A stretch of 64,000 bases of DNA from Aedoeadaptatus coxii (lineage in GTDB: Bacteria; Bacillota; Clostridia; Tissierellales; Peptoniphilaceae), in NCBI RefSeq assembly GCF_001553115.1, contig NZ_KQ960155.1:62001-126000 (forward strand), read 5' to 3'. Position 1 is the stretch's first letter; each line of letters starts with the position of its first letter. The translations under genes and the position numbers were made by a program. Below are positions 1 to 64,000 of this stretch, piece after piece. The notes under the pieces were generated by a model. That model did not search any database. It saw nothing but the letters and a program-made list of their open reading frames with translations, and was not told the origin of the DNA.

Positions 1-448
1 ATTTGTCCGATTCCCCGGTTAAGATTAAAACATCTTCAATGCCTTCGGCGGCCAACGCCTTCATTTCGTTTTCAATTTCTTCTTCCGTCAACATGGCGCG
101 CTTAATGCCGCTCTTCGAATTAAATCCGCAGTAACGACAGCCGTTTTCGCAGTAATTGGCGATGTAAAGGGGAGAGAAGGAATTCACATTGTCGCCGAAA
201 TATTGGCGGCGCAACATACGCGCCTTTTCCGCCATGGCGTCTAAAAATCCTTCCGCCGCATCGCTGAGCAAGACGTAATAATCGTCGGGGGTCAGCCGGT
301 CTTTTTGAAGTACCGCCCGCACGTCGGCAGGCGTAATGGTGCGCGCCTTTTGTTTGTTGTAGGACGCTTCGATTTTTTTCGGGATCTCTTCGGAAATTTG
401 GTCCATATCCGGAAGATAATCCCGCACATCTTTTACATTAACAACCAT
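1..448 (-). CDS. thiH: ThiH, 2-iminoacetate synthase (N-terminal part)
   Basis: Radical-SAM enzyme that cleaves tyrosine to dehydroglycine (2-iminoacetate), a precursor of the thiamine thiazole ring. About 149 codons are visible from the ATG at 448; the gene runs off the left edge. The visible part contains the 4Fe-4S/SAM motif CENGCRYC (C-x3-C-x2-C) followed by GFNSKSG, typical of ThiH. An AGAGGTGGATC ribosome-binding site precedes the ATG, 10 nt after thiG. It is the fourth gene of a thiS-thiF-thiG-thiH set. Use of ThiH rather than the oxygen-dependent glycine oxidase ThiO fits an anaerobe. The identification rests on the motif and the operon. Confidence 0.93.
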   Translation of the reverse strand, partial: MVVNVKDVRDYLPDMDQISEEIPKKIEASYNKQKARTITPADVRAVLQKDRLTPDDYYVLLSDAAEGFLDAMAEKARMLRRQYFGDNVNSFSPLYIANYCENGCRYCGFNSKSGIKRAMLTEEEIENEMKALAAEGIEDVLILTGESDK

Positions 449-458
449 GATCCACCTC

Positions 459-1220
459 TTAATCGAAGAAATCTCTTAAAGGAGAGGACGGATCGGCGCC
501 GCGATCCAACACGCGACCCGGTTTGGAAAGATATCCTAAACGTCCAGCTTCGATTCCTTTTTTAAAGGCTTCCGCCATTAAGGTAATGTTCGAAGCCGTG
601 GCAATGCCGGTGTTGGCCATAATGGCGGCTGCGCCCATTTCCATAGCTTCCGCCGCTTGAGACGGTCTGCCGATGCCGGCATCGACGATGACAGGCAAAT
701 CGATTTCTTCGATAATGATTTGAATGAAATCTTTCGTGGAAAGTCCTTTGTTACTGCCGATGGGAGAGGCCAGGGGCATAATGGATGCGGCGCCTGCATC
801 GCGCATATCCCGAGCGTAATTAAGATCAGGATACATATAGGGCATGACGACGAAATCTTCTTTTGCCAAAACTTCCGTCGCCTTTAAAGTTTCTGCATTG
901 TCGGGAAGGAGATATTTAGAATCACGCATAATTTCAATTTTTACGAAATTGCCGCAGCCCATTTCCTTGGCGAGACGGGCGATGCGAATAGCTTCGTCGG
1001 CATTGCGTGCACCACTGGTGTTGGGAATAAGGGTTACATGTTTCGGTATGTAATCCAAAATATTTTTAACATCGGCGGTGTTCGCCCGTCGCAAAGCCAC
1101 GGTAATCATTTCCGCGCCGGCACATTCTACGGCGGCGTCGATTAATTCCGGCGCATATTTTCCCGATCCTAAAATAAAACGGGAGGTAAACTCCTTATTT
1201 CCTAATGTCCACTTGTCCAT
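459..1220 (-). CDS. thiG: ThiG, thiazole synthase
   Basis: A 253-residue (beta/alpha)8 enzyme that joins 1-deoxyxylulose 5-phosphate, dehydroglycine and ThiS thiocarboxylate to make the thiazole phosphate of thiamine. The length is normal for the family. The Schiff-base lysine lies in [10 protein letters not shown], the segment matching the KVEV region of Bacillus ThiG, and the phosphate-binding end carries [19 protein letters not shown]. The ATG at 1220 follows AAAGGAGTATTGAA and sits directly behind thiF, so the two are surely cotranscribed. No anomaly is seen. Confidence 0.96.
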
Positions 1221-1221
1221 T

Positions 1222-1821
1222 TCAATACTCCTTTTTACAAACTAATTCCAACACGACACTACATTCCATGGCGGCAATGGCCATGACCTTGGGAATATAG
1301 CAATCCTTCCTGTCTTCCCCTTGAAAATCGCCGACAACATGTATATGCCCGAGATCTCGTCTCGAGAGTTCGCCGAAGGGGCCGGCCACGCCGGTGGTGC
1401 AAATATAAGGCTTATCCCTTCCTGCGAAAAAATCATAAGCCATGACTTTCGACGATACGGTGTCGAAGGCCTCGATGAACATATCCCCCTCGGCGTAAAC
1501 CGAACTGAGAACCTCTTCATCCACCAATTCATTGCGCGGCTCGATGGCGACATAGGGCAAAAGCTCTTTAATGCGCTCCGCCGTCCTTTCGGCCTTCATT
1601 TTTCCAATATCGTCGACGCCGTAATGCTGACGATTTAAATTCGACGGCTCCACACGATCGAAATCGTAGATAATAAGTTTTCCCACACCGAGGCGGGCGA
1701 GCATATGCGCAATATTGCTTCCAAGGCCGCCGGCGCCGAAAATCACCACCGTAACATTTTCAAGTTTTCCATTGATCCCTTCAGATTGGCGCTGAAGTAC
1801 CGCCTCCCGTTTAACCTCCAC
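1222..1821 (-). CDS. thiF: ThiF-family ThiS adenylyltransferase
   Basis: E1-like enzyme that adenylates the C-terminal glycine of ThiS before sulfur transfer. The nucleotide-binding motif [11 protein letters not shown] and the SNLNRQ motif are clear. At about 199 residues it is the short stand-alone clostridial form. I chose the GTG at 1821, inside the thiS 3' end, because the upstream in-frame residues (from 1854) only translate the second frame of thiS and lack a ribosome-binding site at the right distance. The overlap with thiS implies translational coupling. A CxxC zinc pair is not evident, as in other short ThiF proteins. Confidence 0.88.
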
Positions 1822-2005
1822 CGGTAAAAGAAAACACCTCCAAAACATCGTCATCTTCGACGATCGTGTCGTCGAAATCCACGCGGCGAATTAACTGCTT
1901 ATTTTTTTCCAAGGCTACGGATTCGGGATCGAAACCTCTCTCCAAAAGCACTTGTCGCAAAGGCTGTGGGCCATTTAAAGTAAAGGACTTGCCGTTGATC
2001 TTCAT
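1811..2005 (-). CDS. thiS: ThiS sulfur carrier protein
   Basis: A 64-residue ubiquitin-like carrier whose C-terminal glycine is adenylated by ThiF and converted to a thiocarboxylate, the sulfur donor for ThiG. The protein ends in FSFTGGG, with the required terminal Gly-Gly, and has the usual ThiS length. The start is the ATG at 2005 preceded by AGGAGGTGACC; an in-frame GTG six bases upstream lies inside that ribosome-binding site and is unlikely. It is the first gene of the thi operon, 15 nt after a terminator-like hairpin. Confidence 0.93.
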   Translation of the reverse strand: MKINGKSFTLNGPQPLRQVLLERGFDPESVALEKNKQLIRRVDFDDTIVEDDDVLEVFSFTGGG

Positions 2006-2019
2006 GGTCACCTCCTAAC

Positions 2020-2068
2020 AAAAAAAAGCACGAAGAAACTACACCCGCGGTGGTGTACCCCTTCGTGC
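2020..2068 (-). promoter_or_regulatory. Terminator-like hairpin in thiS leader (candidate attenuator)
   Basis: On the minus strand GCACGAAG (2068-2061) pairs with CTTCGTGC (2035-2028), enclosing a second stem TACACC/GGTGTA, and is followed by eight T residues that run into the thiS ribosome-binding site. It lies between a good promoter and the first gene, so it can only act on the thi operon itself. No TPP-aptamer motifs (CTGAGA, ACCTGA) are present. Confidence 0.65.
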
Positions 2069-2085
2069 TTTGCACTCTGTTTATG

Positions 2086-2113
2086 AGTTTACCATATATT
2101 ATTTCCCCGTCAA
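2086..2113 (-). promoter_or_regulatory. thi operon promoter
   Basis: TTGACG (2113-2108) and TAAACT (2091-2086) with a 16-nt spacer on the minus strand. Predicted transcript start is near 2079, giving a leader of about 75 nt. Confidence 0.6.
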
Positions 2114-2440
2114 GAACGAATTTTTATAAACACTATGATTCAAAATCCATTCCAAACGCAATCCCCAACCCTACATTCGCCGACAAACGACGATTTCCAC
2201 GCCACTGCAAAACAGAATTCCTTCCATTAAAATTATGATAAATTAAAAAACTGCTTGTTATTCGATGATCGTGTTTTTATTTTTCGACCGCCGGCGGCGA
2301 GAAGGAAAAACCTCGAAAAAATGCAATTCTTTTTCCTCGGTTCGTTTAGAAATTAATAATCTTTTTAAATGCCTTTTCTGTTTCGAAATTATTTTTAAAA
2401 TAACGAAGATTTTTTGGAAAAAGGTCTTCCCTTTTTTGCG
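2114..2440. other. Intergenic region without a gene
   Basis: About 330 bases of AT-rich DNA between the divergent thi promoter and the symporter promoter. I see no convincing open reading frame with a ribosome-binding site, no riboswitch core motif and no repeat. Confidence 0.5.
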
Positions 2441-2448
2441 TTCAGTAG

Positions 2449-2454
2449 TATAAT
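2449..2454 (+). promoter_or_regulatory. -10 element of symporter promoter
   Basis: A perfect TATAAT lies 45 bases before the symporter start codon. No good -35 hexamer sits at 16-18 nt. Confidence 0.45.
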
Positions 2455-2499
2455 GTATTCAATAGAAATTATATTATATTGTCGAATTGGAGGTGGCTT

Positions 2500-3879
2500 A
2501 TGTCATTTGCAGATTTATTGGTAAAAATTGACGCGTTTTTGTGGGGCGTTCCCCTTATGGTTTTATTGCTCGGTGCAGGCATTATTTTAACGGTGCGCAC
2601 CCGCTGCATACAATTGAGGAAGTTCCCCTATATTATCGGAAACACACTCGGGAAAATGTTCCGTCGATCTGAAATTGAAGAAGGTGCCATCTCCCCGTTC
2701 CAAGCATTATCGACAGCCCTCGCCGCAACAGTCGGTACAGGTAATATCGTCGGCGTATCCGTCGCCATTTTAACCGGCGGTCCCGGCGCCGTTTTCTGGA
2801 TGTGGTTTGCAGCATTCTTCGGAATGTGTACGAAATTTTCGGAAGTTAACCTTTCCATCGCCTACCGCGTGAAAACCGACGTAGGGTATGCCGGCGGCCC
2901 CATGTACTACATCGACCGCGGACTTCATAAACCTTGGCTCGGCAAAATCTTTGCATTCTTAGCCGCTGTCGCCACCTTCGGTCTCGGTTGTTCGGTACAA
3001 TCCAACGCCATCGCCGGTACGCTGAAATCTTCATTCAGCATTCCGCCGTTCTTAACCGCCGTCGTCATTACGATTTTAACCGCCGTCGTCGTTATCGGCG
3101 GTATCCAATCCATATCGAAAGTTACTGAAAAGCTCGTTCCCTTTATGGCAGCATTTTACATCGTCGGCGGCCTGATTATCATCTTCGCCAATGTAGGCAA
3201 TCTGCCGGGCGCAATTCACGATATTTTCGTCGGCGCATTCAATCCTAAAGCTGTCGGCGGCGGCGCCATCGGTTTCACCATTATGACCGCTATGCGAAGC
3301 GGCATCAGTCGCGGCGTCTTCACAAACGAAGCCGGCTTAGGTTCTTCGCCTATCGCCCACGCTACCGCTTCCACCGACCACCCCACCCGCCAAGGCCTCT
3401 GGGGCGTTACGGAAGTTTTCCTCGACACCTTTGTCGTATGCTCCATTACCGCACTCGTTATCTTAACCTCCGGCGTATTAAACAGCGGCGAAGCAGACGC
3501 TTCCGCACTGGTCGCCGAAGCATTCTCCATGAAATTTACTTTCGGCCGTTACATCGTCTCCATCGGTCTTTTACTCTTCGCTTTCTCCACCATTTTAGGT
3601 TGGGAATTCTATGGCGAAACATCGGCACGCTACTTAATCGGCAGCCGCATCGGCGCTCCCTACAAAGTTCTTTTCCTGATCATGGTCTTCGTCGGATGTA
3701 CGATGAAATTAGACCTGGCATGGGAAGTTGCCAACATTCTGAACGCCTTAATGGCCGTTCCGAACTTAATCGGCTTGATCGGACTTTCCGGCGTCGTCGT
3801 AGCACTGGAAAAAGACTTCTTCAGCGACGATCGTCTGCGGAAATCCCCGGAAGAATACCAACACCTATTGAAAAAATAA
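2500..3879 (+). CDS. Alanine/glycine:cation symporter (AGCS family)
   Basis: A 459-residue membrane protein that takes up alanine or glycine with Na+ or H+. It carries the AGCS signature region ALSTALAATVGTGNIVGV and a second conserved stretch FTNEAGLGSSPIAHA, with roughly eleven hydrophobic segments and normal length. The ATG at 2500 follows GGAGGTGGCTT; an in-frame TTG at 2479 lacks a ribosome-binding site. It stands alone, with its own -10 element and terminator. Substrate preference between alanine and glycine cannot be read from the sequence. Confidence 0.93.
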   Translation: MSFADLLVKIDAFLWGVPLMVLLLGAGIILTVRTRCIQLRKFPYIIGNTLGKMFRRSEIEEGAISPFQALSTALAATVGTGNIVGVSVAILTGGPGAVFWMWFAAFFGMCTKFSEVNLSIAYRVKTDVGYAGGPMYYIDRGLHKPWLGKIFAFLAAVATFGLGCSVQSNAIAGTLKSSFSIPPFLTAVVITILTAVVVIGGIQSISKVTEKLVPFMAAFYIVGGLIIIFANVGNLPGAIHDIFVGAFNPKAVGGGAIGFTIMTAMRSGISRGVFTNEAGLGSSPIAHATASTDHPTRQGLWGVTEVFLDTFVVCSITALVILTSGVLNSGEADASALVAEAFSMKFTFGRYIVSIGLLLFAFSTILGWEFYGETSARYLIGSRIGAPYKVLFLIMVFVGCTMKLDLAWEVANILNALMAVPNLIGLIGLSGVVVALEKDFFSDDRLRKSPEEYQHLLKK

Positions 3880-3893
3880 CACTTCACGAAAAT

Positions 3894-3917
3894 AGCCCTC
3901 TTCGGAGGGCTGTTTTT
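3894..3917 (+). terminator. Intrinsic terminator of symporter gene
   Basis: AGCCCTC-TTCG-GAGGGCT stem-loop followed by GTTTTT. It overlaps the 3' end of the convergent lysR gene. Confidence 0.85.
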
Positions 3918-4764
3918 ATGTTCTCTTTAGTTCGTGATAAAGTTCAATACCCCCCGTTCCCTTTAAGGCGACGAGGGAAAATTCGTGGCGATCGGTAATG
4001 CCCCGCACATGAAATGTGGCGAGGTTTGGTTCTTCTTTTAATATGCTTTCGTAGCCGAAGGTAATGCCCACTTCCCGCTCCACCAGTTTTGTAATGAGTT
4101 GTAAGCTGGAGCAGGTGATCAACCGTTTGAAATCGCCTACATCGTAGCCTTTGTACTGTAGTTTTTGCTCCAAAATTTCTCTGGAGCCGGAGCCCGGTTC
4201 CCGAAGAAGTAAACAGGCTTCCCCCAGTTCTTCCATATTAAAAACCCCGCCTGCCAAGGGATCGCCGGGGGCGCAAAGGCCGGTAAATAAATCTTCCGTC
4301 AAGATTTCGTAATCGAATTCGCTTTTTGAAAAGCGCCCTTCGACGATGAGAAAATCCAATTGGGCGTTGCGCAGTTGATCTAAAAGCATGCCCGTGTTGT
4401 CGATGGTAATAGCAAATTCGTTGGTTCTGTTTTTCATCATCCGGCTCAGCTCTTCCACATAGGCGTAATTGCCGATGGTTTTCGTAAGGCCGATGCGAAT
4501 TTTTTTTAGGGGCGCGGCGCGAAAGCTGTCCACTAAATCCCGGTAATTCTTTTGCAGCCCGCGGGCGTAGCTTTCCAGACGCTCCGCTTCTTTTGTCATG
4601 AGGATTTTTTTGCCGTCGTATGTAAAAAGCTTGACCCCGAATTCCTCTTCCAGGGAATGAATGTGTTTGGTCACGGCGGGCTGGGTGATGTGAAGATTTT
4701 TAGACGCTTTGGTGTAATTCCGCGTGTCGATGACTTCTAAAAAGGTAGCGAGTCGCGTATCCAT
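3916..4764 (-). CDS. LysR-family transcriptional regulator
   Basis: A 282-residue regulator with an N-terminal winged helix-turn-helix (about residues 1-60, including NYTKASKNLHITQPAVTKHI) and a periplasmic-binding-like effector domain. It is transcribed divergently from the YeiH-type exporter at 4868, the same arrangement as yeiE-yeiH in enterobacteria, so that gene is its likely target. The spacer holds inverted repeats suitable as operators. Similarity to CysL/YeiE-type regulators makes a sulfur-compound ligand plausible, but the ligand cannot be read from the sequence. Confidence 0.9.
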   Translation of the reverse strand: MDTRLATFLEVIDTRNYTKASKNLHITQPAVTKHIHSLEEEFGVKLFTYDGKKILMTKEAERLESYARGLQKNYRDLVDSFRAAPLKKIRIGLTKTIGNYAYVEELSRMMKNRTNEFAITIDNTGMLLDQLRNAQLDFLIVEGRFSKSEFDYEILTEDLFTGLCAPGDPLAGGVFNMEELGEACLLLREPGSGSREILEQKLQYKGYDVGDFKRLITCSSLQLITKLVEREVGITFGYESILKEEPNLATFHVRGITDRHEFSLVALKGTGGIELYHELKRT

Positions 4765-4773
4765 AGTACCTCC

Positions 4774-4798
4774 ATAACGTTTTGTTATCGCAAGATAA
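4774..4798. promoter_or_regulatory. Candidate LysR operator
   Basis: Two overlapping inverted repeats, ATAAC-N5-GTTAT (4774-4788) and TTATC-N4-GATAA (4785-4798), lie between the divergent lysR and yeiH-like genes, just upstream of the lysR start. The TTAT...ATAA symmetry resembles LysR binding boxes. Confidence 0.5.
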
Positions 4799-4867
4799 TA
4801 ATTGATAATTTTATTTTATTTTAACTCTATGGGATAATAATGACAACTATGAAAGGAGCACTGCTAC

Positions 4868-5881
4868 ATGAAAACCATTCAGTCTATTTTCCCGGGGGTT
4901 GTTCTCACCTTCCTTATCGCCATTGTTGCGCGATTCCTCGAAAACCTTATGCCCCTGCCTTTAATCAGCGCATCGGTTATCGCCCTCTTTATCGGCATGA
5001 TCTGCAATCATTTTATCGGCGACGACCACATTGTGCATAAGGGCGCCACGTTCTCTTCTAAGAAATTACTTAAACTGGGCATTATTTTACTGGGCGCTTC
5101 CCTTAATATTGCCACTGTCTTCCAAGTAGGTCGCCTTTCCATTTCGGTTATGGTCTTTACCCTGCTCACGTGTTTCGGCCTCGGCCATTTCTCCGGTAAG
5201 TTCTTCGGCCTTAACTGGAAAATGTCCAATCTGATTTCCGCCGGCACGGGCATTTGCGGCGGCAGCGCCATCGCCTCCATCGCCCCGGTTATTGACGCCG
5301 ACGATTTGGATATCGCCTACGCCATGAGCGCCACCTTTATTTTCGACATGGTCATGATCGTCGCCTTTCCCTTAATGGGTCACGCTCTCGGCCTTTCCGA
5401 TATGGCCTACGGCCTTTGGGCAGGTACTGCCGTTAACGACACCTCGTCCGTCGTCGCCGCAGGCTACGCCTTCTCCGACGCCGCAGGGGATTTCGCCACT
5501 ATGGTAAAACTCACCCGTACCCTCGTCATTATCCCCACGGTTTTAATCTTCGCCGTCATTAATGCCCGCATTAAAGCAAAGCAACATATTGAAGGCGAAA
5601 GCAAAAAAGTATCCATTACCAATGTTTTCCCCTGGTTTATTTTAGGCTTCCTCGCCTTTACCGCCATTAATTCCTTAGGCTTTATTCCCGCCAATATTAG
5701 CCAAGGCATGAAATTTGTAAGTAAATTTTTAATGGTTATGGCTCTTGCCGGCATCGGCCTGAAAACATCTTTAAAAGATATGAAGAGCTCGGGCACCGGC
5801 CCCATGCTTCACGGCTTCGTCATTTCCCTTTTAGTGGTTATCGTCGCCATTGGCGTAGAATATTTCATGGGTCTCGTTTAA
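4868..5881 (+). CDS. YeiH/UPF0324-family putative sulfate exporter
   Basis: A 337-residue polytopic membrane protein with about ten hydrophobic segments and the family hallmarks GTGICGGSAIAS and WAGTAVNDTSSVVAAG. The family is annotated as putative sulfate exporters, although the true substrate is not established. The start ATG follows GAAAGGAGCACTGCTAC. It sits divergently from a LysR regulator that probably controls it, and ends before its own strong terminator. Confidence 0.88.
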   Translation: MKTIQSIFPGVVLTFLIAIVARFLENLMPLPLISASVIALFIGMICNHFIGDDHIVHKGATFSSKKLLKLGIILLGASLNIATVFQVGRLSISVMVFTLLTCFGLGHFSGKFFGLNWKMSNLISAGTGICGGSAIASIAPVIDADDLDIAYAMSATFIFDMVMIVAFPLMGHALGLSDMAYGLWAGTAVNDTSSVVAAGYAFSDAAGDFATMVKLTRTLVIIPTVLIFAVINARIKAKQHIEGESKKVSITNVFPWFILGFLAFTAINSLGFIPANISQGMKFVSKFLMVMALAGIGLKTSLKDMKSSGTGPMLHGFVISLLVVIVAIGVEYFMGLV

Positions 5882-5895
5882 ATGTCAGAAGAAAT

Positions 5896-5925
5896 GGAGA
5901 GAGGTTAACACCCTCTCTCTTTTTT
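5896..5925 (+). terminator. Intrinsic terminator of yeiH-like gene
   Basis: GAGAGAGG-TTAACAC-CCTCTCTC stem followed by six T residues. Confidence 0.85.
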
Positions 5926-5971
5926 GTGCCATAATAGAATCAGTAACTGTAATTAAGAAAGGAGATTACCT

Positions 5972-7321
5972 TTGAAACAACATTTTGATTACATGGTCAT
6001 CGGCGGCGGCAGCGGCGGAAGCGCCACGGCCAATCGCGCCGCCCAATACGGCGCCAAAGTCGCCATCGTCGAAGAAAAAGATTTCGGCGGCACCTGCGTC
6101 AACAGAGGCTGCGTGCCGAAGAAAATCCTCTGGTACGCTTCGGGGATTCGCAGAACTCTGGAAAAAGAATCGGAAAACTACGGCTACAAAATAGGCGATT
6201 GGGCCTTTGACTTTAAAAAATTAAGAAATTCCCAACAAGGCTATGTGGGCCGTGCGCGAAACAGTTTTGAATCCGGTCTCGAAAAAAACGGCGTCACCAA
6301 ACTTTTCGGCAAGGCGCAATTTAAAGACGCCCACACCGTCGTCGTCGACGGCGAAGAATACACCGCCGATCACATTACCATCGCCACAGGCGCATACCCG
6401 AGCCCTTGCAAACTTCCCGGCGCGGAACTCGTGGATTATTCCGACGATTTCTTTACATGGGAAGAACTCCCGAACACCATCGCCATTGTCGGCGGCGGCT
6501 ACATCGGCACGGAACTTTCGGGATTTTTGGCGGGCATGGGCGTGGAAACTCATCTCCTCGTGCGCAAAGATCGCATTCTCAGAAAATTCGATTCCTTTAT
6601 TACCGACGCCGTTACGGAAGAGCTTCAAAAAGGCGGCGTGAACATTCACTTCAACACCTCGTCGAAAAGCTTTAAGCGTGTTGAGAGCGGCATTGAAATC
6701 ACATTCCAAGACGACACCACCGCCGTCTTCGACAAAGTGCTTTGGGTCGCCGGCGTCACCCCCAATATCGAAGGGCTCGGCCTGGAAAACACCAGTGTAA
6801 CGATAGATGATCGCGGCCGCATTGTCAGCGATGCTTACGAATGTACGAGCGAACAAGGGGTTTACGCCATCGGCGATGTGACGGGGAAATTAGATTTAAC
6901 ACCCGTCGCCATTGCCGCCGGACGTCGCCTGTCCGATCGTCTCTTCGGCGGAAAAAAAGACGCACACTTGGATTACGACAATGTGCCTACGGTGGTCTTT
7001 AGCCACCCGCCCATGGGCACCGTGGGCCTTACGGCAAAAGATGCAAAGGAAAAATACGGGGAAGACGCCGTTAAAACCTACACCTCATCCTTTACGGATA
7101 TGCGCTCCTCCGTGTCGGGTCATCCCCATCAATGTAAAATGCTCCTCGTCTGCGCAGGAGATGACGAAAAAATCGTCGGCGTTCACGCCATGGGCCTCGG
7201 CGTCGACGAAATGATGCAGGGCTTCGGCGTCGCCGTGAAAATGGGCGCCACCAAAGCGGATTTCGATTCCACCGTGGCCATCCACCCTACCAGCGCGGAA
7301 GAAATGGTCACCATGCGCTAG
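5972..7321 (+). CDS. gor: Glutathione-disulfide reductase
   Basis: A 449-residue class I pyridine nucleotide-disulfide oxidoreductase reducing oxidised glutathione with NADPH. It shows the FAD-binding [14 protein letters not shown] near the N-terminus, the redox disulfide [13 protein letters not shown], the NAD(P)-binding [14 protein letters not shown] and the C-terminal catalytic HPTSAEE. Arg near the NADP loop (LVRKDRILR) favours NADPH. Translation starts at a TTG (5972) after AAGGAGATTACC. Related thiol reductases such as mycothione or trypanothione reductase are the alternatives, but the motifs best fit the Gor branch. A glutaredoxin-like gene lies at 23.7 kb. Confidence 0.88.
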
Positions 7322-7333
7322 GGCAAAAAAAGA

Positions 7334-7365
7334 AGAGCTCTCCTTTACGGGAGAACTCTTTTTTT
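7334..7365. terminator. Bidirectional terminator between gor and flavodiiron gene
   Basis: An imperfect stem of AGAG(C)TCTCC with GGGAGAACTCT, with an A run on the left and a T run on the right, so it can serve both convergent genes. Confidence 0.75.
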
Positions 7366-7371
7366 GTTTCC

Positions 7372-8574
7372 TTATTTCTTTAATGCTTCCGCCATTTCTT
7401 TTGCCATTTGACGGCATTTTTCGAAATCTTCCGCTCCGGGAAGGCCCATGACGTCGACGGTAGTGGGAAGGACTTCCCATTTACTTTGTTCGGCGAATTC
7501 CGCAAATTTCTTTTCGGCGCCGCCGCCCCAAGTGTAGTTGGTGAAGGTGCCGAGGATGTGGTTTTTCATTTTTTGTTTTTTAAGCACTTCTACAAGGTTT
7601 TCCATAGGCGGGAATAGGCCGACGTTGTACGTGGGGCAACCTAAGATAATGCCTTTGTAGTTCCATGTTTCGCTGATGAGGTAGCTAATATGGGTTTTGG
7701 AAATGTCGCGAATGCGAATGTTGCGTACCCCTTCTTCACTGAGGGCGCGGGCGATGGATTCGGCGACAAATTCGGAATTGCCGTACATGGAGCCGTAGAC
7801 GATGAGGACGCCGTCTTCTGTTTTTTGTTCGCTTAAATCGCTGTATAAGCCGACGATGCGACCGATGTTTTCGCGCCAAACCGGGCCGTGGTCGGGGCAG
7901 ATCATTTTAATGTCTAAGCCTTCTAATTTTTTAAGGGCGCGAATAACTTGTACGCTGTACTTGCCGACGATGTTGGTGTAGTAGCGAATGGTTTCTTCTC
8001 GGTAATTATCCCAATTTAATTGATCGTCGAAAATGGCGCCGTCTAAGGTTCCGAATCCGCCGAAAGCGTCTTGGCTGAATAAAATGCCCGTTTCTTCTTC
8101 GAAGCAGACCATGGATTCCGGCCAGTGTACCATGGGGGTGGTGTAGAAGGTAAGTTTGCGTTCGCCGATTTCTACGGTTTCGCCGTCTTCAACGAGGATC
8201 ACGCGATCGTCGCCGATGTTGTAGAAGTTGTTCATCATGGCGACGGCTTTTTTGTTGGTAATGATTTTAATGTCCGGGTAACGTTCGATGACCGACTTCA
8301 GGGAAGAGGTATGGTCGGGTTCCATATGGTCGACGACGACATAATCCAGGGAGCGGCCGCCGAGGACTTCGGTAATGTTATCCATAAATTCGCGAACGGA
8401 ATCGATTCTTACGCAGTCGAGGAGGCAGGTTTTGCTGCCGCCGTCGAAGAGGTAGGAGTTGTAGCTGATGCCGTCGGGCAGGGGCCACATAGCTTCAAAT
8501 AAATGGGTGTAGCGATCATTGACACCGATGTAGTGCATATGATCGTTCATCTTAACTATTCTTAAATTTCCCAT
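7372..8574 (-). CDS. Flavodiiron protein (FprA-type oxygen/NO reductase)
   Basis: A 400-residue two-domain protein: an N-terminal metallo-beta-lactamase-like domain (about 1-250) with the diiron ligands in HMEPDHTSS, in the VHWPESM/SQDAFG segment and in CPDHGPVWR, and a C-terminal flavodoxin domain starting IVYGSMYGNSE. Such proteins reduce oxygen to water or NO to N2O and protect anaerobes. The ATG at 8574 follows AAAGGTGATAGT. It has its own promoter between the exonuclease stop and its start. Whether O2 or NO is the main substrate cannot be told. Confidence 0.93.
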   Translation of the reverse strand: MGNLRIVKMNDHMHYIGVNDRYTHLFEAMWPLPDGISYNSYLFDGGSKTCLLDCVRIDSVREFMDNITEVLGGRSLDYVVVDHMEPDHTSSLKSVIERYPDIKIITNKKAVAMMNNFYNIGDDRVILVEDGETVEIGERKLTFYTTPMVHWPESMVCFEEETGILFSQDAFGGFGTLDGAIFDDQLNWDNYREETIRYYTNIVGKYSVQVIRALKKLEGLDIKMICPDHGPVWRENIGRIVGLYSDLSEQKTEDGVLIVYGSMYGNSEFVAESIARALSEEGVRNIRIRDISKTHISYLISETWNYKGIILGCPTYNVGLFPPMENLVEVLKKQKMKNHILGTFTNYTWGGGAEKKFAEFAEQSKWEVLPTTVDVMGLPGAEDFEKCRQMAKEMAEALKK

Positions 8575-8614
8575 ACTATCACCTTTCTTTTAAATGTATT
8601 TTTACTCACCTTAA

Positions 8615-8643
8615 AGTTTAACGTTTCCGCACTGTATTTTCAA
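8615..8643 (-). promoter_or_regulatory. Flavodiiron gene promoter
   Basis: TTGAAA (8643-8638) and TAAACT (8620-8615) with a 17-nt spacer, immediately after the exonuclease III gene. Confidence 0.6.
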
Positions 8644-8652
8644 TGATAAAAC

Positions 8653-9408
8653 TTAAACGTCCAGCTCCAAGTAGACGGGGCAATGATCCGACCCTAAAAT
8701 GTCGTCGCGAATGTCCGCCTCGACGATGGCATCGTCTAAATCATCGCTTACGACGAAGTAATCGATGCGCCATCCGGCGTTGCGATCCCGGGCTTTGGTA
8801 ATGTAGCTCCACCAGCTGTAGCGATCTTCGGCATCGGGATAGAGGTAGCGGAAGGTGTCCGTGTAGCCGGCGTCCAAAAGGTTTTGAAATTGGGCGCGTT
8901 CTTCGTCGGAAAAGCCCGCGTTTTTTCGGTTGGACGAGGGGTTTTTAAGGTCGATTTCGTTGTGTGCCACGTTTAAATCGCCGCAAAGTACGACGGGTTT
9001 TACGTTTTTCAACATATTTAAATAGGCTCTGAAATCTTCTTCCCATTCCATGCGGTAATCCAATCGGGCGAGCCCTCGTTGGGAATTAGGCGTATAGCAG
9101 GTGACGAGGAAGAATTCCTCGTATTCGCAAGTAATGACCCGCCCCTCTTTGTCGTGTTCTTCCATGTCGATGCCGTAAGACACGTGAATGGGCTCTTCTT
9201 TTGTAAACACCGCCGTGCCGCTGTAGCCTTTTTTCTCGGCGTAGTTCCAATATTGGTAATAGCCTTCCAGTTCCAAATCCAGCTGCCCTTCGGAAAGTTT
9301 GGTTTCCTGAAGGCAAAATATATCGGCATCCACGTCATTGAAAAAATCCATAAAGCCCTTTTTCAGGGCGGCACGAATGCCGTTGACATTCCAAGATACG
9401 AATTTCAT
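8653..9408 (-). CDS. xth: Exodeoxyribonuclease III / AP endonuclease
   Basis: A 251-residue endonuclease/exonuclease/phosphatase-fold enzyme that nicks abasic sites and trims DNA 3' ends in base-excision repair. It begins [13 protein letters not shown] and contains FCLQETKL (catalytic Glu), [12 protein letters not shown] and the terminal GSDHCPV (catalytic His). The ribosome-binding site AAGGAGAATAAA lies within the end of ttcA, whose stop is two bases upstream, so the two are cotranscribed. Confidence 0.95.
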
Positions 9409-9409
9409 T

Positions 9410-10234
9410 TTATTCTCCTTTGTCGTAACGATCTAAAAAGTTGACTTGCGTTCCGTCGTAATCTTTAAAGCCCAATAGTGCGCCCAGCTCCACATTTTGC
9501 GCCGATCGGAAAATGGACATGCCCACATTGGGGTTTTCTTTCGCAATGTCTTCGATGAGGTTTTTCACGTAAGCTCGCGCGCCGAAATTTTCCTTTTCGG
9601 TGACGGTGCAGGCGCAATCGATGGGGGTAAGGTCGTTGGCTTTTACAAAGCGGCGCACGTCCTCTTCACGAATATATACCATGGGGCGAATAAGCTCCAT
9701 GCCCTCAAAGTTCGTAGCGTGAAGTTTGGGCATCATGGTTTTGTAACTGCCGCCGAAGAGCACGTTCATGAGCACGGTTTCGATGACATCGTCGAAATGG
9801 TGACCTAAAGCGAGTTTGTTGGCGCCTAAAGATTTCGCCTTGTCGTAAAGGCTTCCCCGTCGCATACGGGCGCAAATATAACAGGGCTTCTCGCCGCCCA
9901 TATCCTCCGCCACTTCAAACACATTGCTGTCGTACATTTGAAGGGGGATGCCCATGGCCTCCGCCGTTACCTTCACTTGCTCCTGAATATGGGGAAGGTA
10001 ACCGGGGTTCATGCAAATAAACAAAAGCTCGAATTGCTTTTTGCCGTGGCGCTTCAACTCCTGTAAAAGCTTGGCGAGGAGCAGGGAATCTTTTCCCCCG
10101 CTAATGGCCACGGCGATGACGTCGCCGTCGTCGATCATGTCGAAGTCGTTGATGCCCTTAATAAAACGGCGCCAAATTTGTTTTCTGAAACGTTTAATAA
10201 TGCTGCGTTCAATGTCCGCTACTGTCGCTTTCAT
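9410..10234 (-). CDS. ttcA: TtcA-family tRNA 2-thiolation enzyme
   Basis: A 274-residue PP-loop ATPase with the SGGKDS motif near residue 45 and a CxxC pair (CYICARMRR), followed by a third cysteine in [12 protein letters not shown]. This pattern is that of TtcA-like enzymes that hold a 4Fe-4S cluster and thiolate cytidine 32 of tRNA. Related two-cysteine PP-loop enzymes (TtuA/Ncs6) are the alternative. It is first in a two-gene operon with xth and has its own promoter and a terminator-like hairpin in the leader. Confidence 0.85.
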
Positions 10235-10250
10235 ACTCTTGCCTCTCTAT

Positions 10251-10273
10251 TAAAAAATCCCGCCGGGCGGGAT
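10251..10273 (-). promoter_or_regulatory. Terminator-like hairpin in ttcA leader
   Basis: On the minus strand ATCCCGC-CGG-GCGGGAT is followed by six T residues, 17 bases before the ttcA start and downstream of its promoter. No other minus-strand gene lies upstream within reach, so it must act as an attenuator or RNA end for the ttcA transcript itself. Confidence 0.6.
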
Positions 10274-10287
10274 ACTCTTACTCATCA

Positions 10288-10316
10288 ATACTACTATAAA
10301 AGGCAATTTCTTTCAA
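10288..10316 (-). promoter_or_regulatory. ttcA-xth promoter
   Basis: TTGAAA (10316-10311) and TAGTAT (10293-10288), 17-nt spacer. Confidence 0.55.
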
Positions 10317-10376
10317 TAAAGAGCCCCTCGCCGAAACCTCTTCCTCCTTAAAATTCAGGACGTGGGCGAAAACATT

Positions 10377-10407
10377 TTGTAAGATACTCTTGCAATTTCT
10401 CTATAAT
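10377..10407 (+). promoter_or_regulatory. tRNA-Thr promoter
   Basis: A perfect TATAAT at 10402-10407, 24 bases before the tRNA, with TTGTAA at 10377-10382 (19-nt spacer). Confidence 0.5.
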
Positions 10408-10431
10408 TAGCCTAAAATAATAGAAGTATTC

Positions 10432-10507
10432 GCTAACGTGGCTCAGATGGTAGAGCAGCTGATTCGTAATCAGCAGGTCAGGGGTTCAAGTCCCCTCGTT
10501 AGCTCCA
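10432..10507 (+). tRNA. tRNA-Thr (anticodon CGT)
   Basis: A 76-nt cloverleaf including encoded CCA. The acceptor stem GCTAACG/CGTTAGC is perfect, the anticodon arm is GCTGA-TTCGTAA-TCAGC with anticodon CGT (threonine codon ACG), and the T arm has GGGGTTCAAGTCCCC. It has its own promoter and terminator. Confidence 0.96.
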
Positions 10508-10510
10508 AGC

Positions 10511-10533
10511 GACGCCCTCGGGCGTCTTTTTTT
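10511..10533 (+). terminator. tRNA-Thr terminator
   Basis: GACGCCCTCGGGCGTC stem-loop followed by seven T residues. Confidence 0.85.
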
Positions 10534-10554
10534 ATGCCTTTATTCTTCGTGCAA

Positions 10555-10563
10555 TGATACAAT
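10555..10563 (+). promoter_or_regulatory. Extended -10 promoter of stalk-domain gene
   Basis: TGATACAAT (TG-n-TACAAT) 24 bases before the start codon at 10587; the -35 is weak. Confidence 0.45.
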
Positions 10564-10586
10564 GGGGTTAAGAAAAGGAGGATACC

Positions 10587-11366
10587 ATGAAAAAAGTATT
10601 GACCGCCCTATTCACCCTTCTCCTCATCTTGACGCTTTCAGGAGAAACGGAAGCCCGTTCGCCGAGAATTTGGGTCAACGGCCGTTACATTGAATCCGAC
10701 GCCCAACCTTTTATTTACAACAATCGCACCATGCTACCGGTGCGCAGCGTATCGAATGCGTTAGGTTACCGCGTCATTTGGCTCCCGGAAGAACGCGCCG
10801 TCTCAATATCCGATTATGATCAAATCGCCAACGGCAATTGTGTCTCCCTCCGTATAGGCGACCACACCATTTACGGCGATGAAGATGATGAAAATTCTAT
10901 TTACTCCGATGTAGCGCCCCTTATTCGTAACGGTCGCGCCTACCTTCCCCTTCGTGCATTAGCGCAGGCCTTGGGCGAGCCCGTTCAATGGGACAGACGA
11001 AATTTCACCGTCGCCGTGGGAAGGGGTTATCCCTCTCTCGTAAGCACCTGCTCCTATCCGCGCGCCACGGTAACCCGCATCGTCAACGGCACCACCCTCG
11101 ACATTCGCTACGATAACGGACGCACGCGGCGGGTGAAGCTCCACGCTTTCCGCCCGAGAACGCCGGATAGCGACAGAGGCTACCTCTCCAATTTAGATGT
11201 GCACCGCATGTTGCTACTCAATCAGCAGGTCTATGTCGTCGAAACAAAAACCGGGAACGACGAAGTTTTTATCTTTATGCATCGACCGATTCATAATCGC
11301 CCGACAGAAGATGAAGTCAAGCGACTTTGCTACAATTACTTCGCCCCCCGCATCTTAAGTGATTAA
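10587..11366 (+). CDS. Secreted stalk-domain protein with degenerate nuclease-like C-terminus
   Basis: A 259-residue exported protein. Residues 1-23 form a signal peptide. Residues about 25-148 match the copper amine oxidase N-terminal (stalk) fold: two beta-hairpin repeats with YNNRTMLPVRSVSNALG and RNGRAYLPLRALAQALG. Residues about 158-250 look like a staphylococcal-nuclease-type barrel (RIVNGTTLDIRY, RVKLHAF, RTP), but the metal-binding VDGDT and DTPE signatures are replaced by VNGTT and FRPRTP, so it is probably not a working nuclease. The start follows AAAAGGAGGATACC. Role unknown; cell-surface or wall-associated structural role is inference. Confidence 0.75.
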   Translation: MKKVLTALFTLLLILTLSGETEARSPRIWVNGRYIESDAQPFIYNNRTMLPVRSVSNALGYRVIWLPEERAVSISDYDQIANGNCVSLRIGDHTIYGDEDDENSIYSDVAPLIRNGRAYLPLRALAQALGEPVQWDRRNFTVAVGRGYPSLVSTCSYPRATVTRIVNGTTLDIRYDNGRTRRVKLHAFRPRTPDSDRGYLSNLDVHRMLLLNQQVYVVETKTGNDEVFIFMHRPIHNRPTEDEVKRLCYNYFAPRILSD

Positions 11367-11377
11367 TCACATGCACT

Positions 11378-11403
11378 GTGCCGGCATTCCCGGCACTTTT
11401 TTA
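11378..11403 (+). terminator. Terminator of stalk-domain gene
   Basis: GTGCCGG-CATTC-CCGGCAC followed by six T residues. Confidence 0.85.
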
Positions 11404-11431
11404 TTGCACTTAGATGGTTAAAGTGGACAAT

Positions 11432-11464
11432 AAAAAAGCGACTAAGATATTAGTCTAAGTCGCT
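11432..11464 (-). terminator. Second terminator downstream of lipoprotein gene
   Basis: Minus-strand AGCGACT...AGTCGCT stem followed by six T residues. It lies behind another terminator, giving a tandem pair. Confidence 0.65.
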
Positions 11465-11498
11465 AGCTTCATAATAAAATTGATTTTCCTCCACTTTA

Positions 11499-11534
11499 AA
11501 AATAAAAGACAGCAACTTAAATATTATTGCTGCC
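11499..11534 (-). terminator. Terminator of lipoprotein gene
   Basis: Minus-strand GGCAGCAA/TTGCTGTC stem (one G-U pair) followed by TTTTATTTTT, starting about 25 nt after the stop codon. Confidence 0.7.
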
Positions 11535-11556
11535 TCTATAAGATGCATCGTCACCA

Positions 11557-12387
11557 TTAGTTGTTGAGTAAATAAAACCTTAATTCATTCGCTCTAATCC
11601 ATGTCGTCTTGTCGAGATACCACTGTAACTTTTCCCCCGGGGAATTGCGATGGTCCGCATCCTTTTTCTTCTCATCTACAGATTCTTCAATGATACTTTC
11701 TTTCGCTTCAACTAATGCTTTCTTTACTTGTTCTAAACTACAATAATGCACCTCGCCATTTTCATAGTCTGTTTTATTAGAATGCATCTTCATTGCTTTT
11801 TGTTGCCCAAGTCCTGACCGAAGATCAAACGTCTCCACGACGACATCGCCCATTAAATTCCCCGATGCTAAATCATCCGAAATAGCGGCAACCACTTTAT
11901 ATGTGTCGCCTTGTTTTTGAACAATGAGTTTATAAGTGAACACTGCCCCAGAATTAAGTGCGCGGCCATCTCTTATATCATCATATTGATAAAAAATCCT
12001 GGCTAGTACCTCATACTGACTTCCTCCCAAGGGAGTTACTGTCATATCTTGAACGTTCCATTGTTTTACTTTATATTGCAAGTTAAATATGTCTTGCTGA
12101 TATTTAATAACTTCTTTTTTATCCCGTATATACCGAATCAAATCCTTAGATTGAGGATCGACATCTTTTAAATCATAGTGATCCAAGTCGGCGAAGTCTG
12201 AAAAAACATTAATTATGAAGTCACATACAAAATCTTTGATCGGTTCGTTCGCACTTTGTTGGCCCACGGTACTACTTCCGGTAGTGGCGGTTTTCGCCGC
12301 TGAAGCAATGTTTGGACAACCAGCTAAGGCTAAAAATAAAATGCCCACTGTTAACCATTGTTTGTATTTCCGATTTTTCAATGCCAT
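11557..12387 (-). CDS. Putative lipoprotein of unknown function
   Basis: A 276-residue protein with an N-terminal hydrophobic segment and lipobox LALAGC (cysteine near residue 24), so it is probably a membrane-anchored lipoprotein. The rest is soluble and mixed alpha/beta; residues about 95-185 (KKEVIKYQQD to VVAAISDDLA) share a pattern with the secreted protein at 32519-33169, suggesting a common NTF2-like or similar domain. The C-terminal third is charged. It has a good promoter and tandem terminators and is monocistronic. Base composition is more AT-rich than the neighbouring core genes. No function can be assigned. Confidence 0.7.
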   Translation of the reverse strand: MALKNRKYKQWLTVGILFLALAGCPNIASAAKTATTGSSTVGQQSANEPIKDFVCDFIINVFSDFADLDHYDLKDVDPQSKDLIRYIRDKKEVIKYQQDIFNLQYKVKQWNVQDMTVTPLGGSQYEVLARIFYQYDDIRDGRALNSGAVFTYKLIVQKQGDTYKVVAAISDDLASGNLMGDVVVETFDLRSGLGQQKAMKMHSNKTDYENGEVHYCSLEQVKKALVEAKESIIEESVDEKKKDADHRNSPGEKLQWYLDKTTWIRANELRFYLLNN

Positions 12388-12441
12388 CCCCTTTCATCAA
12401 TCTAATATATAAAACGTATTAGGATATCCTTTTCTGCCTAA

Positions 12442-12470
12442 AGTATAATTTATTTTTCTGCCCATTTCAA
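12442..12470 (-). promoter_or_regulatory. Lipoprotein gene promoter
   Basis: TTGAAA (12470-12465) and TATACT (12447-12442), 17-nt spacer; near consensus. Confidence 0.7.
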
Positions 12471-12493
12471 TATCATTTCTCATTGTTTCATTC

Positions 12494-12524
12494 CTAAAAA
12501 AAGCGCCCGACCGAAATCGAGCGC
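12494..12524 (-). terminator. Terminator of the 12.5-13.6 kb gene pair
   Basis: Minus-strand GCGCTCGA-TTTCGG-TCGGGCGC stem followed by seven T residues. Confidence 0.8.
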
Positions 12525-12549
12525 GTGATTTTCATTCTGTTTTATTCCG

Positions 12550-12942
12550 TCATTGTTTTCTCTTTTCTCCGGGCCGAGTCCTAAACCAATCCGCAAAGAG
12601 GAACGCGGCAAGAAATGTGATCGTCGTCGTAACATTCGGCGAATTTGCTATATAGCGAAAGGCATAATCATTGCCTACACTAGCGAGGAAATAACAGCAC
12701 GCAACTACAACGAGTAAACCAATGCTCCAATAAAGCTTTTCCCTATGCGTCATATCGTACATCATGAGATAACTCATTAGACCTGCGACAAATAGTGCGG
12801 CCAGTTTAAAGAGCCAACTATTGGCGACGACTGCTGCAAAATTACCCCACGCTATCTGCTCCCAATCAGGCTGTAGTGCCTGCATAATGTAGGGCAGGCT
12901 CAAGAGTAAAATAACTATGCCGATGCGTCTGATACCTTTCAA
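12550..12942 (-). CDS. Small membrane protein of unknown function
   Basis: A 130-residue protein with four hydrophobic segments (about residues 6-20, 42-62, 70-88 and 105-120) and short charged ends. I do not recognise the family. Translation appears to start at a TTG (12942); GGTGG lies at a suitable distance upstream. It follows the secreted-protein gene by 20 bases and shares its terminator, so the two probably form an operon, pairing a membrane protein with an exported one. Confidence 0.6.
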   Translation of the reverse strand: MKGIRRIGIVILLLSLPYIMQALQPDWEQIAWGNFAAVVANSWLFKLAALFVAGLMSYLMMYDMTHREKLYWSIGLLVVVACCYFLASVGNDYAFRYIANSPNVTTTITFLAAFLFADWFRTRPGEKRKQ

Positions 12943-12962
12943 TCTCCATCACCACCGGTTTA

Positions 12963-13610
12963 TTAACCTAAACTTTGATAAACAATAACCGGTAAATTCA
13001 GTTCCCAGGAACTTCCTCCACGTGTAATTTTTATATTTGATCTTCCCCCTACCAATCCGTAAGCGGTACCATTTATCGGATTTTTAAAATTTGTGTACTT
13101 TTTAATATGACCCGGAGAAACGTACCATATTCTATCCTGTGAAATTTCTGCCTTACCATTATAGTAATTAATACCATGACAAATCGCTGAAATTGTTGCA
13201 TTTGATAATGATAATGAGGGATCTTCCTTGCGCCAATTGACCTCTACGGCATTTAATAGATATCCGCCATTTGTATAACTATAATAGATTTTAACCCATG
13301 CTTTTAGTCCGCGACTTCCATCCCATTTTATGTCTTGCATTGAACCCGCATTACCAAAGCTTGAAGGAGTGATTTCATACAATGCTTCTTTAAAAAACAT
13401 TGTTTCCTCTCCGCTGACATTATGCGTAGTTGCAACCACTTGTGGCTCAGATTCCGTTACCGGCTCTAAAAAGACTTTATTTCCCGTCTCTCCAATAAGA
13501 ACTGCTTTTTGTTGATTGTATTCTTCTGTATTTTCATTATATGCAAAGATAGGTGCTGACATCAAAAGTATAGAGCTTAAACAAGCAATTAAAAATAATC
13601 TCTTTTTCAT
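12963..13610 (-). CDS. Secreted protein of unknown function
   Basis: A 215-residue protein with a clear signal peptide (MKKRLFLIACLSSILLMSAP, cleavage near AYN). The mature part is rich in Tyr, Asn, Ser and Gly and looks beta-stranded, with no cysteine pair, lipobox or sortase signal. I do not recognise the family. It is markedly AT-rich compared with the flanking core genes, which suggests acquisition. It is followed within 20 bases by a small membrane-protein gene. A duplicated 11-bp element lies just upstream of its start. Confidence 0.6.
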   Translation of the reverse strand: MKKRLFLIACLSSILLMSAPIFAYNENTEEYNQQKAVLIGETGNKVFLEPVTESEPQVVATTHNVSGEETMFFKEALYEITPSSFGNAGSMQDIKWDGSRGLKAWVKIYYSYTNGGYLLNAVEVNWRKEDPSLSLSNATISAICHGINYYNGKAEISQDRIWYVSPGHIKKYTNFKNPINGTAYGLVGGRSNIKITRGGSSWELNLPVIVYQSLG

Positions 13611-13621
13611 GCTTGGCCAAC

Positions 13622-13655
13622 CTTTCTTATCTAATTATTTTAATCTTTCTTATCT
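13622..13655. repeat. Direct repeat upstream of secreted-protein gene
   Basis: CTTTCTTATCT occurs at 13622-13632 and again at 13645-13655, 23 bp apart, about two helical turns. The spacing suits a dimeric DNA-binding protein; function is inference. Confidence 0.45.
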
Positions 13656-13897
13656 CAAATAATTACATCTCCATTTTTATACCTACTCAAATTAAAATAC
13701 ATTATCAATGTCCTCCTCTACGTTGGAATCGGTTCTATCTAAATATTATCATCATATTTTTTCAGCGTCAATACTCTATTTTGATAAAGTTTTCTCTTTA
13801 TAAGTCTTGTTCTTTAATTCTTGCACAAGATAGGAAATGTCTCTAAGGATTGTTAGGTCGACTTCGACTTGTCTATTCGTCCTGAAATTCTTTATAA

Positions 13898-13949
13898 AAA
13901 ACCATTGAAAGCTACTCCACTTGGCGCAAAAAATAGCTTTTAATGGTTT
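13898..13949 (-). repeat. Imperfect inverted repeat, possibly a terminator
   Basis: Arms AAACCATTAAAAGCTA and TAGCTTTCAATGGTTT (minus strand) enclose a 19-nt loop and are followed by TTTTATAAAG. It could terminate the rarD transcript, whose stop is about 100 bases upstream of it. Confidence 0.45.
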
Positions 13950-14052
13950 ATATTCAACTTCTCTGCGCGTCCTATGAGCAAAATTGTCGAAGCGTAAATT
14001 TTTAACTCTATCGACTAGAAGTCTTTATGTAAATCGGAGCTGCCGGTTATTT

Positions 14053-14910
14053 TTACTCCACGGCCTTCTTCTTTTGCCGGAAGGTATCCGTCAAAAACAA
14101 TGCCACGCCGACCCAGACGAAGGCGAACATGATGCCGTGGACTTTTGTAAAATCTTCGCCGTAAAAGAAGACGCCGATCAAAAGTTGGATCGTCGGGTTA
14201 ATATACATTAACACGCCGGCGAGGGAAAGGCTCGTGGTCTTCATCCCGATGGAAAATAGGATGAGGGGCACGCTGGTGGCGATGCCCGTAGTGGGGAGCA
14301 TCCACCATTGGAAGGATGTTACATTGGAAAGATCACTTACCAGGAAAAGATAGGCGAGGGCGATCGGCGTGACCCACATGGTTTCCACAAAAATGCTCGT
14401 AATCCCCGGCGCCGTCACTTTCTTTTTAATGGCGCCGTAAACTGCGAAGCTGACGCCGATAAAAATGGCGAAGAGGGGCAACTCGCCGTAGGCCACCATG
14501 GGCACGATGACGCCGATAAGGGCGAGGACGAAGGCGAGCCATTGAAGGGGTCTGAGTTTTTCTCCGTAAACGAAGGAGCCTAAGACGATGGAAAAGAGAG
14601 GATACATATAATAAGCCAGGGAAGCATCCAACACTCTTCCCGTCATGACGGCGGTAATGTAACCGCCCCAGTTTAAACTTACCACGACGCCTGCGGCGAG
14701 CAATGTGAGCATTTGCTTTTTATCACAAAGCACTTTTTTCAGCGTATCGGTCTGCTTGCCGGCGACGATTAAGATAAGGCAAAACACCATGGACCATGCG
14801 ATGCGAAAGGCGAGGACGGCCATGGGATCGACGGTGGAAAACATGCTCCAGTAGGCGGCAATAAGCCCCCACATAATGTAACACAATAAAACTAACAGAC
14901 TTCCCGACAT
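14053..14910 (-). CDS. rarD: RarD-type EamA/DMT-superfamily transporter
   Basis: A 285-residue membrane protein with ten predicted hydrophobic helices arranged as two EamA repeats. The start LLCYIMWGLIAAYWSMFS and the motif SLNWGGYITAVMTGRVLDASLAYY are characteristic of RarD, related to the enterobacterial chloramphenicol-sensitivity protein. The transported substrate is unknown. The ATG at 14910 follows AAAGAGGTAAATAAT and is separated from the truA stop by one base, so it is the last gene of the ecfA1-ecfA2-ecfT-truA-rarD transcript. Confidence 0.85.
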   Translation of the reverse strand: MSGSLLVLLCYIMWGLIAAYWSMFSTVDPMAVLAFRIAWSMVFCLILIVAGKQTDTLKKVLCDKKQMLTLLAAGVVVSLNWGGYITAVMTGRVLDASLAYYMYPLFSIVLGSFVYGEKLRPLQWLAFVLALIGVIVPMVAYGELPLFAIFIGVSFAVYGAIKKKVTAPGITSIFVETMWVTPIALAYLFLVSDLSNVTSFQWWMLPTTGIATSVPLILFSIGMKTTSLSLAGVLMYINPTIQLLIGVFFYGEDFTKVHGIMFAFVWVGVALFLTDTFRQKKKAVE

Positions 14911-14911
14911 A

Positions 14912-15679
14912 TTATTTACCTCTTTGATTCGTATCGTTCGGATAATCGATGGACATTAAAATCAAGCCTTCCGACGGCGCCGTGGGCCCGAGATCTCCGC
15001 GATCTAAGGTTTGCGTCGCCTTTAAAAGCTGATCGACAGGTTTCAATCCCCTGCCGATTTCAATGGCACAACCCATAATGATGCGAATTTGGTTTTTTAG
15101 AAAACTCATGGCGTAAAAATCCACGTCGATGAAATCGCCTTTTCGCGTCAGTTCGATGCGGTCGATAGCGCGTTTGGGATTGCTCGGCGAGGCGTAGCGG
15201 CCGATAAAGGCGGAAAAATCATGAAAGCCCTGAATCATTGCCAGGGCTTTTGCCATTTTTTCGTGATCTAAGGGATAGGGCACGTGGGTATAGGCTCGAT
15301 CTAAAAAGCCGTTTCGATGTTTGCTGTTGTAAATGCGGTATTTGTAATGTTTGTTCTTGGCGCTGTAGCGGGAATGAAATTCCGCGGGCACTTCTTCGGC
15401 ATGGGTAATGCTTACATCCTTCGGCAAATGTTGATTGATGACGCGGGGAAGATTCCCAAGATCGATCGTGGTTTCGGAATGAAAATTCGCCCGCTGCCCC
15501 ATGGCGTGAACGCCTTTATCCGTTCGCCCTGCCGATTGCAGATTGACGGGATGCTTTACCGCCTCTTCGATGGCTTTTTTTAAATGAGATTCGATGGTGC
15601 GAAGGGTTTTCGGCGACTGATCCTGATAGCCGTAAAAATCCGTGCCGTCGTAGGCGATGGTGAGTAAAATATTTCTCAT
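14912..15679 (-). CDS. truA: TruA, tRNA pseudouridine(38-40) synthase
   Basis: A 255-residue pseudouridine synthase acting on the anticodon arm of many tRNAs. It begins MRNILLTIAYDGTDFYGYQ and contains the catalytic aspartate in SAGRTDKGVHA. Start ATG at 15679 overlaps the ecfT stop as ATGA, the classical coupled junction; an in-frame extension further upstream only reads the ecfT 3' end. Association of truA with ecfA1A2T is common in Firmicutes. Confidence 0.95.
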   Translation of the reverse strand: MRNILLTIAYDGTDFYGYQDQSPKTLRTIESHLKKAIEEAVKHPVNLQSAGRTDKGVHAMGQRANFHSETTIDLGNLPRVINQHLPKDVSITHAEEVPAEFHSRYSAKNKHYKYRIYNSKHRNGFLDRAYTHVPYPLDHEKMAKALAMIQGFHDFSAFIGRYASPSNPKRAIDRIELTRKGDFIDVDFYAMSFLKNQIRIIMGCAIEIGRGLKPVDQLLKATQTLDRGDLGPTAPSEGLILMSIDYPNDTNQRGK

Positions 15680-16488
15680 GGCAAGGGCACGCCCATCCAA
15701 CGGGTGGCGCACACGATCATAAGAAAGATACAATTGACGCCGAAGAGAATTTTATCCTGGGAAGTCACCACTAAGGGATTGAGTTTCGTGCGGTGATCGT
15801 CTCCCCGATAGCATCTGCTTTCCATGGCCGTGGCCAATTCTTCCGCGCGCCGCAAAGCGTTTAAAATCAAGGGCACAAGAAGGGGCACCAGGTTCTTCGC
15901 CCGGTTCAACACATTACCCGATTCGAAATCCGCACCTCGCGCCATTTGCGCCTTCATAATTTTATCCGCCTCGTCGATTAAGGTGGGGATAAAGCGCAGG
16001 GCGATGGTAATCATCATGGCGATAGCGTGGGCCGGAAAGCCGACGACTTTTAAGGGCGAAAGTAATTTTTCGATGCCTTCGGTTAGTGCCAAGGGCGATG
16101 TCGTCAAAGTTAAAAGGCTCGTTCCCACGACAAGGAGTATAAGGCGAATGCCCATAAAGATCGCCTGATGAAGCCCTTCGTTTGAAATGCTTAAAATGCC
16201 GAAGCGGAAAATTTCCTCTCCCGGAATAAAAAACAGATTCATTAAAAAGGTAAAAATCAAAATGAGGCGTAAAGGCTTCAGCCCTTTTATCACCATATTG
16301 GCGGGAATTTTCGCCGTGTAAATAATTAAAAACAGCCACCCGAGGACGAGGATGTAGGGCCAAAAGGAATTGATGAAGAATAAACTCGCAATAAAAAACA
16401 TCATGATTAAAATTTTAAAGCGAGGGTCCAATGCGTGTACCGGCGATTCCGCCGGAAAGTATTGGCCGATGGTAATATCTTTAAGCAT
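15676..16488 (-). CDS. ecfT: EcfT, ECF transporter transmembrane subunit
   Basis: A 270-residue membrane subunit that couples the two EcfA ATPases to interchangeable vitamin-binding S components. The two coupling motifs are visible as KAQMARGADF (X-R-G type) and TAMESRCYRG. Five or more hydrophobic segments precede and follow them. It overlaps ecfA2 by eight bases and truA by four. As this is the general module, it probably serves FolT at 45 kb and other S components elsewhere. Confidence 0.94.
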   Translation of the reverse strand: MLKDITIGQYFPAESPVHALDPRFKILIMMFFIASLFFINSFWPYILVLGWLFLIIYTAKIPANMVIKGLKPLRLILIFTFLMNLFFIPGEEIFRFGILSISNEGLHQAIFMGIRLILLVVGTSLLTLTTSPLALTEGIEKLLSPLKVVGFPAHAIAMMITIALRFIPTLIDEADKIMKAQMARGADFESGNVLNRAKNLVPLLVPLILNALRRAEELATAMESRCYRGDDHRTKLNPLVVTSQDKILFGVNCIFLMIVCATRWMGVPLP

Positions 16489-17344
16489 GGCGAGCCTCCC
16501 ACCAATTTGTAAGTTCTTTAAGGGCTTCGTCGACGGTGATGCAGTTTTCCTCTACATCGAGCCCTTTTTCTCTGAGCATGGTCATGGCGCTGCGCACTTG
16601 GGGCACGCCGAGGCCGATGGCTTCCAGCTCTTTTTCACGCTTGAAAATCTCCCGCGGCGTGCCGTCCATGCGCACTTCCCCTTTGTCCATGACGATCATG
16701 CGCGTGGCGAGCTGTGCCACTTCTTCCATGCTGTGGCTTACGAGGACGATGGTGGTGTCGGTGGTGTCGTAAATTCCCTTAATTTCCCGTAAAATTTCAC
16801 GACTTCCGTGGGGATCCAAACCCGCCGTCGGCTCGTCCAACACGAGAACCTCAGGCTCCATAGCGAGAATCCCGGCGATGGCCACACGTCTTTTTTGTCC
16901 GCCGGAAAGGGAGAAGGGGCTTTCGTCGCCTACATCGTCGTAGGAAAGGCCGACCCGTTCCATGGCGCGGCGCACTCTACCGTCCACTTCTTCTTCCGAA
17001 AGGCCAAGATTGATCGCGCCGAAGGCGATATCTTTCTTCACCGTCTCTTCAAACAACTGGTATTCCGGATATTGAAACACCAGGCCTACTTTTTGGCGTA
17101 GTGTGGCGATTTTTTTGCCCTTTTCTCTGTAATTGACGCCGTCGTATAAAATATCGCCCATGGTCGGCTCGTTTAAGCCGTTTAAATGTTGCACGAGGGT
17201 AGATTTTCCGCTTCCCGTGTGGCCGATAAGGGCGATAAATTCCCCGGCATCGATGTCCAGATTAATATTGTTTAACGCCTTTTTCTCAAAAGGCATTCCC
17301 TGATTGTAAATGTAGCTTACATTTCGGATGCTGATGCGCGACAT
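16481..17344 (-). CDS. ecfA2: EcfA2, ECF transporter ATP-binding subunit
   Basis: A 287-residue ABC ATPase. Walker A is GHTGSGKST, the signature is [12 protein letters not shown], Walker B is [12 protein letters not shown] and the switch histidine is in VLVSHS. The Q-loop region is [14 protein letters not shown], characteristic of EcfA2 proteins. It overlaps the end of ecfA1 by 28 bases. It pairs with EcfA1 to power the shared vitamin transporter. Confidence 0.94.
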
Positions 17345-18150
17345 AAGGCGTTAACAAACTCCTCTCTGTTTAAAATACCGTCCGGCAGGGGCACACCGAC
17401 TTGCTTTAAGCGAAAGGCGAGCTCCGTCACTTGGGGCACGTCCAATCCGATGCGCTTCATCGTCTCTACCTGGTTAAAGACGTCTCTCGGTTCGCCCTCT
17501 AACAGAACGGATCCCTTTTCCATTACCACTACCCGATCGGCCTGCACGGCTTCGTTCATAAAGTGGGTAATGAGGAGCACGGTTTTATTTTCTTCGCGAT
17601 TTAATTTTAAAATCGTCTTCATAACTTCTTTTCGCCCCACGGGATCCAGCATGGCCGTAGGCTCATCCAATACGATGTAATCGGGATTCATGGCGAGGAT
17701 CCCTGCAATGGCCACCCGTTGTTTTTGACCGCCGGAAAGTTTGTGAGGTTCCGCATGTTTATAATCCGTCATCTCCACGGCATCCAGGGCATAATCTACG
17801 CGCCTGCGAATTTCTTCTTGGGGAAGCCCCAAGTTTTCCGCGCCGAAGGCCACGTCTTCTTCCACAATGGTGGCGACGATTTGATTGTCCGGATTTTGAA
17901 ACACCATGCCGGCGCGGCCGCGAATATCCCAAATGTCCTCTTCATTTTTCGTATTCATGCCGTCGACGATGACGTCGCCTTCCAAAGGCTTGTAAAGGCC
18001 GTTGATGCATTTCGCCATAGTGGACTTGCCGCTTCCGTTATGACCCAAAATGGCGACGAACTCGCCCTTTTCTATTTTCAGATTCACGCCGTCCACGGCA
18101 TTTCGCTCGCCGTCGTCATAGCGATAGACTAAATTTTTTATCTCTAACAT
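17317..18150 (-). CDS. ecfA1: EcfA1, ECF transporter ATP-binding subunit
   Basis: A 277-residue ABC ATPase with Walker [11 protein letters not shown]-loop [21 protein letters not shown] (the EcfA1 form), signature [12 protein letters not shown] and Walker [12 protein letters not shown]. The start is the ATG at 18150 after CAAGGAGCTTTT; an upstream in-frame alternative lacks a ribosome-binding site. It is the first gene of ecfA1-ecfA2-ecfT-truA-rarD. The region before it contains TATACT as a possible -10. Confidence 0.94.
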
Positions 18151-18243
18151 AAAAGCTCCTTGAAAGCTCAAAACTTGTGATTAACTCGTATAGTATATCA
18201 CAGAAAATCCGTTTATTAGCTGATTATGCCATGAATCCATAAG

Positions 18244-18267
18244 AAAAAAGGGACGCTTTTCGCGTCC
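18244..18267 (-). terminator. trpP terminator
   Basis: Minus-strand GGACGC-GAAAA-GCGTCC followed by CTTTTTT, just after the trpP stop. Confidence 0.85.
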
Positions 18268-18271
18268 GTTT

Positions 18272-18781
18272 TTATCGGGTAAGTGTCCTCGCCAATTGCT
18301 TTCCGACTAATTTGTCGAAAACGAGGCCTAAGGCGCCGCTCATTGCCGCCGTAGGAAGGACGATGGTAACAAACATGGCGCTGAAAGGTGCGCCGTCGGG
18401 AAGACCTGCAATCATCATGGCTACGCCTAAGAAAGCGGAGCCGCTCACGACCGTCGCGAGGAAATAAAGAATAGCTTTTTTAATGGCGCCGCTGTTTAAG
18501 AGGTAGCGGTAAGCGTAAAGTGTAAACAAAGCCGTAATGGGCTTATCGATCATATTGGCCACTTGCCCGCCGGGGAAAGAGGTGCTGATCGCCGACATAA
18601 TGCCCATGGCCACGCCGATAGCCAGCGCGTTTTTAACATTCGGATAAATTATAATGTAGGTTACCATAAAAAATAGCATGAAATCAGGCTTCATTCCGAA
18701 GAAAAAACCCGGAATAGTATAGTGAAAAATAAAACCTAATGCGATAAAAATTGCTCCGTGTACTAACGACTTCGTGTTCAT
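18272..18781 (-). CDS. trpP: TrpP, tryptophan transporter (ECF S-component-like)
   Basis: A 169-residue membrane protein with five to six hydrophobic helices. The conserved run GMKPDFMLFFM and the motif STSFPGGQVANMIDKPITA match TrpP/YhaG tryptophan transporters of Bacillus. The ATG at 18781 follows AAAAGGAGTTATT. A T-box leader with a TGG (Trp) specifier precedes it, confirming the substrate independently. The neighbouring ecfA1A2T genes, read in the same direction but from a separate transcript, suggest it may work with the ECF module. Confidence 0.92.
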   Translation of the reverse strand: MNTKSLVHGAIFIALGFIFHYTIPGFFFGMKPDFMLFFMVTYIIIYPNVKNALAIGVAMGIMSAISTSFPGGQVANMIDKPITALFTLYAYRYLLNSGAIKKAILYFLATVVSGSAFLGVAMMIAGLPDGAPFSAMFVTIVLPTAAMSGALGLVFDKLVGKQLARTLTR

Positions 18782-18808
18782 AATAACTCCTTTTCTCGGC
18801 ACAAAAAA

Positions 18809-19067
18809 ACCATTTGCTTCCCAATAGGAGCAAATGGTGTATTCGCGGTGCCATCCTAGTTACGCCAAAAAGGCGCATCTCAATTTAGATACTAACATAT
18901 CCTATCTCTGTAACGGGAGATCCGGCTCGGGTACTTTATTCGCCTCGCACTCACAGACCCATTCATCTTAGTTCACTTCATCGGTTCACACCTACCACCG
19001 ACTCTCTGAGAAGCATCCCTAAAACTACTTACTTCTGCTCGACGTTTTCATATAGTTATATAGGATT
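18809..19067 (-). promoter_or_regulatory. T-box leader, tryptophan-specific
   Basis: A classic T-box riboswitch: the T-box sequence AGGATGGCACCGCG lies at 18857-18844, followed by a terminator ACCATTTGCT/AGCAAATGGT (18838-18809) with seven T residues. Stem I contains the AGAGAG and GGTAGGTGTGAACC features, and the specifier loop shows TGG at 18961-18959, the Trp codon. Uncharged tRNA-Trp should favour antitermination and so trpP expression. Confidence 0.93.
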
Positions 19068-19073
19068 AAAACT

Positions 19074-19101
19074 ATTATAGCAAAGCTTTTTGAATTTGCA
19101 A
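19074..19101 (-). promoter_or_regulatory. trpP T-box promoter
   Basis: TTGCAA (19101-19096) and TATAAT (19079-19074) with a 16-nt spacer and a TGC extended -10. Confidence 0.75.
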
Positions 19102-19319
19102 TCTTTTTTTGACTCAATTCTCTAAAAATCAAGAAGCTAAGCAAGACCCTTTCCTCACCTCAAAAAACATTATTATTTACAATATCATGAAATGTGTTAT
19201 AGCTTCTAAATCCTAACATGAACTATAGGTGGACATCCTAGGACATTTAGAGCATATATATGATCTAGCATTTTGTAAATTAACACTAATTGATTGTTAT
19301 TAGCAGTTTTAACTCATAT
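19102..19319. other. AT-rich spacer between trpP promoter and ars island
   Basis: About 220 bases with no supportable gene. It probably contains the left junction of the AT-rich arsenic island. I found no clear terminator for acr3 and no terminal repeat. Confidence 0.4.
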
Positions 19320-20360
19320 TCAACGATTAAATTTATTTTCCATAGAATTAGCAATCTTTACCAAGGCTAACATAACAGGAACCTCAACCAGAACACCTAC
19401 TACAGTTGTTAACGTAGCTCCTGATGATAGCCCAAAAAGAGATATAGAAACTGCGACGGACAACTCAAAAAAGTTAGATGCGCCAATCATGCTACATGGA
19501 GCTGCAATTGAATATGGTAGCTTTGCTAAATATGCCATGAAAAATGTTATCCCAAATATAAACAAAGTTTGAATTATCAGAGGAATTGCAATAAGGATAA
19601 TATTTAGTGGCTGATCCAATATCTTCTGTCCTTGAAATGAAAATATTATAACCAACGTCAATAATAATCCCATCATCGTGTATTTATCAAATGCAGGGAT
19701 AAAAGTTTTATTTAGGTAGTCTTCCCCTTTATTTTTAATGATTATACTTCTAGTTATCATGCTTAAAATAAGAGGAACAACAATAAATAATACAATGGAT
19801 AATAAAAGTGTTCCCCATGGAATATTTATATTTCCCACCTTTAATAAGAAGCTCACAATCGGTATATAGGCTATCAATATAATTAAGTCGTTACTAGCTA
19901 CCTGTACTAAGGTGTAGGCACTATCACCTCTTGTTAACTTGCTCCATACAAATACCATTGCGGTACATGGTGCAGCTCCGAGTAATACCGCCCCGGCTAA
20001 ATATTCTGATGCCAATTCCTTATTAATAAATCCCTTATAAATAATAAAGAAAAATAAGGATGCGATTAAATACATGGTGAGTGGCTTGATGATCCAATTT
20101 ACAAACCATGTGATAAATAGACCTTTAGGATTTTTCCTTATATCTTTTATACTTTTAAAGTCAATTTTCAACATCATTGGATAAATCATTATCCAAAGTA
20201 AAATGGTTGTCGGAATAGACACCTTGTAAAACTCAAATTTTCCTAACCACTCCGGAATAGAAGGAAAATAGTTCCCGATAAGTATGCCTATTACCATACA
20301 AATTAACACCCAAAAAGTCAGGTTTTTCTCAAAAAAACCAATATCATTTGTTTTCTTCAT
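19320..20360 (-). CDS. acr3: Acr3-family arsenite efflux permease
   Basis: A 346-residue, ten-helix membrane protein that extrudes arsenite. The Acr3 hallmark GAAPCTAMVFVWS contains the essential cysteine, and the late motif VLVEVPVML contains the conserved glutamate. The start ATG at 20360 comes two bases after arsC. With ArsA and ArsD in the operon it may act as an ATP-driven pump; Acr3 can also act alone. Very AT-rich relative to core genes, as is the rest of the ars block. Confidence 0.94.
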   Translation of the reverse strand: MKKTNDIGFFEKNLTFWVLICMVIGILIGNYFPSIPEWLGKFEFYKVSIPTTILLWIMIYPMMLKIDFKSIKDIRKNPKGLFITWFVNWIIKPLTMYLIASLFFFIIYKGFINKELASEYLAGAVLLGAAPCTAMVFVWSKLTRGDSAYTLVQVASNDLIILIAYIPIVSFLLKVGNINIPWGTLLLSIVLFIVVPLILSMITRSIIIKNKGEDYLNKTFIPAFDKYTMMGLLLTLVIIFSFQGQKILDQPLNIILIAIPLIIQTLFIFGITFFMAYLAKLPYSIAAPCSMIGASNFFELSVAVSISLFGLSSGATLTTVVGVLVEVPVMLALVKIANSMENKFNR

Positions 20361-20362
20361 TC

Positions 20363-20767
20363 CTAAATTGCCTCAACTTCCTCAATTAATTTATGAACCT
20401 TACTTTCAATCTCCTTAATGGTTTTTATAAACTCTTCATCATTTTTTCCACTAGGATCTTCAAGTCCCCAATCATCTGTTTTGACAGTGTAAGGCAGAAT
20501 TGGACAGACGACATTACATCCCATTGTAATGAGGTAATCAACTTCGGGAATCTCATCTAGAAGTTTTGGCTTTTGAGCCTCTTGCATATCAATGGCATAC
20601 ATTTCTTTGACGAGCCTTACTGCATCCTGATTAATTTGATCCTTTAATTCTGTCCCTGCAGAATATACCTCTATAGAATCTCCGGCGAATTTTTTTGTCA
20701 GCGCTTCAGCGATTTGACTCCTGCACGAATTGTGAACACACACAAAGGCAACTTTAATCTTCTTCAT
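20363..20767 (-). CDS. arsC: ArsC arsenate reductase (LMW phosphatase fold)
   Basis: A 134-residue low-molecular-weight-phosphatase-like reductase converting arsenate to arsenite. The P-loop CVHNSCR (Cys10 to Arg16) and the DPSG general-acid loop near residue 104 are present, plus Cys84 and Cys88 that can relay the disulfide to a thioredoxin-type partner. The ATG at 20767 follows GAAGGAAAAAT; the longer in-frame form would run into arsA. It supplies arsenite to ArsA/Acr3. Confidence 0.93.
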   Translation of the reverse strand: MKKIKVAFVCVHNSCRSQIAEALTKKFAGDSIEVYSAGTELKDQINQDAVRLVKEMYAIDMQEAQKPKLLDEIPEVDYLITMGCNVVCPILPYTVKTDDWGLEDPSGKNDEEFIKTIKEIESKVHKLIEEVEAI

Positions 20768-20777
20768 ATTTTTCCTT

Positions 20778-22508
20778 CTATATCTGATAAAGTTTATCGC
20801 CATAAAGGTCTTCCTTTGACCATTCAATGACGGCTAGTTTTCCTGAAGTGTGATCTAATATTTTGTTAATCCACTTAACTTCTTCATTTGCTTTAGAAGA
20901 TAACATCTTGTTGCTGGGATTTGCTTTAAACAGGGATGAATTGACAATCCACCAATTTGTATGAATTGATGCCCTTTTTAAATCTTCTTCTAGTCGATAT
21001 GCCTCATAAAATGGGGTAGCCTCTGCCAAGCTAACGATTAATACTTCTGTTTCCTCTCCTCTTAATCTAGGTAACAATTTTTTTACAGAGTTCGGTATCT
21101 GTCCTTGTGTTCTTTCAACTTCTTTATGATAACTTAAAGTTGAGTCTAACAACAGCAAGGTATGACCCGTGGGAGCAGTATCAATCACCACTATTTCATC
21201 GTCCGCTTTTTCCACAAGCTCTGCAAAAGCTCTAAATACAGCTATTTCCTGTGTACATGGTGATCTTAAATCTTCTTCAATATAAGCTACATCATCCGCA
21301 CTCATTGTTTTTCTTGCATTTTCAAGTACTTCATCTTGATACTTTTTTAATTCTTCTTTTTCATCAATATGACTCATAGATATTCTGCTGGAACTATCTA
21401 CCATATATTTTATATGGTCGGCCGGATCTGTCGTAGCTAGGTGTACTTTTTTACCCAGTTTGCTTAGCTTGAGAGCAACAGAAGATGCAATAGTAGTCTT
21501 TCCTACACCGCCCTTGCCCATAGTAAAGATTACTTTTCTATTATTTTTTACAAGATCACTGACAACATCATCTAAATTAAAGAGTTCGCCTTTTACTTCC
21601 ACTTTTTGTTCATTTATTTGATCTTTCTTAAGGAGATTTCTTATAGAGTCAATTCCTGTAATGTTATATGATCTCAAGGCAATTGTATAGGTATCAAACT
21701 GAGTTAACATATCCGGCATATTTTCAAGGGCTAACTTTTGTTTGTTAAATATATTTTCAGATAAGGCATCATCATAATTTTCTAAGACACCATTAATCAC
21801 TAATATTTGATTTTTTACTCCAATCTCAGATAGCTCCTTTGATGCTCTGGCTACCTCATTAAGTGGTGTTTTATCAGGCCTTGTAACTAATGCCAGGGTT
21901 GTTAAACTCTTGTCTGCTAAATTTTCAACTGCCTTTTTATAAGTTTCTTTTTTAACGTCTAATCCTGATAACTGTCCTAAACAGGATGCTCCATGCGTAC
22001 TTTCACTAATAAAATTAGTCCAAGCAGAAGGAAGCTGTAACATTCTAAGGGTATGACCCGTAGGTGCTGTATCAAATATAATATGGTCATAGTCTGTATT
22101 AAGCTTAGAATTTGTAATAAAATTAGAAAACTCATTAAAGGCAGCAATTTCTACTGTACAAGATCCGGATAACTGTTCTTCCATATTCTCAATAACAGAA
22201 TCAGGCAATTTGCCCCTAAAAGGTGCTACTACACTTTCTTTATAATTATGTGCCGCTTCCAATGGATCCAGATTGATTACTTCTAAATTATCTACTCCTT
22301 TAATTGGCTTAGCTTTACCGTCCAATTCTGTTTCAAAAACATCTTGTAAATTTGAAGCAGGGTCTGTACTAATGAGTAGTACTTTCTTTCCCTCATCCGC
22401 TAAAGTCACTGCCGTTGCACAAGCTGTAGATGTTTTACCAACACCTCCCTTACCTGTGAAAAATAGATATTTAGTTAATTTAATATCCGCAAGATTAAAT
22501 TTCTTCAC
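20778..22508 (-). CDS. arsA: ArsA, arsenite-stimulated ATPase
   Basis: A 576-residue duplicated ATPase. Two P-loops are clear, GKGGVGKTSTA near the N-terminus and GKGGVGKTTIA near residue 330, each followed by DTAPTGHTL. Metal-binding cysteines appear in SGSCTVEIAAF, SCLGQLSG and SPCTQEIAVF. It is the energising subunit for arsenite efflux. I chose the GTG at 22508 because GAGGGGG lies six bases before it; this start overlaps nothing and lies just after the arsD stop. Confidence 0.94.
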   Translation of the reverse strand: MKKFNLADIKLTKYLFFTGKGGVGKTSTACATAVTLADEGKKVLLISTDPASNLQDVFETELDGKAKPIKGVDNLEVINLDPLEAAHNYKESVVAPFRGKLPDSVIENMEEQLSGSCTVEIAAFNEFSNFITNSKLNTDYDHIIFDTAPTGHTLRMLQLPSAWTNFISESTHGASCLGQLSGLDVKKETYKKAVENLADKSLTTLALVTRPDKTPLNEVARASKELSEIGVKNQILVINGVLENYDDALSENIFNKQKLALENMPDMLTQFDTYTIALRSYNITGIDSIRNLLKKDQINEQKVEVKGELFNLDDVVSDLVKNNRKVIFTMGKGGVGKTTIASSVALKLSKLGKKVHLATTDPADHIKYMVDSSSRISMSHIDEKEELKKYQDEVLENARKTMSADDVAYIEEDLRSPCTQEIAVFRAFAELVEKADDEIVVIDTAPTGHTLLLLDSTLSYHKEVERTQGQIPNSVKKLLPRLRGEETEVLIVSLAEATPFYEAYRLEEDLKRASIHTNWWIVNSSLFKANPSNKMLSSKANEEVKWINKILDHTSGKLAVIEWSKEDLYGDKLYQI

Positions 22509-22519
22509 AATGAACCCCC

Positions 22520-22897
22520 TCAGCAACAAGAGCTATTGTTTCCACAGCACCCTTGATTTGGTTTTTCATCTTCTCTATTTTCAAGATACTCTTTAGAGAT
22601 TTGTAAAAGTTCCATTATTTCTTCGTTTTTTGGATATCTACCTTCTATGACTATATCGTCGTCCACAAGGATTAATGGCAGCCTATCGGTTCCATTTTTA
22701 TCCAAAGCTTCTTTTACCTTGTTATTATTTACAAATGCCATTGGCTCACTAGATAGATTGTATCTTTCAATAGTGATGCCATTTTTCTTCAAGTTGTTAA
22801 TTACTGTAGAAATACGTACGAGTTCAGGATCTACATTAACTCCGCAAACACCTGTATCACAACACATAGCCGGTTCATAAATTGACATTCTTTTCAT
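22520..22897 (-). CDS. arsD: ArsD, arsenite metallochaperone
   Basis: A 125-residue protein with a thioredoxin-like fold that delivers As(III) to ArsA. The conserved Cys12, Cys13 and Cys18 (MCCDTGVCGV) are present, and two further vicinal pairs, Cys117-118 and Cys124-125, close the C-terminus. Length is typical. It lies between arsR and arsA, separated from arsR by about 100 bases holding an ArsR operator copy. Confidence 0.93.
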   Translation of the reverse strand: MKRMSIYEPAMCCDTGVCGVNVDPELVRISTVINNLKKNGITIERYNLSSEPMAFVNNNKVKEALDKNGTDRLPLILVDDDIVIEGRYPKNEEIMELLQISKEYLENREDEKPNQGCCGNNSSCC

Positions 22898-22941
22898 TTT
22901 TTACACCCTTTCTTCAGTTTCTTAAATTGAATTTTATTGAT

Positions 22942-22961
22942 ACATCAAATCCTTTTGATGT
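22942..22961. promoter_or_regulatory. Second ArsR operator, upstream of arsD
   Basis: Perfect inverted repeat ACATCAAA-TCCT-TTTGATGT, the same arms as the operator before arsR. It sits in the arsR-arsD gap. Confidence 0.8.
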
Positions 22962-22974
22962 GAAGAGTCTTTTT

Positions 22975-22998
22975 TTAGTTACCCTTAAGGGTAACTAA
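22975..22998. repeat. 24-bp palindrome overlapping the arsR stop codon
   Basis: TTAGTTACCC-TTAA-GGGTAACTAA is a perfect palindrome whose arm includes the arsR stop codon. On the ars mRNA strand it is followed by A residues, not T, so it is not a normal terminator in that direction. Confidence 0.6.
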
Positions 22999-23276
22999 TT
23001 ACTTGCTGTACATTCTAAAAACATCTGTATTATTTCTTGTCTTCCTTGTTCAGATATAGTGTAGTAAACCCACTTGCCTTCATCTCTTGCTGTAACAATT
23101 CCTGACTCTATCAATATTTTCATATGGTAAGACAAGCCTGATTGTGTTAAATCTAGTTTTTCCAATAAATTACAGGCACATTCTTCCCCATTTTTTAATA
23201 AATCTAATATTTCTAGACGAATCGCCACAGAAAAGGCTTTAAATATCTTTGCAGTTTTTACTAAATCTCTGTTCAT
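22995..23276 (-). CDS. arsR: ArsR arsenite-responsive repressor
   Basis: A 93-residue winged-helix repressor of the ArsR/SmtB family. The metal site CAC (Cys33, Cys35) lies in EECACNLLEKL, and the recognition helix is in LTQSGLSYHMKILIESG. It probably represses its own operon by binding the two ACATCAAA inverted repeats; the promoter-proximal one lies just after the -10. As(III) binding would release it. First gene of arsR-arsD-arsA-arsC-acr3. Confidence 0.94.
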   Translation of the reverse strand: MNRDLVKTAKIFKAFSVAIRLEILDLLKNGEECACNLLEKLDLTQSGLSYHMKILIESGIVTARDEGKWVYYTISEQGRQEIIQMFLECTASN

Positions 23277-23286
23277 AAAAGTCCCT

Positions 23287-23308
23287 CACATCAAATTCCT
23301 TTGATGTG
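23287..23308. promoter_or_regulatory. ArsR operator at the ars promoter
   Basis: Perfect inverted repeat CACATCAAA-TTCC-TTTGATGTG, four bases downstream of the -10 element, covering the expected transcription start. Confidence 0.88.
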
Positions 23309-23311
23309 TTT

Positions 23312-23340
23312 ACCATATCACTAATCGTTCTTCTTGACAA
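23312..23340 (-). promoter_or_regulatory. ars operon promoter
   Basis: TTGTCA (23340-23335) and TATGGT (23317-23312) with a 17-nt spacer, followed at once by the ArsR operator. Confidence 0.82.
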
Positions 23341-23358
23341 GTCTTTTTTCGTGAGATA

Positions 23359-23559
23359 TCACAAATTCTTCCAGATAAACTTGTCATCTTCTATTACATT
23401 CCGGCTAGGGCTATTCTTTCTGAGGGTATCACAGGCACTTCTATCAAATTCGACAAATGCTAGTCCTTTCACGCCTGCTTCTTCCAAACCCAAAGCCAGA
23501 CCTCCTGCACCTGCAAAAAGTTCAATTCCTGTAACTTCCATTCCCATTAACCATTCCAT
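23359..23559 (-). pseudogene. Truncated DNA cytosine-5 methyltransferase
   Basis: A 66-residue reading frame that matches only the N-terminus of m5C methyltransferases: motif I as GIELFAGAGGLALGLEEAG, then the motif II region AFVEFDRSACDTLRKN. Full enzymes have over 300 residues with the catalytic PC motif and a target-recognition domain; none of this is present here or nearby. The frame stops directly beside the ars promoter, as if insertion of the arsenic island removed the rest. No ribosome-binding site of quality precedes it. Confidence 0.75.
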
Positions 23560-23656
23560 TTTTCACTTTTGACATGTCTTCTAAACCATATTATAAGGCA
23601 ACGCTTATTTAAAATCTCGCTCCAGAAAAAAATCTATTCATGCCTCGATTGTAATA

Positions 23657-23899
23657 CTATAATTCTTCTACAGAAAATGCCACGGTTCCGTCTTCTTTAA
23701 TAAAAGCCGGAACGCCGATTTGTCCTTTTTCTTTTACCGAATCAAAGGCGGGATGCTCGTCTCTCAGTTTCATAAATTCTTTCAAGTTGCCGATGGTTTC
23801 TGTAATGTTAATGTCCTCGTAGGGAATGTTTTTCTCTCTTAATTCCTTTTTCGCCTCGATGCAATCGGGGCAAAGGGGTGTTTCGTAAAGTCGAATCAT
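23657..23899 (-). CDS. Glutaredoxin-like protein
   Basis: An 80-residue thioredoxin-fold protein beginning MIRLYETPLCPDCIEAKK, with a CPDC redox pair and the cis-proline segment GQIGVPAFI. It resembles the small glutaredoxin-related proteins of Firmicutes. The ribosome-binding site GGAGGATAC sits on the T tract of the terminator that ends the upstream Ddl-like gene, so its expression probably depends on read-through. It may work with the glutathione reductase at 6 kb (inference). Confidence 0.85.
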   Translation of the reverse strand: MIRLYETPLCPDCIEAKKELREKNIPYEDINITETIGNLKEFMKLRDEHPAFDSVKEKGQIGVPAFIKEDGTVAFSVEEL

Positions 23900-23911
23900 G
23901 TATCCTCCAAA

Positions 23912-23940
23912 GAAAAAGCCGGCGTATGCCGGCTCTTTTT
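23912..23940. terminator. Terminator after Ddl-like gene
   Basis: AGCCGGC-GTAT-GCCGGCT with an A run on the left and a T run on the right. On the minus strand its T tract lies 13 bases before the glutaredoxin start. Confidence 0.8.
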
Positions 23941-25483
23941 ATCTGTTTTCAAGTAGTCGTAACCGTTCTTCCAGTGCGTGAACACGGCGTTCCAAGGCGC
24001 GGTAGCGCGCGTCGGCTCCGTCTTCTTTTGCCACGCCGTAAACGGCTTCGTCGCGGATTTCGGGAGCGTCTTTTTCTCGCCTTTCGGCTTCTTCCGCTTC
24101 AGCTTCCTCTGCATAACGAACTAAATAATCTACGGTGTCGTCTCGCTTTTGGGCGGCGCGACGCTTAAAGTCTTCCGCTTTTTCCCGGGCATCTTGCGCT
24201 GCCGATTGGAAGCCTTCTTTTATTTCATAAGCTTTGTCTTCCCCGCGATTTTTTAATTCATAAGCCTTCACTTCCGCATCATCCATGGCATCCGACACGC
24301 GATCTCTCAGTTCGTAAGCTTTCGCTTCCCCTTCCTTCGCGGCGGATTGTGCGTTTTCTTTTAAGCGATCCATTTCCTCGGAGGCCATGGCCTTGTATTC
24401 GGCACTTTTGCGTTTGGCTTCCCGTTGAAAATCGTCGAAGGCACGCTTTGCTTCTTGATCGAAGCGGCGGCGATAGGCGCTCTGCGCTTTTACCCGCGCT
24501 TCTTCCTGTTCTTCGTGCCGTTTGGCGCGAATGCCGTCTACATCGCCTTTTTTACCGTCGTCTCGCAAGCCTTCCCGCTTGACGGCAATGTCCACGATGG
24601 TTTGAATTAGTTCGTCGTAGCCTATCCCATCTTCTTTCGCCGCAGCGGCAAACAAGCCCTCGGGATGAAAGTCGACGGCGCTCTTTAGCCCGTAAACGTA
24701 CGCTTTTTCTTCGTTTACTTTCATAGCGACGACGGCGTAATCGCGCATTTGTAAAAGATCAAATACCTTCGCCGCAAGAGCCTTCGCCTCGTTCATATGC
24801 GTGTCTTGGAGATCTGCCGGCGTGGCGCAAATGCCCTCTTCCCCGTCGGGATCCTCTACGAGAACGAGCGGCGGCAAGACCGTCTTCTCATCGCCATTTC
24901 CGAGGACACTAAAGAGAACGTCCTCCCCTTCTATACTTTCCATTAAAAGAAGCTCTTCTCCTTCTAAAAGACGAGGGGTCGCCTCTTCTAAAAGTTCTTC
25001 TTCGTTCAAAACCAATGCGCCGTCACCACATTGGGAAAGGATGCCTTCGGAAGCATTCATAACCACTAAGGGATACGCCGGGGAAAGGCCGGCAAGCGCC
25101 ACGGGATTTTCCGCCAACCACATGGTGGGATGGGGAATATGGTTTCTCGAAAGAATTCCCGTCATCAGGCCGCGATCCGATGCGATCCCCTGCCCCATGG
25201 CATTGCTTCCGGCAAAGGGAATATCCAAGGAGTTGAGGAGAGCGGGCAGTTCGCCCACGTCGTCGGGATTGACATTTCCCTTGGCGAGTATGAAAGCCAA
25301 ATCGATTTTGTCTTCCCGCAACTTTTCGCCGAGGGTATCGTCGAAAATATAATCGATGACATCGTAGCGATCTTTTAGTGCATTCTCGATGGAGCGGGCC
25401 ACTTTGTCCTGCTCTCTTTCCTTTATATGATTTTCCGATCCTTTGTCGATTCTGAATTTATCCTTAATAATGCCAATTCGCAT
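23939..25483 (-). CDS. Ddl-like ATP-grasp pseudoenzyme fused to long charged helix
   Basis: A 514-residue protein. Residues 1-303 follow the D-alanine--D-alanine ligase plan: LPALLNSLDIPFAGSNAMGQ, then the ATP-grasp part from YPLVVMNASEG to about 300. Key positions are changed: the ATP-binding lysine of VKPAS is Met142 (VMNAS), MDK is SDR (102-104), and the metal-binding NEIN is YGLK (264-267). It is therefore probably inactive as a ligase. Residues 304-475 form a highly charged Ala/Glu/Lys-rich helix with repeats KAYELRD, KAYELKN, KAYEIKE, and 490-514 a short leucine coiled coil. It is cytosolic, with no signal peptide, 56 bases after carB. Function unknown. Confidence 0.75.
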   Translation of the reverse strand: MRIGIIKDKFRIDKGSENHIKEREQDKVARSIENALKDRYDVIDYIFDDTLGEKLREDKIDLAFILAKGNVNPDDVGELPALLNSLDIPFAGSNAMGQGIASDRGLMTGILSRNHIPHPTMWLAENPVALAGLSPAYPLVVMNASEGILSQCGDGALVLNEEELLEEATPRLLEGEELLLMESIEGEDVLFSVLGNGDEKTVLPPLVLVEDPDGEEGICATPADLQDTHMNEAKALAAKVFDLLQMRDYAVVAMKVNEEKAYVYGLKSAVDFHPEGLFAAAAKEDGIGYDELIQTIVDIAVKREGLRDDGKKGDVDGIRAKRHEEQEEARVKAQSAYRRRFDQEAKRAFDDFQREAKRKSAEYKAMASEEMDRLKENAQSAAKEGEAKAYELRDRVSDAMDDAEVKAYELKNRGEDKAYEIKEGFQSAAQDAREKAEDFKRRAAQKRDDTVDYLVRYAEEAEAEEAERREKDAPEIRDEAVYGVAKEDGADARYRALERRVHALEERLRLLENR

Positions 25484-25485
25484 AG

Positions 25486-25530
25486 TTCACGCTCCTTTGT
25501 GTATCTATGGGCTATCTACCCGATTTCAGG
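25486..25530 (-). promoter_or_regulatory. Possible ribosome-site-masking hairpin before Ddl-like gene
   Basis: On the minus strand GCTCCT (near 25529) can pair with AGGAGC of the ribosome-binding site (near 25492), enclosing an inner GGG/CCC stem. This may lower translation relative to carB. Inference from pairing only. Confidence 0.35.
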
Positions 25531-25539
25531 AGCTGTAAA

Positions 25540-28500
25540 TCACGCCTCCTTGGAATAGTCGTCTAATTCGTAGATCGTAACGTCGTCTTCCAAAGGATTG
25601 TTTTGCAGGGTTTCCACATATACCTTCGCCTTATCTAAGTTGGTGAAAAGTTCCACGTCACATTCGATGGCGTTTCGGCGAATCAGGAAGCCGTCGCGCT
25701 TGGAGTCGTTGCCCTTTGTCGGCGTGTTAAATACCATGTCGATTTCCCCTTCTTGAATCAGGTCGATCATGGTTGGCGATTCTTCGCCGATGCGGCGTAC
25801 TTCTTCGGCGGCGATGCCGTTTGCTTCCAGGAAGGATTTCGTGCCTTTGGTGGCGAGGAAGCGAACGCCGACGGCTTCGAGATTTTTCGCAATGGGAAGG
25901 AATTCTTCTTTATCCCGATCGCGAATGGTGCAAAGGACATTGCGCATGCGCTTGGTAATATCCGTTCCCGCCGCCATAAAGCCCTTGGCCATTGCTTCTT
26001 CTTCCGTTGCGCCGACGCCTAAGACTTCGCCGGTAGAGCGCATTTCCGGCCCAAGAGAAGCTTCCACTCTATGAAGTTTTTCCGTAGAGAACACGGGGAT
26101 TTTGACGCAGGTTAATTTGCTGAGTTTGCCGATGCCCGTCGAGTATCCCATGGATTTTAAGGATTTGCCGAGCATCACTTTGGTGGCAAGTTCCGTAATA
26201 TTGGTTCCCGTTACTTTGGAGAGATAGGGCACGGTTCGCGAGCTTCTCGGATTCACTTCGATCATGTAGAGGGTTTCGTCTTTGATGATGTATTGGATGT
26301 TGATCATGCCGATGACGTCGAGGGCGAGGGCCACTTTTTTCGTGGCGTCTAAAATTTCCTCTTCCATTTTCGGGCTGATGTTGCGGCTGGGATAGATGCT
26401 GATAGAGTCGCCGCTATGGACGCCGGCGCGCTCCAAGTGTTCCATCACGCCGGGGAGGTAGACGTCGGTGCCGTCGGAGATGGCATCCACTTCACATTCC
26501 ATGCCCTCGATGTATTGGTCGATTAACACCGTGCGCTTCGGTTCCATGGCGAAGGATTCTTCCAGATAGTAGCGGAGATCGTCGTCATTCATGCAAATTT
26601 CCATGCCTTGGCCGCCGAGGACGTAAGAGGGGCGCACGAGTACGGGATAGCCGATGGATTTTGCGCCTTCCATTCCCTCTTCCACGCCGTGAACGCCGAT
26701 GCCCTTCGGGCGGCGTAGATGTAATTCTTCCAGCATAGCATCGAATTTTTCCCGGTCTTCCGCCCGGTCGATGGCGGTGGGATCGGTACCTAAAATGGGC
26801 ACGCCTTTTTCTTTGAAAATACCGGCGAGTTTAATGGCCGTTTGGCCGCCGAATTGAAGAATCACACCGTCGGGATTTTCCTTTTCGATAATGTTCAGCG
26901 TATCTTCCGCCGTCAAGGGCTCGAAGTATAATTTGTCGGAAATGTCGAAGTCCGTGGACACAGTTTCGGGATTGTTGTTGATGATAATGGTTTCGTAGCC
27001 TTCTTTGCGCAGCGTCTTGACGCAGTGTACGGAAGCGTAGTCGAATTCCACCCCTTGGCCGATACGAATGGGGCCGCTGCCGATGACGATAATGCGCTTT
27101 TTGTCTTTCGTTACAGGCGATTCGTCTTCCCCTTCGTAAACCGAGTAAAGGTAATTGACGCGGGCGTCGGCGAGGCCGCCTTGTGTGTCAACCTTGCGGT
27201 AGCGGGCGTGAATTCCGAAGAGTTTACGAAGTTCTCTTACGAAGTTTTCGCTTACATTTAATCGGGAGGCGATGATTTCGTCACTAAAGCCCATTTGCTT
27301 CATTTCGCGAAGTTTGTCTTCGTTTAAATCTTCTTTCTTCATGGATTCTAACTCCGCTTCCACATTGACGATGTGTTTAATAATGCGGAGGAAGTAGGCG
27401 TCCATACCCGTTTCTCTGGAAAGGCGGGAAATGTCGTAGCCCGTGTTTACAAGAGCTGCCAGGTAGAACAGCCGCTCGTCGTTCGGACGCTTGACGTTTT
27501 CTTTCAGCGTGGCGATGTCCATGTTTCTGAAGCGTGGGTGGAGCAAGCTGAAGGCACCGATTTCCAGGGAACGCAACCCTTTTAATAGGGCTACTTCAAA
27601 GGTTGAGCCGATGGCCATAACTTCCCCGGTGGCCATCATCTTCGTGCCTAAATTTCGGTCGGCGTTAAAGAATTTATCGAAGGGCCATTTGGGAAGTTTG
27701 ACGACCACGTAGTCGATGGAAGGTTCGAACGCCATGGAAGGGGTGCCCGTCACTTTGTTTTCGATTTCATCGAGGCCGAGACCCAACGCGATTTTCGCCG
27801 CCACGCGGGCGATGGGGTAGCCCGTGGCCTTGGATGCCAGTGCCGATGAGCGGCTCACCCTGGGGTTGATTTCGATGACGGCGTATTGCAGACTGTTGGG
27901 CTCGACGGCAAATTGCACATTGCAGCCCCCTTCGATTCCCACTTCTTCGATAATGCGGAAGGCGGCTTCTCTAAGCATGCCGTGTTCCACATCCGTCAGG
28001 GTTTGTGTCGGCGCCACGACGATGGAATCGCCGGTGTGCACGCCGACCGGGTCGATGTTTTCCATATTGCAGACGCAAATGCAGGTGCCCTTGGAGTCGC
28101 GGATCACTTCGTATTCGATTTCTTTCCAGCCCGTAATGCATTTTTCGATCAGGACTTGGCCGACGCGGGAAAGGTGAATCCCGGCGTGGGCGATGGTGTG
28201 GAGTTCTTCTTCCGTTTCGCAAATGCCGCCGCCGGTTCCACCGAGGGTAAAGGCCGGGCGCACGACGACAGGGTATCCGATATGTTTGGCGTAGGCTACG
28301 GCGTCTTCCACCGTTTCCACGGTTTTCGATTCGATAATGGGCTCGCCGATTTTTTCCATTAATTGGCGGAACTCCTCTCTGTCTTCCCCGCGCTTAATGG
28401 AGGGAATGGAGGTGCCGATAATGTCGACGCCGTATTTTCCCAAAATGCCGGAATCGTAGAGTTCGATGGAAAGATTGAGGCCGGTTTGGCCGCCCATGCC

Positions 28501-28764
28501 GGCGATTAAAGCGTCGGGGCGTTCCTTGGCGATGATTTTTTCGATGACCTCCACCGTCAAAGGCTCGATATACACTTTATCCGCCACTTCTCTATCGGTC
28601 ATAATCGTGGCGGGATTGGAGTTGACGAGGACGACTTCCACACCTTCTTCTCTTAAGGATTCGCAGGCTTGGGTCCCGGAGTAGTCAAACTCGGCGGCCT
28701 GACCGATGACGATGGGGCCGCTACCGATGACGAGTACTTTTTTAATGTCTTTTTTACTATCCAT
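25540..28764 (-). CDS. carB: Carbamoyl-phosphate synthase large subunit
   Basis: A 1074-residue enzyme of normal length making carbamoyl phosphate from bicarbonate, two ATP and ammonia. It has two ATP-grasp halves, each opening with a GSGPIxIGQ loop (residues about 14-21 and the equivalent near 560), metal-binding [12 protein letters not shown] and [12 protein letters not shown], and a C-terminal MGS-like allosteric domain from about 940. Catalytic sites look intact. It lies eight bases after carA and closes the pyrimidine genes. Because the adjacent CarA lacks its glutaminase residues, this subunit may be fed by free ammonia. Confidence 0.97.
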
Positions 28765-28772
28765 GATGCCTC

Positions 28773-29813
28773 CTAAGCCAGCTCTTTTAATTGTTTTAAT
28801 TGTTCGTCCAATAAATCCGTCGCCCCCGGTAGACCGAAGGGATCGAATAAGACGCCGTACGCTTTTTGTTCTTTACTCCAAAAACCTTCCACATTGCCGT
28901 CACCTACGTGGGTGTAGGTTACCGCGACGGAATCCGGCAAGTTTTCAATATAGTAATCGTGGTTTTGGCTCGTCATATACACCCGATCCTCTTCTCCTTT
29001 TACGGGAATGGATGCGCCGGCATGGGGCTTATTTAATTTTTGCAAGACGCCGCCGAGGGCGAGGCCTAAAAATTCCGCGCCGAGGCCGATGCCGTAAATG
29101 GGAAGCTTGCCGAGCATTTGCCCTACGTCGTGAACGATGTCCAGGTAATGAGCGGCAAAGCCCGGGCCCGAGCTTAGGAATAAAATGTCGGGATTGTCTT
29201 TTAAAATATCTTCGTAATTGGTCATGGCCGGGTAGACGATAATGCGGTAGCCTTCGTCGCTCAGCTTTTCCAAGATGCCGTCTTTTACGCCGAAATCCCA
29301 AAGGGCGATGGTCTTCCCTTCCCCTTCGATTTCCGTCACTTCGATAGTGGATACGGCTTCGATGGTGTTGGGGTTTTGTTCTGCAAAAAATTCTTCCATT
29401 TCAGAAGGGGTCAACAGCCGCTCGGTAATAACCGCCCGTTGGGCGCCGTTTTCATTTAAATGGCGTACGAGGCCGCGAGTGTCCACTTCCTCGATTCCCA
29501 ACACATCGTAGTAATCTAAGTATTCTTTTAAATTCATTTCGCTTCTGAAATTCGTCGCGTCATCCATGGCGCGGCGGCAAATAAAAGCGGAAATCGTGGG
29601 TCCCTCGGCTTGATTATCTTCAAAATTCATGCCGTAACCGCCGACGAGGGGATAGGTAAAGAGCAAAATGCGCCCTAAATTACTTGGATCGGTCATAACT
29701 TCTTCGTGGCCGATCATGGCGGAAAATACCATGAGCTTTCCGCCTACCGATTCCTTACTTCCGCTAAACTGCTTGCCTTTAAAGACAGCTCCGTCTTCTA
29801 ATTGAATATACAT
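28773..29813 (-). CDS. carA: Carbamoyl-phosphate synthase small subunit, glutaminase triad lost
   Basis: A 346-residue CarA homologue with the N-terminal subunit-contact domain (1-160, [21 protein letters not shown]) and a class I glutamine amidotransferase domain (165-346). The nucleophile motif GICLGHQ is GIGLGAE, so the catalytic cysteine is Gly243, and the His-Glu pair of HPE is Asp324 and Phe326 (FDPFGLPG). SNGPGDP is also changed to SSGPGFA. It cannot hydrolyse glutamine by the known mechanism. It remains in frame, full length and in the operon, so it probably survives as a structural partner of CarB. Ribosome site GAGGGGCAA precedes the ATG. Confidence 0.93.
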
Positions 29814-29824
29814 TTGCCCCTCCT

Positions 29825-30721
29825 CTAAATGATTCCGCGAATGGCATCGAGAGATTCGATACCTTCTTCTTTCATATACTCTTCCAGCTCATCTAAAAGC
29901 CTCGGTATAATACCGGGCTCGACTAAATTCATAGTTCCGATTTCCACGGCTTGCGCTCCCGCCATGATCATGGCGAGTACATCCTCCGCCGAGGCGATGC
30001 CGCCGATGCCCACCACGGGGATATTGACGGCTCGCGACGCTTCCCGCACCATGCGCAGGGCAATGGGAAAAATGGCGGGCCCCGAAAGTCCGGCGTAGAC
30101 ATTGTCGAACATGGGCTTTTTATTTTTCACATCGATGGCAAGGGCCTGAAAGGTGTTGACGAGGCTCACGCTGTCGGCTCCCGCTTCTTCGCAGGCCTTG
30201 GCGAGATCCGCCACATTGTCTCCGTTGGGAGAAAGCTTGACGATCACCGGGTGGCGGGTTTTGGCTTTTACTTTTTTCGTAATGGCCGCCGCATCCTGGC
30301 AATGAAGGCCGAAGGCCATGCCGCCGCTTTTAACATTGGGGCAGGAAATATTCAGCTCGATCATGTCGATGTCCGCCCCGTCTAATTTTTCCGTGGCGAT
30401 CAGATAATCCTCTACGCTGTGGCCACCTAAATTCGCCATAATCACCGTATCTCGTTTGCGCATGTCGGGCAAAATGTTTTCGATGAAAGCGTCCACCCCG
30501 GGGTTTTCCAAGCCGATGGAATTCATAATCCCGGAAGGGGTCTCCACGATGCGAATGCCTCTATTCCCAGGCCTGGGATTCAGCGTCAGCCCCTTTGTGG
30601 AAATGGCGCCCGTCAGTGCCGGATCGTAAAAGGAAGCGTACTCCTCGCCGAAACCGAAAGTTCCCGACGCGCCGATAAGGGGATTTTTAAGTGTCTTACC
30701 GCAAAGCGTGGTCGTTAGCAT
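29825..30721 (-). CDS. pyrD: Dihydroorotate dehydrogenase, NAD-type catalytic subunit
   Basis: A 298-residue FMN TIM-barrel enzyme oxidising dihydroorotate to orotate. The class 1B catalytic cysteine is in ELNISCPNVKSGG, and FMN phosphate contacts are in VGIGGIASAEDVL. The start ATG at 30721 lies inside the pyrK 3' end (26-base overlap) after GGGAGGGCGGTAT. It works as a heterotetramer with PyrK, passing electrons to NAD+. Third gene of pyrB-pyrK-pyrD-carA-carB. Confidence 0.95.
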   Translation of the reverse strand: MLTTTLCGKTLKNPLIGASGTFGFGEEYASFYDPALTGAISTKGLTLNPRPGNRGIRIVETPSGIMNSIGLENPGVDAFIENILPDMRKRDTVIMANLGGHSVEDYLIATEKLDGADIDMIELNISCPNVKSGGMAFGLHCQDAAAITKKVKAKTRHPVIVKLSPNGDNVADLAKACEEAGADSVSLVNTFQALAIDVKNKKPMFDNVYAGLSGPAIFPIALRMVREASRAVNIPVVGIGGIASAEDVLAMIMAGAQAVEIGTMNLVEPGIIPRLLDELEEYMKEEGIESLDAIRGII

Positions 30722-31391
30722 ATACCGCCCTCCCTTCAAATACCGGCCCGTCTTTACAAATGCGTTTTCGCTCGCCTCCCGCTTCGCAGGTGCAGGCGAG
30801 GCAGGCGCCGAATCCGCAACCCATTCGCGATTCTAAGGACACATACACGTCGCCCTTCGCCTGCTTCACCGCGCCTTCCATCATAGGCCGCGGGCCGCAG
30901 GTAAAGATGACCTCGTCGTCGATGGTCAATTCGTCGAAAATATTATTTCCGATATAAAACCTTACCCGATCGCCGTAGGGCGCATAAATTGCTTCGAGTT
31001 TCGGGTTTCGCTCCCGTAAACCGATGGCGACTTTCAATTTTTCCTCTGTATCTCCTTCCAGTAAATGAAGGGAAGGGGCGATGCCCGTGCCGCCGCCTAT
31101 GTAAAGAGTATCTCCTTCAATGGCGGGGAAGCCGTTTCCGAAAGGCCCCTCCGTTTGGATCGCATCTCCCGGCAATAATTTTTTTAGTGCATCCGTGCCG
31201 CCGCCGACGGTCTTTATTAAAAAGGAGAGAATCCCTTCTCTTAACGAAAACACAGAAATGGGGCGTCCTAATAATTTGGAATGGTCCTTTGGCTTCAGCA
31301 TGAAAAACTGGCCGGGCTTTGCCTCGCCGTCGTAGGCGAAGCGCAACACATACAGACCGTCGCCTAAGTCGTTATTTTCCAGCAGCTGCAT
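30696..31391 (-). CDS. pyrK: Dihydroorotate dehydrogenase electron-transfer subunit
   Basis: A 231-residue ferredoxin-reductase-type subunit with FAD-binding RPISVFS, NAD-binding GGGTGIAPSL and the C-terminal 2Fe-2S ligands CGFGACLACTC plus a later cysteine (RICKDGPVF). It accepts electrons from PyrD and reduces NAD+. It overlaps pyrB by 20 bases and pyrD by 26, so translation is tightly coupled. Confidence 0.95.
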   Translation of the reverse strand: MQLLENNDLGDGLYVLRFAYDGEAKPGQFFMLKPKDHSKLLGRPISVFSLREGILSFLIKTVGGGTDALKKLLPGDAIQTEGPFGNGFPAIEGDTLYIGGGTGIAPSLHLLEGDTEEKLKVAIGLRERNPKLEAIYAPYGDRVRFYIGNNIFDELTIDDEVIFTCGPRPMMEGAVKQAKGDVYVSLESRMGCGFGACLACTCEAGGERKRICKDGPVFEGRAVYANDHALR

Positions 31392-32295
31392 TTTTCGCCT
31401 CCAATAGGGTTAGGATCAGGGCCATGCGCATATACATACCGTTTCGCGCCTGCTTGAAATAGAGCGCCCTCGGGTCGTCGTCGATGGCCGCGTCGATTTC
31501 ATCTACTCGCGGAAGGGGATGGAGCACAATTAAGTCCTCGGAGGCACTTTCCATAACCTCGGGATTTAAAAAGTAGCTGCCCTTGTAGCGTTCCGCCTCT
31601 TCCTCGCTAGAGAACCGTTCTTTTTGCACGCGGGTCATGTAGAGAACATCCAACTCGCCGATCTCCCCTTTTAAATCGTCCACTTCTTTATAAGGGCATT
31701 TGGCGTGATCCAAATAGATCGTCGGCATTTCCAAGCCTTCCGGCGCGATAAAGACAAATTCATTATCGTAATCGTTTAAGAAATTGTAGAGGGAGTGAAC
31801 GGCGCGTCCGTAACGTAAATCGCCGCAAAAGCCTATTTTTAAACCCGACCATTTTCCCTTTTGATCGCGAATGGTGAAAATGTCCGCCAAGGTTTGGGTC
31901 GGATGGGCGTGATCGCCGTCGCCGGCGTTAATGAGGGGCATATTTTCGAGAACGCCTACCGTTTCCGATTGAGTATAAGGCACGGGATGGCGCATGGCGC
32001 AAATGTCGGCGTATTGATCCACGATGTGGAGGGTGTCCCTTACCGTTTCGCCCTTTGCCATAGACGACACCTTTACATCGCCTAAGTGCAGCACCTGTCC
32101 GCCTAAACGGTACATGGCGGCGTCGAAGGACATGCGCGTCCTGGTCGAGGGCTCAAAAAAAAGACTGGCTAAAATCTTTCCGTCGCACGCATGGGCGTAA
32201 GACGATGGATTTTTTGCAATATCTGCTGCCAGTCTAAATAAATCATCATACTCTCTCTCGTTGAAGTCACTCGATTCTATAAAATGTCTGAGCAT
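31372..32295 (-). CDS. pyrB: Aspartate carbamoyltransferase catalytic subunit
   Basis: A 307-residue transcarbamoylase joining carbamoyl phosphate and aspartate. It has the carbamoyl-phosphate motif FFEPSTRTRMSF, RHPVPYTQSE, NAGDGDHAHPTQTLAD and the C-terminal HPLPRVDEI. The start is the ATG at 32295 with TAGGAGGCCGT; upstream in-frame codons belong to the leader terminator. It heads the pyr operon and is preceded by an attenuator. No PyrI gene follows it; pyrK comes next. Confidence 0.96.
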   Translation of the reverse strand: MLRHFIESSDFNEREYDDLFRLAADIAKNPSSYAHACDGKILASLFFEPSTRTRMSFDAAMYRLGGQVLHLGDVKVSSMAKGETVRDTLHIVDQYADICAMRHPVPYTQSETVGVLENMPLINAGDGDHAHPTQTLADIFTIRDQKGKWSGLKIGFCGDLRYGRAVHSLYNFLNDYDNEFVFIAPEGLEMPTIYLDHAKCPYKEVDDLKGEIGELDVLYMTRVQKERFSSEEEAERYKGSYFLNPEVMESASEDLIVLHPLPRVDEIDAAIDDDPRALYFKQARNGMYMRMALILTLLEAKNAAAGK

Positions 32296-32299
32296 ACGG

Positions 32300-32424
32300 C
32301 CTCCTATAAAAAAAGCTTTTATCAGGGATAAAAGGCACAAAGAGAGACCCTTCCCTTTGGGGAAAGGTATATTCTATTTTGCAACCTTTTTAGTGTCTCG
32401 CACTAAATTAAAAGTATCTTGTCT
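32300..32424 (-). promoter_or_regulatory. pyr operon leader attenuator
   Basis: The leader ends in a terminator GCCTTTTATC-CCT-GATAAAAGC with seven T residues (32336-32308), directly before the pyrB ribosome site. Upstream, AAAAGG (32390-32385) can pair either with a nearby ACCUUU or with the CCTTTT arm of the terminator, so alternative folds are possible. A further hairpin TTTAGTG/CACTAAA lies near the 5' end. I do not recognise the PyrR-binding consensus. Confidence 0.7.
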
Positions 32425-32430
32425 ACAAAT

Positions 32431-32459
32431 AGTCTACGCCCCTGGCGCCCTTTCGTCAA
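32431..32459 (-). promoter_or_regulatory. pyr operon promoter
   Basis: TTGACG (32459-32454) and TAGACT (32436-32431), 17-nt spacer. Confidence 0.7.
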
Positions 32460-32477
32460 GGAAAAATATAAGAGAAA

Positions 32478-32511
32478 AGAAAAAGCCCGAAGGCACTTGG
32501 TGTCCTTCGAG
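32478..32511 (-). terminator. Terminator of secreted-protein gene
   Basis: Minus-strand GCTCGAAGG/CCTTCGGGC stem (one G-U pair) followed by TTTTTCTTTT. Confidence 0.8.
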
Positions 32512-32518
32512 CAGTGTT

Positions 32519-33169
32519 TCACATTTCATCTTTTCCTCCCGGCCACGGCGGTGCTTCGAGATCGGCTTTCAGTTCTTTTTTCGCCTTTTCCAAATCGTAG
32601 GGCGCGGAGGCCTTCTTATTCTTCTTTCCCGGAAGTTGCCAACTATAATCCAGTTGGTCGCTTTTAATTCCATTTTCTCCATCGATTAACCAAGAAGCCG
32701 AGGTGTCATTGCTCATGGCAGCCTGAACTTTAGGCTGTCCATTTTCAATGATCATGTGTACCTTATAGTCATCGTTGATAGATGCGCGTTCCTTGCCGTC
32801 GTCAAAGGTAAGATCTAACGATACGATGACATCATAGGTTCCGTCGCCGTTGTCGATAAATTTTTCATCCTCAACTTTCGCCTTTTTTAAAACGGCCTTC
32901 CGTCCTACGGTTTCACATCGATACCGGTTCATTTCTCGTTTGTCTTTCATAAATTGTCGAAGTGTGTCAGAATCCTTGCTCAAATTACTGGTTCTCAACT
33001 CCCTGATTGGAACAAAGTCGTGAAAATCATTTAGAATAAAATTCCGCGCCGTTTTTAAGCAAGGCTGTTTCCACTTGCCTTTCGCAATCGAGTAGTAAGG
33101 CATCACGGAAAAAATTGCTACGAGGACGATAAGCGTCAGGCTGCCGGTAACAATAAATAACTTCTTCAT
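32519..33169 (-). CDS. Membrane-anchored or secreted protein of unknown function
   Basis: A 216-residue protein with an N-terminal hydrophobic segment (about residues 4-25) that could be a signal peptide or anchor. The body (about 35-170) resembles residues 60-190 of the lipoprotein at 11557-12387, with the shared progression of a charged DK-E-x3-Y region, a DGTYDVIV-like strand, a basic-Tyr-Lys strand and KVQAAMSNDT. The C-terminus is Lys/Pro-rich. I do not recognise the family. The ATG at 33169 follows AGAAGGAGGTTTGAA. It is transcribed alone, between the structured RNA and the pyr promoter. Confidence 0.65.
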   Translation of the reverse strand: MKKLFIVTGSLTLIVLVAIFSVMPYYSIAKGKWKQPCLKTARNFILNDFHDFVPIRELRTSNLSKDSDTLRQFMKDKREMNRYRCETVGRKAVLKKAKVEDEKFIDNGDGTYDVIVSLDLTFDDGKERASINDDYKVHMIIENGQPKVQAAMSNDTSASWLIDGENGIKSDQLDYSWQLPGKKNKKASAPYDLEKAKKELKADLEAPPWPGGKDEM

Positions 33170-33346
33170 TTCAAACCTCCTTCTATTTCATATGATATTT
33201 TCGTTCTATGTATGTTTCCGTCGGCACTCAACGTAAATACCGCTTGTTAATTTTAATTTACAACTTGCTTCGCCCTGCAAGGTTACAAATAGATAAATAA
33301 AGATTTATATTTTGTCTAAGATAATGTGCACAAATTATTTTAAAAA
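33170..33346. other. Leader of secreted-protein gene
   Basis: About 175 AT-rich bases between the structured RNA terminator and the gene. Several weak promoter-like hexamers but no clear regulatory structure. Confidence 0.4.
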
Positions 33347-33557
33347 TAAAAAAAGATCCGGCGAACCGGATCTTGGAATCCCGCCCGGCCGGACTTCATA
33401 TAATTCAGACCCGCCCTTAATATAAGGTGGGTAATCTGCTAACTACTTCTAACTTCCACTCAGTGGAGGCTTGTTATAGGTAACTAAACACGATTTCCCG
33501 TGTCTGATTTGTCGGTTGAATTAACAGAAGTAATCGAACCGGGCAGGAAAATTTCTT
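33347..33557 (-). ncRNA. ssrS: Structured small RNA, candidate 6S RNA
   Basis: A stand-alone transcription unit of about 210 nt: near-consensus promoter, no reading frame, strong terminator AGATCCGG-TTCG-CCGGATCT with T run at the end. The body closes with a long-range stem between CCTGCCCGG (33547-33539) and CCGGGCGGG (near 33390-33380). Inside are a second long-range pairing TTACTTCT/AGAAGTAG, a hairpin ACACG/CGTGT and a 3' hairpin ACCCACCTTA/TAAGGGCGGGT. A rod closed at the base with a 3' CACCTT...AAGG hairpin matches the 6S plan, but I cannot run a covariance model; another ncRNA is possible. Confidence 0.55.
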
Positions 33558-33563
33558 ATCTAT

Positions 33564-33592
33564 ATTATAATACGGTGTTTCATATTTATCAA
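33564..33592 (-). promoter_or_regulatory. Structured RNA promoter
   Basis: TTGATA (33592-33587) and a perfect TATAAT (33569-33564), 17-nt spacer; among the strongest promoters in the window. Confidence 0.82.
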
Positions 33593-33617
33593 GGCGATGT
33601 AGTTTTCACTTTCAGAT

Positions 33618-34124
33618 CTACAGCACCCATTCGATGAGAAGCTCGATGGGCCGCGCGTCGGAAACCAATCGGTAAATGGGGTTGGCTTCCTGTGCCTTTC
33701 GAATCATCTCGTTCATTGTTTCGGGATCGCCGTCGCCGTAATAAAACAACTTTACCTGAATCTCCTCGATGTCGGCGGGGTCGTCGTAGCCTCTCACGGG
33801 GATCATACGCAAGGGATTGGTAAGCTTGGCGCGAACGAGCCCTTCAATTTCGTCGAGAAGGACGCCTTTTGACTTAAGTTCTTTTACCGATATAAAAAGT
33901 ATGGAGGAAAGTAGACTTCCTAAAAAATAGGACATGCTCGTCACTTTTTCGTACTCGTTGTCGAAGCTGACTGCGTTGCCTACTAAAAGTTCTACGCGAT
34001 CGGTGTAAAGCTTTACATCTTTTAAATCGGGATAGGTCCCCCGCATGCTCATTTCAAAATAGCGGGCTTCCGCCGGTTTTTCTTCCCGCTTCGCCGCGGA
34101 GGAGAGGGTCGTCTTATTGTCCAT
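33618..34124 (-). CDS. OsmC-like protein lacking both catalytic cysteines
   Basis: A 168-residue protein whose layout follows the OsmC/Ohr fold: an N-terminal beta region, the central helix SMSYFLGSLLSSILFISVKELKSKG and the C-terminal AQEANPIYRLVSDARPIEL. In true OsmC/Ohr peroxidases the first helix carries ALxxC and the second CPV; here these are serine (SLLSS) and asparagine (ANPIY). It is probably not a peroxidase. Its start overlaps the MetE-like gene by 11 bases, so the two are translationally coupled. The fold assignment is by pattern only. Confidence 0.6.
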   Translation of the reverse strand: MDNKTTLSSAAKREEKPAEARYFEMSMRGTYPDLKDVKLYTDRVELLVGNAVSFDNEYEKVTSMSYFLGSLLSSILFISVKELKSKGVLLDEIEGLVRAKLTNPLRMIPVRGYDDPADIEEIQVKLFYYGDGDPETMNEMIRKAQEANPIYRLVSDARPIELLIEWVL

Positions 34125-35280
34125 AGCGGTTTCTCAATTCTTTTTTAACCGATTCCAAGACGGCGAGTTTTTCCTCGATGTGTTCCAGTTCGTTCACCGG
34201 CTTTTTGGCGAAGGTGGCGAAGCCGCAATCGGGATTGAGCATGATTTTCTCCGGCGGCAAATAGTCCATAACCTCTTCCACTCGCTTTATAATGGATTCT
34301 TTCGATTCCGTGGCATCTTGTCTCGGGTTCATGACGCCGAGGCCGAGGGTGGCGTGTTCGAAAATTTTCTTGTTTTCGAAAAGGGATGCAATATCCCCTG
34401 CCCGATCGGTGGAATATTCCAGAAAATAAATATCCGCCTTTACCGCTTCGAAAAGTTCGAGAAGGGGGGTGTAGGAGCCCGTCAAAAGAATGGTTTCGTC
34501 TTTGCTCCAATTGCCCCGGCAAACGTGGAGAGCGGCGCGGGATTTCTCACGATCCACCGACGCCAATACTTCTTTAATTAAGCCCGTGGCGAAAATCAGC
34601 TCTTCCGTAGGGTCTTTCTTTTCCGAAAGTGAGGCGCACATAAAGGTGCGCGTGTGTTCAGGAGAAAAGACGACTTCCGTGAGCACGGGCTCGTCGAATT
34701 GTATGATCTCCACTCCCTCTTCCTGCAGTTCGCGAATTTCCTCTTTGAATATGGCCACTACATCGGCGCCGAGCTCTTCTTTTGAGTTGTAATAATTGTC
34801 GGAAAGGCCTTTAAGCCACATGGAGCGGGTTACGAGATAGGGCCCGGGAAGGGTGATTTTCTTTTTGCTTTTCGTCATGCGCTTCATGGCCCGAAGTTCT
34901 TCCAACACCAGGGGTTTGTCTCGGGTGACTTTTCCGGCGCAAATAGCATTTTTTATGCTGTTGGCAGGCACGTCCAAAATGGAAAGCATGTCTTCGTATG
35001 CTTTTTTGTTTTCGATATAGGGGAGCATATCGCTCATGCTCATCATATTGACGCCGCCTAAAGCGCCGGCGATAAAGGACACGTAATTGTCTCTGGAAAG
35101 TTCGCCACAGGTAATGTAATCCACATCGTATGCGTCTTGAAGCTTTACTACTTTTTCCGTGGCGTCTTCCACCATTGCGTCGTAATCCTCTTTGCTCATG
35201 CGGCCCTTGTCCACGTCGCGGACAGCTTTTAACAGGGCATTGCCTCGCGGCATGGAGCCCATAAGGGATACTTCAAACAT
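34114..35280 (-). CDS. MetE-like core methyltransferase
   Basis: A 388-residue protein matching the C-terminal (catalytic) half of cobalamin-independent methionine synthase; the N-terminal folate half of full MetE (about 750 residues) is absent. The zinc site is intact: His252 and Cys254 in ALHVCRGNW, Glu288 in YFLEYS, Cys352 in LNPDCGFATF. Core MetE proteins methylate a thiol (often homocysteine) from a donor other than methyltetrahydrofolate triglutamate. The start ATG follows TTAGGAGGTATTC. Third gene in the cluster at 33.6-37.4 kb. Donor and acceptor are unknown. Confidence 0.8.
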   Translation of the reverse strand: MFEVSLMGSMPRGNALLKAVRDVDKGRMSKEDYDAMVEDATEKVVKLQDAYDVDYITCGELSRDNYVSFIAGALGGVNMMSMSDMLPYIENKKAYEDMLSILDVPANSIKNAICAGKVTRDKPLVLEELRAMKRMTKSKKKITLPGPYLVTRSMWLKGLSDNYYNSKEELGADVVAIFKEEIRELQEEGVEIIQFDEPVLTEVVFSPEHTRTFMCASLSEKKDPTEELIFATGLIKEVLASVDREKSRAALHVCRGNWSKDETILLTGSYTPLLELFEAVKADIYFLEYSTDRAGDIASLFENKKIFEHATLGLGVMNPRQDATESKESIIKRVEEVMDYLPPEKIMLNPDCGFATFAKKPVNELEHIEEKLAVLESVKKELRNRYGQ

Positions 35281-35290
35281 GAATACCTCC

Positions 35291-35323
35291 TAATAAGGAA
35301 AGCCCACCCTCTATGGGCGGGCT
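35291..35323 (-). terminator. Intercistronic hairpin before MetE-like gene
   Basis: Minus-strand AGCCCGCCC-ATAGA-GGGTGGGCT, followed by a weak TTCCTTATTA tail, 10 bases before the MetE-like start. Perhaps a partial terminator or RNA processing site. Confidence 0.5.
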
Positions 35324-35336
35324 CTCAAATGGCTTC

Positions 35337-36158
35337 TTAGATTTCAAAGAAGTTCATATAGTCTACTGCTTTACGAATTTCTTCAAAATTAGTGGTACGA
35401 CCGGGAACCCATTTTTTCAGGCCTTCCAAGTCGAGAATTTCTTTGTCCCGTTCTCTGGAATAATCCATGGTGAGCAGGACATCGTCGAATTTTTTCAAAT
35501 CTTCGTCGGCTACATCCTCGTGAGCTGTGAAAATGCAGTGGTCGAATAAATTGGTTTTGCCGATGACTTCCAATTGGTTGCCGTCGATGGTGCCGTCTTT
35601 CACCCATGCGTTAAAGTTGCCTTCAATGGCGAAGCCTGCCACATTGTCGCCTGCTTCTACAGATTTAACGGCGTCGAGTTCGCCGCCGGTGTGGTCGCCG
35701 TCGAGGCCTACGCCGATGTCGTAGCGCACTTCTTCGTAATCTTTACCGAACTCAAGGCCTTGTTCCCGTAAAAATTGAATGGGAATGAGGCGAGCTTGAG
35801 GGGAATCGATGGCGCCGAAGGCAATTTTTTTACCTTTGACATCCGCTACGGATTGTATACCGCTGCCTTTTTTGGCCACGAGGACGGTATGGAGATCTCT
35901 GTCCGTATCGCGCATTAAGCCGTATTTAATTTTGTCCCCTAAGCGTAGTTCCGCTTCCCGATTGGCGAGGGGCGAATTCCACGCCACGTCGATTTCTTTC
36001 GCTACGAGGGCTTTAATTTGATGGCGATAATCGTCGAAGAACACAGGCTCGATTAAAATGTCCATGTCTTGATCTTCGATGTATTGACGAATCATATCCC
36101 AAATAACGGTTACTTTCGGGTCGTAAATAACGGCGCCGACTTTTAATGTTTTGGTCAT
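35337..36158 (-). CDS. PhnD-like periplasmic-binding-fold protein without signal peptide
   Basis: A 273-residue protein of the PhnD/SsuA/transferrin-like binding-protein fold: LKVGAVIYDPK at the start, IDVAWNSPLANREAE, LVAKKGSGIQSVADVKGKKIAFG and SPQARLIPIQFLRE. Normal family members are lipoproteins of ABC importers, but this one starts MTKTLKVG with no signal peptide or lipobox, and no permease or ATPase lies nearby. It is likely cytosolic, so an enzymatic or ligand-sensing role is possible. Start ATG follows GAAAGGATTAAATA. A hairpin separates it from the upstream gene. Confidence 0.75.
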   Translation of the reverse strand: MTKTLKVGAVIYDPKVTVIWDMIRQYIEDQDMDILIEPVFFDDYRHQIKALVAKEIDVAWNSPLANREAELRLGDKIKYGLMRDTDRDLHTVLVAKKGSGIQSVADVKGKKIAFGAIDSPQARLIPIQFLREQGLEFGKDYEEVRYDIGVGLDGDHTGGELDAVKSVEAGDNVAGFAIEGNFNAWVKDGTIDGNQLEVIGKTNLFDHCIFTAHEDVADEDLKKFDDVLLTMDYSRERDKEILDLEGLKKWVPGRTTNFEEIRKAVDYMNFFEI

Positions 36159-36172
36159 TATTTAATCCTTTC

Positions 36173-36208
36173 TAAAATAAAACGAGCGATGCATACGCCT
36201 TCGCTCGT
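36173..36208 (-). terminator. Intercistronic terminator before PhnD-like gene
   Basis: Minus-strand ACGAGCGA...TCGCTCGT stem followed by TTTATTTTAG, 15 bases before the PhnD-like start. Confidence 0.65.
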
Positions 36209-36223
36209 TTTTATACCCAATTT

Positions 36224-37351
36224 TTACGGAATCATTTGTCCGGTTAAGACGCTGCCGATCCATTGATGTAAAATGTCGAGACTGGGCGCCATAACTTGTC
36301 CTGCGAGGGCATCTGCAAAATAGTGAGCGAAGTTTCTGAATTGGCTGTATGCGCGGCCGCCGCCCACTTGCATACCGAGCTTGCCGCTTTCCGTTACATT
36401 TTCGATGGCGATAACGCGCGCGGAAAGAATTTTCGGAAGGGCGTCTGCATCGCCGCGACGTGCGGCCATAGCAGCTTCTCGCGTTGCGGAAACACCTGCA
36501 AAGGCGTTGTTGTAAATGGTGGAAATATGGTGTTTGATCGTGTCTACTTCGGAGAGTTTGCTTCCGTCGGGGAAGGTTCTGTCCGTTGCGTGCATAATGG
36601 CTTCGTTGGAAATGGCGACGTTTAATCCGCTGTAAACCGAGGCGAGGCCTTGAATAAATAAGGGCGCGACGAGGGTAAGGATTTGTTCCATACCGGATGT
36701 GTTGTCGCCGGTGCGATAAAGTTCGTCGATTTCCACATTATCCATATACATGGGGCAGGACACATTGCCTTTTAAGCCGATGCCGTTCCAGCGTTCCATT
36801 TTAAAGGTCAAGCCGTCACTTTCGATGGGCACGCAGAAATTGTCGGTGTCGGCGCGGCCTTCGCCGGTTTTAGCGATGACCATGTAGTAGGATGCGTATT
36901 CTGCAGAAGTTACCATGCTCTTGGAGCCGTTAAGGAGCCATTTGTCGCCCTTCTTTTCTGCCGTTGTTTCGGGATAATAGAAGCTTACGCCGCTTCCCGA
37001 TTCGGAATATGCGAGGGCAAGAGTTTTGCCTTCTTCAATAACTTCTTTTACAATTTTTTTCTTTAATTCATCTTTTCCGGCGTTTAACACGATATTTAAC
37101 GCAACATTGTGCATCATGTAGGTTAAACCCACGGTTGCCGATTGTTCGGAAAAAGCGCGAATAATTTCCGAGTGATCGTAAATGTCGCCGCCTAAGCCGC
37201 CTAATTCTTTAGGGATTAATAATTTTAAATAGCCTTCTTTTTTAAGTTCTTCGAAGACAGCTTTCGGGAATTCCGGTTTTTCGGAAAGATCGCGTGCGAT
37301 AGGTGCAATGTGTTTTGCAGCAAATTCCTTTGCTCCGTTGTAATATTCCAT
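36224..37351 (-). CDS. Acyl-CoA dehydrogenase-like flavoprotein
   Basis: A 375-residue protein of the acyl-CoA dehydrogenase fold: FAD contact LAYSESGSG, the middle beta domain around WLLNGSKSMVTSAEYASYYMV, and a helical C-terminal half. The usual catalytic glutamate is not seen at either known place; the helix reads LFIQGLASVYSGL and the C-terminus ends LHQWIGSVLTGQMIP instead of a YEGT or GGT-type motif. The ending resembles the LH...G motif of the SfnB/DszC branch that acts on sulfur compounds. It is the first gene of the cluster, with its own promoter. Substrate unknown. Confidence 0.78.
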   Translation of the reverse strand: MEYYNGAKEFAAKHIAPIARDLSEKPEFPKAVFEELKKEGYLKLLIPKELGGLGGDIYDHSEIIRAFSEQSATVGLTYMMHNVALNIVLNAGKDELKKKIVKEVIEEGKTLALAYSESGSGVSFYYPETTAEKKGDKWLLNGSKSMVTSAEYASYYMVIAKTGEGRADTDNFCVPIESDGLTFKMERWNGIGLKGNVSCPMYMDNVEIDELYRTGDNTSGMEQILTLVAPLFIQGLASVYSGLNVAISNEAIMHATDRTFPDGSKLSEVDTIKHHISTIYNNAFAGVSATREAAMAARRGDADALPKILSARVIAIENVTESGKLGMQVGGGRAYSQFRNFAHYFADALAGQVMAPSLDILHQWIGSVLTGQMIP

Positions 37352-37437
37352 AGTTTCCTCCTTAAAAATAAGTTCATTTCGGTATGTACGGGAATCGTTT
37401 CCATCGTGGAAAAAAGAAACCCTACAAACTAATTACA

Positions 37438-37466
37438 GTTTTAACAGATTTTATGGAATGCTTCAA
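37438..37466 (-). promoter_or_regulatory. Promoter of the acyl-CoA dehydrogenase-like cluster
   Basis: TTGAAG (37466-37461) and TAAAAC (37443-37438), 17-nt spacer. The leader of about 80 nt contains a small TTCCA/TGGAA hairpin. Confidence 0.5.
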
Positions 37467-37575
37467 CGGCATTATTTTTCGACTTTTGAATTTTTCCCTC
37501 ATAAATGACAGTTCTAAGCCATTTAAACTGTATATATTTTATTTTAAAATATAACTATTCTCGTATAGGTTCTTT

Positions 37576-38430
37576 CTATAGATCACTACCGCCGCCATTC
37601 ATAAAATCTTTCGGCACCTCGGAGCGAAAGGTTATGGCCTTTCCCGTGCGCGGATGGAAAATGTCTACGGAGGCGACGTGGAGGTGCACGCCACCCTTGC
37701 CGCCGCCGTAAAGTTCGTCGCCGACGATGGGGTGGCCGATGTAGGCCATGTGGCAGCGAATTTGGTGGCATCGCCCCGTTTCCAGCGTCAATTCGAGAAG
37801 GGAGTTTTCGCCGATCTCCAGGGGCGCGTAATGGGTGACGGCCCGTTGCCCGTCTTTTCGCACGACGCGCACCAGGGATTTGTCGCCGGGGCCCATGGGC
37901 GCATCCACCGTTCCCCTTTCGGCGACTTTTCCCCGCACGAGGGCCACATAGGTTTTGCTTTGTGTATGGCGGTCTAACAGTTTTAAATAGGCGAAGGGAT
38001 TTTTGCACACCACCATGACGCCGGTCGTTTCTTTATCCAATCTTCCCAGCATACGTACTTTCCGTTTTAATCCGATGGAATCAAAATAGCCGGCGATTTC
38101 ATTTGCCAGAGTTTCCGTAGGATACATTCTGCAGGGCATGGAGGGAATCACACCCTTTTCAATCACGAGAAGATCTTCGTCCTCAAAGAGTATGTTTTGG
38201 CGGAAAGGACTTGGGGAAAGATCGCTACTTTCCTCTGCAAACTCGACGATCACCCTGTCCCCCGCTTTTAAAGGACTTGTGCGAAAAAGTATTTCCCCTT
38301 CCCTCTTGACTCGGCCGCCTCGGAAAGAGCGTTTGATCAGGCTATGGGAAAAGCCGGCTCTTTTTAAAAAATCGTCGGCGCGTTTAAAATCTTTGTCAAT
38401 TTTTAATTTTAACCGGTCATCGCTTTTCAT
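37576..38430 (-). CDS. RluD-family rRNA pseudouridine synthase
   Basis: A 284-residue enzyme with an N-terminal S4 RNA-binding part (RADDFLKRAGFSHSLIKRSFRGGRV) and a pseudouridine synthase domain with catalytic Asp in LGRLDKETTGVMVV, followed by TGRCHQIRCHMAYIGHPIVGD. The ATG at 38430 has AGAGGAAAA before it and is preferred to the ATG at 38445, which has none. RluD, RluC and RluA paralogues cannot be separated with certainty. Divergent from nadK. Confidence 0.88.
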   Translation of the reverse strand: MKSDDRLKLKIDKDFKRADDFLKRAGFSHSLIKRSFRGGRVKREGEILFRTSPLKAGDRVIVEFAEESSDLSPSPFRQNILFEDEDLLVIEKGVIPSMPCRMYPTETLANEIAGYFDSIGLKRKVRMLGRLDKETTGVMVVCKNPFAYLKLLDRHTQSKTYVALVRGKVAERGTVDAPMGPGDKSLVRVVRKDGQRAVTHYAPLEIGENSLLELTLETGRCHQIRCHMAYIGHPIVGDELYGGGKGGVHLHVASVDIFHPRTGKAITFRSEVPKDFMNGGGSDL

Positions 38431-38487
38431 TTTTCCTCTTTTCATTTACCATATTATATGAGTTACATTTCAAGAACGGAGGTGACT

Positions 38488-39285
38488 ATGAATAAGATCA
38501 TTAATATTATTTCGAATTCAAATTTTGAAAGTCGTCGCACGACGAAAAATCTGATTCAGAAATTAAAGGAACACCACTTTAATCCTACCACCACTTTAAA
38601 TCCGAAGGCCGCACTAACCATTACCGTCGGCGGCGACGGCGCTTTTATTAAGGCGGTGAACCGTACGAAGTTTGCCGCAACGCCTATCGTCGGCATTAAT
38701 ACGGGGCATTTGGGGTTTTACCAGGAGATTAATCCCGAGAAACTCGACGACTTTATCGAGGATTATAAAAATAATCGCTATCATGTGGAACAGCTTCCTA
38801 TTTTAAGCGCGGAAATTTATACCAATCAGAAAAAGTTCTATGCTCAGGCCATTAACGAAATCGTCTTAAAGGCGCAAAACTCCAAAGTTATTCACATGAA
38901 TATTTTCGTGGACCGCAACCACTTGGAGAAATTTTCAGGGGACGGCATGTTGGTGGCGACGCCGTCGGGAACCAGCGGCTACAATCTTTCCCTTGGGGGA
39001 AGTCTCGTTCATCCTGAAGTAAACGCCATGGCCATGACGCCCCTCGCCGGGATTTCCTCATCCAGCTACCGCTCCATGAAGTCCACTATCGTCTTCCCCG
39101 GCCATCACGTGATCAGTCTCGTGCCCGAACGGCGCTACGCCAATTCCAATTTAGTTTTAATCGACGGGAGAGAACACAGCTACTCCCAGTTTAAACGCAT
39201 TAATATTAAATTTTCGGATAAGCGCATAAATAAACTCGTCTTCGAAAATAATTACTGGGAAAATATTAAAAGTAAATTCCTCTAA
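38488..39285 (+). CDS. nadK: NAD kinase
   Basis: A 265-residue NAD+ kinase making NADP+. The GGDGAFIKA loop with catalytic Asp, NTGHLGFYQEI, NEIVLK and SGDGMLVATPSGTSGYNLSLGG are all present. Start ATG at 38488 after GGAGGTGACT; upstream in-frame codons have no ribosome site. Monocistronic, ending in a strong terminator. Confidence 0.93.
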   Translation: MNKIINIISNSNFESRRTTKNLIQKLKEHHFNPTTTLNPKAALTITVGGDGAFIKAVNRTKFAATPIVGINTGHLGFYQEINPEKLDDFIEDYKNNRYHVEQLPILSAEIYTNQKKFYAQAINEIVLKAQNSKVIHMNIFVDRNHLEKFSGDGMLVATPSGTSGYNLSLGGSLVHPEVNAMAMTPLAGISSSSYRSMKSTIVFPGHHVISLVPERRYANSNLVLIDGREHSYSQFKRINIKFSDKRINKLVFENNYWENIKSKFL

Positions 39286-39290
39286 AAAAA

Positions 39291-39331
39291 GCCCTTTCCG
39301 AGGGAGCAACGGCTCCTTCAGAGGGCTTTTA
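39291..39331. terminator. Bidirectional terminator between nadK and glycosyltransferase
   Basis: A 36-base imperfect stem-loop (GCCCTTTCCGAGGGAGC with its complement) flanked by an A run and a T run. Confidence 0.75.
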
Positions 39332-40570
39332 TTATGCTCTTTGTTCCCTGTGGTTTTTATAAACCTCACACATGAGGCGATATTCCGTCTCCACGATTTC
39401 GCTCCACGCGTAGGAGCGCACGTGATCGTAGCAAGCATCGGAGAAGGGGCGGTTTTCCCGCACGGCTAGAATTTGTTTTTCAATGGCTTCTTCCAGCCCC
39501 TGAACATAATCGTCAATTTCCAGTTTAAAGGGCTCGTCCGTATTGTAAAGTTTCGGCAGAGGCACCACTTCCACCACATCGCTTTTTAAAAAATCGTCGC
39601 CGAGAAGTTCTAAAAGCCCTTCCAGTTCCGAGGTTACGAGGCGCATGCGGCAGGCCAGCGCTTCAATGGCGATGAGCCCCAGCCCTTCGTAATAACTGGG
39701 CAGGACGAAAATATCGCAGGTCTTCATGTGGGCGCCCAATGCCTTTTGATCGATGACATTGTGGATCTTAAAGCCTTCTTTGTAATGGGCGCACTCGAAA
39801 ATGCGATCTTTCTTTTCAAGGGATTCTTCCCCGATTAGTTCCATTTCAATTTCAGGGTATTTCCGCTTTAAATTGGGATAGGCTTTCGCCAATTCGTAGA
39901 CGCCCTTGGCGCGGGAAAGTTTTCCGGCGTAAATAATCTTAATGGTTTTTTCGTGGCGCCAAATGCCCTGATCGTTAAAGACATTTTGATTGTAGCCTCC
40001 GCCGGTAACGGTGATCTTGTTTTCGGGAATGGCGTACATTCTGGAAATGGCGGCCTTGTCTTTTTCCGAAAGGGCGAAGACGTAATCCAGCTCGTTCATA
40101 TGGGTGGTGTAACGTTCCAAGAGATCGTCGTGTTTTTCTCCTTGGCGAAGGTCGGTGCCGTGGCAAATGCCCACGACGGGGGTGTCGGGGAAAAGCTCCA
40201 ATACCATATCCGTCAAATACCAAATGTGGTGGGCGACGATAAGATCGGGCTTAAAGGTTTCCTTGGCTTCTACGAGGCGCTTTTTAAACGCCGCTCGCCA
40301 GGTGGCGATCATCTCCTCGGTCATGTGCGAGTACACCGTGTTGTTATAGGGCATTTCGTCGCTCATGCCGGCGATGGGAAAGGGAATCTCGTCATTTTGA
40401 AAGGCGACGGGAAATGTTTTTTGAGAAAAATCGAAAGTATAAGGTGCTTGCACTGCGTAAACCAGCGCCTGTTCCATGCCTTTTTTCTCCAAGCCGTCTA
40501 CGAGGTTTGAAAAATAAACGCCACTTCCCGTCCGCGTCGGAAGTTGGGCGAGGGTGTGTAAAATTTTCAT
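39332..40570 (-). CDS. Glycosyltransferase family 4 protein
   Basis: A 412-residue GT-B enzyme. The N-terminal domain has LPTRTGSGVYFSNLVDGLE; the C-terminal donor-binding half has IIYAGKLSRAKGVYEL and the EX7E motif region PSYYEGLGLIAIEALAC. Such enzymes transfer sugars to lipids or cell-wall polymers; donor and acceptor are not evident. Start ATG follows AGGAGATGCT. Last gene of the metallopeptidase/J-domain/glycosyltransferase transcript, eight bases after the J-domain gene. No capsule or teichoic-acid genes lie nearby. Confidence 0.85.
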   Translation of the reverse strand: MKILHTLAQLPTRTGSGVYFSNLVDGLEKKGMEQALVYAVQAPYTFDFSQKTFPVAFQNDEIPFPIAGMSDEMPYNNTVYSHMTEEMIATWRAAFKKRLVEAKETFKPDLIVAHHIWYLTDMVLELFPDTPVVGICHGTDLRQGEKHDDLLERYTTHMNELDYVFALSEKDKAAISRMYAIPENKITVTGGGYNQNVFNDQGIWRHEKTIKIIYAGKLSRAKGVYELAKAYPNLKRKYPEIEMELIGEESLEKKDRIFECAHYKEGFKIHNVIDQKALGAHMKTCDIFVLPSYYEGLGLIAIEALACRMRLVTSELEGLLELLGDDFLKSDVVEVVPLPKLYNTDEPFKLEIDDYVQGLEEAIEKQILAVRENRPFSDACYDHVRSYAWSEIVETEYRLMCEVYKNHREQRA

Positions 40571-40578
40571 AGCATCTC

Positions 40579-41373
40579 CTAATTTTTATTTCCGTACATT
40601 TGCTTATACCGCGCAATGGCGTCGTCCGTTAAAAAGTCGTGAGCCGCATTGATTTCCTGGAAGATCTTCGTCGTATCTTCTCCCGGATTTAAGTCTGGAT
40701 GGTATTTTTTCGCAAGGCGTTTATAGGCGAGGCGCACTTCGTATTTGTCCGCCGAAAGATCCAGCCCCAGGCGATGAATGGCCGCTTCGTATTTTTCCTT
40801 AAAGCCGCCGTCGTAGCTTGCGCCGGCATACCCGCCGTTGGTGTAGCCGCCGCCATGTCCCCCGCTGTAATCGTCGTAGCCGCCGAAGTTTTGTTGATTG
40901 AAGAAAGCTTCAAATTGGCGTCTGAACATTTCCTCTTCAAATGCCGCCTGTTCTCTTTCCTTGCGACGGCGTTCCGCTTCCATGCGACGCTCATAGCGTC
41001 TGCCGTAATCTCCCATGGATTCGTAACTTACATCTTTCCCCAAAAGATAGTAATCTGCGCGCTCGTAAAAATATTCCGTCACCATGTACTGAACGTATTT
41101 GAGCCGCGTAACGGCAAAGGATCCGATAATGGGAAAAATTAAAATAAGTAAGATAATCAGAGACCAAGGCACGCCGCCGCTGGAGCGGAAACTCATGGGA
41201 ATCCACAACAGAATAAACACAAAACAGCCGCCGAAAAATAAGACCGATAGAAGTAAGCTTCTAAAGGATCTGGAAAGTTCCGTGAGCAAACTGAAGATCG
41301 TAATTAAAAATTCAAATACATAGTCCAGTGCCGTGCCGATGGTTTTGAAAAAGTTGCCGTAAAATTTATTCAT
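40579..41373 (-). CDS. Membrane-anchored J-domain protein
   Basis: A 264-residue protein with two hydrophobic helices (about residues 40-62 and 70-92), a basic Arg/Glu-rich linker (about 125-160), a Gly/Tyr-rich region and a C-terminal J domain with the essential HPD (AYKRLAKKYHPDLNPGED). J domains recruit and stimulate DnaK, here presumably at the membrane. The ATG at 41373 follows AGGAGGGAGA and overlaps the metallopeptidase gene by eight bases. Confidence 0.82.
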   Translation of the reverse strand: MNKFYGNFFKTIGTALDYVFEFLITIFSLLTELSRSFRSLLLSVLFFGGCFVFILLWIPMSFRSSGGVPWSLIILLILIFPIIGSFAVTRLKYVQYMVTEYFYERADYYLLGKDVSYESMGDYGRRYERRMEAERRRKEREQAAFEEEMFRRQFEAFFNQQNFGGYDDYSGGHGGGYTNGGYAGASYDGGFKEKYEAAIHRLGLDLSADKYEVRLAYKRLAKKYHPDLNPGEDTTKIFQEINAAHDFLTDDAIARYKQMYGNKN

Positions 41374-41731
41374 TCTCCCTCCTATAGCGTTCCATAAACG
41401 CCAGGTCATCTAATTCCAAATCATTTTCCCCGGCTAAGGTTTCCAAATGATGGGTAAGCTCGTGGTAGAGCGTTTCCTTTAATTGGTAAGCCAAGTCCTC
41501 GTGGGGAAGATGGCCGAAAAGGGCCATAAAGGATCCGTAATAAAGTTCGATGGCGCGCACCGTACCCATGACGCGATAATGACCGAGGATGTAAAGCTCG
41601 TTAAATTCCTCGTCGTGTATGGCTTTGCGCGAAAATAACACGCCGCCGTTTAAACCGTTTAAATATTCTTGGGGAAGTGCGTCTACCGCATCGTCTAAAA
41701 TTTCCGCCATTTCGTCAAATCGATCGTCCAT
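41366..41731 (-). CDS. Zincin-like metallopeptidase family protein
   Basis: A 121-residue protein with the zinc-binding motif HELTHHLE and a preceding domain typical of small zincin-like metallopeptidases of Firmicutes (often annotated metallopeptidase family protein). The start is the ATG at 41731 with AGGAGGCTGTA; a further in-frame ATG at 41752 lacks a ribosome site. First gene of a three-gene transcript. Proteolytic activity is unproven for this small family. Confidence 0.82.
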   Translation of the reverse strand: MDDRFDEMAEILDDAVDALPQEYLNGLNGGVLFSRKAIHDEEFNELYILGHYRVMGTVRAIELYYGSFMALFGHLPHEDLAYQLKETLYHELTHHLETLAGENDLELDDLAFMERYRRENE

Positions 41732-41834
41732 TACAGCCTCCTGAACTTTCATTATATGAGATCCGCGGGAATTTATAAAGACATTCAGCTCTTTCCGAAA
41801 AACTTTTGCCTTTTCCTTACCTTTATGACGACAC

Positions 41835-41859
41835 AAAAAAAGAATCGCCGAAGCGATTC
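41835..41859 (-). terminator. Terminator of lysine transporter gene
   Basis: Minus-strand GAATCGC-TTCG-GCGATTC followed by seven T residues. Confidence 0.88.
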
Positions 41860-41868
41860 CTTTTGTTT

Positions 41869-43482
41869 TTATAATTCGTTGCGTAGGGGATCGTCTCCTG
41901 CGCGAACTTTCAAGAATGTTAAGAGGCCGACGATCATCGCCACGCCGACGGCGAGAGGAATAATCGGCGATTGAACAAATGCCGCGATGAGGTAGCAAAT
42001 GGCACTGACTGCCGCCACCGTCATGGCGTAGGGCAATTGTGTGGATACGTGGACGACGTGATTGCAACCGGCACCCGCCGAGGACATAATCGTCGTATCG
42101 CTAATGGGCGAGCAGTGATCGCCGCAGACAGCGCCTGCCAAGCAAGCGGAAAGGCCGATGAAGAATACGGGATTTTCTACGCTGAACATGCTGACGACGA
42201 TGGGGATTAAAATACCGAATGTACCCCAGCTTGTGCCCGTAGCAAATGCGAGAAGGGCGGCTACGATAAAGATAACGACGGGCAGGAAGTATTGAAGTCC
42301 GCCGGCGACGCCGTTCATTATATTGGCGACGTATTCGGCGCTGCCTAATAAATCGTTGGAGATGTTCTTCAGTGCCGTCGCCATGGTTAAAATCATAATA
42401 GCGGCGACCATGGAGTTAAATCCTTCCGTCAAGCAATTCATGGATTCGCCGAAATCCAAAACTCGGCGAATTAAAAGGTAAGCGATAGTAACGATCAGCG
42501 TAATGAGGGCGCCCCAGGGAAGGCCCACGGTGGCATCGGTGTTGCCGAATGCGCCGACGAAATCGCCTTGGAAGCCGCTGGCGGGATCGAAGAAACCGCC
42601 GACGTAAATTAAAGCGATTACGGATACGCAGATTAAGAAAATAATGGGGAGAACGAGGTCTAAAAGGCTGGCGTGATCCGCCGTCGTATCTTCTATTTTT
42701 TCTTCTCGAAGTGCGCTGTGATCGTTATCTTGTAAAGCGTCTTCTTCATACTTGAGCATGGAGCCGAAGTCGTCGTGTTTCCAAATTAAAACTACAACGA
42801 AAACCAAGGTTAAAATCGAATAAAAGTTATAGGGTATGGCCTTTACGAACATGGTAATGCCGCTCATGCCCGTGCCTTCGGCGTAACCGGATACGGCCGC
42901 CGCCCAGGAACTAATGGGGGCGATCATACAAATGGGCGCCGCCGTAGCGTCGATAATGTAGGCGAGCTTTGCTCTTGAAATTTTGAAGCGGTCCGTTACG
43001 GGCTTCATAACCGAGCCTACGGTTAAGCAGTTAAAGTAGTCGTCGATAAAAATTAAAATACCGAGGAAGAAAGTGGCAATTTGCGCGCCGCGGCGAGAGG
43101 TAATTCTGCGGGCTGCCCATTCGCCGAAGGCGCGGGTGCCGCCGCTTTTGTTAATGAGGGCGACCAACATCCCGAGAAAGACGAGGAATAAGAAGATGCC
43201 CGCCGTGCCGGAAACTGCCGCAGTTAAACCTTCGTTAATGACGTGATCCATGGTAGTGGTAAAGGATCCGCCGGAAGATAAAATGGCGCCGACGAAAATA
43301 CCGATGAACAACGAAGGGAAAACTTCTTTCGTAATCAGCGCCAAGCTAATGGCGACGATGGGCGGAACCAATGCCCAGAACGTGGCGTGGGTTTCCGCGC
43401 CGCTTGCCGCCACGGCAAAGCTGCCGCCGACGGCGATAATGCCCAGTACCAGGGCGATAAGTAAATTTCTGCGATTTGTCAT
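41869..43482 (-). CDS. lysW: NhaC-family transporter, probable lysine transporter (LysW type)
   Basis: A 537-residue polytopic membrane protein of the NhaC/Na+:H+ antiporter superfamily, with about twelve helices and conserved stretches IFIDDYFNCLTVGSVM, ATAAPICMIAPISSWA, ATGTSWGTFGILIPI and GDHCSPISDTTIMSSAGAGC. By sequence alone it would be called a sodium/proton antiporter, but a lysine riboswitch controls it, which identifies it as the NhaC-type lysine transporter seen in other Firmicutes. Start ATG follows AGAAAGGAAAATGTA. Monocistronic. Confidence 0.88.
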   Translation of the reverse strand: MTNRRNLLIALVLGIIAVGGSFAVAASGAETHATFWALVPPIVAISLALITKEVFPSLFIGIFVGAILSSGGSFTTTMDHVINEGLTAAVSGTAGIFLFLVFLGMLVALINKSGGTRAFGEWAARRITSRRGAQIATFFLGILIFIDDYFNCLTVGSVMKPVTDRFKISRAKLAYIIDATAAPICMIAPISSWAAAVSGYAEGTGMSGITMFVKAIPYNFYSILTLVFVVVLIWKHDDFGSMLKYEEDALQDNDHSALREEKIEDTTADHASLLDLVLPIIFLICVSVIALIYVGGFFDPASGFQGDFVGAFGNTDATVGLPWGALITLIVTIAYLLIRRVLDFGESMNCLTEGFNSMVAAIMILTMATALKNISNDLLGSAEYVANIMNGVAGGLQYFLPVVIFIVAALLAFATGTSWGTFGILIPIVVSMFSVENPVFFIGLSACLAGAVCGDHCSPISDTTIMSSAGAGCNHVVHVSTQLPYAMTVAAVSAICYLIAAFVQSPIIPLAVGVAMIVGLLTFLKVRAGDDPLRNEL

Positions 43483-43534
43483 TACATTTTCCTTTCTGAT
43501 TCAAAATATAATAGCGAATCAATCGAAACAAAAA

Positions 43535-43774
43535 AAGCCATGATACTATCATGGCTTTTGAATTTCCGTACGAAAAGAAAATCCTAAAGACACGATAGCG
43601 CTCCGTTCGCTCGGCGAACGACAGTACGCAGGATATTTTCCTACGTCCCGGCGAAAAGTATCCGTGGACACAAATACTTAACCCTCGGCACGTTTCCCTT
43701 TCCCGAAGATCCATTGACCGGAGATGATCGGTACTGATGAAACATGCGCCTCTATCATGCAGATTCGATTGTTG
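43535..43774 (-). promoter_or_regulatory. Lysine riboswitch (L box)
   Basis: The conserved core elements appear in order: GATAGAGGCGC, AGTACCGATCATCTCCGG, GGGAAAGGGAAACGTGCCGA, then ACTGTC, and finally a terminator AAAAGCCATGATA...TATCATGGCTTTT with T run. Lysine binding should promote termination and lower transporter expression. Confidence 0.93.
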
Positions 43775-43780
43775 TATATG

Positions 43781-43809
43781 AGTATACGAAGCTTTACTCG
43801 GAAAGTCAA
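43781..43809 (-). promoter_or_regulatory. Lysine riboswitch promoter
   Basis: TTGACT (43809-43804) and TATACT (43786-43781), 17-nt spacer; near consensus. Confidence 0.85.
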
Positions 43810-43824
43810 GTATAAACTTCATTT

Positions 43825-44619
43825 TTATAAAATAATTAAACTGACCCCCATGACGAGCATGCCGAAAATCACGCCTACTAAGGATAAATGAGTTTCGCCG
43901 TAAGCGCGGGATGCGGGCAAAAGTTCGTCGAAGGAAATTAATACCATGATCCCCGAAATAGCGGCAAACACGATGCCGAATAAGGTGGTGGTTAAAAAGG
44001 GACGCAAGACCAAATAAGCGAGAATGGCGCCTAAAGGTTCTGAAACGCCGCTTAAAAAGGTGAGCCAAAGGGCTTTCTTTTTTCCTCCCGTGGCGAAATA
44101 AATCGGCGCCGCCACTCCGATTCCCTCGGGAATATTATGCATGGCGATGGCGATAGCGATGGAGACGCCGACGGCGGGATCTAAAAGGGTGGTCATAAAA
44201 GTAACCATTCCTTCCGGAAAATTGTGAACGCCGATGGCGATGGCGCTTTTAATGCCCACTTTTTCAAGGGCCTTTTCCCGCCCTGCCGCTTCCATTTCCT
44301 CGCCGCTTTTTAAATCGTGGGGCTCGTCGGCTTCGGGCACCAAGTGGGAAATTAGACCGAATACGGCCATGGAACCGAAAAAAGCGCCCAGCGTCGCCAA
44401 ACCGGCGGCGCGTTCCCCCATGGTTTTTTGAAAATATTCCGTGGCCATGGGCATCATTTCCATAAAGGAAATGTAAATCATGACGCCGGCGGAAAAGCCG
44501 AGGGCCGAGGACAGAAATTTTTTATTGTCCGATCCCGTAAAAAATACGATCACCGCACCGAGCATGGTGGCAAGGCCTGCGAGCGCCGTATTTAAAAAGG
44601 CCACACCTACATTCGACAT
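43825..44619 (-). CDS. zupT: ZupT-type ZIP metal transporter
   Basis: A 264-residue ZIP-family importer of zinc and other divalent metals. Eight hydrophobic segments; the metal-binding pairs HNFPEG and HNIPEG in helices IV and V are intact, and a variable loop (PEADEPHDLKSGEEMEA) lies between helices III and IV. The start follows TTAGGAGGAATTT. It follows the DUF4298 gene by nine bases. There is no clear terminator before the lysine-riboswitch promoter. Confidence 0.92.
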   Translation of the reverse strand: MSNVGVAFLNTALAGLATMLGAVIVFFTGSDNKKFLSSALGFSAGVMIYISFMEMMPMATEYFQKTMGERAAGLATLGAFFGSMAVFGLISHLVPEADEPHDLKSGEEMEAAGREKALEKVGIKSAIAIGVHNFPEGMVTFMTTLLDPAVGVSIAIAIAMHNIPEGIGVAAPIYFATGGKKKALWLTFLSGVSEPLGAILAYLVLRPFLTTTLFGIVFAAISGIMVLISFDELLPASRAYGETHLSLVGVIFGMLVMGVSLIIL

Positions 44620-44628
44620 AAATTCCTC

Positions 44629-44934
44629 CTAATAATGTTTTAAAAGAGTATGGGCGAGTTCTAAAAGATCTAAGCCGAGTTCGTAGCGATCGCCCATTAA
44701 ATCGTAAACGCCGTCTTCCGTTAAGACGCCGCGGTTAATATCGTCGAGCTTTCCCGCCTCGTCGGCTTCTAAATCTTCGTTCATGTCCTCGCTGCCGTAA
44801 TAATCTCTGAGAATCATATAGCGTTCGTTCAGCGCGGCGACTTTTTCCATGGCTTCGCGAAGCTCTTTTTGACAGGCTAATTGTTCTTCTAAAATTTCTT
44901 CCATACCCATAACACGTTTTTTAATTGCTTCCAT
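44629..44934 (-). CDS. DUF4298 domain-containing protein
   Basis: A 101-residue acidic, largely helical protein. The motif YYGSEDMNEDLEADEAGKL followed by GVLTEDGVYDLM matches the DUF4298 family of Firmicutes, whose function is unknown. It begins 16 bases after the T tract of the folT terminator and is cotranscribed with zupT. No promoter is obvious, so it may depend on read-through. Confidence 0.8.
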   Translation of the reverse strand: MEAIKKRVMGMEEILEEQLACQKELREAMEKVAALNERYMILRDYYGSEDMNEDLEADEAGKLDDINRGVLTEDGVYDLMGDRYELGLDLLELAHTLLKHY

Positions 44935-44950
44935 CGATATCCTTCTTTCT

Positions 44951-44975
44951 AAAATAAAAGACGCCTTGCGGCGCC
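44951..44975 (-). terminator. folT terminator, next to DUF4298 gene
   Basis: Minus-strand GGCGCC-GCAA-GGCGTC followed by TTTTATTTT. Confidence 0.78.
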
Positions 44976-44978
44976 TTT

Positions 44979-45494
44979 TTAATCGCGGAAGAGACGAATG
45001 GCCTCTTTCGACATACGATCTAATATAAGTGCTTGAACAACAATTTTAATCACAAGCATTAAACCTTGGAATGGCAATTTGCTCATTAACACAGCTTGGA
45101 AGGGGTTGCCGTATAGCATGTGTACCCAATAGGTTCCCATCAAGCAGTTAACGAGTACTGTGATGACCACGTTGGCGAGAACGATGCGTTTGATGGTAAG
45201 GTCTTTTTTGTAAAAGAAAACACCGTAAAGCGCCGCGCTCAGAAAAGCGTTAAAGGTGAACCCCGGGAAATAAGGACCGGTAGGTTTCATCATAAAGCCG
45301 ACGATGTCCGCCACAATGGCGGCGATCCCGCTGGCAATAGGCCCTAACGTCGTCGATGCCAAGGTGACGGGAATAAAGGAAAAGCTGATCCGTTGATAGT
45401 TTCCGAGATCAATTCCCAAGGTACGCGCAAAGACAATTTGCAGCGCCACCATGGCTGCCAAAAAGGTCAGTTTCTTCGTATTAAATTGTTTCAT
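44979..45494 (-). CDS. folT: FolT, folate ECF transporter S component
   Basis: A 171-residue six-helix protein that binds folate and docks on EcfA1-EcfA2-EcfT. The pattern FSFIPVTLASTTLGP and MKPTGPYFPGFTFNAFLSAALYG fits FolT. Its leader is a tetrahydrofolate riboswitch, which independently supports folate as substrate. The energising module lies at 15.7-18.2 kb. Start ATG follows AAGGAGGAAC. Confidence 0.94.
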   Translation of the reverse strand: MKQFNTKKLTFLAAMVALQIVFARTLGIDLGNYQRISFSFIPVTLASTTLGPIASGIAAIVADIVGFMMKPTGPYFPGFTFNAFLSAALYGVFFYKKDLTIKRIVLANVVITVLVNCLMGTYWVHMLYGNPFQAVLMSKLPFQGLMLVIKIVVQALILDRMSKEAIRLFRD

Positions 45495-45509
45495 TGTTCC
45501 TCCTTAAAG

Positions 45510-45530
45510 CTGCTAAAGAGGATAGCAGCG
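45510..45530 (-). promoter_or_regulatory. Expression-platform hairpin before folT
   Basis: GCTGCTA-TCCTCTT-TAGCAGC lies directly before TTTAAGGAGG. Its 5' arm overlaps the 3' end of the THF aptamer, so ligand binding could control ribosome access. Confidence 0.6.
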
Positions 45531-45618
45531 GATGCGGCAAAAGATAGCGAGCCTCTTATCTCTTCGTTTGAGGGCAACTTCCCATCCCTCAACACTTAAC
45601 GCCTTTTGCCTACTCTAC
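45527..45618 (-). promoter_or_regulatory. Tetrahydrofolate (THF) riboswitch
   Basis: The consensus segments AGAGTAG, GGCGTTAAGTGTTGAGGGATGGGA, CCTCAAACGAAG and GCATCCGCTGC are present in order in about 92 nt. Confidence 0.93.
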
Positions 45619-45629
45619 ATAACGAAACT

Positions 45630-45658
45630 ATTATAAACGTTTTGCGTGTCTTCTACAA
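45630..45658 (-). promoter_or_regulatory. folT promoter
   Basis: TTGTAG (45658-45653) and TATAAT (45635-45630), 17-nt spacer. Confidence 0.8.
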
Positions 45659-45674
45659 GGTTTTAATAAAGATA

Positions 45675-47420
45675 TTAAATGGCGTTGACGCTGCCGAGGA
45701 AAATTTCCCCCGTATCGCCGTTAACCGTAATCACATCGCCGGGATGGAGACCGTCGACGATGCCAACACATCCTACGACGGAGGTGACCCCCAGGTTCAT
45801 TCCCGCAATGGCGGAAGGGGATGTAAGCCCTTCTTCTTCGGAGACGAATCCGCCCGCCCGTTCGATAAACGGAGCAAGCTCTTTTCCGTAGCCTTTAACG
45901 ACGAGAATATCGCCGTCGGTAAAGTCGCGCACAAAATCCATATCTTCGTTTACGATGCGCGCCCTGCCCGTTTTAATGCCGCCGCCGAGGCCCGTGCCTT
46001 TATGAAGTGTGGAGGCCACCTGATGAATTTTAATGACATTGGTGCTTCCGGCGACGCCTTGGGGGATCCCCGCCACCATGGCAATTAAATCGCCGTCGTG
46101 AATCCAGCCGGCACGCTTCACGATCCGCGCTGTGTCGTCAAAAATATGTTTGCCGCGCGTGCTGCCGAGAACCCCCGTGACGCCCCATTGAAGATTCATT
46201 TGTCGGAGCACCCGCTCGTCTTCTGTGACGGCAAAAACCTTTGTCTTCGGGCGAAATTTCGAAAGATTCCTGGAACTGTAGCCCGTCGCCGTGGCGATGA
46301 CGATGGCGTCGCAAGCCAGTTGATCCGCCATTTCCACGGCATGTTGCACCACGGTATTAGTGGTGCTTTTTTTGAAGCTCGTCAAATGTTTATAGGGTTC
46401 TTCTTCTTTTAATACGGGCTCCGTCACCTCGGCAATGCGCGCCATGGTCTTGACAGCCTCCAAGGGATACTCGCCCATGGCCGTTTCCCCGGAAAGCATG
46501 ACCGCGCTCGTGCCGTCGATAATGGCGTTGGCCACATCCGCCACTTCGGCGCGGGTAGGCCTGGGGTTGCGAATCATGGAATCCAGCATTTGCGTCGCCG
46601 TAATGACGGGAATGCCTTCGGCAATGGAACGGGCGATTAATTCTTTTTGCACCATGGGCACACGCTCCGTTTCAATTTCCACGCCCATGTCGCCGCGCGC
46701 CACCATAATGCCGTCGGCGGTGGCAATAATATCGTCCATATTGGCGATACCCTCTTCATTTTCGATTTTTGCAATAATTTTAATGCCGTCGCCGCCGTGC
46801 TGTTCCAAGACGTCGCGAATGGCGAGGATGTCGTCCTTCTTCCGAATGAAAGACGCGGCGATAAAATCCATATCCTCTTCAATGGCCAGGAGAATATCCT
46901 GAATATCTTTTTCCGTAAGGGCGGGCAAATTAATTTGCGCTCCGGGCACATTGATTCCCTTATGATTGCTGACGACGCCGCCGTTTAAAACCTTCGTGTG
47001 AATGGTGGTGCCCTCGATAGAGGTAACCTCCAAGGCAATTAAACCGTCGTCAATTAAAATTTTTTGACCCGGCTTAACGTCGCGGTAGAGATTGTCGTAG
47101 GTTTGGTAGACGCCTTCCCCGTCGCCGAGACGCTCTTCCCTGTAAAGGCTAAAGGACGATCCCGGTGTCAGCTCTACACTCTCTTCTTTAAAATCCCCTG
47201 TTCGAATTTCGGGGCCTTTCGTGTCCAGCATGGTGGCGATGGATGTCTTTGTCGCCCGCGCCGCTTCTCGTATGGCGGCGAGCTCTTCTCTGTGGCTTTC
47301 GTGATTGCCGTGGGAAAAGTTGAGCCGAAATACGTTCACCCCGGCTTCGATTAAAGCGCGAAGCATATCAGGGCTCGACGATGCAGGCCCGACAGTGGCC
47401 ACGATTTTCGTCTTTTTCAT
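45675..47420 (-). CDS. pyk: Pyruvate kinase with C-terminal extension domain
   Basis: A 581-residue enzyme making pyruvate and ATP from phosphoenolpyruvate and ADP. Core motifs are present: MKKTKIVATVGPAS, NFSHGNHESH, the active-site IIAKIENEEG and MVARGDMGVE, and ITATQMLDSM. Residues from about 475 form the extra PEP-utiliser-type mobile domain of Bacillus/Clostridium enzymes (GLTSPSAIAGMNLGV, with Pro-Ser at the usual Ser-His position, so it is not catalytic). Start ATG follows TAGGAGGCAGT. Last gene of the murB-to-pyk series. Confidence 0.96.
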   Translation of the reverse strand: MKKTKIVATVGPASSSPDMLRALIEAGVNVFRLNFSHGNHESHREELAAIREAARATKTSIATMLDTKGPEIRTGDFKEESVELTPGSSFSLYREERLGDGEGVYQTYDNLYRDVKPGQKILIDDGLIALEVTSIEGTTIHTKVLNGGVVSNHKGINVPGAQINLPALTEKDIQDILLAIEEDMDFIAASFIRKKDDILAIRDVLEQHGGDGIKIIAKIENEEGIANMDDIIATADGIMVARGDMGVEIETERVPMVQKELIARSIAEGIPVITATQMLDSMIRNPRPTRAEVADVANAIIDGTSAVMLSGETAMGEYPLEAVKTMARIAEVTEPVLKEEEPYKHLTSFKKSTTNTVVQHAVEMADQLACDAIVIATATGYSSRNLSKFRPKTKVFAVTEDERVLRQMNLQWGVTGVLGSTRGKHIFDDTARIVKRAGWIHDGDLIAMVAGIPQGVAGSTNVIKIHQVASTLHKGTGLGGGIKTGRARIVNEDMDFVRDFTDGDILVVKGYGKELAPFIERAGGFVSEEEGLTSPSAIAGMNLGVTSVVGCVGIVDGLHPGDVITVNGDTGEIFLGSVNAI

Positions 47421-47428
47421 ACTGCCTC

Positions 47429-48385
47429 CTAAATGGAAATTTTATCCAGCGTGTCGTACAGTGCGCGGTCGAAGGTTTTTTCCACGGCGAGGGCTTCCCG
47501 TAAATCGAAGGATTTAATTTTCCCCTCGGAAAGGCCCAGGGCCAGGGAGCGCTTTTCCTCGCCGCAAAGGAACACGGCTTCGGCGCCGAGCCTGGATGCG
47601 TTAATGCGATCTTTTCCCGTGGGAATGCCCCCTCTTTGGGTGTAACCTAAAATAGTGACGCGCGTTTCCACCCCCGTCGCCTCTTCCAAATCTTTTGCGA
47701 GGCCGTAGGCGGGAATCTGCTCTTCCGTCAGGAGAATAATATGGTGGCGCTTGCCCCGTTTCTTTCCCGCCAAAATTTTATTTTTAACGCCGTCAAAATC
47801 GAAAGGTACTTCGGGAATAATCACGCTTTCCGCGCCGCCGGCGATGCCGGCATAAAGGGCGAGATCGCCACAATGTCTTCCCATAACTTCGATAATATTG
47901 GCGCGCCTTAAGGCACTGGAGGTGTCGCGAATTCTTCCCACAGCTTCCAAAATAGTTTCCACCGCGGTGTAAAATCCGATACTCGCCTCCTGATAGCCTA
48001 AGTCGTTGTCGATGGTGGCAGGCAGAGTAATCACCGACTGCCCCGCATCGGAAAGGGCGAGGGCGCCTTTCATGGAGCCGTCGCCGCCGATGACGATTAA
48101 ATGCTCCACGCCCTCTTCTTTTAAAATCTCTCGGGCACGTGCTATGCCTTCGTCGGTGCGCATTTCTTTCGATCGACTCGTGCCTAAAATCGTGCCCCCC
48201 TTATGAATAATATCCGCCACCGAGGAAAGGCCCATGGCGACGAAATCTTTTTCAAAAATACCGCTAAAGCCGTTGCGAATGCCCACCACGTCGTGGCCTT
48301 CGTAAATCGCCACCCGCACGACGGCGCGAAGGGCGGCATTCATTCCCGGAGCATCTCCTCCGCTTGTCAATACGCCGATTCTCAT
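47429..48385 (-). CDS. pfkA: ATP-dependent 6-phosphofructokinase
   Basis: A 318-residue enzyme phosphorylating fructose 6-phosphate. The ATP-type GGDGS is in VIGGDGSMKGA, the catalytic LPATIDND and the substrate-binding MGRHCGDLA and YTQRGG are intact. Length and motifs are those of the allosteric bacterial enzyme. It lies between dnaE and pyk with gaps of about eight bases, the usual clostridial arrangement. Confidence 0.96.
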   Translation of the reverse strand: MRIGVLTSGGDAPGMNAALRAVVRVAIYEGHDVVGIRNGFSGIFEKDFVAMGLSSVADIIHKGGTILGTSRSKEMRTDEGIARAREILKEEGVEHLIVIGGDGSMKGALALSDAGQSVITLPATIDNDLGYQEASIGFYTAVETILEAVGRIRDTSSALRRANIIEVMGRHCGDLALYAGIAGGAESVIIPEVPFDFDGVKNKILAGKKRGKRHHIILLTEEQIPAYGLAKDLEEATGVETRVTILGYTQRGGIPTGKDRINASRLGAEAVFLCGEEKRSLALGLSEGKIKSFDLREALAVEKTFDRALYDTLDKISI

Positions 48386-48392
48386 GTCGTCC

Positions 48393-51300
48393 TCACTTTC
48401 TCACAGCGTCGGTTTCGGGGTTCATTATCTCCCGTAAATCCCGAATCAATCCGTCGCCGTAGGATACGTAAAATTCTCTCGGCACGCCGAGGGCTTTTTT
48501 CGTGTCCTCAAAATAAAATACGACGGGCATGGAGCCGGGGTATCGCTTTAAGATCGCTTCCGCATCCCCCTGAAGCCCTTCGTTTTTTAAACGCAGGTAG
48601 AGGGTTTCTTTATCGTCCAGATCTTTTAGAGGCTTTACCGATTCCACCAATATTTTGCCCTCTTCCACATCACTTCCCTCGACGCGTCCTTTGACGGTTA
48701 TCAGCTGTCCTTCTTCAAAAACGCCGGATTCCAAGCTTGCGTAGACGCTTGGAAATAAAACGAGTTCGATGGTGCCGTAAAGATCTTCCAAGACGCCGAA
48801 TGCCATCATTTGGTTTTTCTTCGTCACCAGCGTTCGCTTTTCCCGCAAAAGACCGCCGAGGGTGGCGCTGTAAATCGTATCTTGACTTTCTAATGTTTCA
48901 CGCACTTTTTGCGTGTCGTAATCGGTCTGATCCTTTAGACTTTTGACATAGGATTCCAAAGGATGACCTGATACATAAATGCCCATAACGTCGCGCTCGT
49001 ATTCGAGTTTTTGCTTTTGATCGTAATCTTTTAATTTCGGCAAATGATCCCTTTGAGTTTCCGCCGTTTGAAAAAGGCTGACCTGCCCGGGAATATTGCG
49101 TCTGTTTTCCCCTTGCACGCCGTCGATTAATTTGTCGTAAACGGCGAGGTACTGGGGTCGATTGCCGCCCAGTTCGTCGAAGGCGCCGGCCTTAATGAGG
49201 GATTCCATACTCCGCTTGTTCATGGCGCCCGGAGCAACTTTATCCACCCGTTGAATAAATTCATTGAGGGAACTGAAAGGGCCGCCTTCTCTGCGGGCCT
49301 TTTCGATGGCTTCTACAAAATTCACGCCGACGTTTTTTACGCCCTTTAAGCCGAAGCGAATGGCGCCGTCTTCTACATTGAACTTTAAAAAGCTCTTATT
49401 GATACTCGGCGGCAAAATCTCGATGCCGAGACGCTTGCATTCTTCGATGTACATGCGCACGTGGGCAGTATCGGACATAAAGGATGTAATTTGCGCCGCC
49501 ATAAAGGCCGCCGGATAGTAATATTTGAGCCACGCCGTTCGATACGCCACAACGGCGTAGGCTACGGAGTGTGATTTGTTAAAGGCGTAGTTTGCAAAGT
49601 CGATCATTAAATCGTAAATGACATTGGCGCTTTTTTCGTCCACGCCGTTTCGCATGGCTCCCGCCACGTCCACGGAGCCGTCGTCGTTTAAACTGCCGTA
49701 AATAAAATTTTGCCGTTCTTGTTCCATGACGGCCATTTTCTTTTTACTCATGGCGCGGCGCACGAGATCCGCTCGCCCCAGGGAATAGCCGCCGATTTTC
49801 CTGACGATCTCCATAACCTGTTCCTGATAGACGATACAGCCGTAGGTTTCCTCCAAAATCGATTCCAGCGCCGGATGAGGATAGGAAATTTTCGAGGGAT
49901 CGTGTTTCGATTCCACAAATTTCGGAATTTGATTCATAGGCCCCGGTCTGAAAAGGGCGTTGGCGGCGGCGAGGTCGGCAAATTTCGTCGGCTTCAATTC
50001 TTTCAGGAAGGCGCGCATGCCGCCGCTTTCAAATTGAAACACGCCGAGGGTTTCCGCCCGTTGAAACATCTTCAACACATCGGGATCGTCGTAACGCATG
50101 GTGTCGAAATCCACGTCGATTCCGTAATCTCTCTTAATAAAATCTTTCGCATCCCGAATCACCGTAAGGGTTCTGAGCCCTAAAAAGTCCATCTTCAAAA
50201 GGCCCAGCTCTTCCAACTCGATCATATTAAATTGAGTGGAGATAATGTCGCCGTTTCGCGTAAGGGGCACGTAGTCTGTAATGGGATTTTGGCTGATGAC
50301 CACCCCCGCCGCGTGGGTGGAGGTATGGCGCGGCACCCCTTCAATATGCAGCGCTAAATCCAACAGCCTGTGGATTTCCTCTTCGCTATCGTATTCCTTT
50401 TTAAGAGACGGCGATATGTCGAGAGCCCGCGTCAACGTAATGTTGAGCTCGTTGGGCACTTGCTTCGCCACGTAATCCACTCGCCCGTAGGGAAGGTCCA
50501 TAACCCGCCCCACATCGCGAATGGCGGCGCGAGCGCCTAAGGTTCCGAAGGTGACGATTTGCGCCACGTGGTCTTCCCCGTATTTTTCGATAACGTATTC
50601 GATAACTTCTTCTCGCCGTTCGTAACAAAAATCCACGTCGATATCCGGCATGCTCACCCGTTCGGGATTTAAAAACCGTTCAAAGAGCAAGCCGAAGGCC
50701 AGGGGATCCACGTCGATGATTTCCAGGGCATAGCTAACGACGCTGCCTGCAGCGGAGCCGCGGCCGGGGCCCACCTGAATATTTTTCGATCGGGCAAAGC
50801 GAATAAAATCCCAGACGATGAGGAAGTAATCAGTGTAGCCCATGGAAAAAATCGTGTTCAACTCAAATTCCACGCGATCGCGAATCTCCTCGCTTACGGT
50901 TCCGTAACGGCGAATAAGCCCCTCTTCCACCAGTTCGCGTAAATAGCCTTCATTGGTGTAACCCGCCGGCAATTCAAAATGAGGCAAGTGAAGATTGTGA
51001 AACTCTAGCTCCACATTGCAACGCTCGGCAATTTTTACCGTGTTTTCCAACGCTTCCGGCGCAAAGGAAAAAATCTCCGCCATTTCCTCCGGGCTTTTGA
51101 CGTAAAATTCGTCGCTGGGGAAGCGCATTCGTTTTTCTTCGCTTAAAATGGAGCCCGTCTGAATGCAGAGAAGGGCATCGTGTACGTCGGCATCTTCCCG
51201 TCGCAAATAGTGGCAGTCGTTGGTGGCGATCAGTTGTATTCCCGTTTCTTTCGACAGGCGAAGCAAGCGGCGATTAACATCTTTTTGCTCTCGCATGCCG

Positions 51301-51827
51301 TGATCCTGCAATTCCAAAAAGAAATTGTCAGGCCCAAAAATATCCCGGTAGCGCAAGGCGATGGCCTTCGCCCCTTCTTCATCGCCCTTTAAAAGGGCTT
51401 GTTGCACTTCGCCGCCGAGACAGGCGGAAGTGGCGATAATGCCCTTGTGATGTTTGCGAAGATCGTCCATGTCCACCCGCGGCTTGTAGTAAAAACCGTC
51501 GACGAATCCCGCCGAGACGATGGCCATTAAATTTTCAAAGCCTTCTCGATTTTCGGCGAGAAGAATTAAATGGTAGCGGGGATTTGAAGGATCTTTCAAA
51601 AGCTTATCTTTTTCCGTTACGTAAACTTCGCAGCCTAAGATCGGCTTGACGCCGGCCTCTTTCGCCGCCTTGTAAAAAGCCACGGCGCCGTACATATTGC
51701 CGTGATCGGTTAAGGCCACGGCATCCATGCCGAGGGATTTTACGAGCTCGGGCAATTCATCGATTTTGCTGAAGCCGTCTAAAAGGGAATATTCCGAGTG
51801 TAGATGTAAATGAACGAATGATGTCAT
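48393..51827 (-). CDS. dnaE: DNA polymerase III subunit alpha (DnaE)
   Basis: A 1144-residue replicative polymerase of the DnaE type. It begins with a PHP domain (FVHLHLHSEYSLLDG, residues 1-270), then the palm with the catalytic PDIDVDFCYERR and GPGRGSAAGS, followed by fingers, the helix-hairpin-helix region and a C-terminal OB domain near 980. Low-GC Gram-positives also carry PolC; this DnaE extends lagging-strand primers there. The start lies 16 bases after the T tract of the ptsH terminator. Confidence 0.97.
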   Translation of the reverse strand: MTSFVHLHLHSEYSLLDGFSKIDELPELVKSLGMDAVALTDHGNMYGAVAFYKAAKEAGVKPILGCEVYVTEKDKLLKDPSNPRYHLILLAENREGFENLMAIVSAGFVDGFYYKPRVDMDDLRKHHKGIIATSACLGGEVQQALLKGDEEGAKAIALRYRDIFGPDNFFLELQDHGMREQKDVNRRLLRLSKETGIQLIATNDCHYLRREDADVHDALLCIQTGSILSEEKRMRFPSDEFYVKSPEEMAEIFSFAPEALENTVKIAERCNVELEFHNLHLPHFELPAGYTNEGYLRELVEEGLIRRYGTVSEEIRDRVEFELNTIFSMGYTDYFLIVWDFIRFARSKNIQVGPGRGSAAGSVVSYALEIIDVDPLAFGLLFERFLNPERVSMPDIDVDFCYERREEVIEYVIEKYGEDHVAQIVTFGTLGARAAIRDVGRVMDLPYGRVDYVAKQVPNELNITLTRALDISPSLKKEYDSEEEIHRLLDLALHIEGVPRHTSTHAAGVVISQNPITDYVPLTRNGDIISTQFNMIELEELGLLKMDFLGLRTLTVIRDAKDFIKRDYGIDVDFDTMRYDDPDVLKMFQRAETLGVFQFESGGMRAFLKELKPTKFADLAAANALFRPGPMNQIPKFVESKHDPSKISYPHPALESILEETYGCIVYQEQVMEIVRKIGGYSLGRADLVRRAMSKKKMAVMEQERQNFIYGSLNDDGSVDVAGAMRNGVDEKSANVIYDLMIDFANYAFNKSHSVAYAVVAYRTAWLKYYYPAAFMAAQITSFMSDTAHVRMYIEECKRLGIEILPPSINKSFLKFNVEDGAIRFGLKGVKNVGVNFVEAIEKARREGGPFSSLNEFIQRVDKVAPGAMNKRSMESLIKAGAFDELGGNRPQYLAVYDKLIDGVQGENRRNIPGQVSLFQTAETQRDHLPKLKDYDQKQKLEYERDVMGIYVSGHPLESYVKSLKDQTDYDTQKVRETLESQDTIYSATLGGLLREKRTLVTKKNQMMAFGVLEDLYGTIELVLFPSVYASLESGVFEEGQLITVKGRVEGSDVEEGKILVESVKPLKDLDDKETLYLRLKNEGLQGDAEAILKRYPGSMPVVFYFEDTKKALGVPREFYVSYGDGLIRDLREIMNPETDAVRK

Positions 51828-51843
51828 GGCGTTCCTCTTTCAA

Positions 51844-51873
51844 TAAAAAAAGAGCTTTTATGGTGCAAGCTCT
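51844..51873 (-). terminator. ptsH terminator, next to dnaE
   Basis: Minus-strand AGAGCTT-GCACCATAA-AAGCTCT followed by seven T residues, leaving no room for a promoter before dnaE. Confidence 0.8.
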
Positions 51874-51875
51874 TT

Positions 51876-52136
51876 TTATTCCAATTCGTTTTCGATAAAG
51901 TTGGCCAAATACTCTACCGCCTCGGCTTCGTCGGCGCCGTCGGCTTGCAGCGTAATCTCTTGGCCGGAATAAAGCCCAAGGCTCATAATACCGATAATGC
52001 TCTTGCCGTTGACCTCGTCGCCATCACTTACGATCGTAATGTCGGAGGTAAATTGATTGGCCGCCCGAACAAACATTGCTGCCGGCCTTGCGTGTAAACC
52101 CTCTTCGTTTTTAAGGGTAACTTTCAATTCTTTCAC
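51876..52136 (-). CDS. ptsH: HPr-family phosphocarrier protein
   Basis: An 86-residue HPr. The phospho-accepting His15 is in GLHARPAAM and the regulatory Ser46 is in NGKSIIGIMSLG, so it can act in both PTS transport and HPrK-dependent regulation. Its stop precedes a terminator; its start lies one base after whiA. A whiA-associated HPr is often called Crh in bacilli, but Crh lacks His15, which is present here. Confidence 0.93.
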   Translation of the reverse strand: MKELKVTLKNEEGLHARPAAMFVRAANQFTSDITIVSDGDEVNGKSIIGIMSLGLYSGQEITLQADGADEAEAVEYLANFIENELE

Positions 52137-52137
52137 T

Positions 52138-53082
52138 TTAAACTCCTCTCAACTTCTCAGCCAACGCGTGCAACTTTTTAAATCGATGGTTGACGCCGCT
52201 TTTCGACATTTCAGGATCCATGGCTTCCCCGATTTCCGCCAGCGTCGCCTCGGGATCCCTTAACCGAGCTTCGGCGATACGCCGTAAATCATCGGGGAGA
52301 CGCTCGATTTTCATGTGTTTTTCGATAATCGCCAAATCCTGCATTTGACGGGCAGAAGCATTTACCGTCTTCGACAAATTTGCCGTTTCGCAATTGACGA
52401 GGCGATTCACATTGTTGCGAACGTCTTTGACAACTCGCGCCGATTCAAAATGGAGTACCGATTGGCCGGCTCCCATAAAAGCTAATAAATCGGAAATCTT
52501 TTCCGCTTCTTTTAAGTAAATAATGTAATCGTCTTTTCGATAGACGCCCTTGGCGTGAAAATGACTGCGTTCAAGCCACTTCATAAGATCCCTTCCGTGG
52601 GTCTCGTCGTGGGTGATAAATTCCAGATGGTATCTCTTATTGGGCGATGTAACAGATCCTGCGCCTAAAAACGACGCTCGAACATAAGCGCGAATGGCTT
52701 CGTTCGTTCGAAGGAGGGAAGGATTGACGGAATACTGCATTTGAAAGACATTCTCAGGTCTTAGGAAATCGCTATCCATTAAAAGAGATTTAACCGATCC
52801 TTCATCGGCCAAGCTGATTTTATATTGCTTGTTCTTTTTAAGTAACATGTTTTGCGTGGCGCTTACTTCCACCTCCCGGCCATACACTCGTTTGTAGGCC
52901 GAAAGAATGCGGCGCGCCACCGAGGCATTTTCCGTTTGGAAAGAAAGCCCGATCTTTAAGCTTTCCGTAAGTTTTACCACGCCACAGGTACGGATATAGG
53001 CGGCGAGCTCGGCGTGCAAAATATCCATGTCTTCCATGGGTACGCGCGCTAATTCATTTTTTACATCCTTGGAAAAACTCAC
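52138..53082 (-). CDS. whiA: WhiA DNA-binding protein
   Basis: A 314-residue protein with an N-terminal LAGLIDADG-like pair of domains and a C-terminal helix-turn-helix. Characteristic are LRPENVFQMQYSVNP, YVRASFLGAGSVTSPNKRYHLEF and the end DPEATLAEIGEAMDP. WhiA affects cell division and chromosome organisation in Firmicutes and sporulation in actinomycetes. Starts at a GTG (53082) after GGAGAATTGAGG. Fourth gene after murB-rapZ-yvcK. Confidence 0.95.
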   Translation of the reverse strand: MSFSKDVKNELARVPMEDMDILHAELAAYIRTCGVVKLTESLKIGLSFQTENASVARRILSAYKRVYGREVEVSATQNMLLKKNKQYKISLADEGSVKSLLMDSDFLRPENVFQMQYSVNPSLLRTNEAIRAYVRASFLGAGSVTSPNKRYHLEFITHDETHGRDLMKWLERSHFHAKGVYRKDDYIIYLKEAEKISDLLAFMGAGQSVLHFESARVVKDVRNNVNRLVNCETANLSKTVNASARQMQDLAIIEKHMKIERLPDDLRRIAEARLRDPEATLAEIGEAMDPEMSKSGVNHRFKKLHALAEKLRGV

Positions 53083-53109
53083 GATTGCCTCAATTCTCCT
53101 CTTTCATCA

Positions 53110-54126
53110 TTATAATGCAGTTTCCCGTCCCGTGCAATGGATTTCATGATAACGATCACATAGACTTAATAAACGCTGCGCCACCATGAGCCCGTCGTGG
53201 CGAATAAAGCCGTCTTTGTAAAAAGCGAAGGAGCCGCTTTCCACTTCCGTTCCCCCGGAAGAAAGCGCCATCTTTTCGTCCTCGCTTATGAAAATCGGCG
53301 CCACACCTTTTTCGCTGTAACGGGAAAGAATATCGCTTTGCACTTCCCCGTCGTTCACCAGCGCATAGTCGATGGTACGTTTTAAACCGTGATCTTTTAA
53401 CGCCTGTATGTGATCGCTTAAACTCATGCCTTCCGTTTCGCCCCGCTGTTCCATGACATTGGCCACGTAAACGAGAGGGGCCTCGGAGCAGGCGATGGCA
53501 TCGGCAATGCCCGGCACGATCATATTAGGAATAAGGGATGTATATAAGCTTCCGGGCCCTAACACGATCATATTCGCCTCTTCAATAGCGTGAAGACATT
53601 CCGGGTTGACCTTGGGATCTTTGGCGTCGAAGCGCACGGAGTGAATGGCCAGTTCATGCTCCCACGCATATTTCGGAATACGGGATTCCCCGATCAGTTC
53701 GCTCCCGTCTGAAAAAGTGGCGATTAGGCGAATGGATTCCGTCGTAACGGGAAGCACTTTTCCCGTAATCCGCAATACTTGCGCCGCTTCCCCGACCCCT
53801 TCGGCAAAGCCGCCGTATAAATCGGAAAGGGCGGCGAGAATTAAATTCCCCATGTTTTGCCCTTCCAGTTTTCCATCGGTAAAGCGATATTGCAAAAGTT
53901 GCTCCAAGGACGGCTCCGCGTTGGCGAGGGCCACCAAACAATTTCGAATGTCTCCCGGCGGCAGCATGCCGTAATCTCTTCTAAGCATACCGCTGCTGCC
54001 CCCGTCATCTGCCATGGTGACGATGGCGGTAATGTTTTTTGAAAACCGCTTTAAGCCCCTCAGCAAGGTGGAAATGCCCGTGCCGCCGCCTAAAACGACA
54101 AATTTCGGATCGTAACGATCGATCAT
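53110..54126 (-). CDS. yvcK: YvcK family gluconeogenesis/cell-envelope factor
   Basis: A 338-residue CofD-like protein with VLGGGTGISTLLRGLK at the start, MADDGGSSGMLRRDYGMLPPGDIRNCLVAL and LGPGSLYTSLIPN. YvcK binds UDP-sugars and is required for growth on gluconeogenic carbon sources and for normal morphology in Bacillus. The ribosome site GGGAGAGTGGTGAC lies within the rapZ 3' end and the start follows the rapZ stop by one base. Confidence 0.95.
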   Translation of the reverse strand: MIDRYDPKFVVLGGGTGISTLLRGLKRFSKNITAIVTMADDGGSSGMLRRDYGMLPPGDIRNCLVALANAEPSLEQLLQYRFTDGKLEGQNMGNLILAALSDLYGGFAEGVGEAAQVLRITGKVLPVTTESIRLIATFSDGSELIGESRIPKYAWEHELAIHSVRFDAKDPKVNPECLHAIEEANMIVLGPGSLYTSLIPNMIVPGIADAIACSEAPLVYVANVMEQRGETEGMSLSDHIQALKDHGLKRTIDYALVNDGEVQSDILSRYSEKGVAPIFISEDEKMALSSGGTEVESGSFAFYKDGFIRHDGLMVAQRLLSLCDRYHEIHCTGRETAL

Positions 54127-54127
54127 G

Positions 54128-54967
54128 TCACCACTCTCCCAAATCTCGATGGCCCACCACGACGGAAAGACCTTCTTTTTTAAGAGCCCGACCCAATGCT
54201 TCGGCCACGGCCACGGAGCGATGAAAACCGCCCGTACAGCCGATGCCTATGGTAAGGGTATCCTTTCCCTCGCTCACATATCCCGAACCGAAGGACTGAA
54301 TGTATTTCACCACGCCTCGTATAAATTCTTTGCATTTTTCCTGGCTCAATACAAAGCTCGAGGTGTCGTCACTCAACCCGTTTTGGTGTTTAAGCTCGGG
54401 GATGTAATAGGGGTTGGGCAAAAAGCGCATATCGAACACCAGATCCGCCTCTTCCAAAATTCCGTTTTTAAAACCGAAGGACACGACGGAAAGGCTCAGC
54501 TTACCCTGCTCTTCCTGCAAAATCGCCTTGAGGCGAATTTTTAAATTATAATTGGTCATCTTCGACGTGTCAATAATATAATCGGCGCGTTCCCGCAAAG
54601 GTTTCATCTTCGCGATTTCTTCGTCGATTCCCTTGGCAATGGAAGAGTTTAAGGGATGGGGGCGGCGAAGCTCTTTAAATCGTTTAATGAGCTCGTGGCG
54701 ATCGGCTTCCAAATAAATGACCGTAACATCGTCTACCGTCTTGTTAAGAGTATCTATGGCCACGTCCAGCTCTTTAAAAAACAGGCCGCTTCGAATATCT
54801 AAAACCAATGCCACAAGGGGCATTTGCGCTTCTTCGGCAATGCTTATAAATTTCGGGAAAAGGGCGGGCGGCAAATTATCTACGCAAAAATAACCTAAAT
54901 CTTCCGCCGCCTTTAACGCCTGGCTCTTTCCCGCGCCGGAAAGGCCGGTGAGCACGAGTAATTTCAC
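54128..54967 (-). CDS. rapZ: RapZ/YvcJ nucleotide-binding protein
   Basis: A 279-residue P-loop protein with Walker A GLSGAGKSQA and the family stretches FCVDNLPPALFPKF, YLEADRHELIKRFKE(T)RRPHPL, DTSK and IGCTGGFHRSVAVAEAL near the C-terminus. In enterobacteria RapZ guides small-RNA decay controlling glucosamine-6-phosphate synthase; in Firmicutes YvcJ affects competence and phosphorylation state. It sits 11 bases after murB. Confidence 0.95.
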   Translation of the reverse strand: MKLLVLTGLSGAGKSQALKAAEDLGYFCVDNLPPALFPKFISIAEEAQMPLVALVLDIRSGLFFKELDVAIDTLNKTVDDVTVIYLEADRHELIKRFKELRRPHPLNSSIAKGIDEEIAKMKPLRERADYIIDTSKMTNYNLKIRLKAILQEEQGKLSLSVVSFGFKNGILEEADLVFDMRFLPNPYYIPELKHQNGLSDDTSSFVLSQEKCKEFIRGVVKYIQSFGSGYVSEGKDTLTIGIGCTGGFHRSVAVAEALGRALKKEGLSVVVGHRDLGEW

Positions 54968-54978
54968 TAAACACCCCC

Positions 54979-55863
54979 TTATTGTTCGCCGAGAACCTTA
55001 ACCTCTGTTTCCAACTCCACGCCGTGTTTTTGATACACCGCTTCTTGCACCGTGCGAATTAACTCCACCACTTCCTGGCAGGTGGCGTTGCCGCGATTGA
55101 TGACGAAGCCGCAGTGTTTTTCGGAAACCTGGGCGTCGCCGTGACGCAAACCTCTTAGCCCCGCCTGATCGATTAATTGGCCGGCGTAATATCCCACAGG
55201 CCGCTTAAAGGTACTACCCGCCGAGGGATATTCCAAAGGTTGCTTCGTCGTCCGTCGATTCCAAAGATCGTCCATTTCCTCCTGAATGCGCTCGCTGTCG
55301 CCGGATTTTAACAAAAACGTCGTCGATAAGACGATGAGATGATCCGTATAGACGCGGCTGTTGCGGTATTCAAAATGAAGTTCCTCATTGGAAAGTTCTT
55401 CGACTTTGCCGTTGGCGTGCAGCACGCGCACCGATTCCACCACATCTTTCATCTCGCCGCCGTAAGCTCCGGCGTTCATGGTCATGGCGCCGCCGACGCC
55501 GCCGGGAATACCGTGAGCAAACTCGAGGCCCGTTAAACTTTCTCTTTGCGCCGCTTCGGCTACGGAACGCATGGATGCGCCCCCTTCGGCGATGACGCGA
55601 TCCCCTTCGACCGTTACCTTTTCAAAAAATTCGCCGATACGAATAACGGCGCCACGAATCCCCTTATCGGACACCACCATATTCGTGCCCTTGCCCATGA
55701 TCATCCAAGGAATTTTTTCCTCCTCTAAACGCAAGAGCGCACGAATTAATTCCTCTTCCGTTTTCGGTTCGATAAAATAATCCACGGGCCCGCCGATTTT
55801 AAAACTGGTCACTTCTTTCATGGGGAAGTGTTCTGTTACTCGTCCTATATGTTTAAGATCCAT
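54979..55863 (-). CDS. murB: MurB, UDP-N-acetylenolpyruvoylglucosamine reductase
   Basis: A 294-residue FAD enzyme of the type II MurB class, forming UDP-MurNAc in peptidoglycan synthesis. It has TSFKIGGPVDYFI, GKGTNMVVSDKG, the FAD segment HGIPGGVGGAMTMNAGAYGGEM, the proton-donating serine in PSAGSTFKRP and the late glutamate region LETEVKVLG. Start ATG at 55863 follows AGGAAAGGATCA; upstream codons lack a site. First gene of the murB-rapZ-yvcK-whiA-ptsH set. Confidence 0.96.
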   Translation of the reverse strand: MDLKHIGRVTEHFPMKEVTSFKIGGPVDYFIEPKTEEELIRALLRLEEEKIPWMIMGKGTNMVVSDKGIRGAVIRIGEFFEKVTVEGDRVIAEGGASMRSVAEAAQRESLTGLEFAHGIPGGVGGAMTMNAGAYGGEMKDVVESVRVLHANGKVEELSNEELHFEYRNSRVYTDHLIVLSTTFLLKSGDSERIQEEMDDLWNRRTTKQPLEYPSAGSTFKRPVGYYAGQLIDQAGLRGLRHGDAQVSEKHCGFVINRGNATCQEVVELIRTVQEAVYQKHGVELETEVKVLGEQ

Positions 55864-55895
55864 TGATCCTTTCCTCCTCGTCATCTAACTAACTC

Positions 55896-55904
55896 CATTG
55901 TACC
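55896..55904 (-). promoter_or_regulatory. murB operon -10 element
   Basis: Minus-strand TACAAT (55904-55899) with an upstream TGG extended -10, 35 bases before the murB start. Confidence 0.5.
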
Positions 55905-55934
55905 AAATTCTATCTAAAAAAGTTCTAAAAAGAC

Positions 55935-55964
55935 TTGACACCTTCCCTAAGGGATTGGTATCAT
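55935..55964 (+). promoter_or_regulatory. met operon promoter
   Basis: TTGACA (55935-55940) and TATCAT (55959-55964), 18-nt spacer. Confidence 0.75.
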
Positions 55965-55970
55965 TGATCC

Positions 55971-56222
55971 AACGAGTTTGACGAGGAGAGTACCTCGAAT
56001 TTTCGGACTACAGAGAAGCTTCGTTGGTGAGAGAAGCTGTTTTGAGAATCGGGAGAACATGGCCTCTGACTTTTGCGATCGATAATAGATCGTTACAGGT
56101 GCGCCTGTTATAGCGCCAGGGTATGATAGTACCCGTAAGGTGTAAATCGTGAGGTTTACATAAATAAAGGTGGTAACACGGTTTATATCGTCCTTTTCCC
56201 TATAGGGAAAAGGACTTTTTTT
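55971..56222 (+). promoter_or_regulatory. T-box leader, methionine-specific
   Basis: Stem I (from GACGAGGAGAGT, with AGAGAAGC) leads to a specifier loop GAACATGGCC in which ATG (56059-56061) is the Met codon. The T-box motif reads AAGGTGGTAACACGG (56167-56181), followed by terminator GTCCTTTTCCC-TATA-GGGAAAAGGAC and T run. Uncharged initiator/elongator tRNA-Met should open expression of metNIQ. Confidence 0.92.
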
Positions 56223-56242
56223 ATAGAAAGAAGGAGGATCAC

Positions 56243-57283
56243 TTGATCGATTTACAAAATATTTCCGTCGTCTTTCAGCGCGACGGCAACGACTTTACGG
56301 CGGTGGACGATGTGTCCCTTACCGTAGAGCAAGGCGATGTGTTCGGCATCGTCGGCTACTCGGGAGCGGGAAAATCCACACTCGTTCGCACCATTAATCT
56401 TTTGCAGCCGCCCACAAAGGGAAGCGTCATCGTAGCGGGAGAAAATCTGACGACGCTCCCCGTCAAAGAGCTGAGAAAACGCCGCAAAAAAATCGGCATG
56501 ATTTTCCAACACTTTAATCTTATGAATGCCCGCACCATTTTAGGCAATGTACTCTATCCTTTAAAAGACAGCAGCCTTTCTCAGGAAGAGCAAAGAGAAA
56601 AAGCCTTGCGACTTTTAAAACTCGTAGGCATTGAAGAAAAAGCGGACAGCTATCCCTCGGAGCTTTCCGGCGGACAAAAACAAAGGGTGGCTATCGCCCG
56701 CGCCCTCGCCAACGATCCCAAGATTTTACTTTGCGACGAAGCGACCTCGGCGCTGGATCCGAGAACGACCACTTCCATTCTTCATCTTTTAAAGCGACTG
56801 AATAAAGAAATGGGCCTTACCATCGTCCTCATCACCCACGAAATGCAGGCGGTAAAAGAAATCTGCAACAAAGTGGCGGTAATGGAATCGGGCCGCGTGG
56901 TGGAATCGGGATCCCTCATCGATATTTTCGCCAATCCCAAGGAAACCATCACCCATCAATTCGTCAACACTGCAAGCCACTGGGATGAAACCATCGACAA
57001 GATGAACGAACACGGCTACTTCGACAATGTGGATCCTTCCAATCAATTGATTCACTTACAATACGTGGGCACTTCGGCGACGGATCCCATTTTAAACAAT
57101 ATCTACACCATGTTCGGCGTGAAGACCAATATTTTATCCGGGAGCATCGAATTTTTAGAAGACACGCCCTTCGGCAACCTGGTGGTTCTCTTCCAGGGGC
57201 CGCCGGAAAATATTGAAAAGTCGAAAGAGTATTTAAAAGAAAATAACGTCGAACTCGAAGTGGTGAAGAAGGAGGTGATCTAA
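56243..57283 (+). CDS. metN: MetN, methionine ABC transporter ATPase
   Basis: A 346-residue ABC ATPase: Walker A GYSGAGKST, signature [11 protein letters not shown], Walker B LLCDEATSALD, switch LITHE, then the C-terminal NIL domain (about 265-345) that senses intracellular methionine. It starts at a TTG (56243) after AAGGAGGATCAC. Its stop overlaps the metI start (TAATG). The Met T-box upstream supports methionine as substrate. Confidence 0.95.
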   Translation: MIDLQNISVVFQRDGNDFTAVDDVSLTVEQGDVFGIVGYSGAGKSTLVRTINLLQPPTKGSVIVAGENLTTLPVKELRKRRKKIGMIFQHFNLMNARTILGNVLYPLKDSSLSQEEQREKALRLLKLVGIEEKADSYPSELSGGQKQRVAIARALANDPKILLCDEATSALDPRTTTSILHLLKRLNKEMGLTIVLITHEMQAVKEICNKVAVMESGRVVESGSLIDIFANPKETITHQFVNTASHWDETIDKMNEHGYFDNVDPSNQLIHLQYVGTSATDPILNNIYTMFGVKTNILSGSIEFLEDTPFGNLVVLFQGPPENIEKSKEYLKENNVELEVVKKEVI

Positions 57284-57948
57284 TGGGATTTTTTGAAAAT
57301 GTCATCGCATCCAAACAAGATTTCGTCGTGGAAACAGGCGCCACCCTTTACATGGTCGTCGTCACATCCATCATCGCAGGCATTATCGGCATGATCGTAG
57401 GCTTGCTCTTAACCCTTACGAAAGAGGGCGGCCTTTGGGAGAATCAAAAAGTCTATTGGTTCCTCGATAAGGTCGTCAACATCTTCCGCTCCATTCCCTT
57501 TATTATTTTGCTGGCGTTGATTTCGCCTTTTACGCGCCATTTAATCGGCACCACCATCGGCAACACTGCCGCCATCGTTCCCCTTGTGGTGGGAAGCGCC
57601 CCCTTCTATGCGCGCCAAATTGAAAACGCGCTGGCGGAAGTGGATCCGGGCATTATTGAAGCGGCAGAATCCATGGGAGATTCTCCCATGCACATCGTCT
57701 ACGGCGTGTATTTAAAAGAAGGTCTCCCTTCCATTTTACGAGCCAGCGCCCTTACAATTATAAGCCTGATCGGCCTTACGGCCATGGCGGGTGCCGTCGG
57801 CGCAGGAGGTCTCGGCAACCTCGCCATTACCCGCGGCTACAACCGCTTCCAAAACGACATCATCGTCGTATCCACTGTTTTAATTCTTATTTTGGTATTT
57901 ATTACCCAAGCCGTTTTCGATCTTTGGGTAAAGAAGGTACAACACTAA
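57283..57948 (+). CDS. metI: MetI, methionine ABC transporter permease
   Basis: A 221-residue permease with five hydrophobic helices and the EAA coupling loop EAAESMGDSPMHIVYGVYLKE. It begins with the usual short periplasmic start and SIIAGIIGMIVGLLL. Overlaps metN by one base and pairs with it as a MetN2I2 importer. Confidence 0.95.
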   Translation: MGFFENVIASKQDFVVETGATLYMVVVTSIIAGIIGMIVGLLLTLTKEGGLWENQKVYWFLDKVVNIFRSIPFIILLALISPFTRHLIGTTIGNTAAIVPLVVGSAPFYARQIENALAEVDPGIIEAAESMGDSPMHIVYGVYLKEGLPSILRASALTIISLIGLTAMAGAVGAGGLGNLAITRGYNRFQNDIIVVSTVLILILVFITQAVFDLWVKKVQH

Positions 57949-57972
57949 CTTGCAATCGAAAGGAGTTTCATT

Positions 57973-58905
57973 ATGAAATCTATTTGGAAAAAAGTAACTG
58001 CCCTCACCCTATTAACTACCCTGCTCTTAACGGGCTGCGGCGCGCCGGCCAATAACGCAAAGGCCGACAACAAAAATACCAATGCCGCTGAAGAAACACA
58101 AAAGACGAAAGACGGCGACAAAGTCGTTAAAATCGGCGTCGTCGGCGACGACCAACGGTTATGGGAAAAAGCCGCCGAGCTCGCCAAAAAAGACGGCATC
58201 ACCTTGGAAATTAAAGTCTTCACCGACTACAATCTTCCCAACGATGCCCTGGCAGACGGCAGCATCGATTTAAACGCCTTCCAACACAAGGCATTCTTAG
58301 ATGAATACAACAAGAGCAAAGGCACGAACCTTACCCCCATCGGCATGACCTATCTCTCCCCCATCGGCGTCTACTCCAACAAGATCAAGGATCTGAAAGA
58401 ACTTAAAGACGGCGATACCGTCGCCATTCCCGACGACGCCACCAACGGCGGCCGCGCCCTTATCGTCCTCCAACAAGCGGGCGTCATTAAATTAAAAGAC
58501 GACGCCGGTTTAACGCCTACAGTCAAAGACATTGCCGAAAATCCGAAGAAAATTAAAATCGAAGAATTGGATGCCGCATCCGTCGCCCGTTCCCTTCCCG
58601 ATGTGGATGCAGCGGTTATTAACGGTGGCTTGGCAGTCGATGCCGGTCTCAATCCCAGAAAAGACACGATCTTCGTCGAAGAAATGGGCGAAAGCATTGC
58701 CCCCTATATTAACTACGTCGTCGCTCGTCCGGAAGATAAAGACAACGAACTTTATAAAAAAGTCGTAAGCTACTATCAAACCGACGAAGTAGACAAACTC
58801 TTGCAAGAACTTTACAAGGGCAGTCAATATGCCGCTTGGAAACTCGACTTAAGCAAGCTCGATCAATACAAAGACGGCAAGAGCGATTTAGAAGAATCGA
58901 AATAA
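57973..58905 (+). CDS. metQ: MetQ methionine-binding lipoprotein, copy 1
   Basis: A 310-residue NlpA/MetQ-family binding protein. Signal peptide with lipobox LLLTGC (Cys near residue 21), an Asn/Lys/Glu-rich linker, then the binding fold from VVKIGVVGDDQRLWEKAAEL, with DLNAFQHKAFLDEYN and APYINYVVARPEDKDN. It delivers methionine (or a relative) to MetI. Third gene of the operon; a hairpin with T run separates it from a second metQ. Confidence 0.94.
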   Translation: MKSIWKKVTALTLLTTLLLTGCGAPANNAKADNKNTNAAEETQKTKDGDKVVKIGVVGDDQRLWEKAAELAKKDGITLEIKVFTDYNLPNDALADGSIDLNAFQHKAFLDEYNKSKGTNLTPIGMTYLSPIGVYSNKIKDLKELKDGDTVAIPDDATNGGRALIVLQQAGVIKLKDDAGLTPTVKDIAENPKKIKIEELDAASVARSLPDVDAAVINGGLAVDAGLNPRKDTIFVEEMGESIAPYINYVVARPEDKDNELYKKVVSYYQTDEVDKLLQELYKGSQYAAWKLDLSKLDQYKDGKSDLEESK

Positions 58906-58929
58906 AATTTAACAGCACGCTATTATTCT

Positions 58930-58961
58930 CTGCCTGCTATCGCCGGCGGGCAGACTTTTTT
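58930..58961 (+). terminator. Intercistronic terminator between the two metQ genes
   Basis: CTGCC...GGCAG stem with an inner GC-rich part, followed by seven T residues, 25 bases before the second metQ. Confidence 0.7.
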
Positions 58962-58986
58962 TACTCAAAAACAGGATGGAATCATT

Positions 58987-59835
58987 ATGAAAAACACATT
59001 AAAGCTAATCTCTCTCGGAATTTTATCCCTCTTTCTCCTCGTAGGATGCGGCAAATCGTCGGATGACGGCCAAGTCGTAAAACTCGGCGTCGTCGGTGAC
59101 GATCAACGGCTTTGGGAAAAAGCCGCGGAGCTCGCCAAAAAAGACGGCATTACCATTAAACTCGTTCACTTCTCCGATTACAACACGCCCAACGACGCCC
59201 TCGTCAACGGCGACGTGGACTTAAACGCCTTCCAACACAAGGCATTTTTAGACGAATACAACCACTCCAAGGGAACCCATCTCGTGCCCATCGGCAGAAC
59301 GTTTATTTCCCCCATCGGCGCGTACTCCAACACATTGAAGGATTTAAAAGATGTGCCCGAAAACGGAAAAGTTTCCATTCCCAACGACACCACCAACTGC
59401 GGACGCGCCCTCTTCCTATTGGAAGCGGCAGGCCTTATCCAATTAAAAGATAATGTCGGCGTAAGCCCCACCCTTTCCGATATTGTGGCCAATCCGAAAA
59501 ACATTCAAATCAACGAAATGGACGCTGCCCAAGTAGCGCGCACCCTTCCCGATGTAGACGCCGCGGTCATCAACACCAACCTTGCCATCGACGCAGGCCT
59601 TTCCCCGAAAGACGACGCCATTTTCATGGAGCCCCTTAACGAACATTCCGCTCCCTATATTAACTACGTCGTAGCGCGGGAAGAAGATAAAGACAATGCA
59701 CTCTATCAAAAAGTTGCCGCCTACTATCGCACGCCGGAAGTAAAGGCATTGAACGATAAACTTTACGAAGAAACGCAAAAAATGGCATGGGAACTTACCG
59801 ATATTCCCGACGCCGGCGACACGGCGACAAAATAA
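58987..59835 (+). CDS. MetQ methionine-binding lipoprotein, copy 2
   Basis: A 282-residue paralogue of the preceding MetQ. Signal peptide with lipobox FLLVGC (Cys near residue 21) and a much shorter linker than copy 1. The block GVVGDDQRLWEKAAELAKKD is identical between copies, as is DLNAFQHKAFLDEYN, so the duplication is recent or under strong selection. Differences in the binding-site loops (NTTNCGR against DATNGGR) could change the ligand, for example D-methionine or methionine sulfoxide. Confidence 0.93.
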   Translation: MKNTLKLISLGILSLFLLVGCGKSSDDGQVVKLGVVGDDQRLWEKAAELAKKDGITIKLVHFSDYNTPNDALVNGDVDLNAFQHKAFLDEYNHSKGTHLVPIGRTFISPIGAYSNTLKDLKDVPENGKVSIPNDTTNCGRALFLLEAAGLIQLKDNVGVSPTLSDIVANPKNIQINEMDAAQVARTLPDVDAAVINTNLAIDAGLSPKDDAIFMEPLNEHSAPYINYVVAREEDKDNALYQKVAAYYRTPEVKALNDKLYEETQKMAWELTDIPDAGDTATK

Positions 59836-59840
59836 GAAAA

Positions 59841-59867
59841 CGGCTGAGGATACTCGGCCGCTTTTTA
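59841..59867 (+). terminator. met operon terminator
   Basis: CGGCTGAG-GATA-CTCGGCCG followed by CTTTTTATT. Confidence 0.85.
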
Positions 59868-59905
59868 TTGCATCGAAAGCTTTTCCGTTAGCTTTTAACA
59901 AAACG

Positions 59906-59914
59906 TGATATAAT
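59906..59914 (+). promoter_or_regulatory. Extended -10 promoter of TIM-barrel gene
   Basis: TGATATAAT (TG-n-TATAAT), 43 bases before the start codon; no clear -35. Confidence 0.6.
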
Positions 59915-59956
59915 GAGCCTATCCACTTGGGATAATCTAATAGAAAGAGGTGTTCT

Positions 59957-60808
59957 ATGAGCATTTCTAAAAAATCAAAACTACCCGTCGGCGACTTTCG
60001 GATTATAAAAGATAAATATATTCCCGAAATCGAATCGTCCCTTCGGAAAAAACCGGTGCTCATGCCCAATGCCATTTACAACGCATCGGGGATCCGCATT
60101 CAGGGTACCCGCTTTAAATCCCTGATCTTTTCCACCGACATCGCCATGATTCGCAACTCCAACGCCCAGGCGGTGTTCGCAGTCTATCCCTTTACGCCTC
60201 AGCTCGCCATCGTGCAATCCATTATTCAAGGCTCATCGATCCCCGTTTTCGCAGGGGTCGGCGGCGGCACGACCTCCGGTGCGCGAAGCGTCTCCATTGC
60301 TCTGGAATGTGAATTATTGGGCGCTTACGGCGTCGTCGTCAACGCGCCTATGAAAAATGAAGTCATTCAGGAAATGTACAACGTCCTGGACATTCCCATT
60401 ATCGCCACCGTCGTCTCCAAAAACGACGACATCGTCGGAAAAATCAACGCCGGCGCGCGCATTCTGAATGTCTCCGGCGGCAAAAACACGGCGGAACTCG
60501 TCCGTTACGTGCGCAGCATTATCGGAAACCGATTCCCCATTATCGCCACCGGCGGCGACAACGATGAGCAAATTCAAACCACCATCAACGCCGGCACCAA
60601 CGCCATTACCTACACGCCGCCTTCTATGGCATCTCTTTTCAAAGGCATGATGGAAGATTATCGGGCGCAAAGCGAGGCCAACGGCAGCGAATCCTGCAAT
60701 GATCCGAAACAACTTCACGTACATGAATATTTAAGAGACCTTGTATTCCCCGCAGACGCTATCGAATACATTCGAAAAAAAGGTGAAGATAAAGATGATA
60801 AAAAATAA
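59957..60808 (+). CDS. Putative TIM-barrel enzyme of unknown specificity
   Basis: A 283-residue protein whose glycine-rich strands (FAGVGGGTTSGARS, ILNVSGGKNTAELVRYV, FPIIATGGDNDEQI, AGTNAITYTPPS) indicate a phosphate-binding (beta/alpha)8 barrel of the ThiG/NanE/IMPDH class. Relatives are annotated only as hydrolase or putative TIM-barrel enzyme in Firmicutes. I cannot name a substrate. The start follows AGAAAGAGGTGTTCT; it has an extended -10 promoter. Its end overlaps the AI-2E-family permease gene by 14 bases, so the two are coupled. Confidence 0.65.
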   Translation: MSISKKSKLPVGDFRIIKDKYIPEIESSLRKKPVLMPNAIYNASGIRIQGTRFKSLIFSTDIAMIRNSNAQAVFAVYPFTPQLAIVQSIIQGSSIPVFAGVGGGTTSGARSVSIALECELLGAYGVVVNAPMKNEVIQEMYNVLDIPIIATVVSKNDDIVGKINAGARILNVSGGKNTAELVRYVRSIIGNRFPIIATGGDNDEQIQTTINAGTNAITYTPPSMASLFKGMMEDYRAQSEANGSESCNDPKQLHVHEYLRDLVFPADAIEYIRKKGEDKDDKK

Positions 60809-61889
60809 ACCATTTACGACCCTCGTAAACATCGCCTTGGTGTTGCTGATTATTTTACTTTTCAGCATGACCCGGCAATTTTTAAGCCCCATTTACAATA
60901 TTTTTCTTTTTTTAATTACGCCACTCATTCTCGCCATTTATATCTTTTACGCCTTTCGGCCCATTCGCAATAAACTGGCGGAATGGACGAAAAAGCCCGG
61001 CCTTTCGGCGATCATTACTTTTTTCCTCTTTATCGCCTTTGCCGTCGGCCTGTTTTACGTCACCTTCAGCATGATTTACGATCAGGCACAAAGCTTTCTC
61101 AGAAATGTGAACATGAATGTCCTCTTGCAGTATTCCGACACGGACATTTACAAAGAACTGAGCCAATACATTCCTCTGGGAAGTTATATCGACAAATTTG
61201 AAGGGTGGCTACAGGGCATGGCGGGAGATATTCCCAATCTGCTTACGAAGCTCTTCAGCAATATCGGTACCATCGGTTCTCTGCTGCTTCTCATTATTCT
61301 CGGGCTCTTCTATCTTTTAAAAGACGAAGAGAACGCGGTAAAAACCATTCATTACTTGGCCCGGGGAAAATATTACGACCGCATCATGGAAGTGTTGAGC
61401 CAAATTCACAACACGCTGGAAATCTATATTTCCGGGCAAATCCTCGTGGCATGTGTTCTCGGCGTCTTAATGTTTATCGGCTACGCCATTATCGGCTTGC
61501 CCTATAAGCTTTCCCTTGCCGCCATTGCCCTCGTATTTAACTTCATTCCCTTTATCGGACCCTTCCTAGCCGCGGCGCCTGCCGTACTCGTCGGCTTAAC
61601 CATTAGCCCGTCCATGGTGGTGAAAGTTATCATCGTGAGCGTCGTCGTGCAACAATTGGAGGGAAATGTGATTACGCCCAATATTATGGGCTCCAAACTT
61701 AATATCCACCCCTTCGTCGTCATCGTCGCCGTTATGGTGTCCGCCAATCTTTTCGGCGTATTGGGTGCCCTTATCGCCTCGCCCCTTTACATGTGCATTA
61801 AAATCATTATCAAGGGGATTCGCAACGAAAAATTCGACAGCCAAAACCAATGCGTCATTCCCTTAGATACCGATAAAGCTAAATCATAA
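60795..61889 (+). CDS. AI-2E family transporter (PerM-like)
   Basis: A 364-residue membrane protein with about seven or eight helices and the AI-2E/PerM signature region IALVFNFIPFIGPFLAAAPAVLVG and QQLEGNVITPNIMGSKLNIHP. Family members export small molecules or ions, for example AI-2 (TqsA) or Na+; function here is open. The ATG at 60795 follows AAAGGTGAAGATAA; an upstream in-frame extension would read the preceding gene. Confidence 0.85.
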   Translation: MIKNKPFTTLVNIALVLLIILLFSMTRQFLSPIYNIFLFLITPLILAIYIFYAFRPIRNKLAEWTKKPGLSAIITFFLFIAFAVGLFYVTFSMIYDQAQSFLRNVNMNVLLQYSDTDIYKELSQYIPLGSYIDKFEGWLQGMAGDIPNLLTKLFSNIGTIGSLLLLIILGLFYLLKDEENAVKTIHYLARGKYYDRIMEVLSQIHNTLEIYISGQILVACVLGVLMFIGYAIIGLPYKLSLAAIALVFNFIPFIGPFLAAAPAVLVGLTISPSMVVKVIIVSVVVQQLEGNVITPNIMGSKLNIHPFVVIVAVMVSANLFGVLGALIASPLYMCIKIIIKGIRNEKFDSQNQCVIPLDTDKAKS

Positions 61890-61903
61890 AGAAAGGTGAT
61901 TCT

Positions 61904-62854
61904 ATGAAGTGTCCACACTGCGGTAGCGAACAATCCCCCTCAAGCACCTTTTGCGGAGCCTGCGGAAAGCATCTGACACCCCATAGCCATGCAAAAAACG
62001 AAGAGAGGACGACCACACCACCTTCCCCGAGACGGAAACAAATCATTGTCGCCATTTGCATCCTACTCGTGCTCCTCGCCCTTATCGCAGGAAAAAGTGT
62101 CCACAAAAATTTAAAGATCAACCGACTGGACCGCCAAATGAATCGCGCCGTAGAAGACGGATCCTACACCGAAGCATTAAATAATGCCCGTACCCTTTAC
62201 GATTTAACCGGCGATGAAAAATATTTGGAAAGCGCCAAAGAAATTAAGACCGTCTCAGAAATGAAGAAAGATTTAAATCGAGCCGAGAGCGCATTGGAAG
62301 ACGGAGACTTTTCCTTCGCCCTCCAAATATTAAAAGATTACAGAGACCGTCGGGATCTCCTTCCCGATAAATATGACGATCTGAAAAAAGATTTCTACTC
62401 CGGGCTTGAGAGGCAGGCATCGAAATACCGCAGTGCCGGCTCAAAAGATCAGATGGTAGCCCTCGTCGACAGTCTACTCGCCATGGACGGCGGCAACGAA
62501 CGGCTGCTGGCCATCCTCGCCGAAGCAAAGGCCTCCACGGGAGCGCCCGCTCAATCGGTCGATGCATCGCCGAAACCGAAGACTGAACCGAAGCCGAATC
62601 AAAGGCAAGTTTCTTCAAACGGAAGTAAACTTTCAAAAGTGGCATCCAATCTCCTGGGCAAGGACATAACCTCCACGGCCCTTCACACCAATGTAAGGAG
62701 CGAGCCCACCATTAACGCTCCCGTCGTCTACGCACTGGAAAAAGGCTCCACCGTCCACGTCTACCGCACGGTGATCGAGGGCAATATTATTTGGCTCGAC
62801 ATCGGCGACGGATGGACATCCCATAAAAACTTTAACGGCGATTTAACTTATTAG
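61904..62854 (+). CDS. Zinc-ribbon membrane protein with SH3-like C-terminus
   Basis: A 316-residue protein: N-terminal zinc ribbon MKCPHCGSE...FCGACGK (two CxxC pairs), basic Pro-rich linker, one transmembrane helix (about 48-66), a helical repeat-like outer region (75-215) with Leu/Glu/Asp-rich segments, a Pro/Lys/Ser linker and a C-terminal SH3b-like domain (about 260-312, HTNVRSEPTINAPVVYAL, WLDIGDGWTS). The ribbon would lie inside and the SH3-like part outside. It follows the permease by 14 bases. Likely envelope-related; exact role unknown. Confidence 0.75.
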   Translation: MKCPHCGSEQSPSSTFCGACGKHLTPHSHAKNEERTTTPPSPRRKQIIVAICILLVLLALIAGKSVHKNLKINRLDRQMNRAVEDGSYTEALNNARTLYDLTGDEKYLESAKEIKTVSEMKKDLNRAESALEDGDFSFALQILKDYRDRRDLLPDKYDDLKKDFYSGLERQASKYRSAGSKDQMVALVDSLLAMDGGNERLLAILAEAKASTGAPAQSVDASPKPKTEPKPNQRQVSSNGSKLSKVASNLLGKDITSTALHTNVRSEPTINAPVVYALEKGSTVHVYRTVIEGNIIWLDIGDGWTSHKNFNGDLTY

Positions 62855-62861
62855 TCGCCTC

Positions 62862-62883
62862 GCCCCCGTATGGGGGCTTTTTC
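62862..62883 (+). terminator. Terminator of zinc-ribbon/SH3 gene
   Basis: GCCCCC-GTAT-GGGGGC followed by TTTTTC. Confidence 0.85.
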
Positions 62884-62909
62884 TTTGCGCCGAACTGAGA
62901 ACTTTTCAC

Positions 62910-62938
62910 TTTACAACAATAAAACCACTTTATATAAT
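62910..62938 (+). promoter_or_regulatory. Promoter of second zinc-ribbon gene
   Basis: TTTACA (62910-62915) and a perfect TATAAT (62933-62938), 17-nt spacer. Confidence 0.82.
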
Positions 62939-62966
62939 GAAGTAAAGTAATTAGAAAGGAGCGCCT

Positions 62967-63470
62967 ATGCACTGTACCCATTGCGGAAAGGCCGTGGATC
63001 CAAACGATCGCTTCTGCACCCATTGCGGCCAAGCGAATCCCTCTTACGGCGAAGACGCCCGCGAATCTTCAGACGACCATTTTAAAACTCAAGCTTACGA
63101 CAATTATCAAAACACACCGCCTTATGCCCCACTGAATCAGGATTATCCCCAAAGGCCGAGGAAATTTAATTGGGGCGCCTTTACTTTTACAGTGGCATGG
63201 GGCATCGGCAACAACTGCTATATCTGTTTACTCGCCCTCATTCCCGGACTGAACATTATCATGTCCTTTATCGCAGGCTTTATGGGCAACCAATGGGCCA
63301 TGGAAAATAATACCTATCGCGACATGGAGGAATTTTCAAAAATTCAACAAACGTGGAATCGCGCCGGCTTTATCTTCTTTATTATCGCCGTCATTCCCGC
63401 CGCCTTCTTTATGTTTATCGGCTTTATGACGCTCATGTCCGCTCCCGCCCTAAACAATAACTGGCTATAA
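62967..63470 (+). CDS. Zinc-ribbon membrane protein of unknown function
   Basis: A 167-residue protein with an N-terminal zinc ribbon MHCTHCGKAV...FCTHCGQ (two CxxC pairs), a polar Tyr/Pro/Asn-rich linker (about 30-65) and two to three transmembrane helices in the second half. The part FNWGAFTFTVAWGIGNNCYI and the tail resemble DUF2628-type or similar small inner-membrane proteins. The ribosome site AGAAAGGAGCGCCT is good. It has its own strong promoter and terminator. Confidence 0.72.
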   Translation: MHCTHCGKAVDPNDRFCTHCGQANPSYGEDARESSDDHFKTQAYDNYQNTPPYAPLNQDYPQRPRKFNWGAFTFTVAWGIGNNCYICLLALIPGLNIIMSFIAGFMGNQWAMENNTYRDMEEFSKIQQTWNRAGFIFFIIAVIPAAFFMFIGFMTLMSAPALNNNWL

Positions 63471-63487
63471 TTAAAAACGACGCAAAA

Positions 63488-63513
63488 AAACGGCGATACC
63501 CTCGCCGTTTTAA
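63488..63513 (+). terminator. Terminator of second zinc-ribbon gene
   Basis: CGGCGA-TACCC-TCGCCG followed by TTTTAATTTTT. Confidence 0.82.
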
Positions 63514-63531
63514 TTTTTACAAAAAAATAGG

Positions 63532-63557
63532 GCCGCAACCAAAAGTTGCGGCTTATT
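63532..63557 (+). repeat. GC-rich hairpin after the terminator
   Basis: GCCGCAAC-CAAAA-GTTGCGGC followed by TTATTTG; a weak second terminator or the leader hairpin of the next gene. Confidence 0.45.
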
Positions 63558-63627
63558 TGCTTGTATGAACAATCTCTTTTTGTTACGTTATAAATGAACG
63601 TTATCGAGAAAAGAAAAGGAGCGTACC

Positions 63628-64000
63628 GTGTACGGTCAAAAAATAAAAACAAAACGCCAAGCCCTTCACATGTCTCAAGAGGACTTGGCGAGAGAATTAA
63701 ATCTGACGCGCCAGGCCATTTCCAAATGGGAAATGGATAAAGCCCAACCGACCATGGCAAACCTTCGGGAGCTTTCGCGGGTATTCGGCGTGGACATGGC
63801 CTACTTCATAGGCGAAAATAAAAAACCGAATGAAGAATCCACTGCAGCGGGAATCTTTTGGTGGGCACTCTATTCCATTATAGGTTTCGCCTTTTTTGCG
63901 ATCTACTATTTCGCCATTATGGAATCCGCACTGAACATCGATCCGAAAAAAATGCCCTACCTCCTCATCACACTTTATATGATCGTCGCCACGATCGCCT
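63628..64000 (+). CDS. XRE-family regulator with membrane segment (partial)
   Basis: The gene runs off the right edge; 124 codons are visible. It starts at a GTG (63628) after AAAAGGAGCGTACC. Residues about 1-60 form a helix-turn-helix of the Cro/C1 type (MSQEDLARELNLTRQAISKWE), followed by a linker and hydrophobic segments beginning near residue 73 (FWWALYSIIGFAFFAIYY). Membrane-linked XRE regulators of this kind are common in Firmicutes; their signals are mostly unknown. Confidence 0.82.
   Translation, partial: MYGQKIKTKRQALHMSQEDLARELNLTRQAISKWEMDKAQPTMANLRELSRVFGVDMAYFIGENKKPNEESTAAGIFWWALYSIIGFAFFAIYYFAIMESALNIDPKKMPYLLITLYMIVATIA

Follow-up and report, generated by a model that had tools for sequence, protein, structure and literature searches.

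A carbamoyl phosphate synthetase small subunit without its glutaminase triad in Aedoeadaptatus coxii, and recurrent loss of the CarA glutaminase in Clostridia

The small subunit of the carbamoyl phosphate synthetase (CPS) of the human-associated anaerobe Aedoeadaptatus coxii, CarA, has lost the catalytic triad for glutamine hydrolysis. Its gene is intact and under purifying selection, the adjoining carB encodes a synthetase subunit with conserved catalytic residues, and sequence comparisons revealed that the loss has recurred in Clostridia and is linked to changes in CarB. In bacteria, CPS is generally regarded as glutamine-dependent, and a switch to ammonia is known from vertebrates, where it is tied to the urea cycle. 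It is probable that the CarAB described here is ammonia-dependent and that its triad-less CarA is a structural partner, the bacterial equivalent of the glutaminase domain that vertebrate CPS I keeps in an inactive state. CarA would have lost glutamine hydrolysis, yet would still fold and dock on CarB. CarB would convert free ammonia via carbamate to carbamoyl phosphate for PyrB, and CarA would be retained for a structural or conformational role, keeping CarB in its productive form.

The carA gene, its operon and its genome

The window, i.e. the whole stretch of 64,000 nucleotides that was analysed, contains an operon with the gene order pyrB-pyrK-pyrD-carA-carB, all on the minus strand. The features are:

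31372..32340, minus strand: pyrB, aspartate carbamoyltransferase, the consumer of carbamoyl phosphate (TIGR00670, 315.6 bits, above the cut-off)
30696..31391, minus strand: pyrK, electron-transfer subunit of dihydroorotate dehydrogenase (NF000798, 178 bits, below the cut-off of 219)
29825..30739, minus strand: pyrD, catalytic subunit of dihydroorotate dehydrogenase (NF005574, 391 bits)
28773..29813, minus strand: carA, CPS small subunit without the glutaminase triad, full-length open reading frame of 346 amino acids
29085..29087, minus strand: carA codon GGC for Gly243, the nucleophile position (Cys269 in E. coli)
28842..28844, minus strand: carA codon GAT for Asp324, at the position of E. coli His353
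28836..28838, minus strand: carA codon TTC for Phe326, at the position of E. coli Glu355
25540..28764, minus strand: carB, synthetase subunit of 1074 amino acids, both ATP-grasp sites intact (NF003671, 1479 bits; TIGR01369, 1463 bits)

A preliminary description of the region had reported that an intact, full-length carA in the pyr operon lacks the triad. This was borne out by the codons and by phmmer alignments with E. coli CarA (1c30 and 1a9x), in which Gly243, Asp324 and Phe326 pair with Cys269, His353 and Glu355; 1c30 is the C269S mutant and thus has Ser at position 269. The frame is open, with pyrB, pyrK and pyrD upstream and carB downstream. The protein consists of a CPSase_sm_chain domain (121 bits) followed by a class I GATase domain (69.9 bits; Pfam), which, together with the adjoining carB in a pyrimidine operon, characterizes a CPS small subunit. 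It scored above the cut-off of the general CarA model NF009475 (282 versus 221 bits). It scored below that of the "glutamine-hydrolyzing" model TIGR01368 (263.2 versus 307.35 bits), a weak criterion that is passed by 22 of 23 CarAs without nucleophile from other Clostridia. Of the features of a glutamine-hydrolysing CPS (CPS II), the Cys nucleophile, the His and Glu of the HPE motif and a TIGR01368 score above the cut-off are all missing. The combination of an inactive glutaminase part with an intact synthetase part would be that of an ammonia-specific CPS, and the single fused polypeptide of vertebrate CPS I is represented by two separate genes. An AlphaFold model of CarA, built with 14 sequences, had a mean pLDDT of 83.5 and matched E. 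coli CarA with a TM of 0.86 and the N-terminal moiety of CPS1 with a TM of 0.83, so that the CarA fold is predicted to be kept.

It was verified that CarB has intact catalytic motifs, as had also been claimed. At 27 positions of E. coli CarB, which we take to be catalytic, the CarB of the window is identical at 23, and the other four (208, 210, 242 and 754) also vary in enzymes with an intact CarA. Across 84 distinct CarBs the catalytic positions were kept, the exceptions being positions at which intact enzymes also vary and a single truncated row. Residues C232, A251 and A314, which presumably form the ammonia gate, were invariant in 60 CarB rows, including orphan CarBs from genomes without CarA. 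Directly downstream of carB a protein of 514 amino acids is encoded (23939..25483, minus strand), which combines an ATP-grasp part resembling D-Ala-D-Ala ligase with a long, charged C-terminal half; a relative is located at the same place in genome G064 (L191:11456-12742). Near the pyr region an arsenic cluster (window 20778..23276, minus strand) contains an ArsA ATPase (583 amino acids) and an ArsD (125 amino acids, 165 bits), together with an ArsR/SmtB-type regulator (93 amino acids; NF033788, 79.7 bits).

The genome (1.84 Mb in 30 contigs, 99.07% complete) was searched for a second carA, a check that the preliminary description had proposed, and none was found; carA is single. At E 0.001 the CarA profile detected only GuaA and PyrG besides CarA. 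Both, named by NCBIfam, keep their catalytic residues (GICYGMQ and QFHAE in GuaA, GICLGMQ and QFHPE in PyrG), and thus glutaminase loss is not common to these two class I amidotransferases. PyrB was the one carbamoyltransferase match at E 1e-30, and a carbamate kinase was not found at E 1e-20. The glutamine synthetase is of type III (GSIII_N, 237.7 bits), and its presence indicates that a lack of glutamine was not the reason for the loss in CarA. Loss of glutamine synthetase had been considered as a driver in Aedoeadaptatus and was dropped, because the genome has a Gln-synt_C match and this type III enzyme. Among 130 genomes of the family Peptoniphilaceae, a type I GlnA match at E 1e-20 was found in one and none exceeded the cut-off, while Gln-synt_C matched in 74 and gave no match at E 0.001 in 56. 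Loss of glutamine synthetase may have been the driver in those genomes with a triad-less CarA that have no Gln-synt_C match (G058, G060, G067, G070 and G088).

Occurrence of the loss in Peptoniphilaceae and other Clostridia

In all eight genomes of the genus the carA frame is open and of full length and has Gly at the nucleophile position, encoded by GGC in seven and by GGA in one. The nearest CarA of the genus is that of Peptoniphilus nemausensis (92% identity), and the set also includes Aedoeadaptatus coli, pacaensis, urinae and ivorii, among others. In the family, CarA exceeded the NF009475 cut-off in 18 of the 130 genomes, matches below it being counted as other amidotransferases. All 18 have Gly at the nucleophile, and their His/Glu sites read FDPF, FDPL, FQAE, FHPK, FQPC, YKPV, FQPE or FYPE, so that none is glutamine-capable by its residues. 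The alignment of relatives thus revealed a clade-wide loss, and a sequencing error, which the preliminary description had named as a possible refutation, is excluded by the Gly in 18 of 18 CarAs.

CarB was present in 34 of the 130 family genomes, 16 of which had no CarA above the cut-off. These orphan carB genomes comprise 14 of genus g36 and two of g2 (L179-L182, L184-L186 and nine more). In the seven of the 16 orphan neighbourhoods that were read (10-16 kb each) no relative of the PyrB, PyrK, PyrD or CarA of the window was found near carB; PyrC, PyrE and PyrF were outside this search. A pyrB above the cut-off was found in 123 genomes of the family, including all 34 with carB, and carbamate kinase matches in 94. 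Only two genomes (G021 and G088) have both carB and arcC, while 32 have carB only, 92 have arcC only and four have neither (Fisher p 1.2e-23, kinship ignored); this exclusion is partly inherited within genera and does not represent 130 independent events. As all 34 carB genomes have pyrB and 32 are devoid of carbamate kinase, CarAB is the likely source of carbamoyl phosphate. From the gene content, the family seems to make its carbamoyl phosphate either with carbamate kinase or with a CPS that has no glutaminase.

The search was extended to 249 genomes of the order Tissierellales, 55 of which have CarA at E 1e-30. In the 37 of these outside the family, 33 CarAs have the Cys, three do not (Ala in G145, Ser in G146, Gly in G244) and one was unreadable. 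A scan of 67 named loci yielded 51 with Cys, one unreadable and 15 without Cys, namely 13 of Peptoniphilaceae, an Oscillospiraceae metagenome-assembled genome (MAG) and a Peptacetobacter MAG. In a sample of the class, CarA was found in 262 of 391 genomes. Besides the family members, 17 high-scoring CarAs were read and 30 low-scoring ones, which were picked by E-value without being exactly the bottom 30, and hence the counts describe selected CarAs and are no class frequencies. The nucleophile was readable in 28 of the 30 low-scoring CarAs, and it was Cys in five and another residue in 23 (18 Gly, two Asp, two Glu, one Ala); the high-scoring CarAs had Cys, His and Glu in 17 of 17. Each of the 23 genomes without the nucleophile has one CarA match at E 1e-30, at a completeness of 65-98%. 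In G557 (L253), one of the five low-scoring genomes with Cys, CarA has kept the Cys and lost His and Glu (C, N and S at the three positions), which possibly represents an early stage of glutaminase loss. An unexpected fusion of CarB and DapF was observed in L250 and L260, in which CarB carries at its C-terminus a domain similar to diaminopimelate epimerase (DAP_epimerase, about 193 bits in both). Open frames of 1339-1366 amino acids in L253, L261-L264, L268 and L285 resemble this fusion by length only.

The number of losses was derived from CarB trees, which were calculated by a quick method with SH-aLRT as the only support. With 60 rows, the glutamine-capable state needs six changes, all forced by starred, i.e. 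well-supported, branches; with 87 rows 13 changes were found between glutamine-capable and not, ten of which are forced. The changes are read as losses because a regain of the whole triad is implausible. The trees contained 17 and 14, respectively, of the 18 triad-less family genomes, and eight and seven of the 16 orphans. Neither tree includes G006, in which CarB is truncated at the end of a contig. From the second tree three genus rows were dropped, and three near-relatives of G404 were removed as well. The sister group of the clade of the window (clade I, 13 rows in the 60-row tree) consists of two intact rows of Alkalibacter type, and that of the orphans consists of Peptostreptococcaceae, with five intact rows and the triad-less Peptacetobacter MAG. 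A further family group, clade II (G056, G058, G060 and G067), stands apart from clade I and the orphans, at a position that the 60-row tree did not settle. Its operon order (L187-L190) is pyrB, a gene of about 425 amino acids (dihydroorotase pyrC in the one tested), carA, carB, pyrK, pyrD; this differs from the order in the window, in line with a separate origin of clade II CarAB. One ancient loss for the whole family was rejected, because with 87 rows the family CarBs fall into three places, each beside glutamine-capable outsiders. The CarA tree, which has long branches, gave seven changes, only four of them forced. By these sequences, loss of the bacterial CarA glutaminase is recurrent; it is a state found repeatedly in Clostridia and not the peculiarity of one species, which goes beyond the preliminary description.

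Evolution of the triad-less CarA and linked changes in CarB

In six pairs within the genus the dN/dS of carA was 0.058-0.12, compared with 0.038-0.10 for carB, 0.034-0.11 for pyrB, 0.07-0.22 for pyrD and 0.04-0.19 for pyrK; the frames ran from stop to stop, so that some codons before the start are included. Thus the triad-less carA is under purifying selection, within the range of its neighbour genes. Relative to CarB it evolves about twice as fast as CarA does in intact pairs, the median CarA/CarB distance ratios being 1.31 for intact enzymes (350 pairs), 2.68 for clade I (78 pairs), 2.69 for clade II (six pairs) and 2.67 for G145/G146 (one pair). The GATase domain is the faster part in clade I (3.16 versus 2.26 for the N-domain, relative to CarB), while the values are 1.28 and 1.22 in intact enzymes. 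Among the residues that were assumed to line the glutamine site, S47 was kept in three of the 13 clade I rows, H312 in six, G313 in none and Q273 in ten, showing a drifting pocket, and N311 was kept in all 13.

Changes in CarB were analysed in 385 columns that are conserved to at least 90% in 31 intact rows (E. coli numbering). Columns 36, 181, 258, 261 and 352 were lost in at least three of four lineages (clade I, clade II, orphans, G145/G146). The random expectation for such columns is 0.11, and five were never reached in 20,000 draws, which ignore rate differences among columns. The Peptacetobacter MAG, which was not used in choosing the columns, is changed at three of the five. For a held-out set, 22 of the 23 triad-less and the 17 intact class genomes were fetched, and CarB was found in 20 and 15 of them. 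The triad-less rows were changed at one to four signature positions (five rows at only one) and the intact rows at zero to two (Mann-Whitney p 1.9e-5; kinship ignored, four of the 20 from one genus). In Fisher tests 352 ranked first of the 385 columns (18/20 versus 2/15), 258 third (14/20 versus 2/15) and 261 sixth (8/20 versus 0/15), whereas 36 (9/20 versus 5/15) and 181 (6/20 versus 2/15) did not separate the two groups in this set. Columns 97, 561 and 444, which are not part of the signature, also ranked high, indicating that relatedness contributes. In ten independent pairs on starred branches, discovery lineages included, a signature of at least three changes went with the loss in a mean of 7.7 pairs, and no pair pointed the other way (median sign-test p 0.008); for 258 or 261 alone the numbers were 6.5 and none (p 0.03).

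Signature changes also occur in the 31 intact rows, at three of the five positions in L089, at two in Oscillibacter and at one in eight others. Only 36 and 181 are changed in the Oscillospiraceae MAG, just as in the intact Oscillibacter, and position 258 is changed in two intact Peptostreptococcus rows as in the Peptacetobacter MAG. The clade of the window shares its change at 36 with the intact sister rows, so that those at 261 and 352 are left as its own. At 352 the change is mostly from Leu to Ile or Val. In an alignment, human CPS1 differs from the usual bacterial residues at 258 and 261 and not at 36 and 352. Residues 258-262 follow the gate residue A251, a relation taken from the sequence order alone. 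Taken together, the linked changes suggest a retuning of the enzyme.

The eight orphan CarBs that were compared have lost 12 columns that are conserved beside an intact or a triad-less CarA, 11 of them within residues 1-400 (Fisher p 0.0056). In a published study the carboxyphosphate and oligomerisation domains are named as those in contact with the CPS small subunit (PMC6245113). Clade I CarBs keep E39 and E40 in 11 of 13 rows each, and K214 and E260 in 13 of 13. The residues eroded in orphans are thus mostly kept beside a triad-less CarA, and this pattern of conservation would fit docking of CarA and a scaffold role. With intact enzymes alone as the reference, the orphan excess in residues 1-400 was weaker (17/23, p 0.033), and two controls were biased in the opposite direction (Oscillibacter/Lachnospiraceae 2/19, p 0.0007; G143a 4/27, p 0.0002), as was clade I compared with intact enzymes plus orphans (0/5, p 0.029). 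Compared with intact enzymes, clade I (6/13), clade II (12/20) and G145/G146 (9/12) showed no significant bias in this region. As the controls are mixed, the domain bias alone is not a clean docking test. Some relatives do without CarA, as the orphan CarBs show, and the claim of an essential scaffold is weaker for it.

Ammonia as the probable substrate, and comparison with known systems

The interpretation of the preliminary description, i.e. that carbamoyl phosphate is made from free ammonia and that CarA serves as a scaffold or allosteric partner, was supported overall; we infer ammonia use, docking and the scaffold role from the sequence comparisons described above. Use of free ammonia by CarAB is most likely also the situation in vivo. 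Aedoeadaptatus is, as we assume, an amino-acid-fermenting anaerobe, and with amino acid fermentation ammonia should be plentiful. Against this reading counts that E. coli CPS, as stated in passages of the study cited above, uses ammonia only at very high concentrations (PMC6245113).

An alternative source of ammonia would be another glutaminase, a stand-alone class I amidotransferase that docks in place of or beside the triad-less CarA. Glutaminase subunits are shared among amidotransferases, and glutamine is probably made by the type III synthetase. However, the only candidates found with the CarA profile (E 0.001), GuaA and PyrG, are both large and have their own synthetase part, and the same pattern was seen in many lineages, each with a single CarA match at E 1e-30, which makes this explanation improbable. 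It is similarly hard to believe, and slightly more so, that CarAB is out of use and decaying in a cell that takes up pyrimidines. The faster evolution of CarA relative to CarB and the family members without CarA or without CarB above the cut-off would agree with decay, but the dN/dS of 0.06-0.12, the open full-length frames in eight of eight genus genomes, the intact CarB, the conserved operon and the pyrB in 34 of 34 carB genomes argue against it. Least credible of all is a remaining hydrolysis of glutamine or another amide in the altered pocket by a different chemistry, in which Asp324, for instance, would act as a base. In its favour, Asp or Glu recurs at the triad positions and N311 is retained throughout the 13 clade I rows; yet the nucleophile is a Gly, S47, H312, G313 and Q273 drift, and the GATase domain is the part of CarA that evolves faster.

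Beyond the ammonia-dependent CarAB with CarA as a structural partner, a wider and rather doubtful idea can be put forward. It would hold that the switch is common and repeated in fermenting Clostridia, that CarB was remodelled at 258-262 and 352 for free ammonia, and that certain lineages, those with Asp or Glu at a triad position, reuse the former pocket for glutamine as an ammonium-binding entry port to the old tunnel.

The closest known counterpart is vertebrate CPS1, in which the glutaminase part is also kept but inactive; its substrate is ammonia, as we infer for the CarAB of the window. According to parts of a structural report, Cys is replaced by Ser in CPS1, glutamine is not used, and the structure suggests an alternative ammonia path, which may also exist in E. 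coli CPS (PMC4655335). In the same source CPS1 is a single fused chain, which depends on N-acetylglutamate and works in urea synthesis (PMC4655335). In contrast, the bacterial enzyme has two separate subunits, is encoded in a pyrimidine operon, has mostly Gly at the nucleophile, and its state arose several times. With E. coli CarAB (CPS II) it shares the two subunits, the domain order and the conserved catalytic residues of CarB, but it has lost Cys269, His353 and Glu355; laboratory mutants of Cys269 (C269S, 1c30) are an artificial counterpart. The CPS III of Alcolapia fish also shifted convergently from glutamine to ammonia; as far as described in parts of that study, it keeps the triad and has an altered glutamine-binding residue (PMC7657897), whereas here the nucleophile itself is gone. 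Carbamate kinase (ArcC; Pyrococcus, Thermococcus) likewise makes carbamoyl phosphate without a glutaminase and is a different enzyme, according to sections of a 2018 review (PMC6022934). The small CPS of Methanobrevibacter smithii is described there as of the ATP-grasp kind, with 41 kDa and as a dimer of synthetase units, and thus without a glutaminase part (PMC6022934). It is archaeal and of half size, while the orphan CarBs are full-length relatives of ordinary bacterial CarB. In those sections bacterial CPS is placed under CPS II, with a glutaminase part (PMC6022934). Titles and abstracts retrieved in a literature search held no report of a bacterial CarA without the nucleophile; older biochemistry could be missed in this way. 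Both precedents, CPS1 and Alcolapia CPS III, are from vertebrates, and to judge from this search the bacterial case, with its unusual recurrence, would be new.

The switch of CPS from glutamine to ammonia thus appears to have happened many times in anaerobic bacteria. Intact, triad-less and absent CarAs exist side by side, and this is a natural experiment on why an inactive glutaminase is kept and which changes in CarB suit ammonia. As 22 of the 23 class CarAs without the nucleophile pass the NCBIfam "glutamine-hydrolyzing" model, name-based metabolic models would assign the wrong nitrogen donor.
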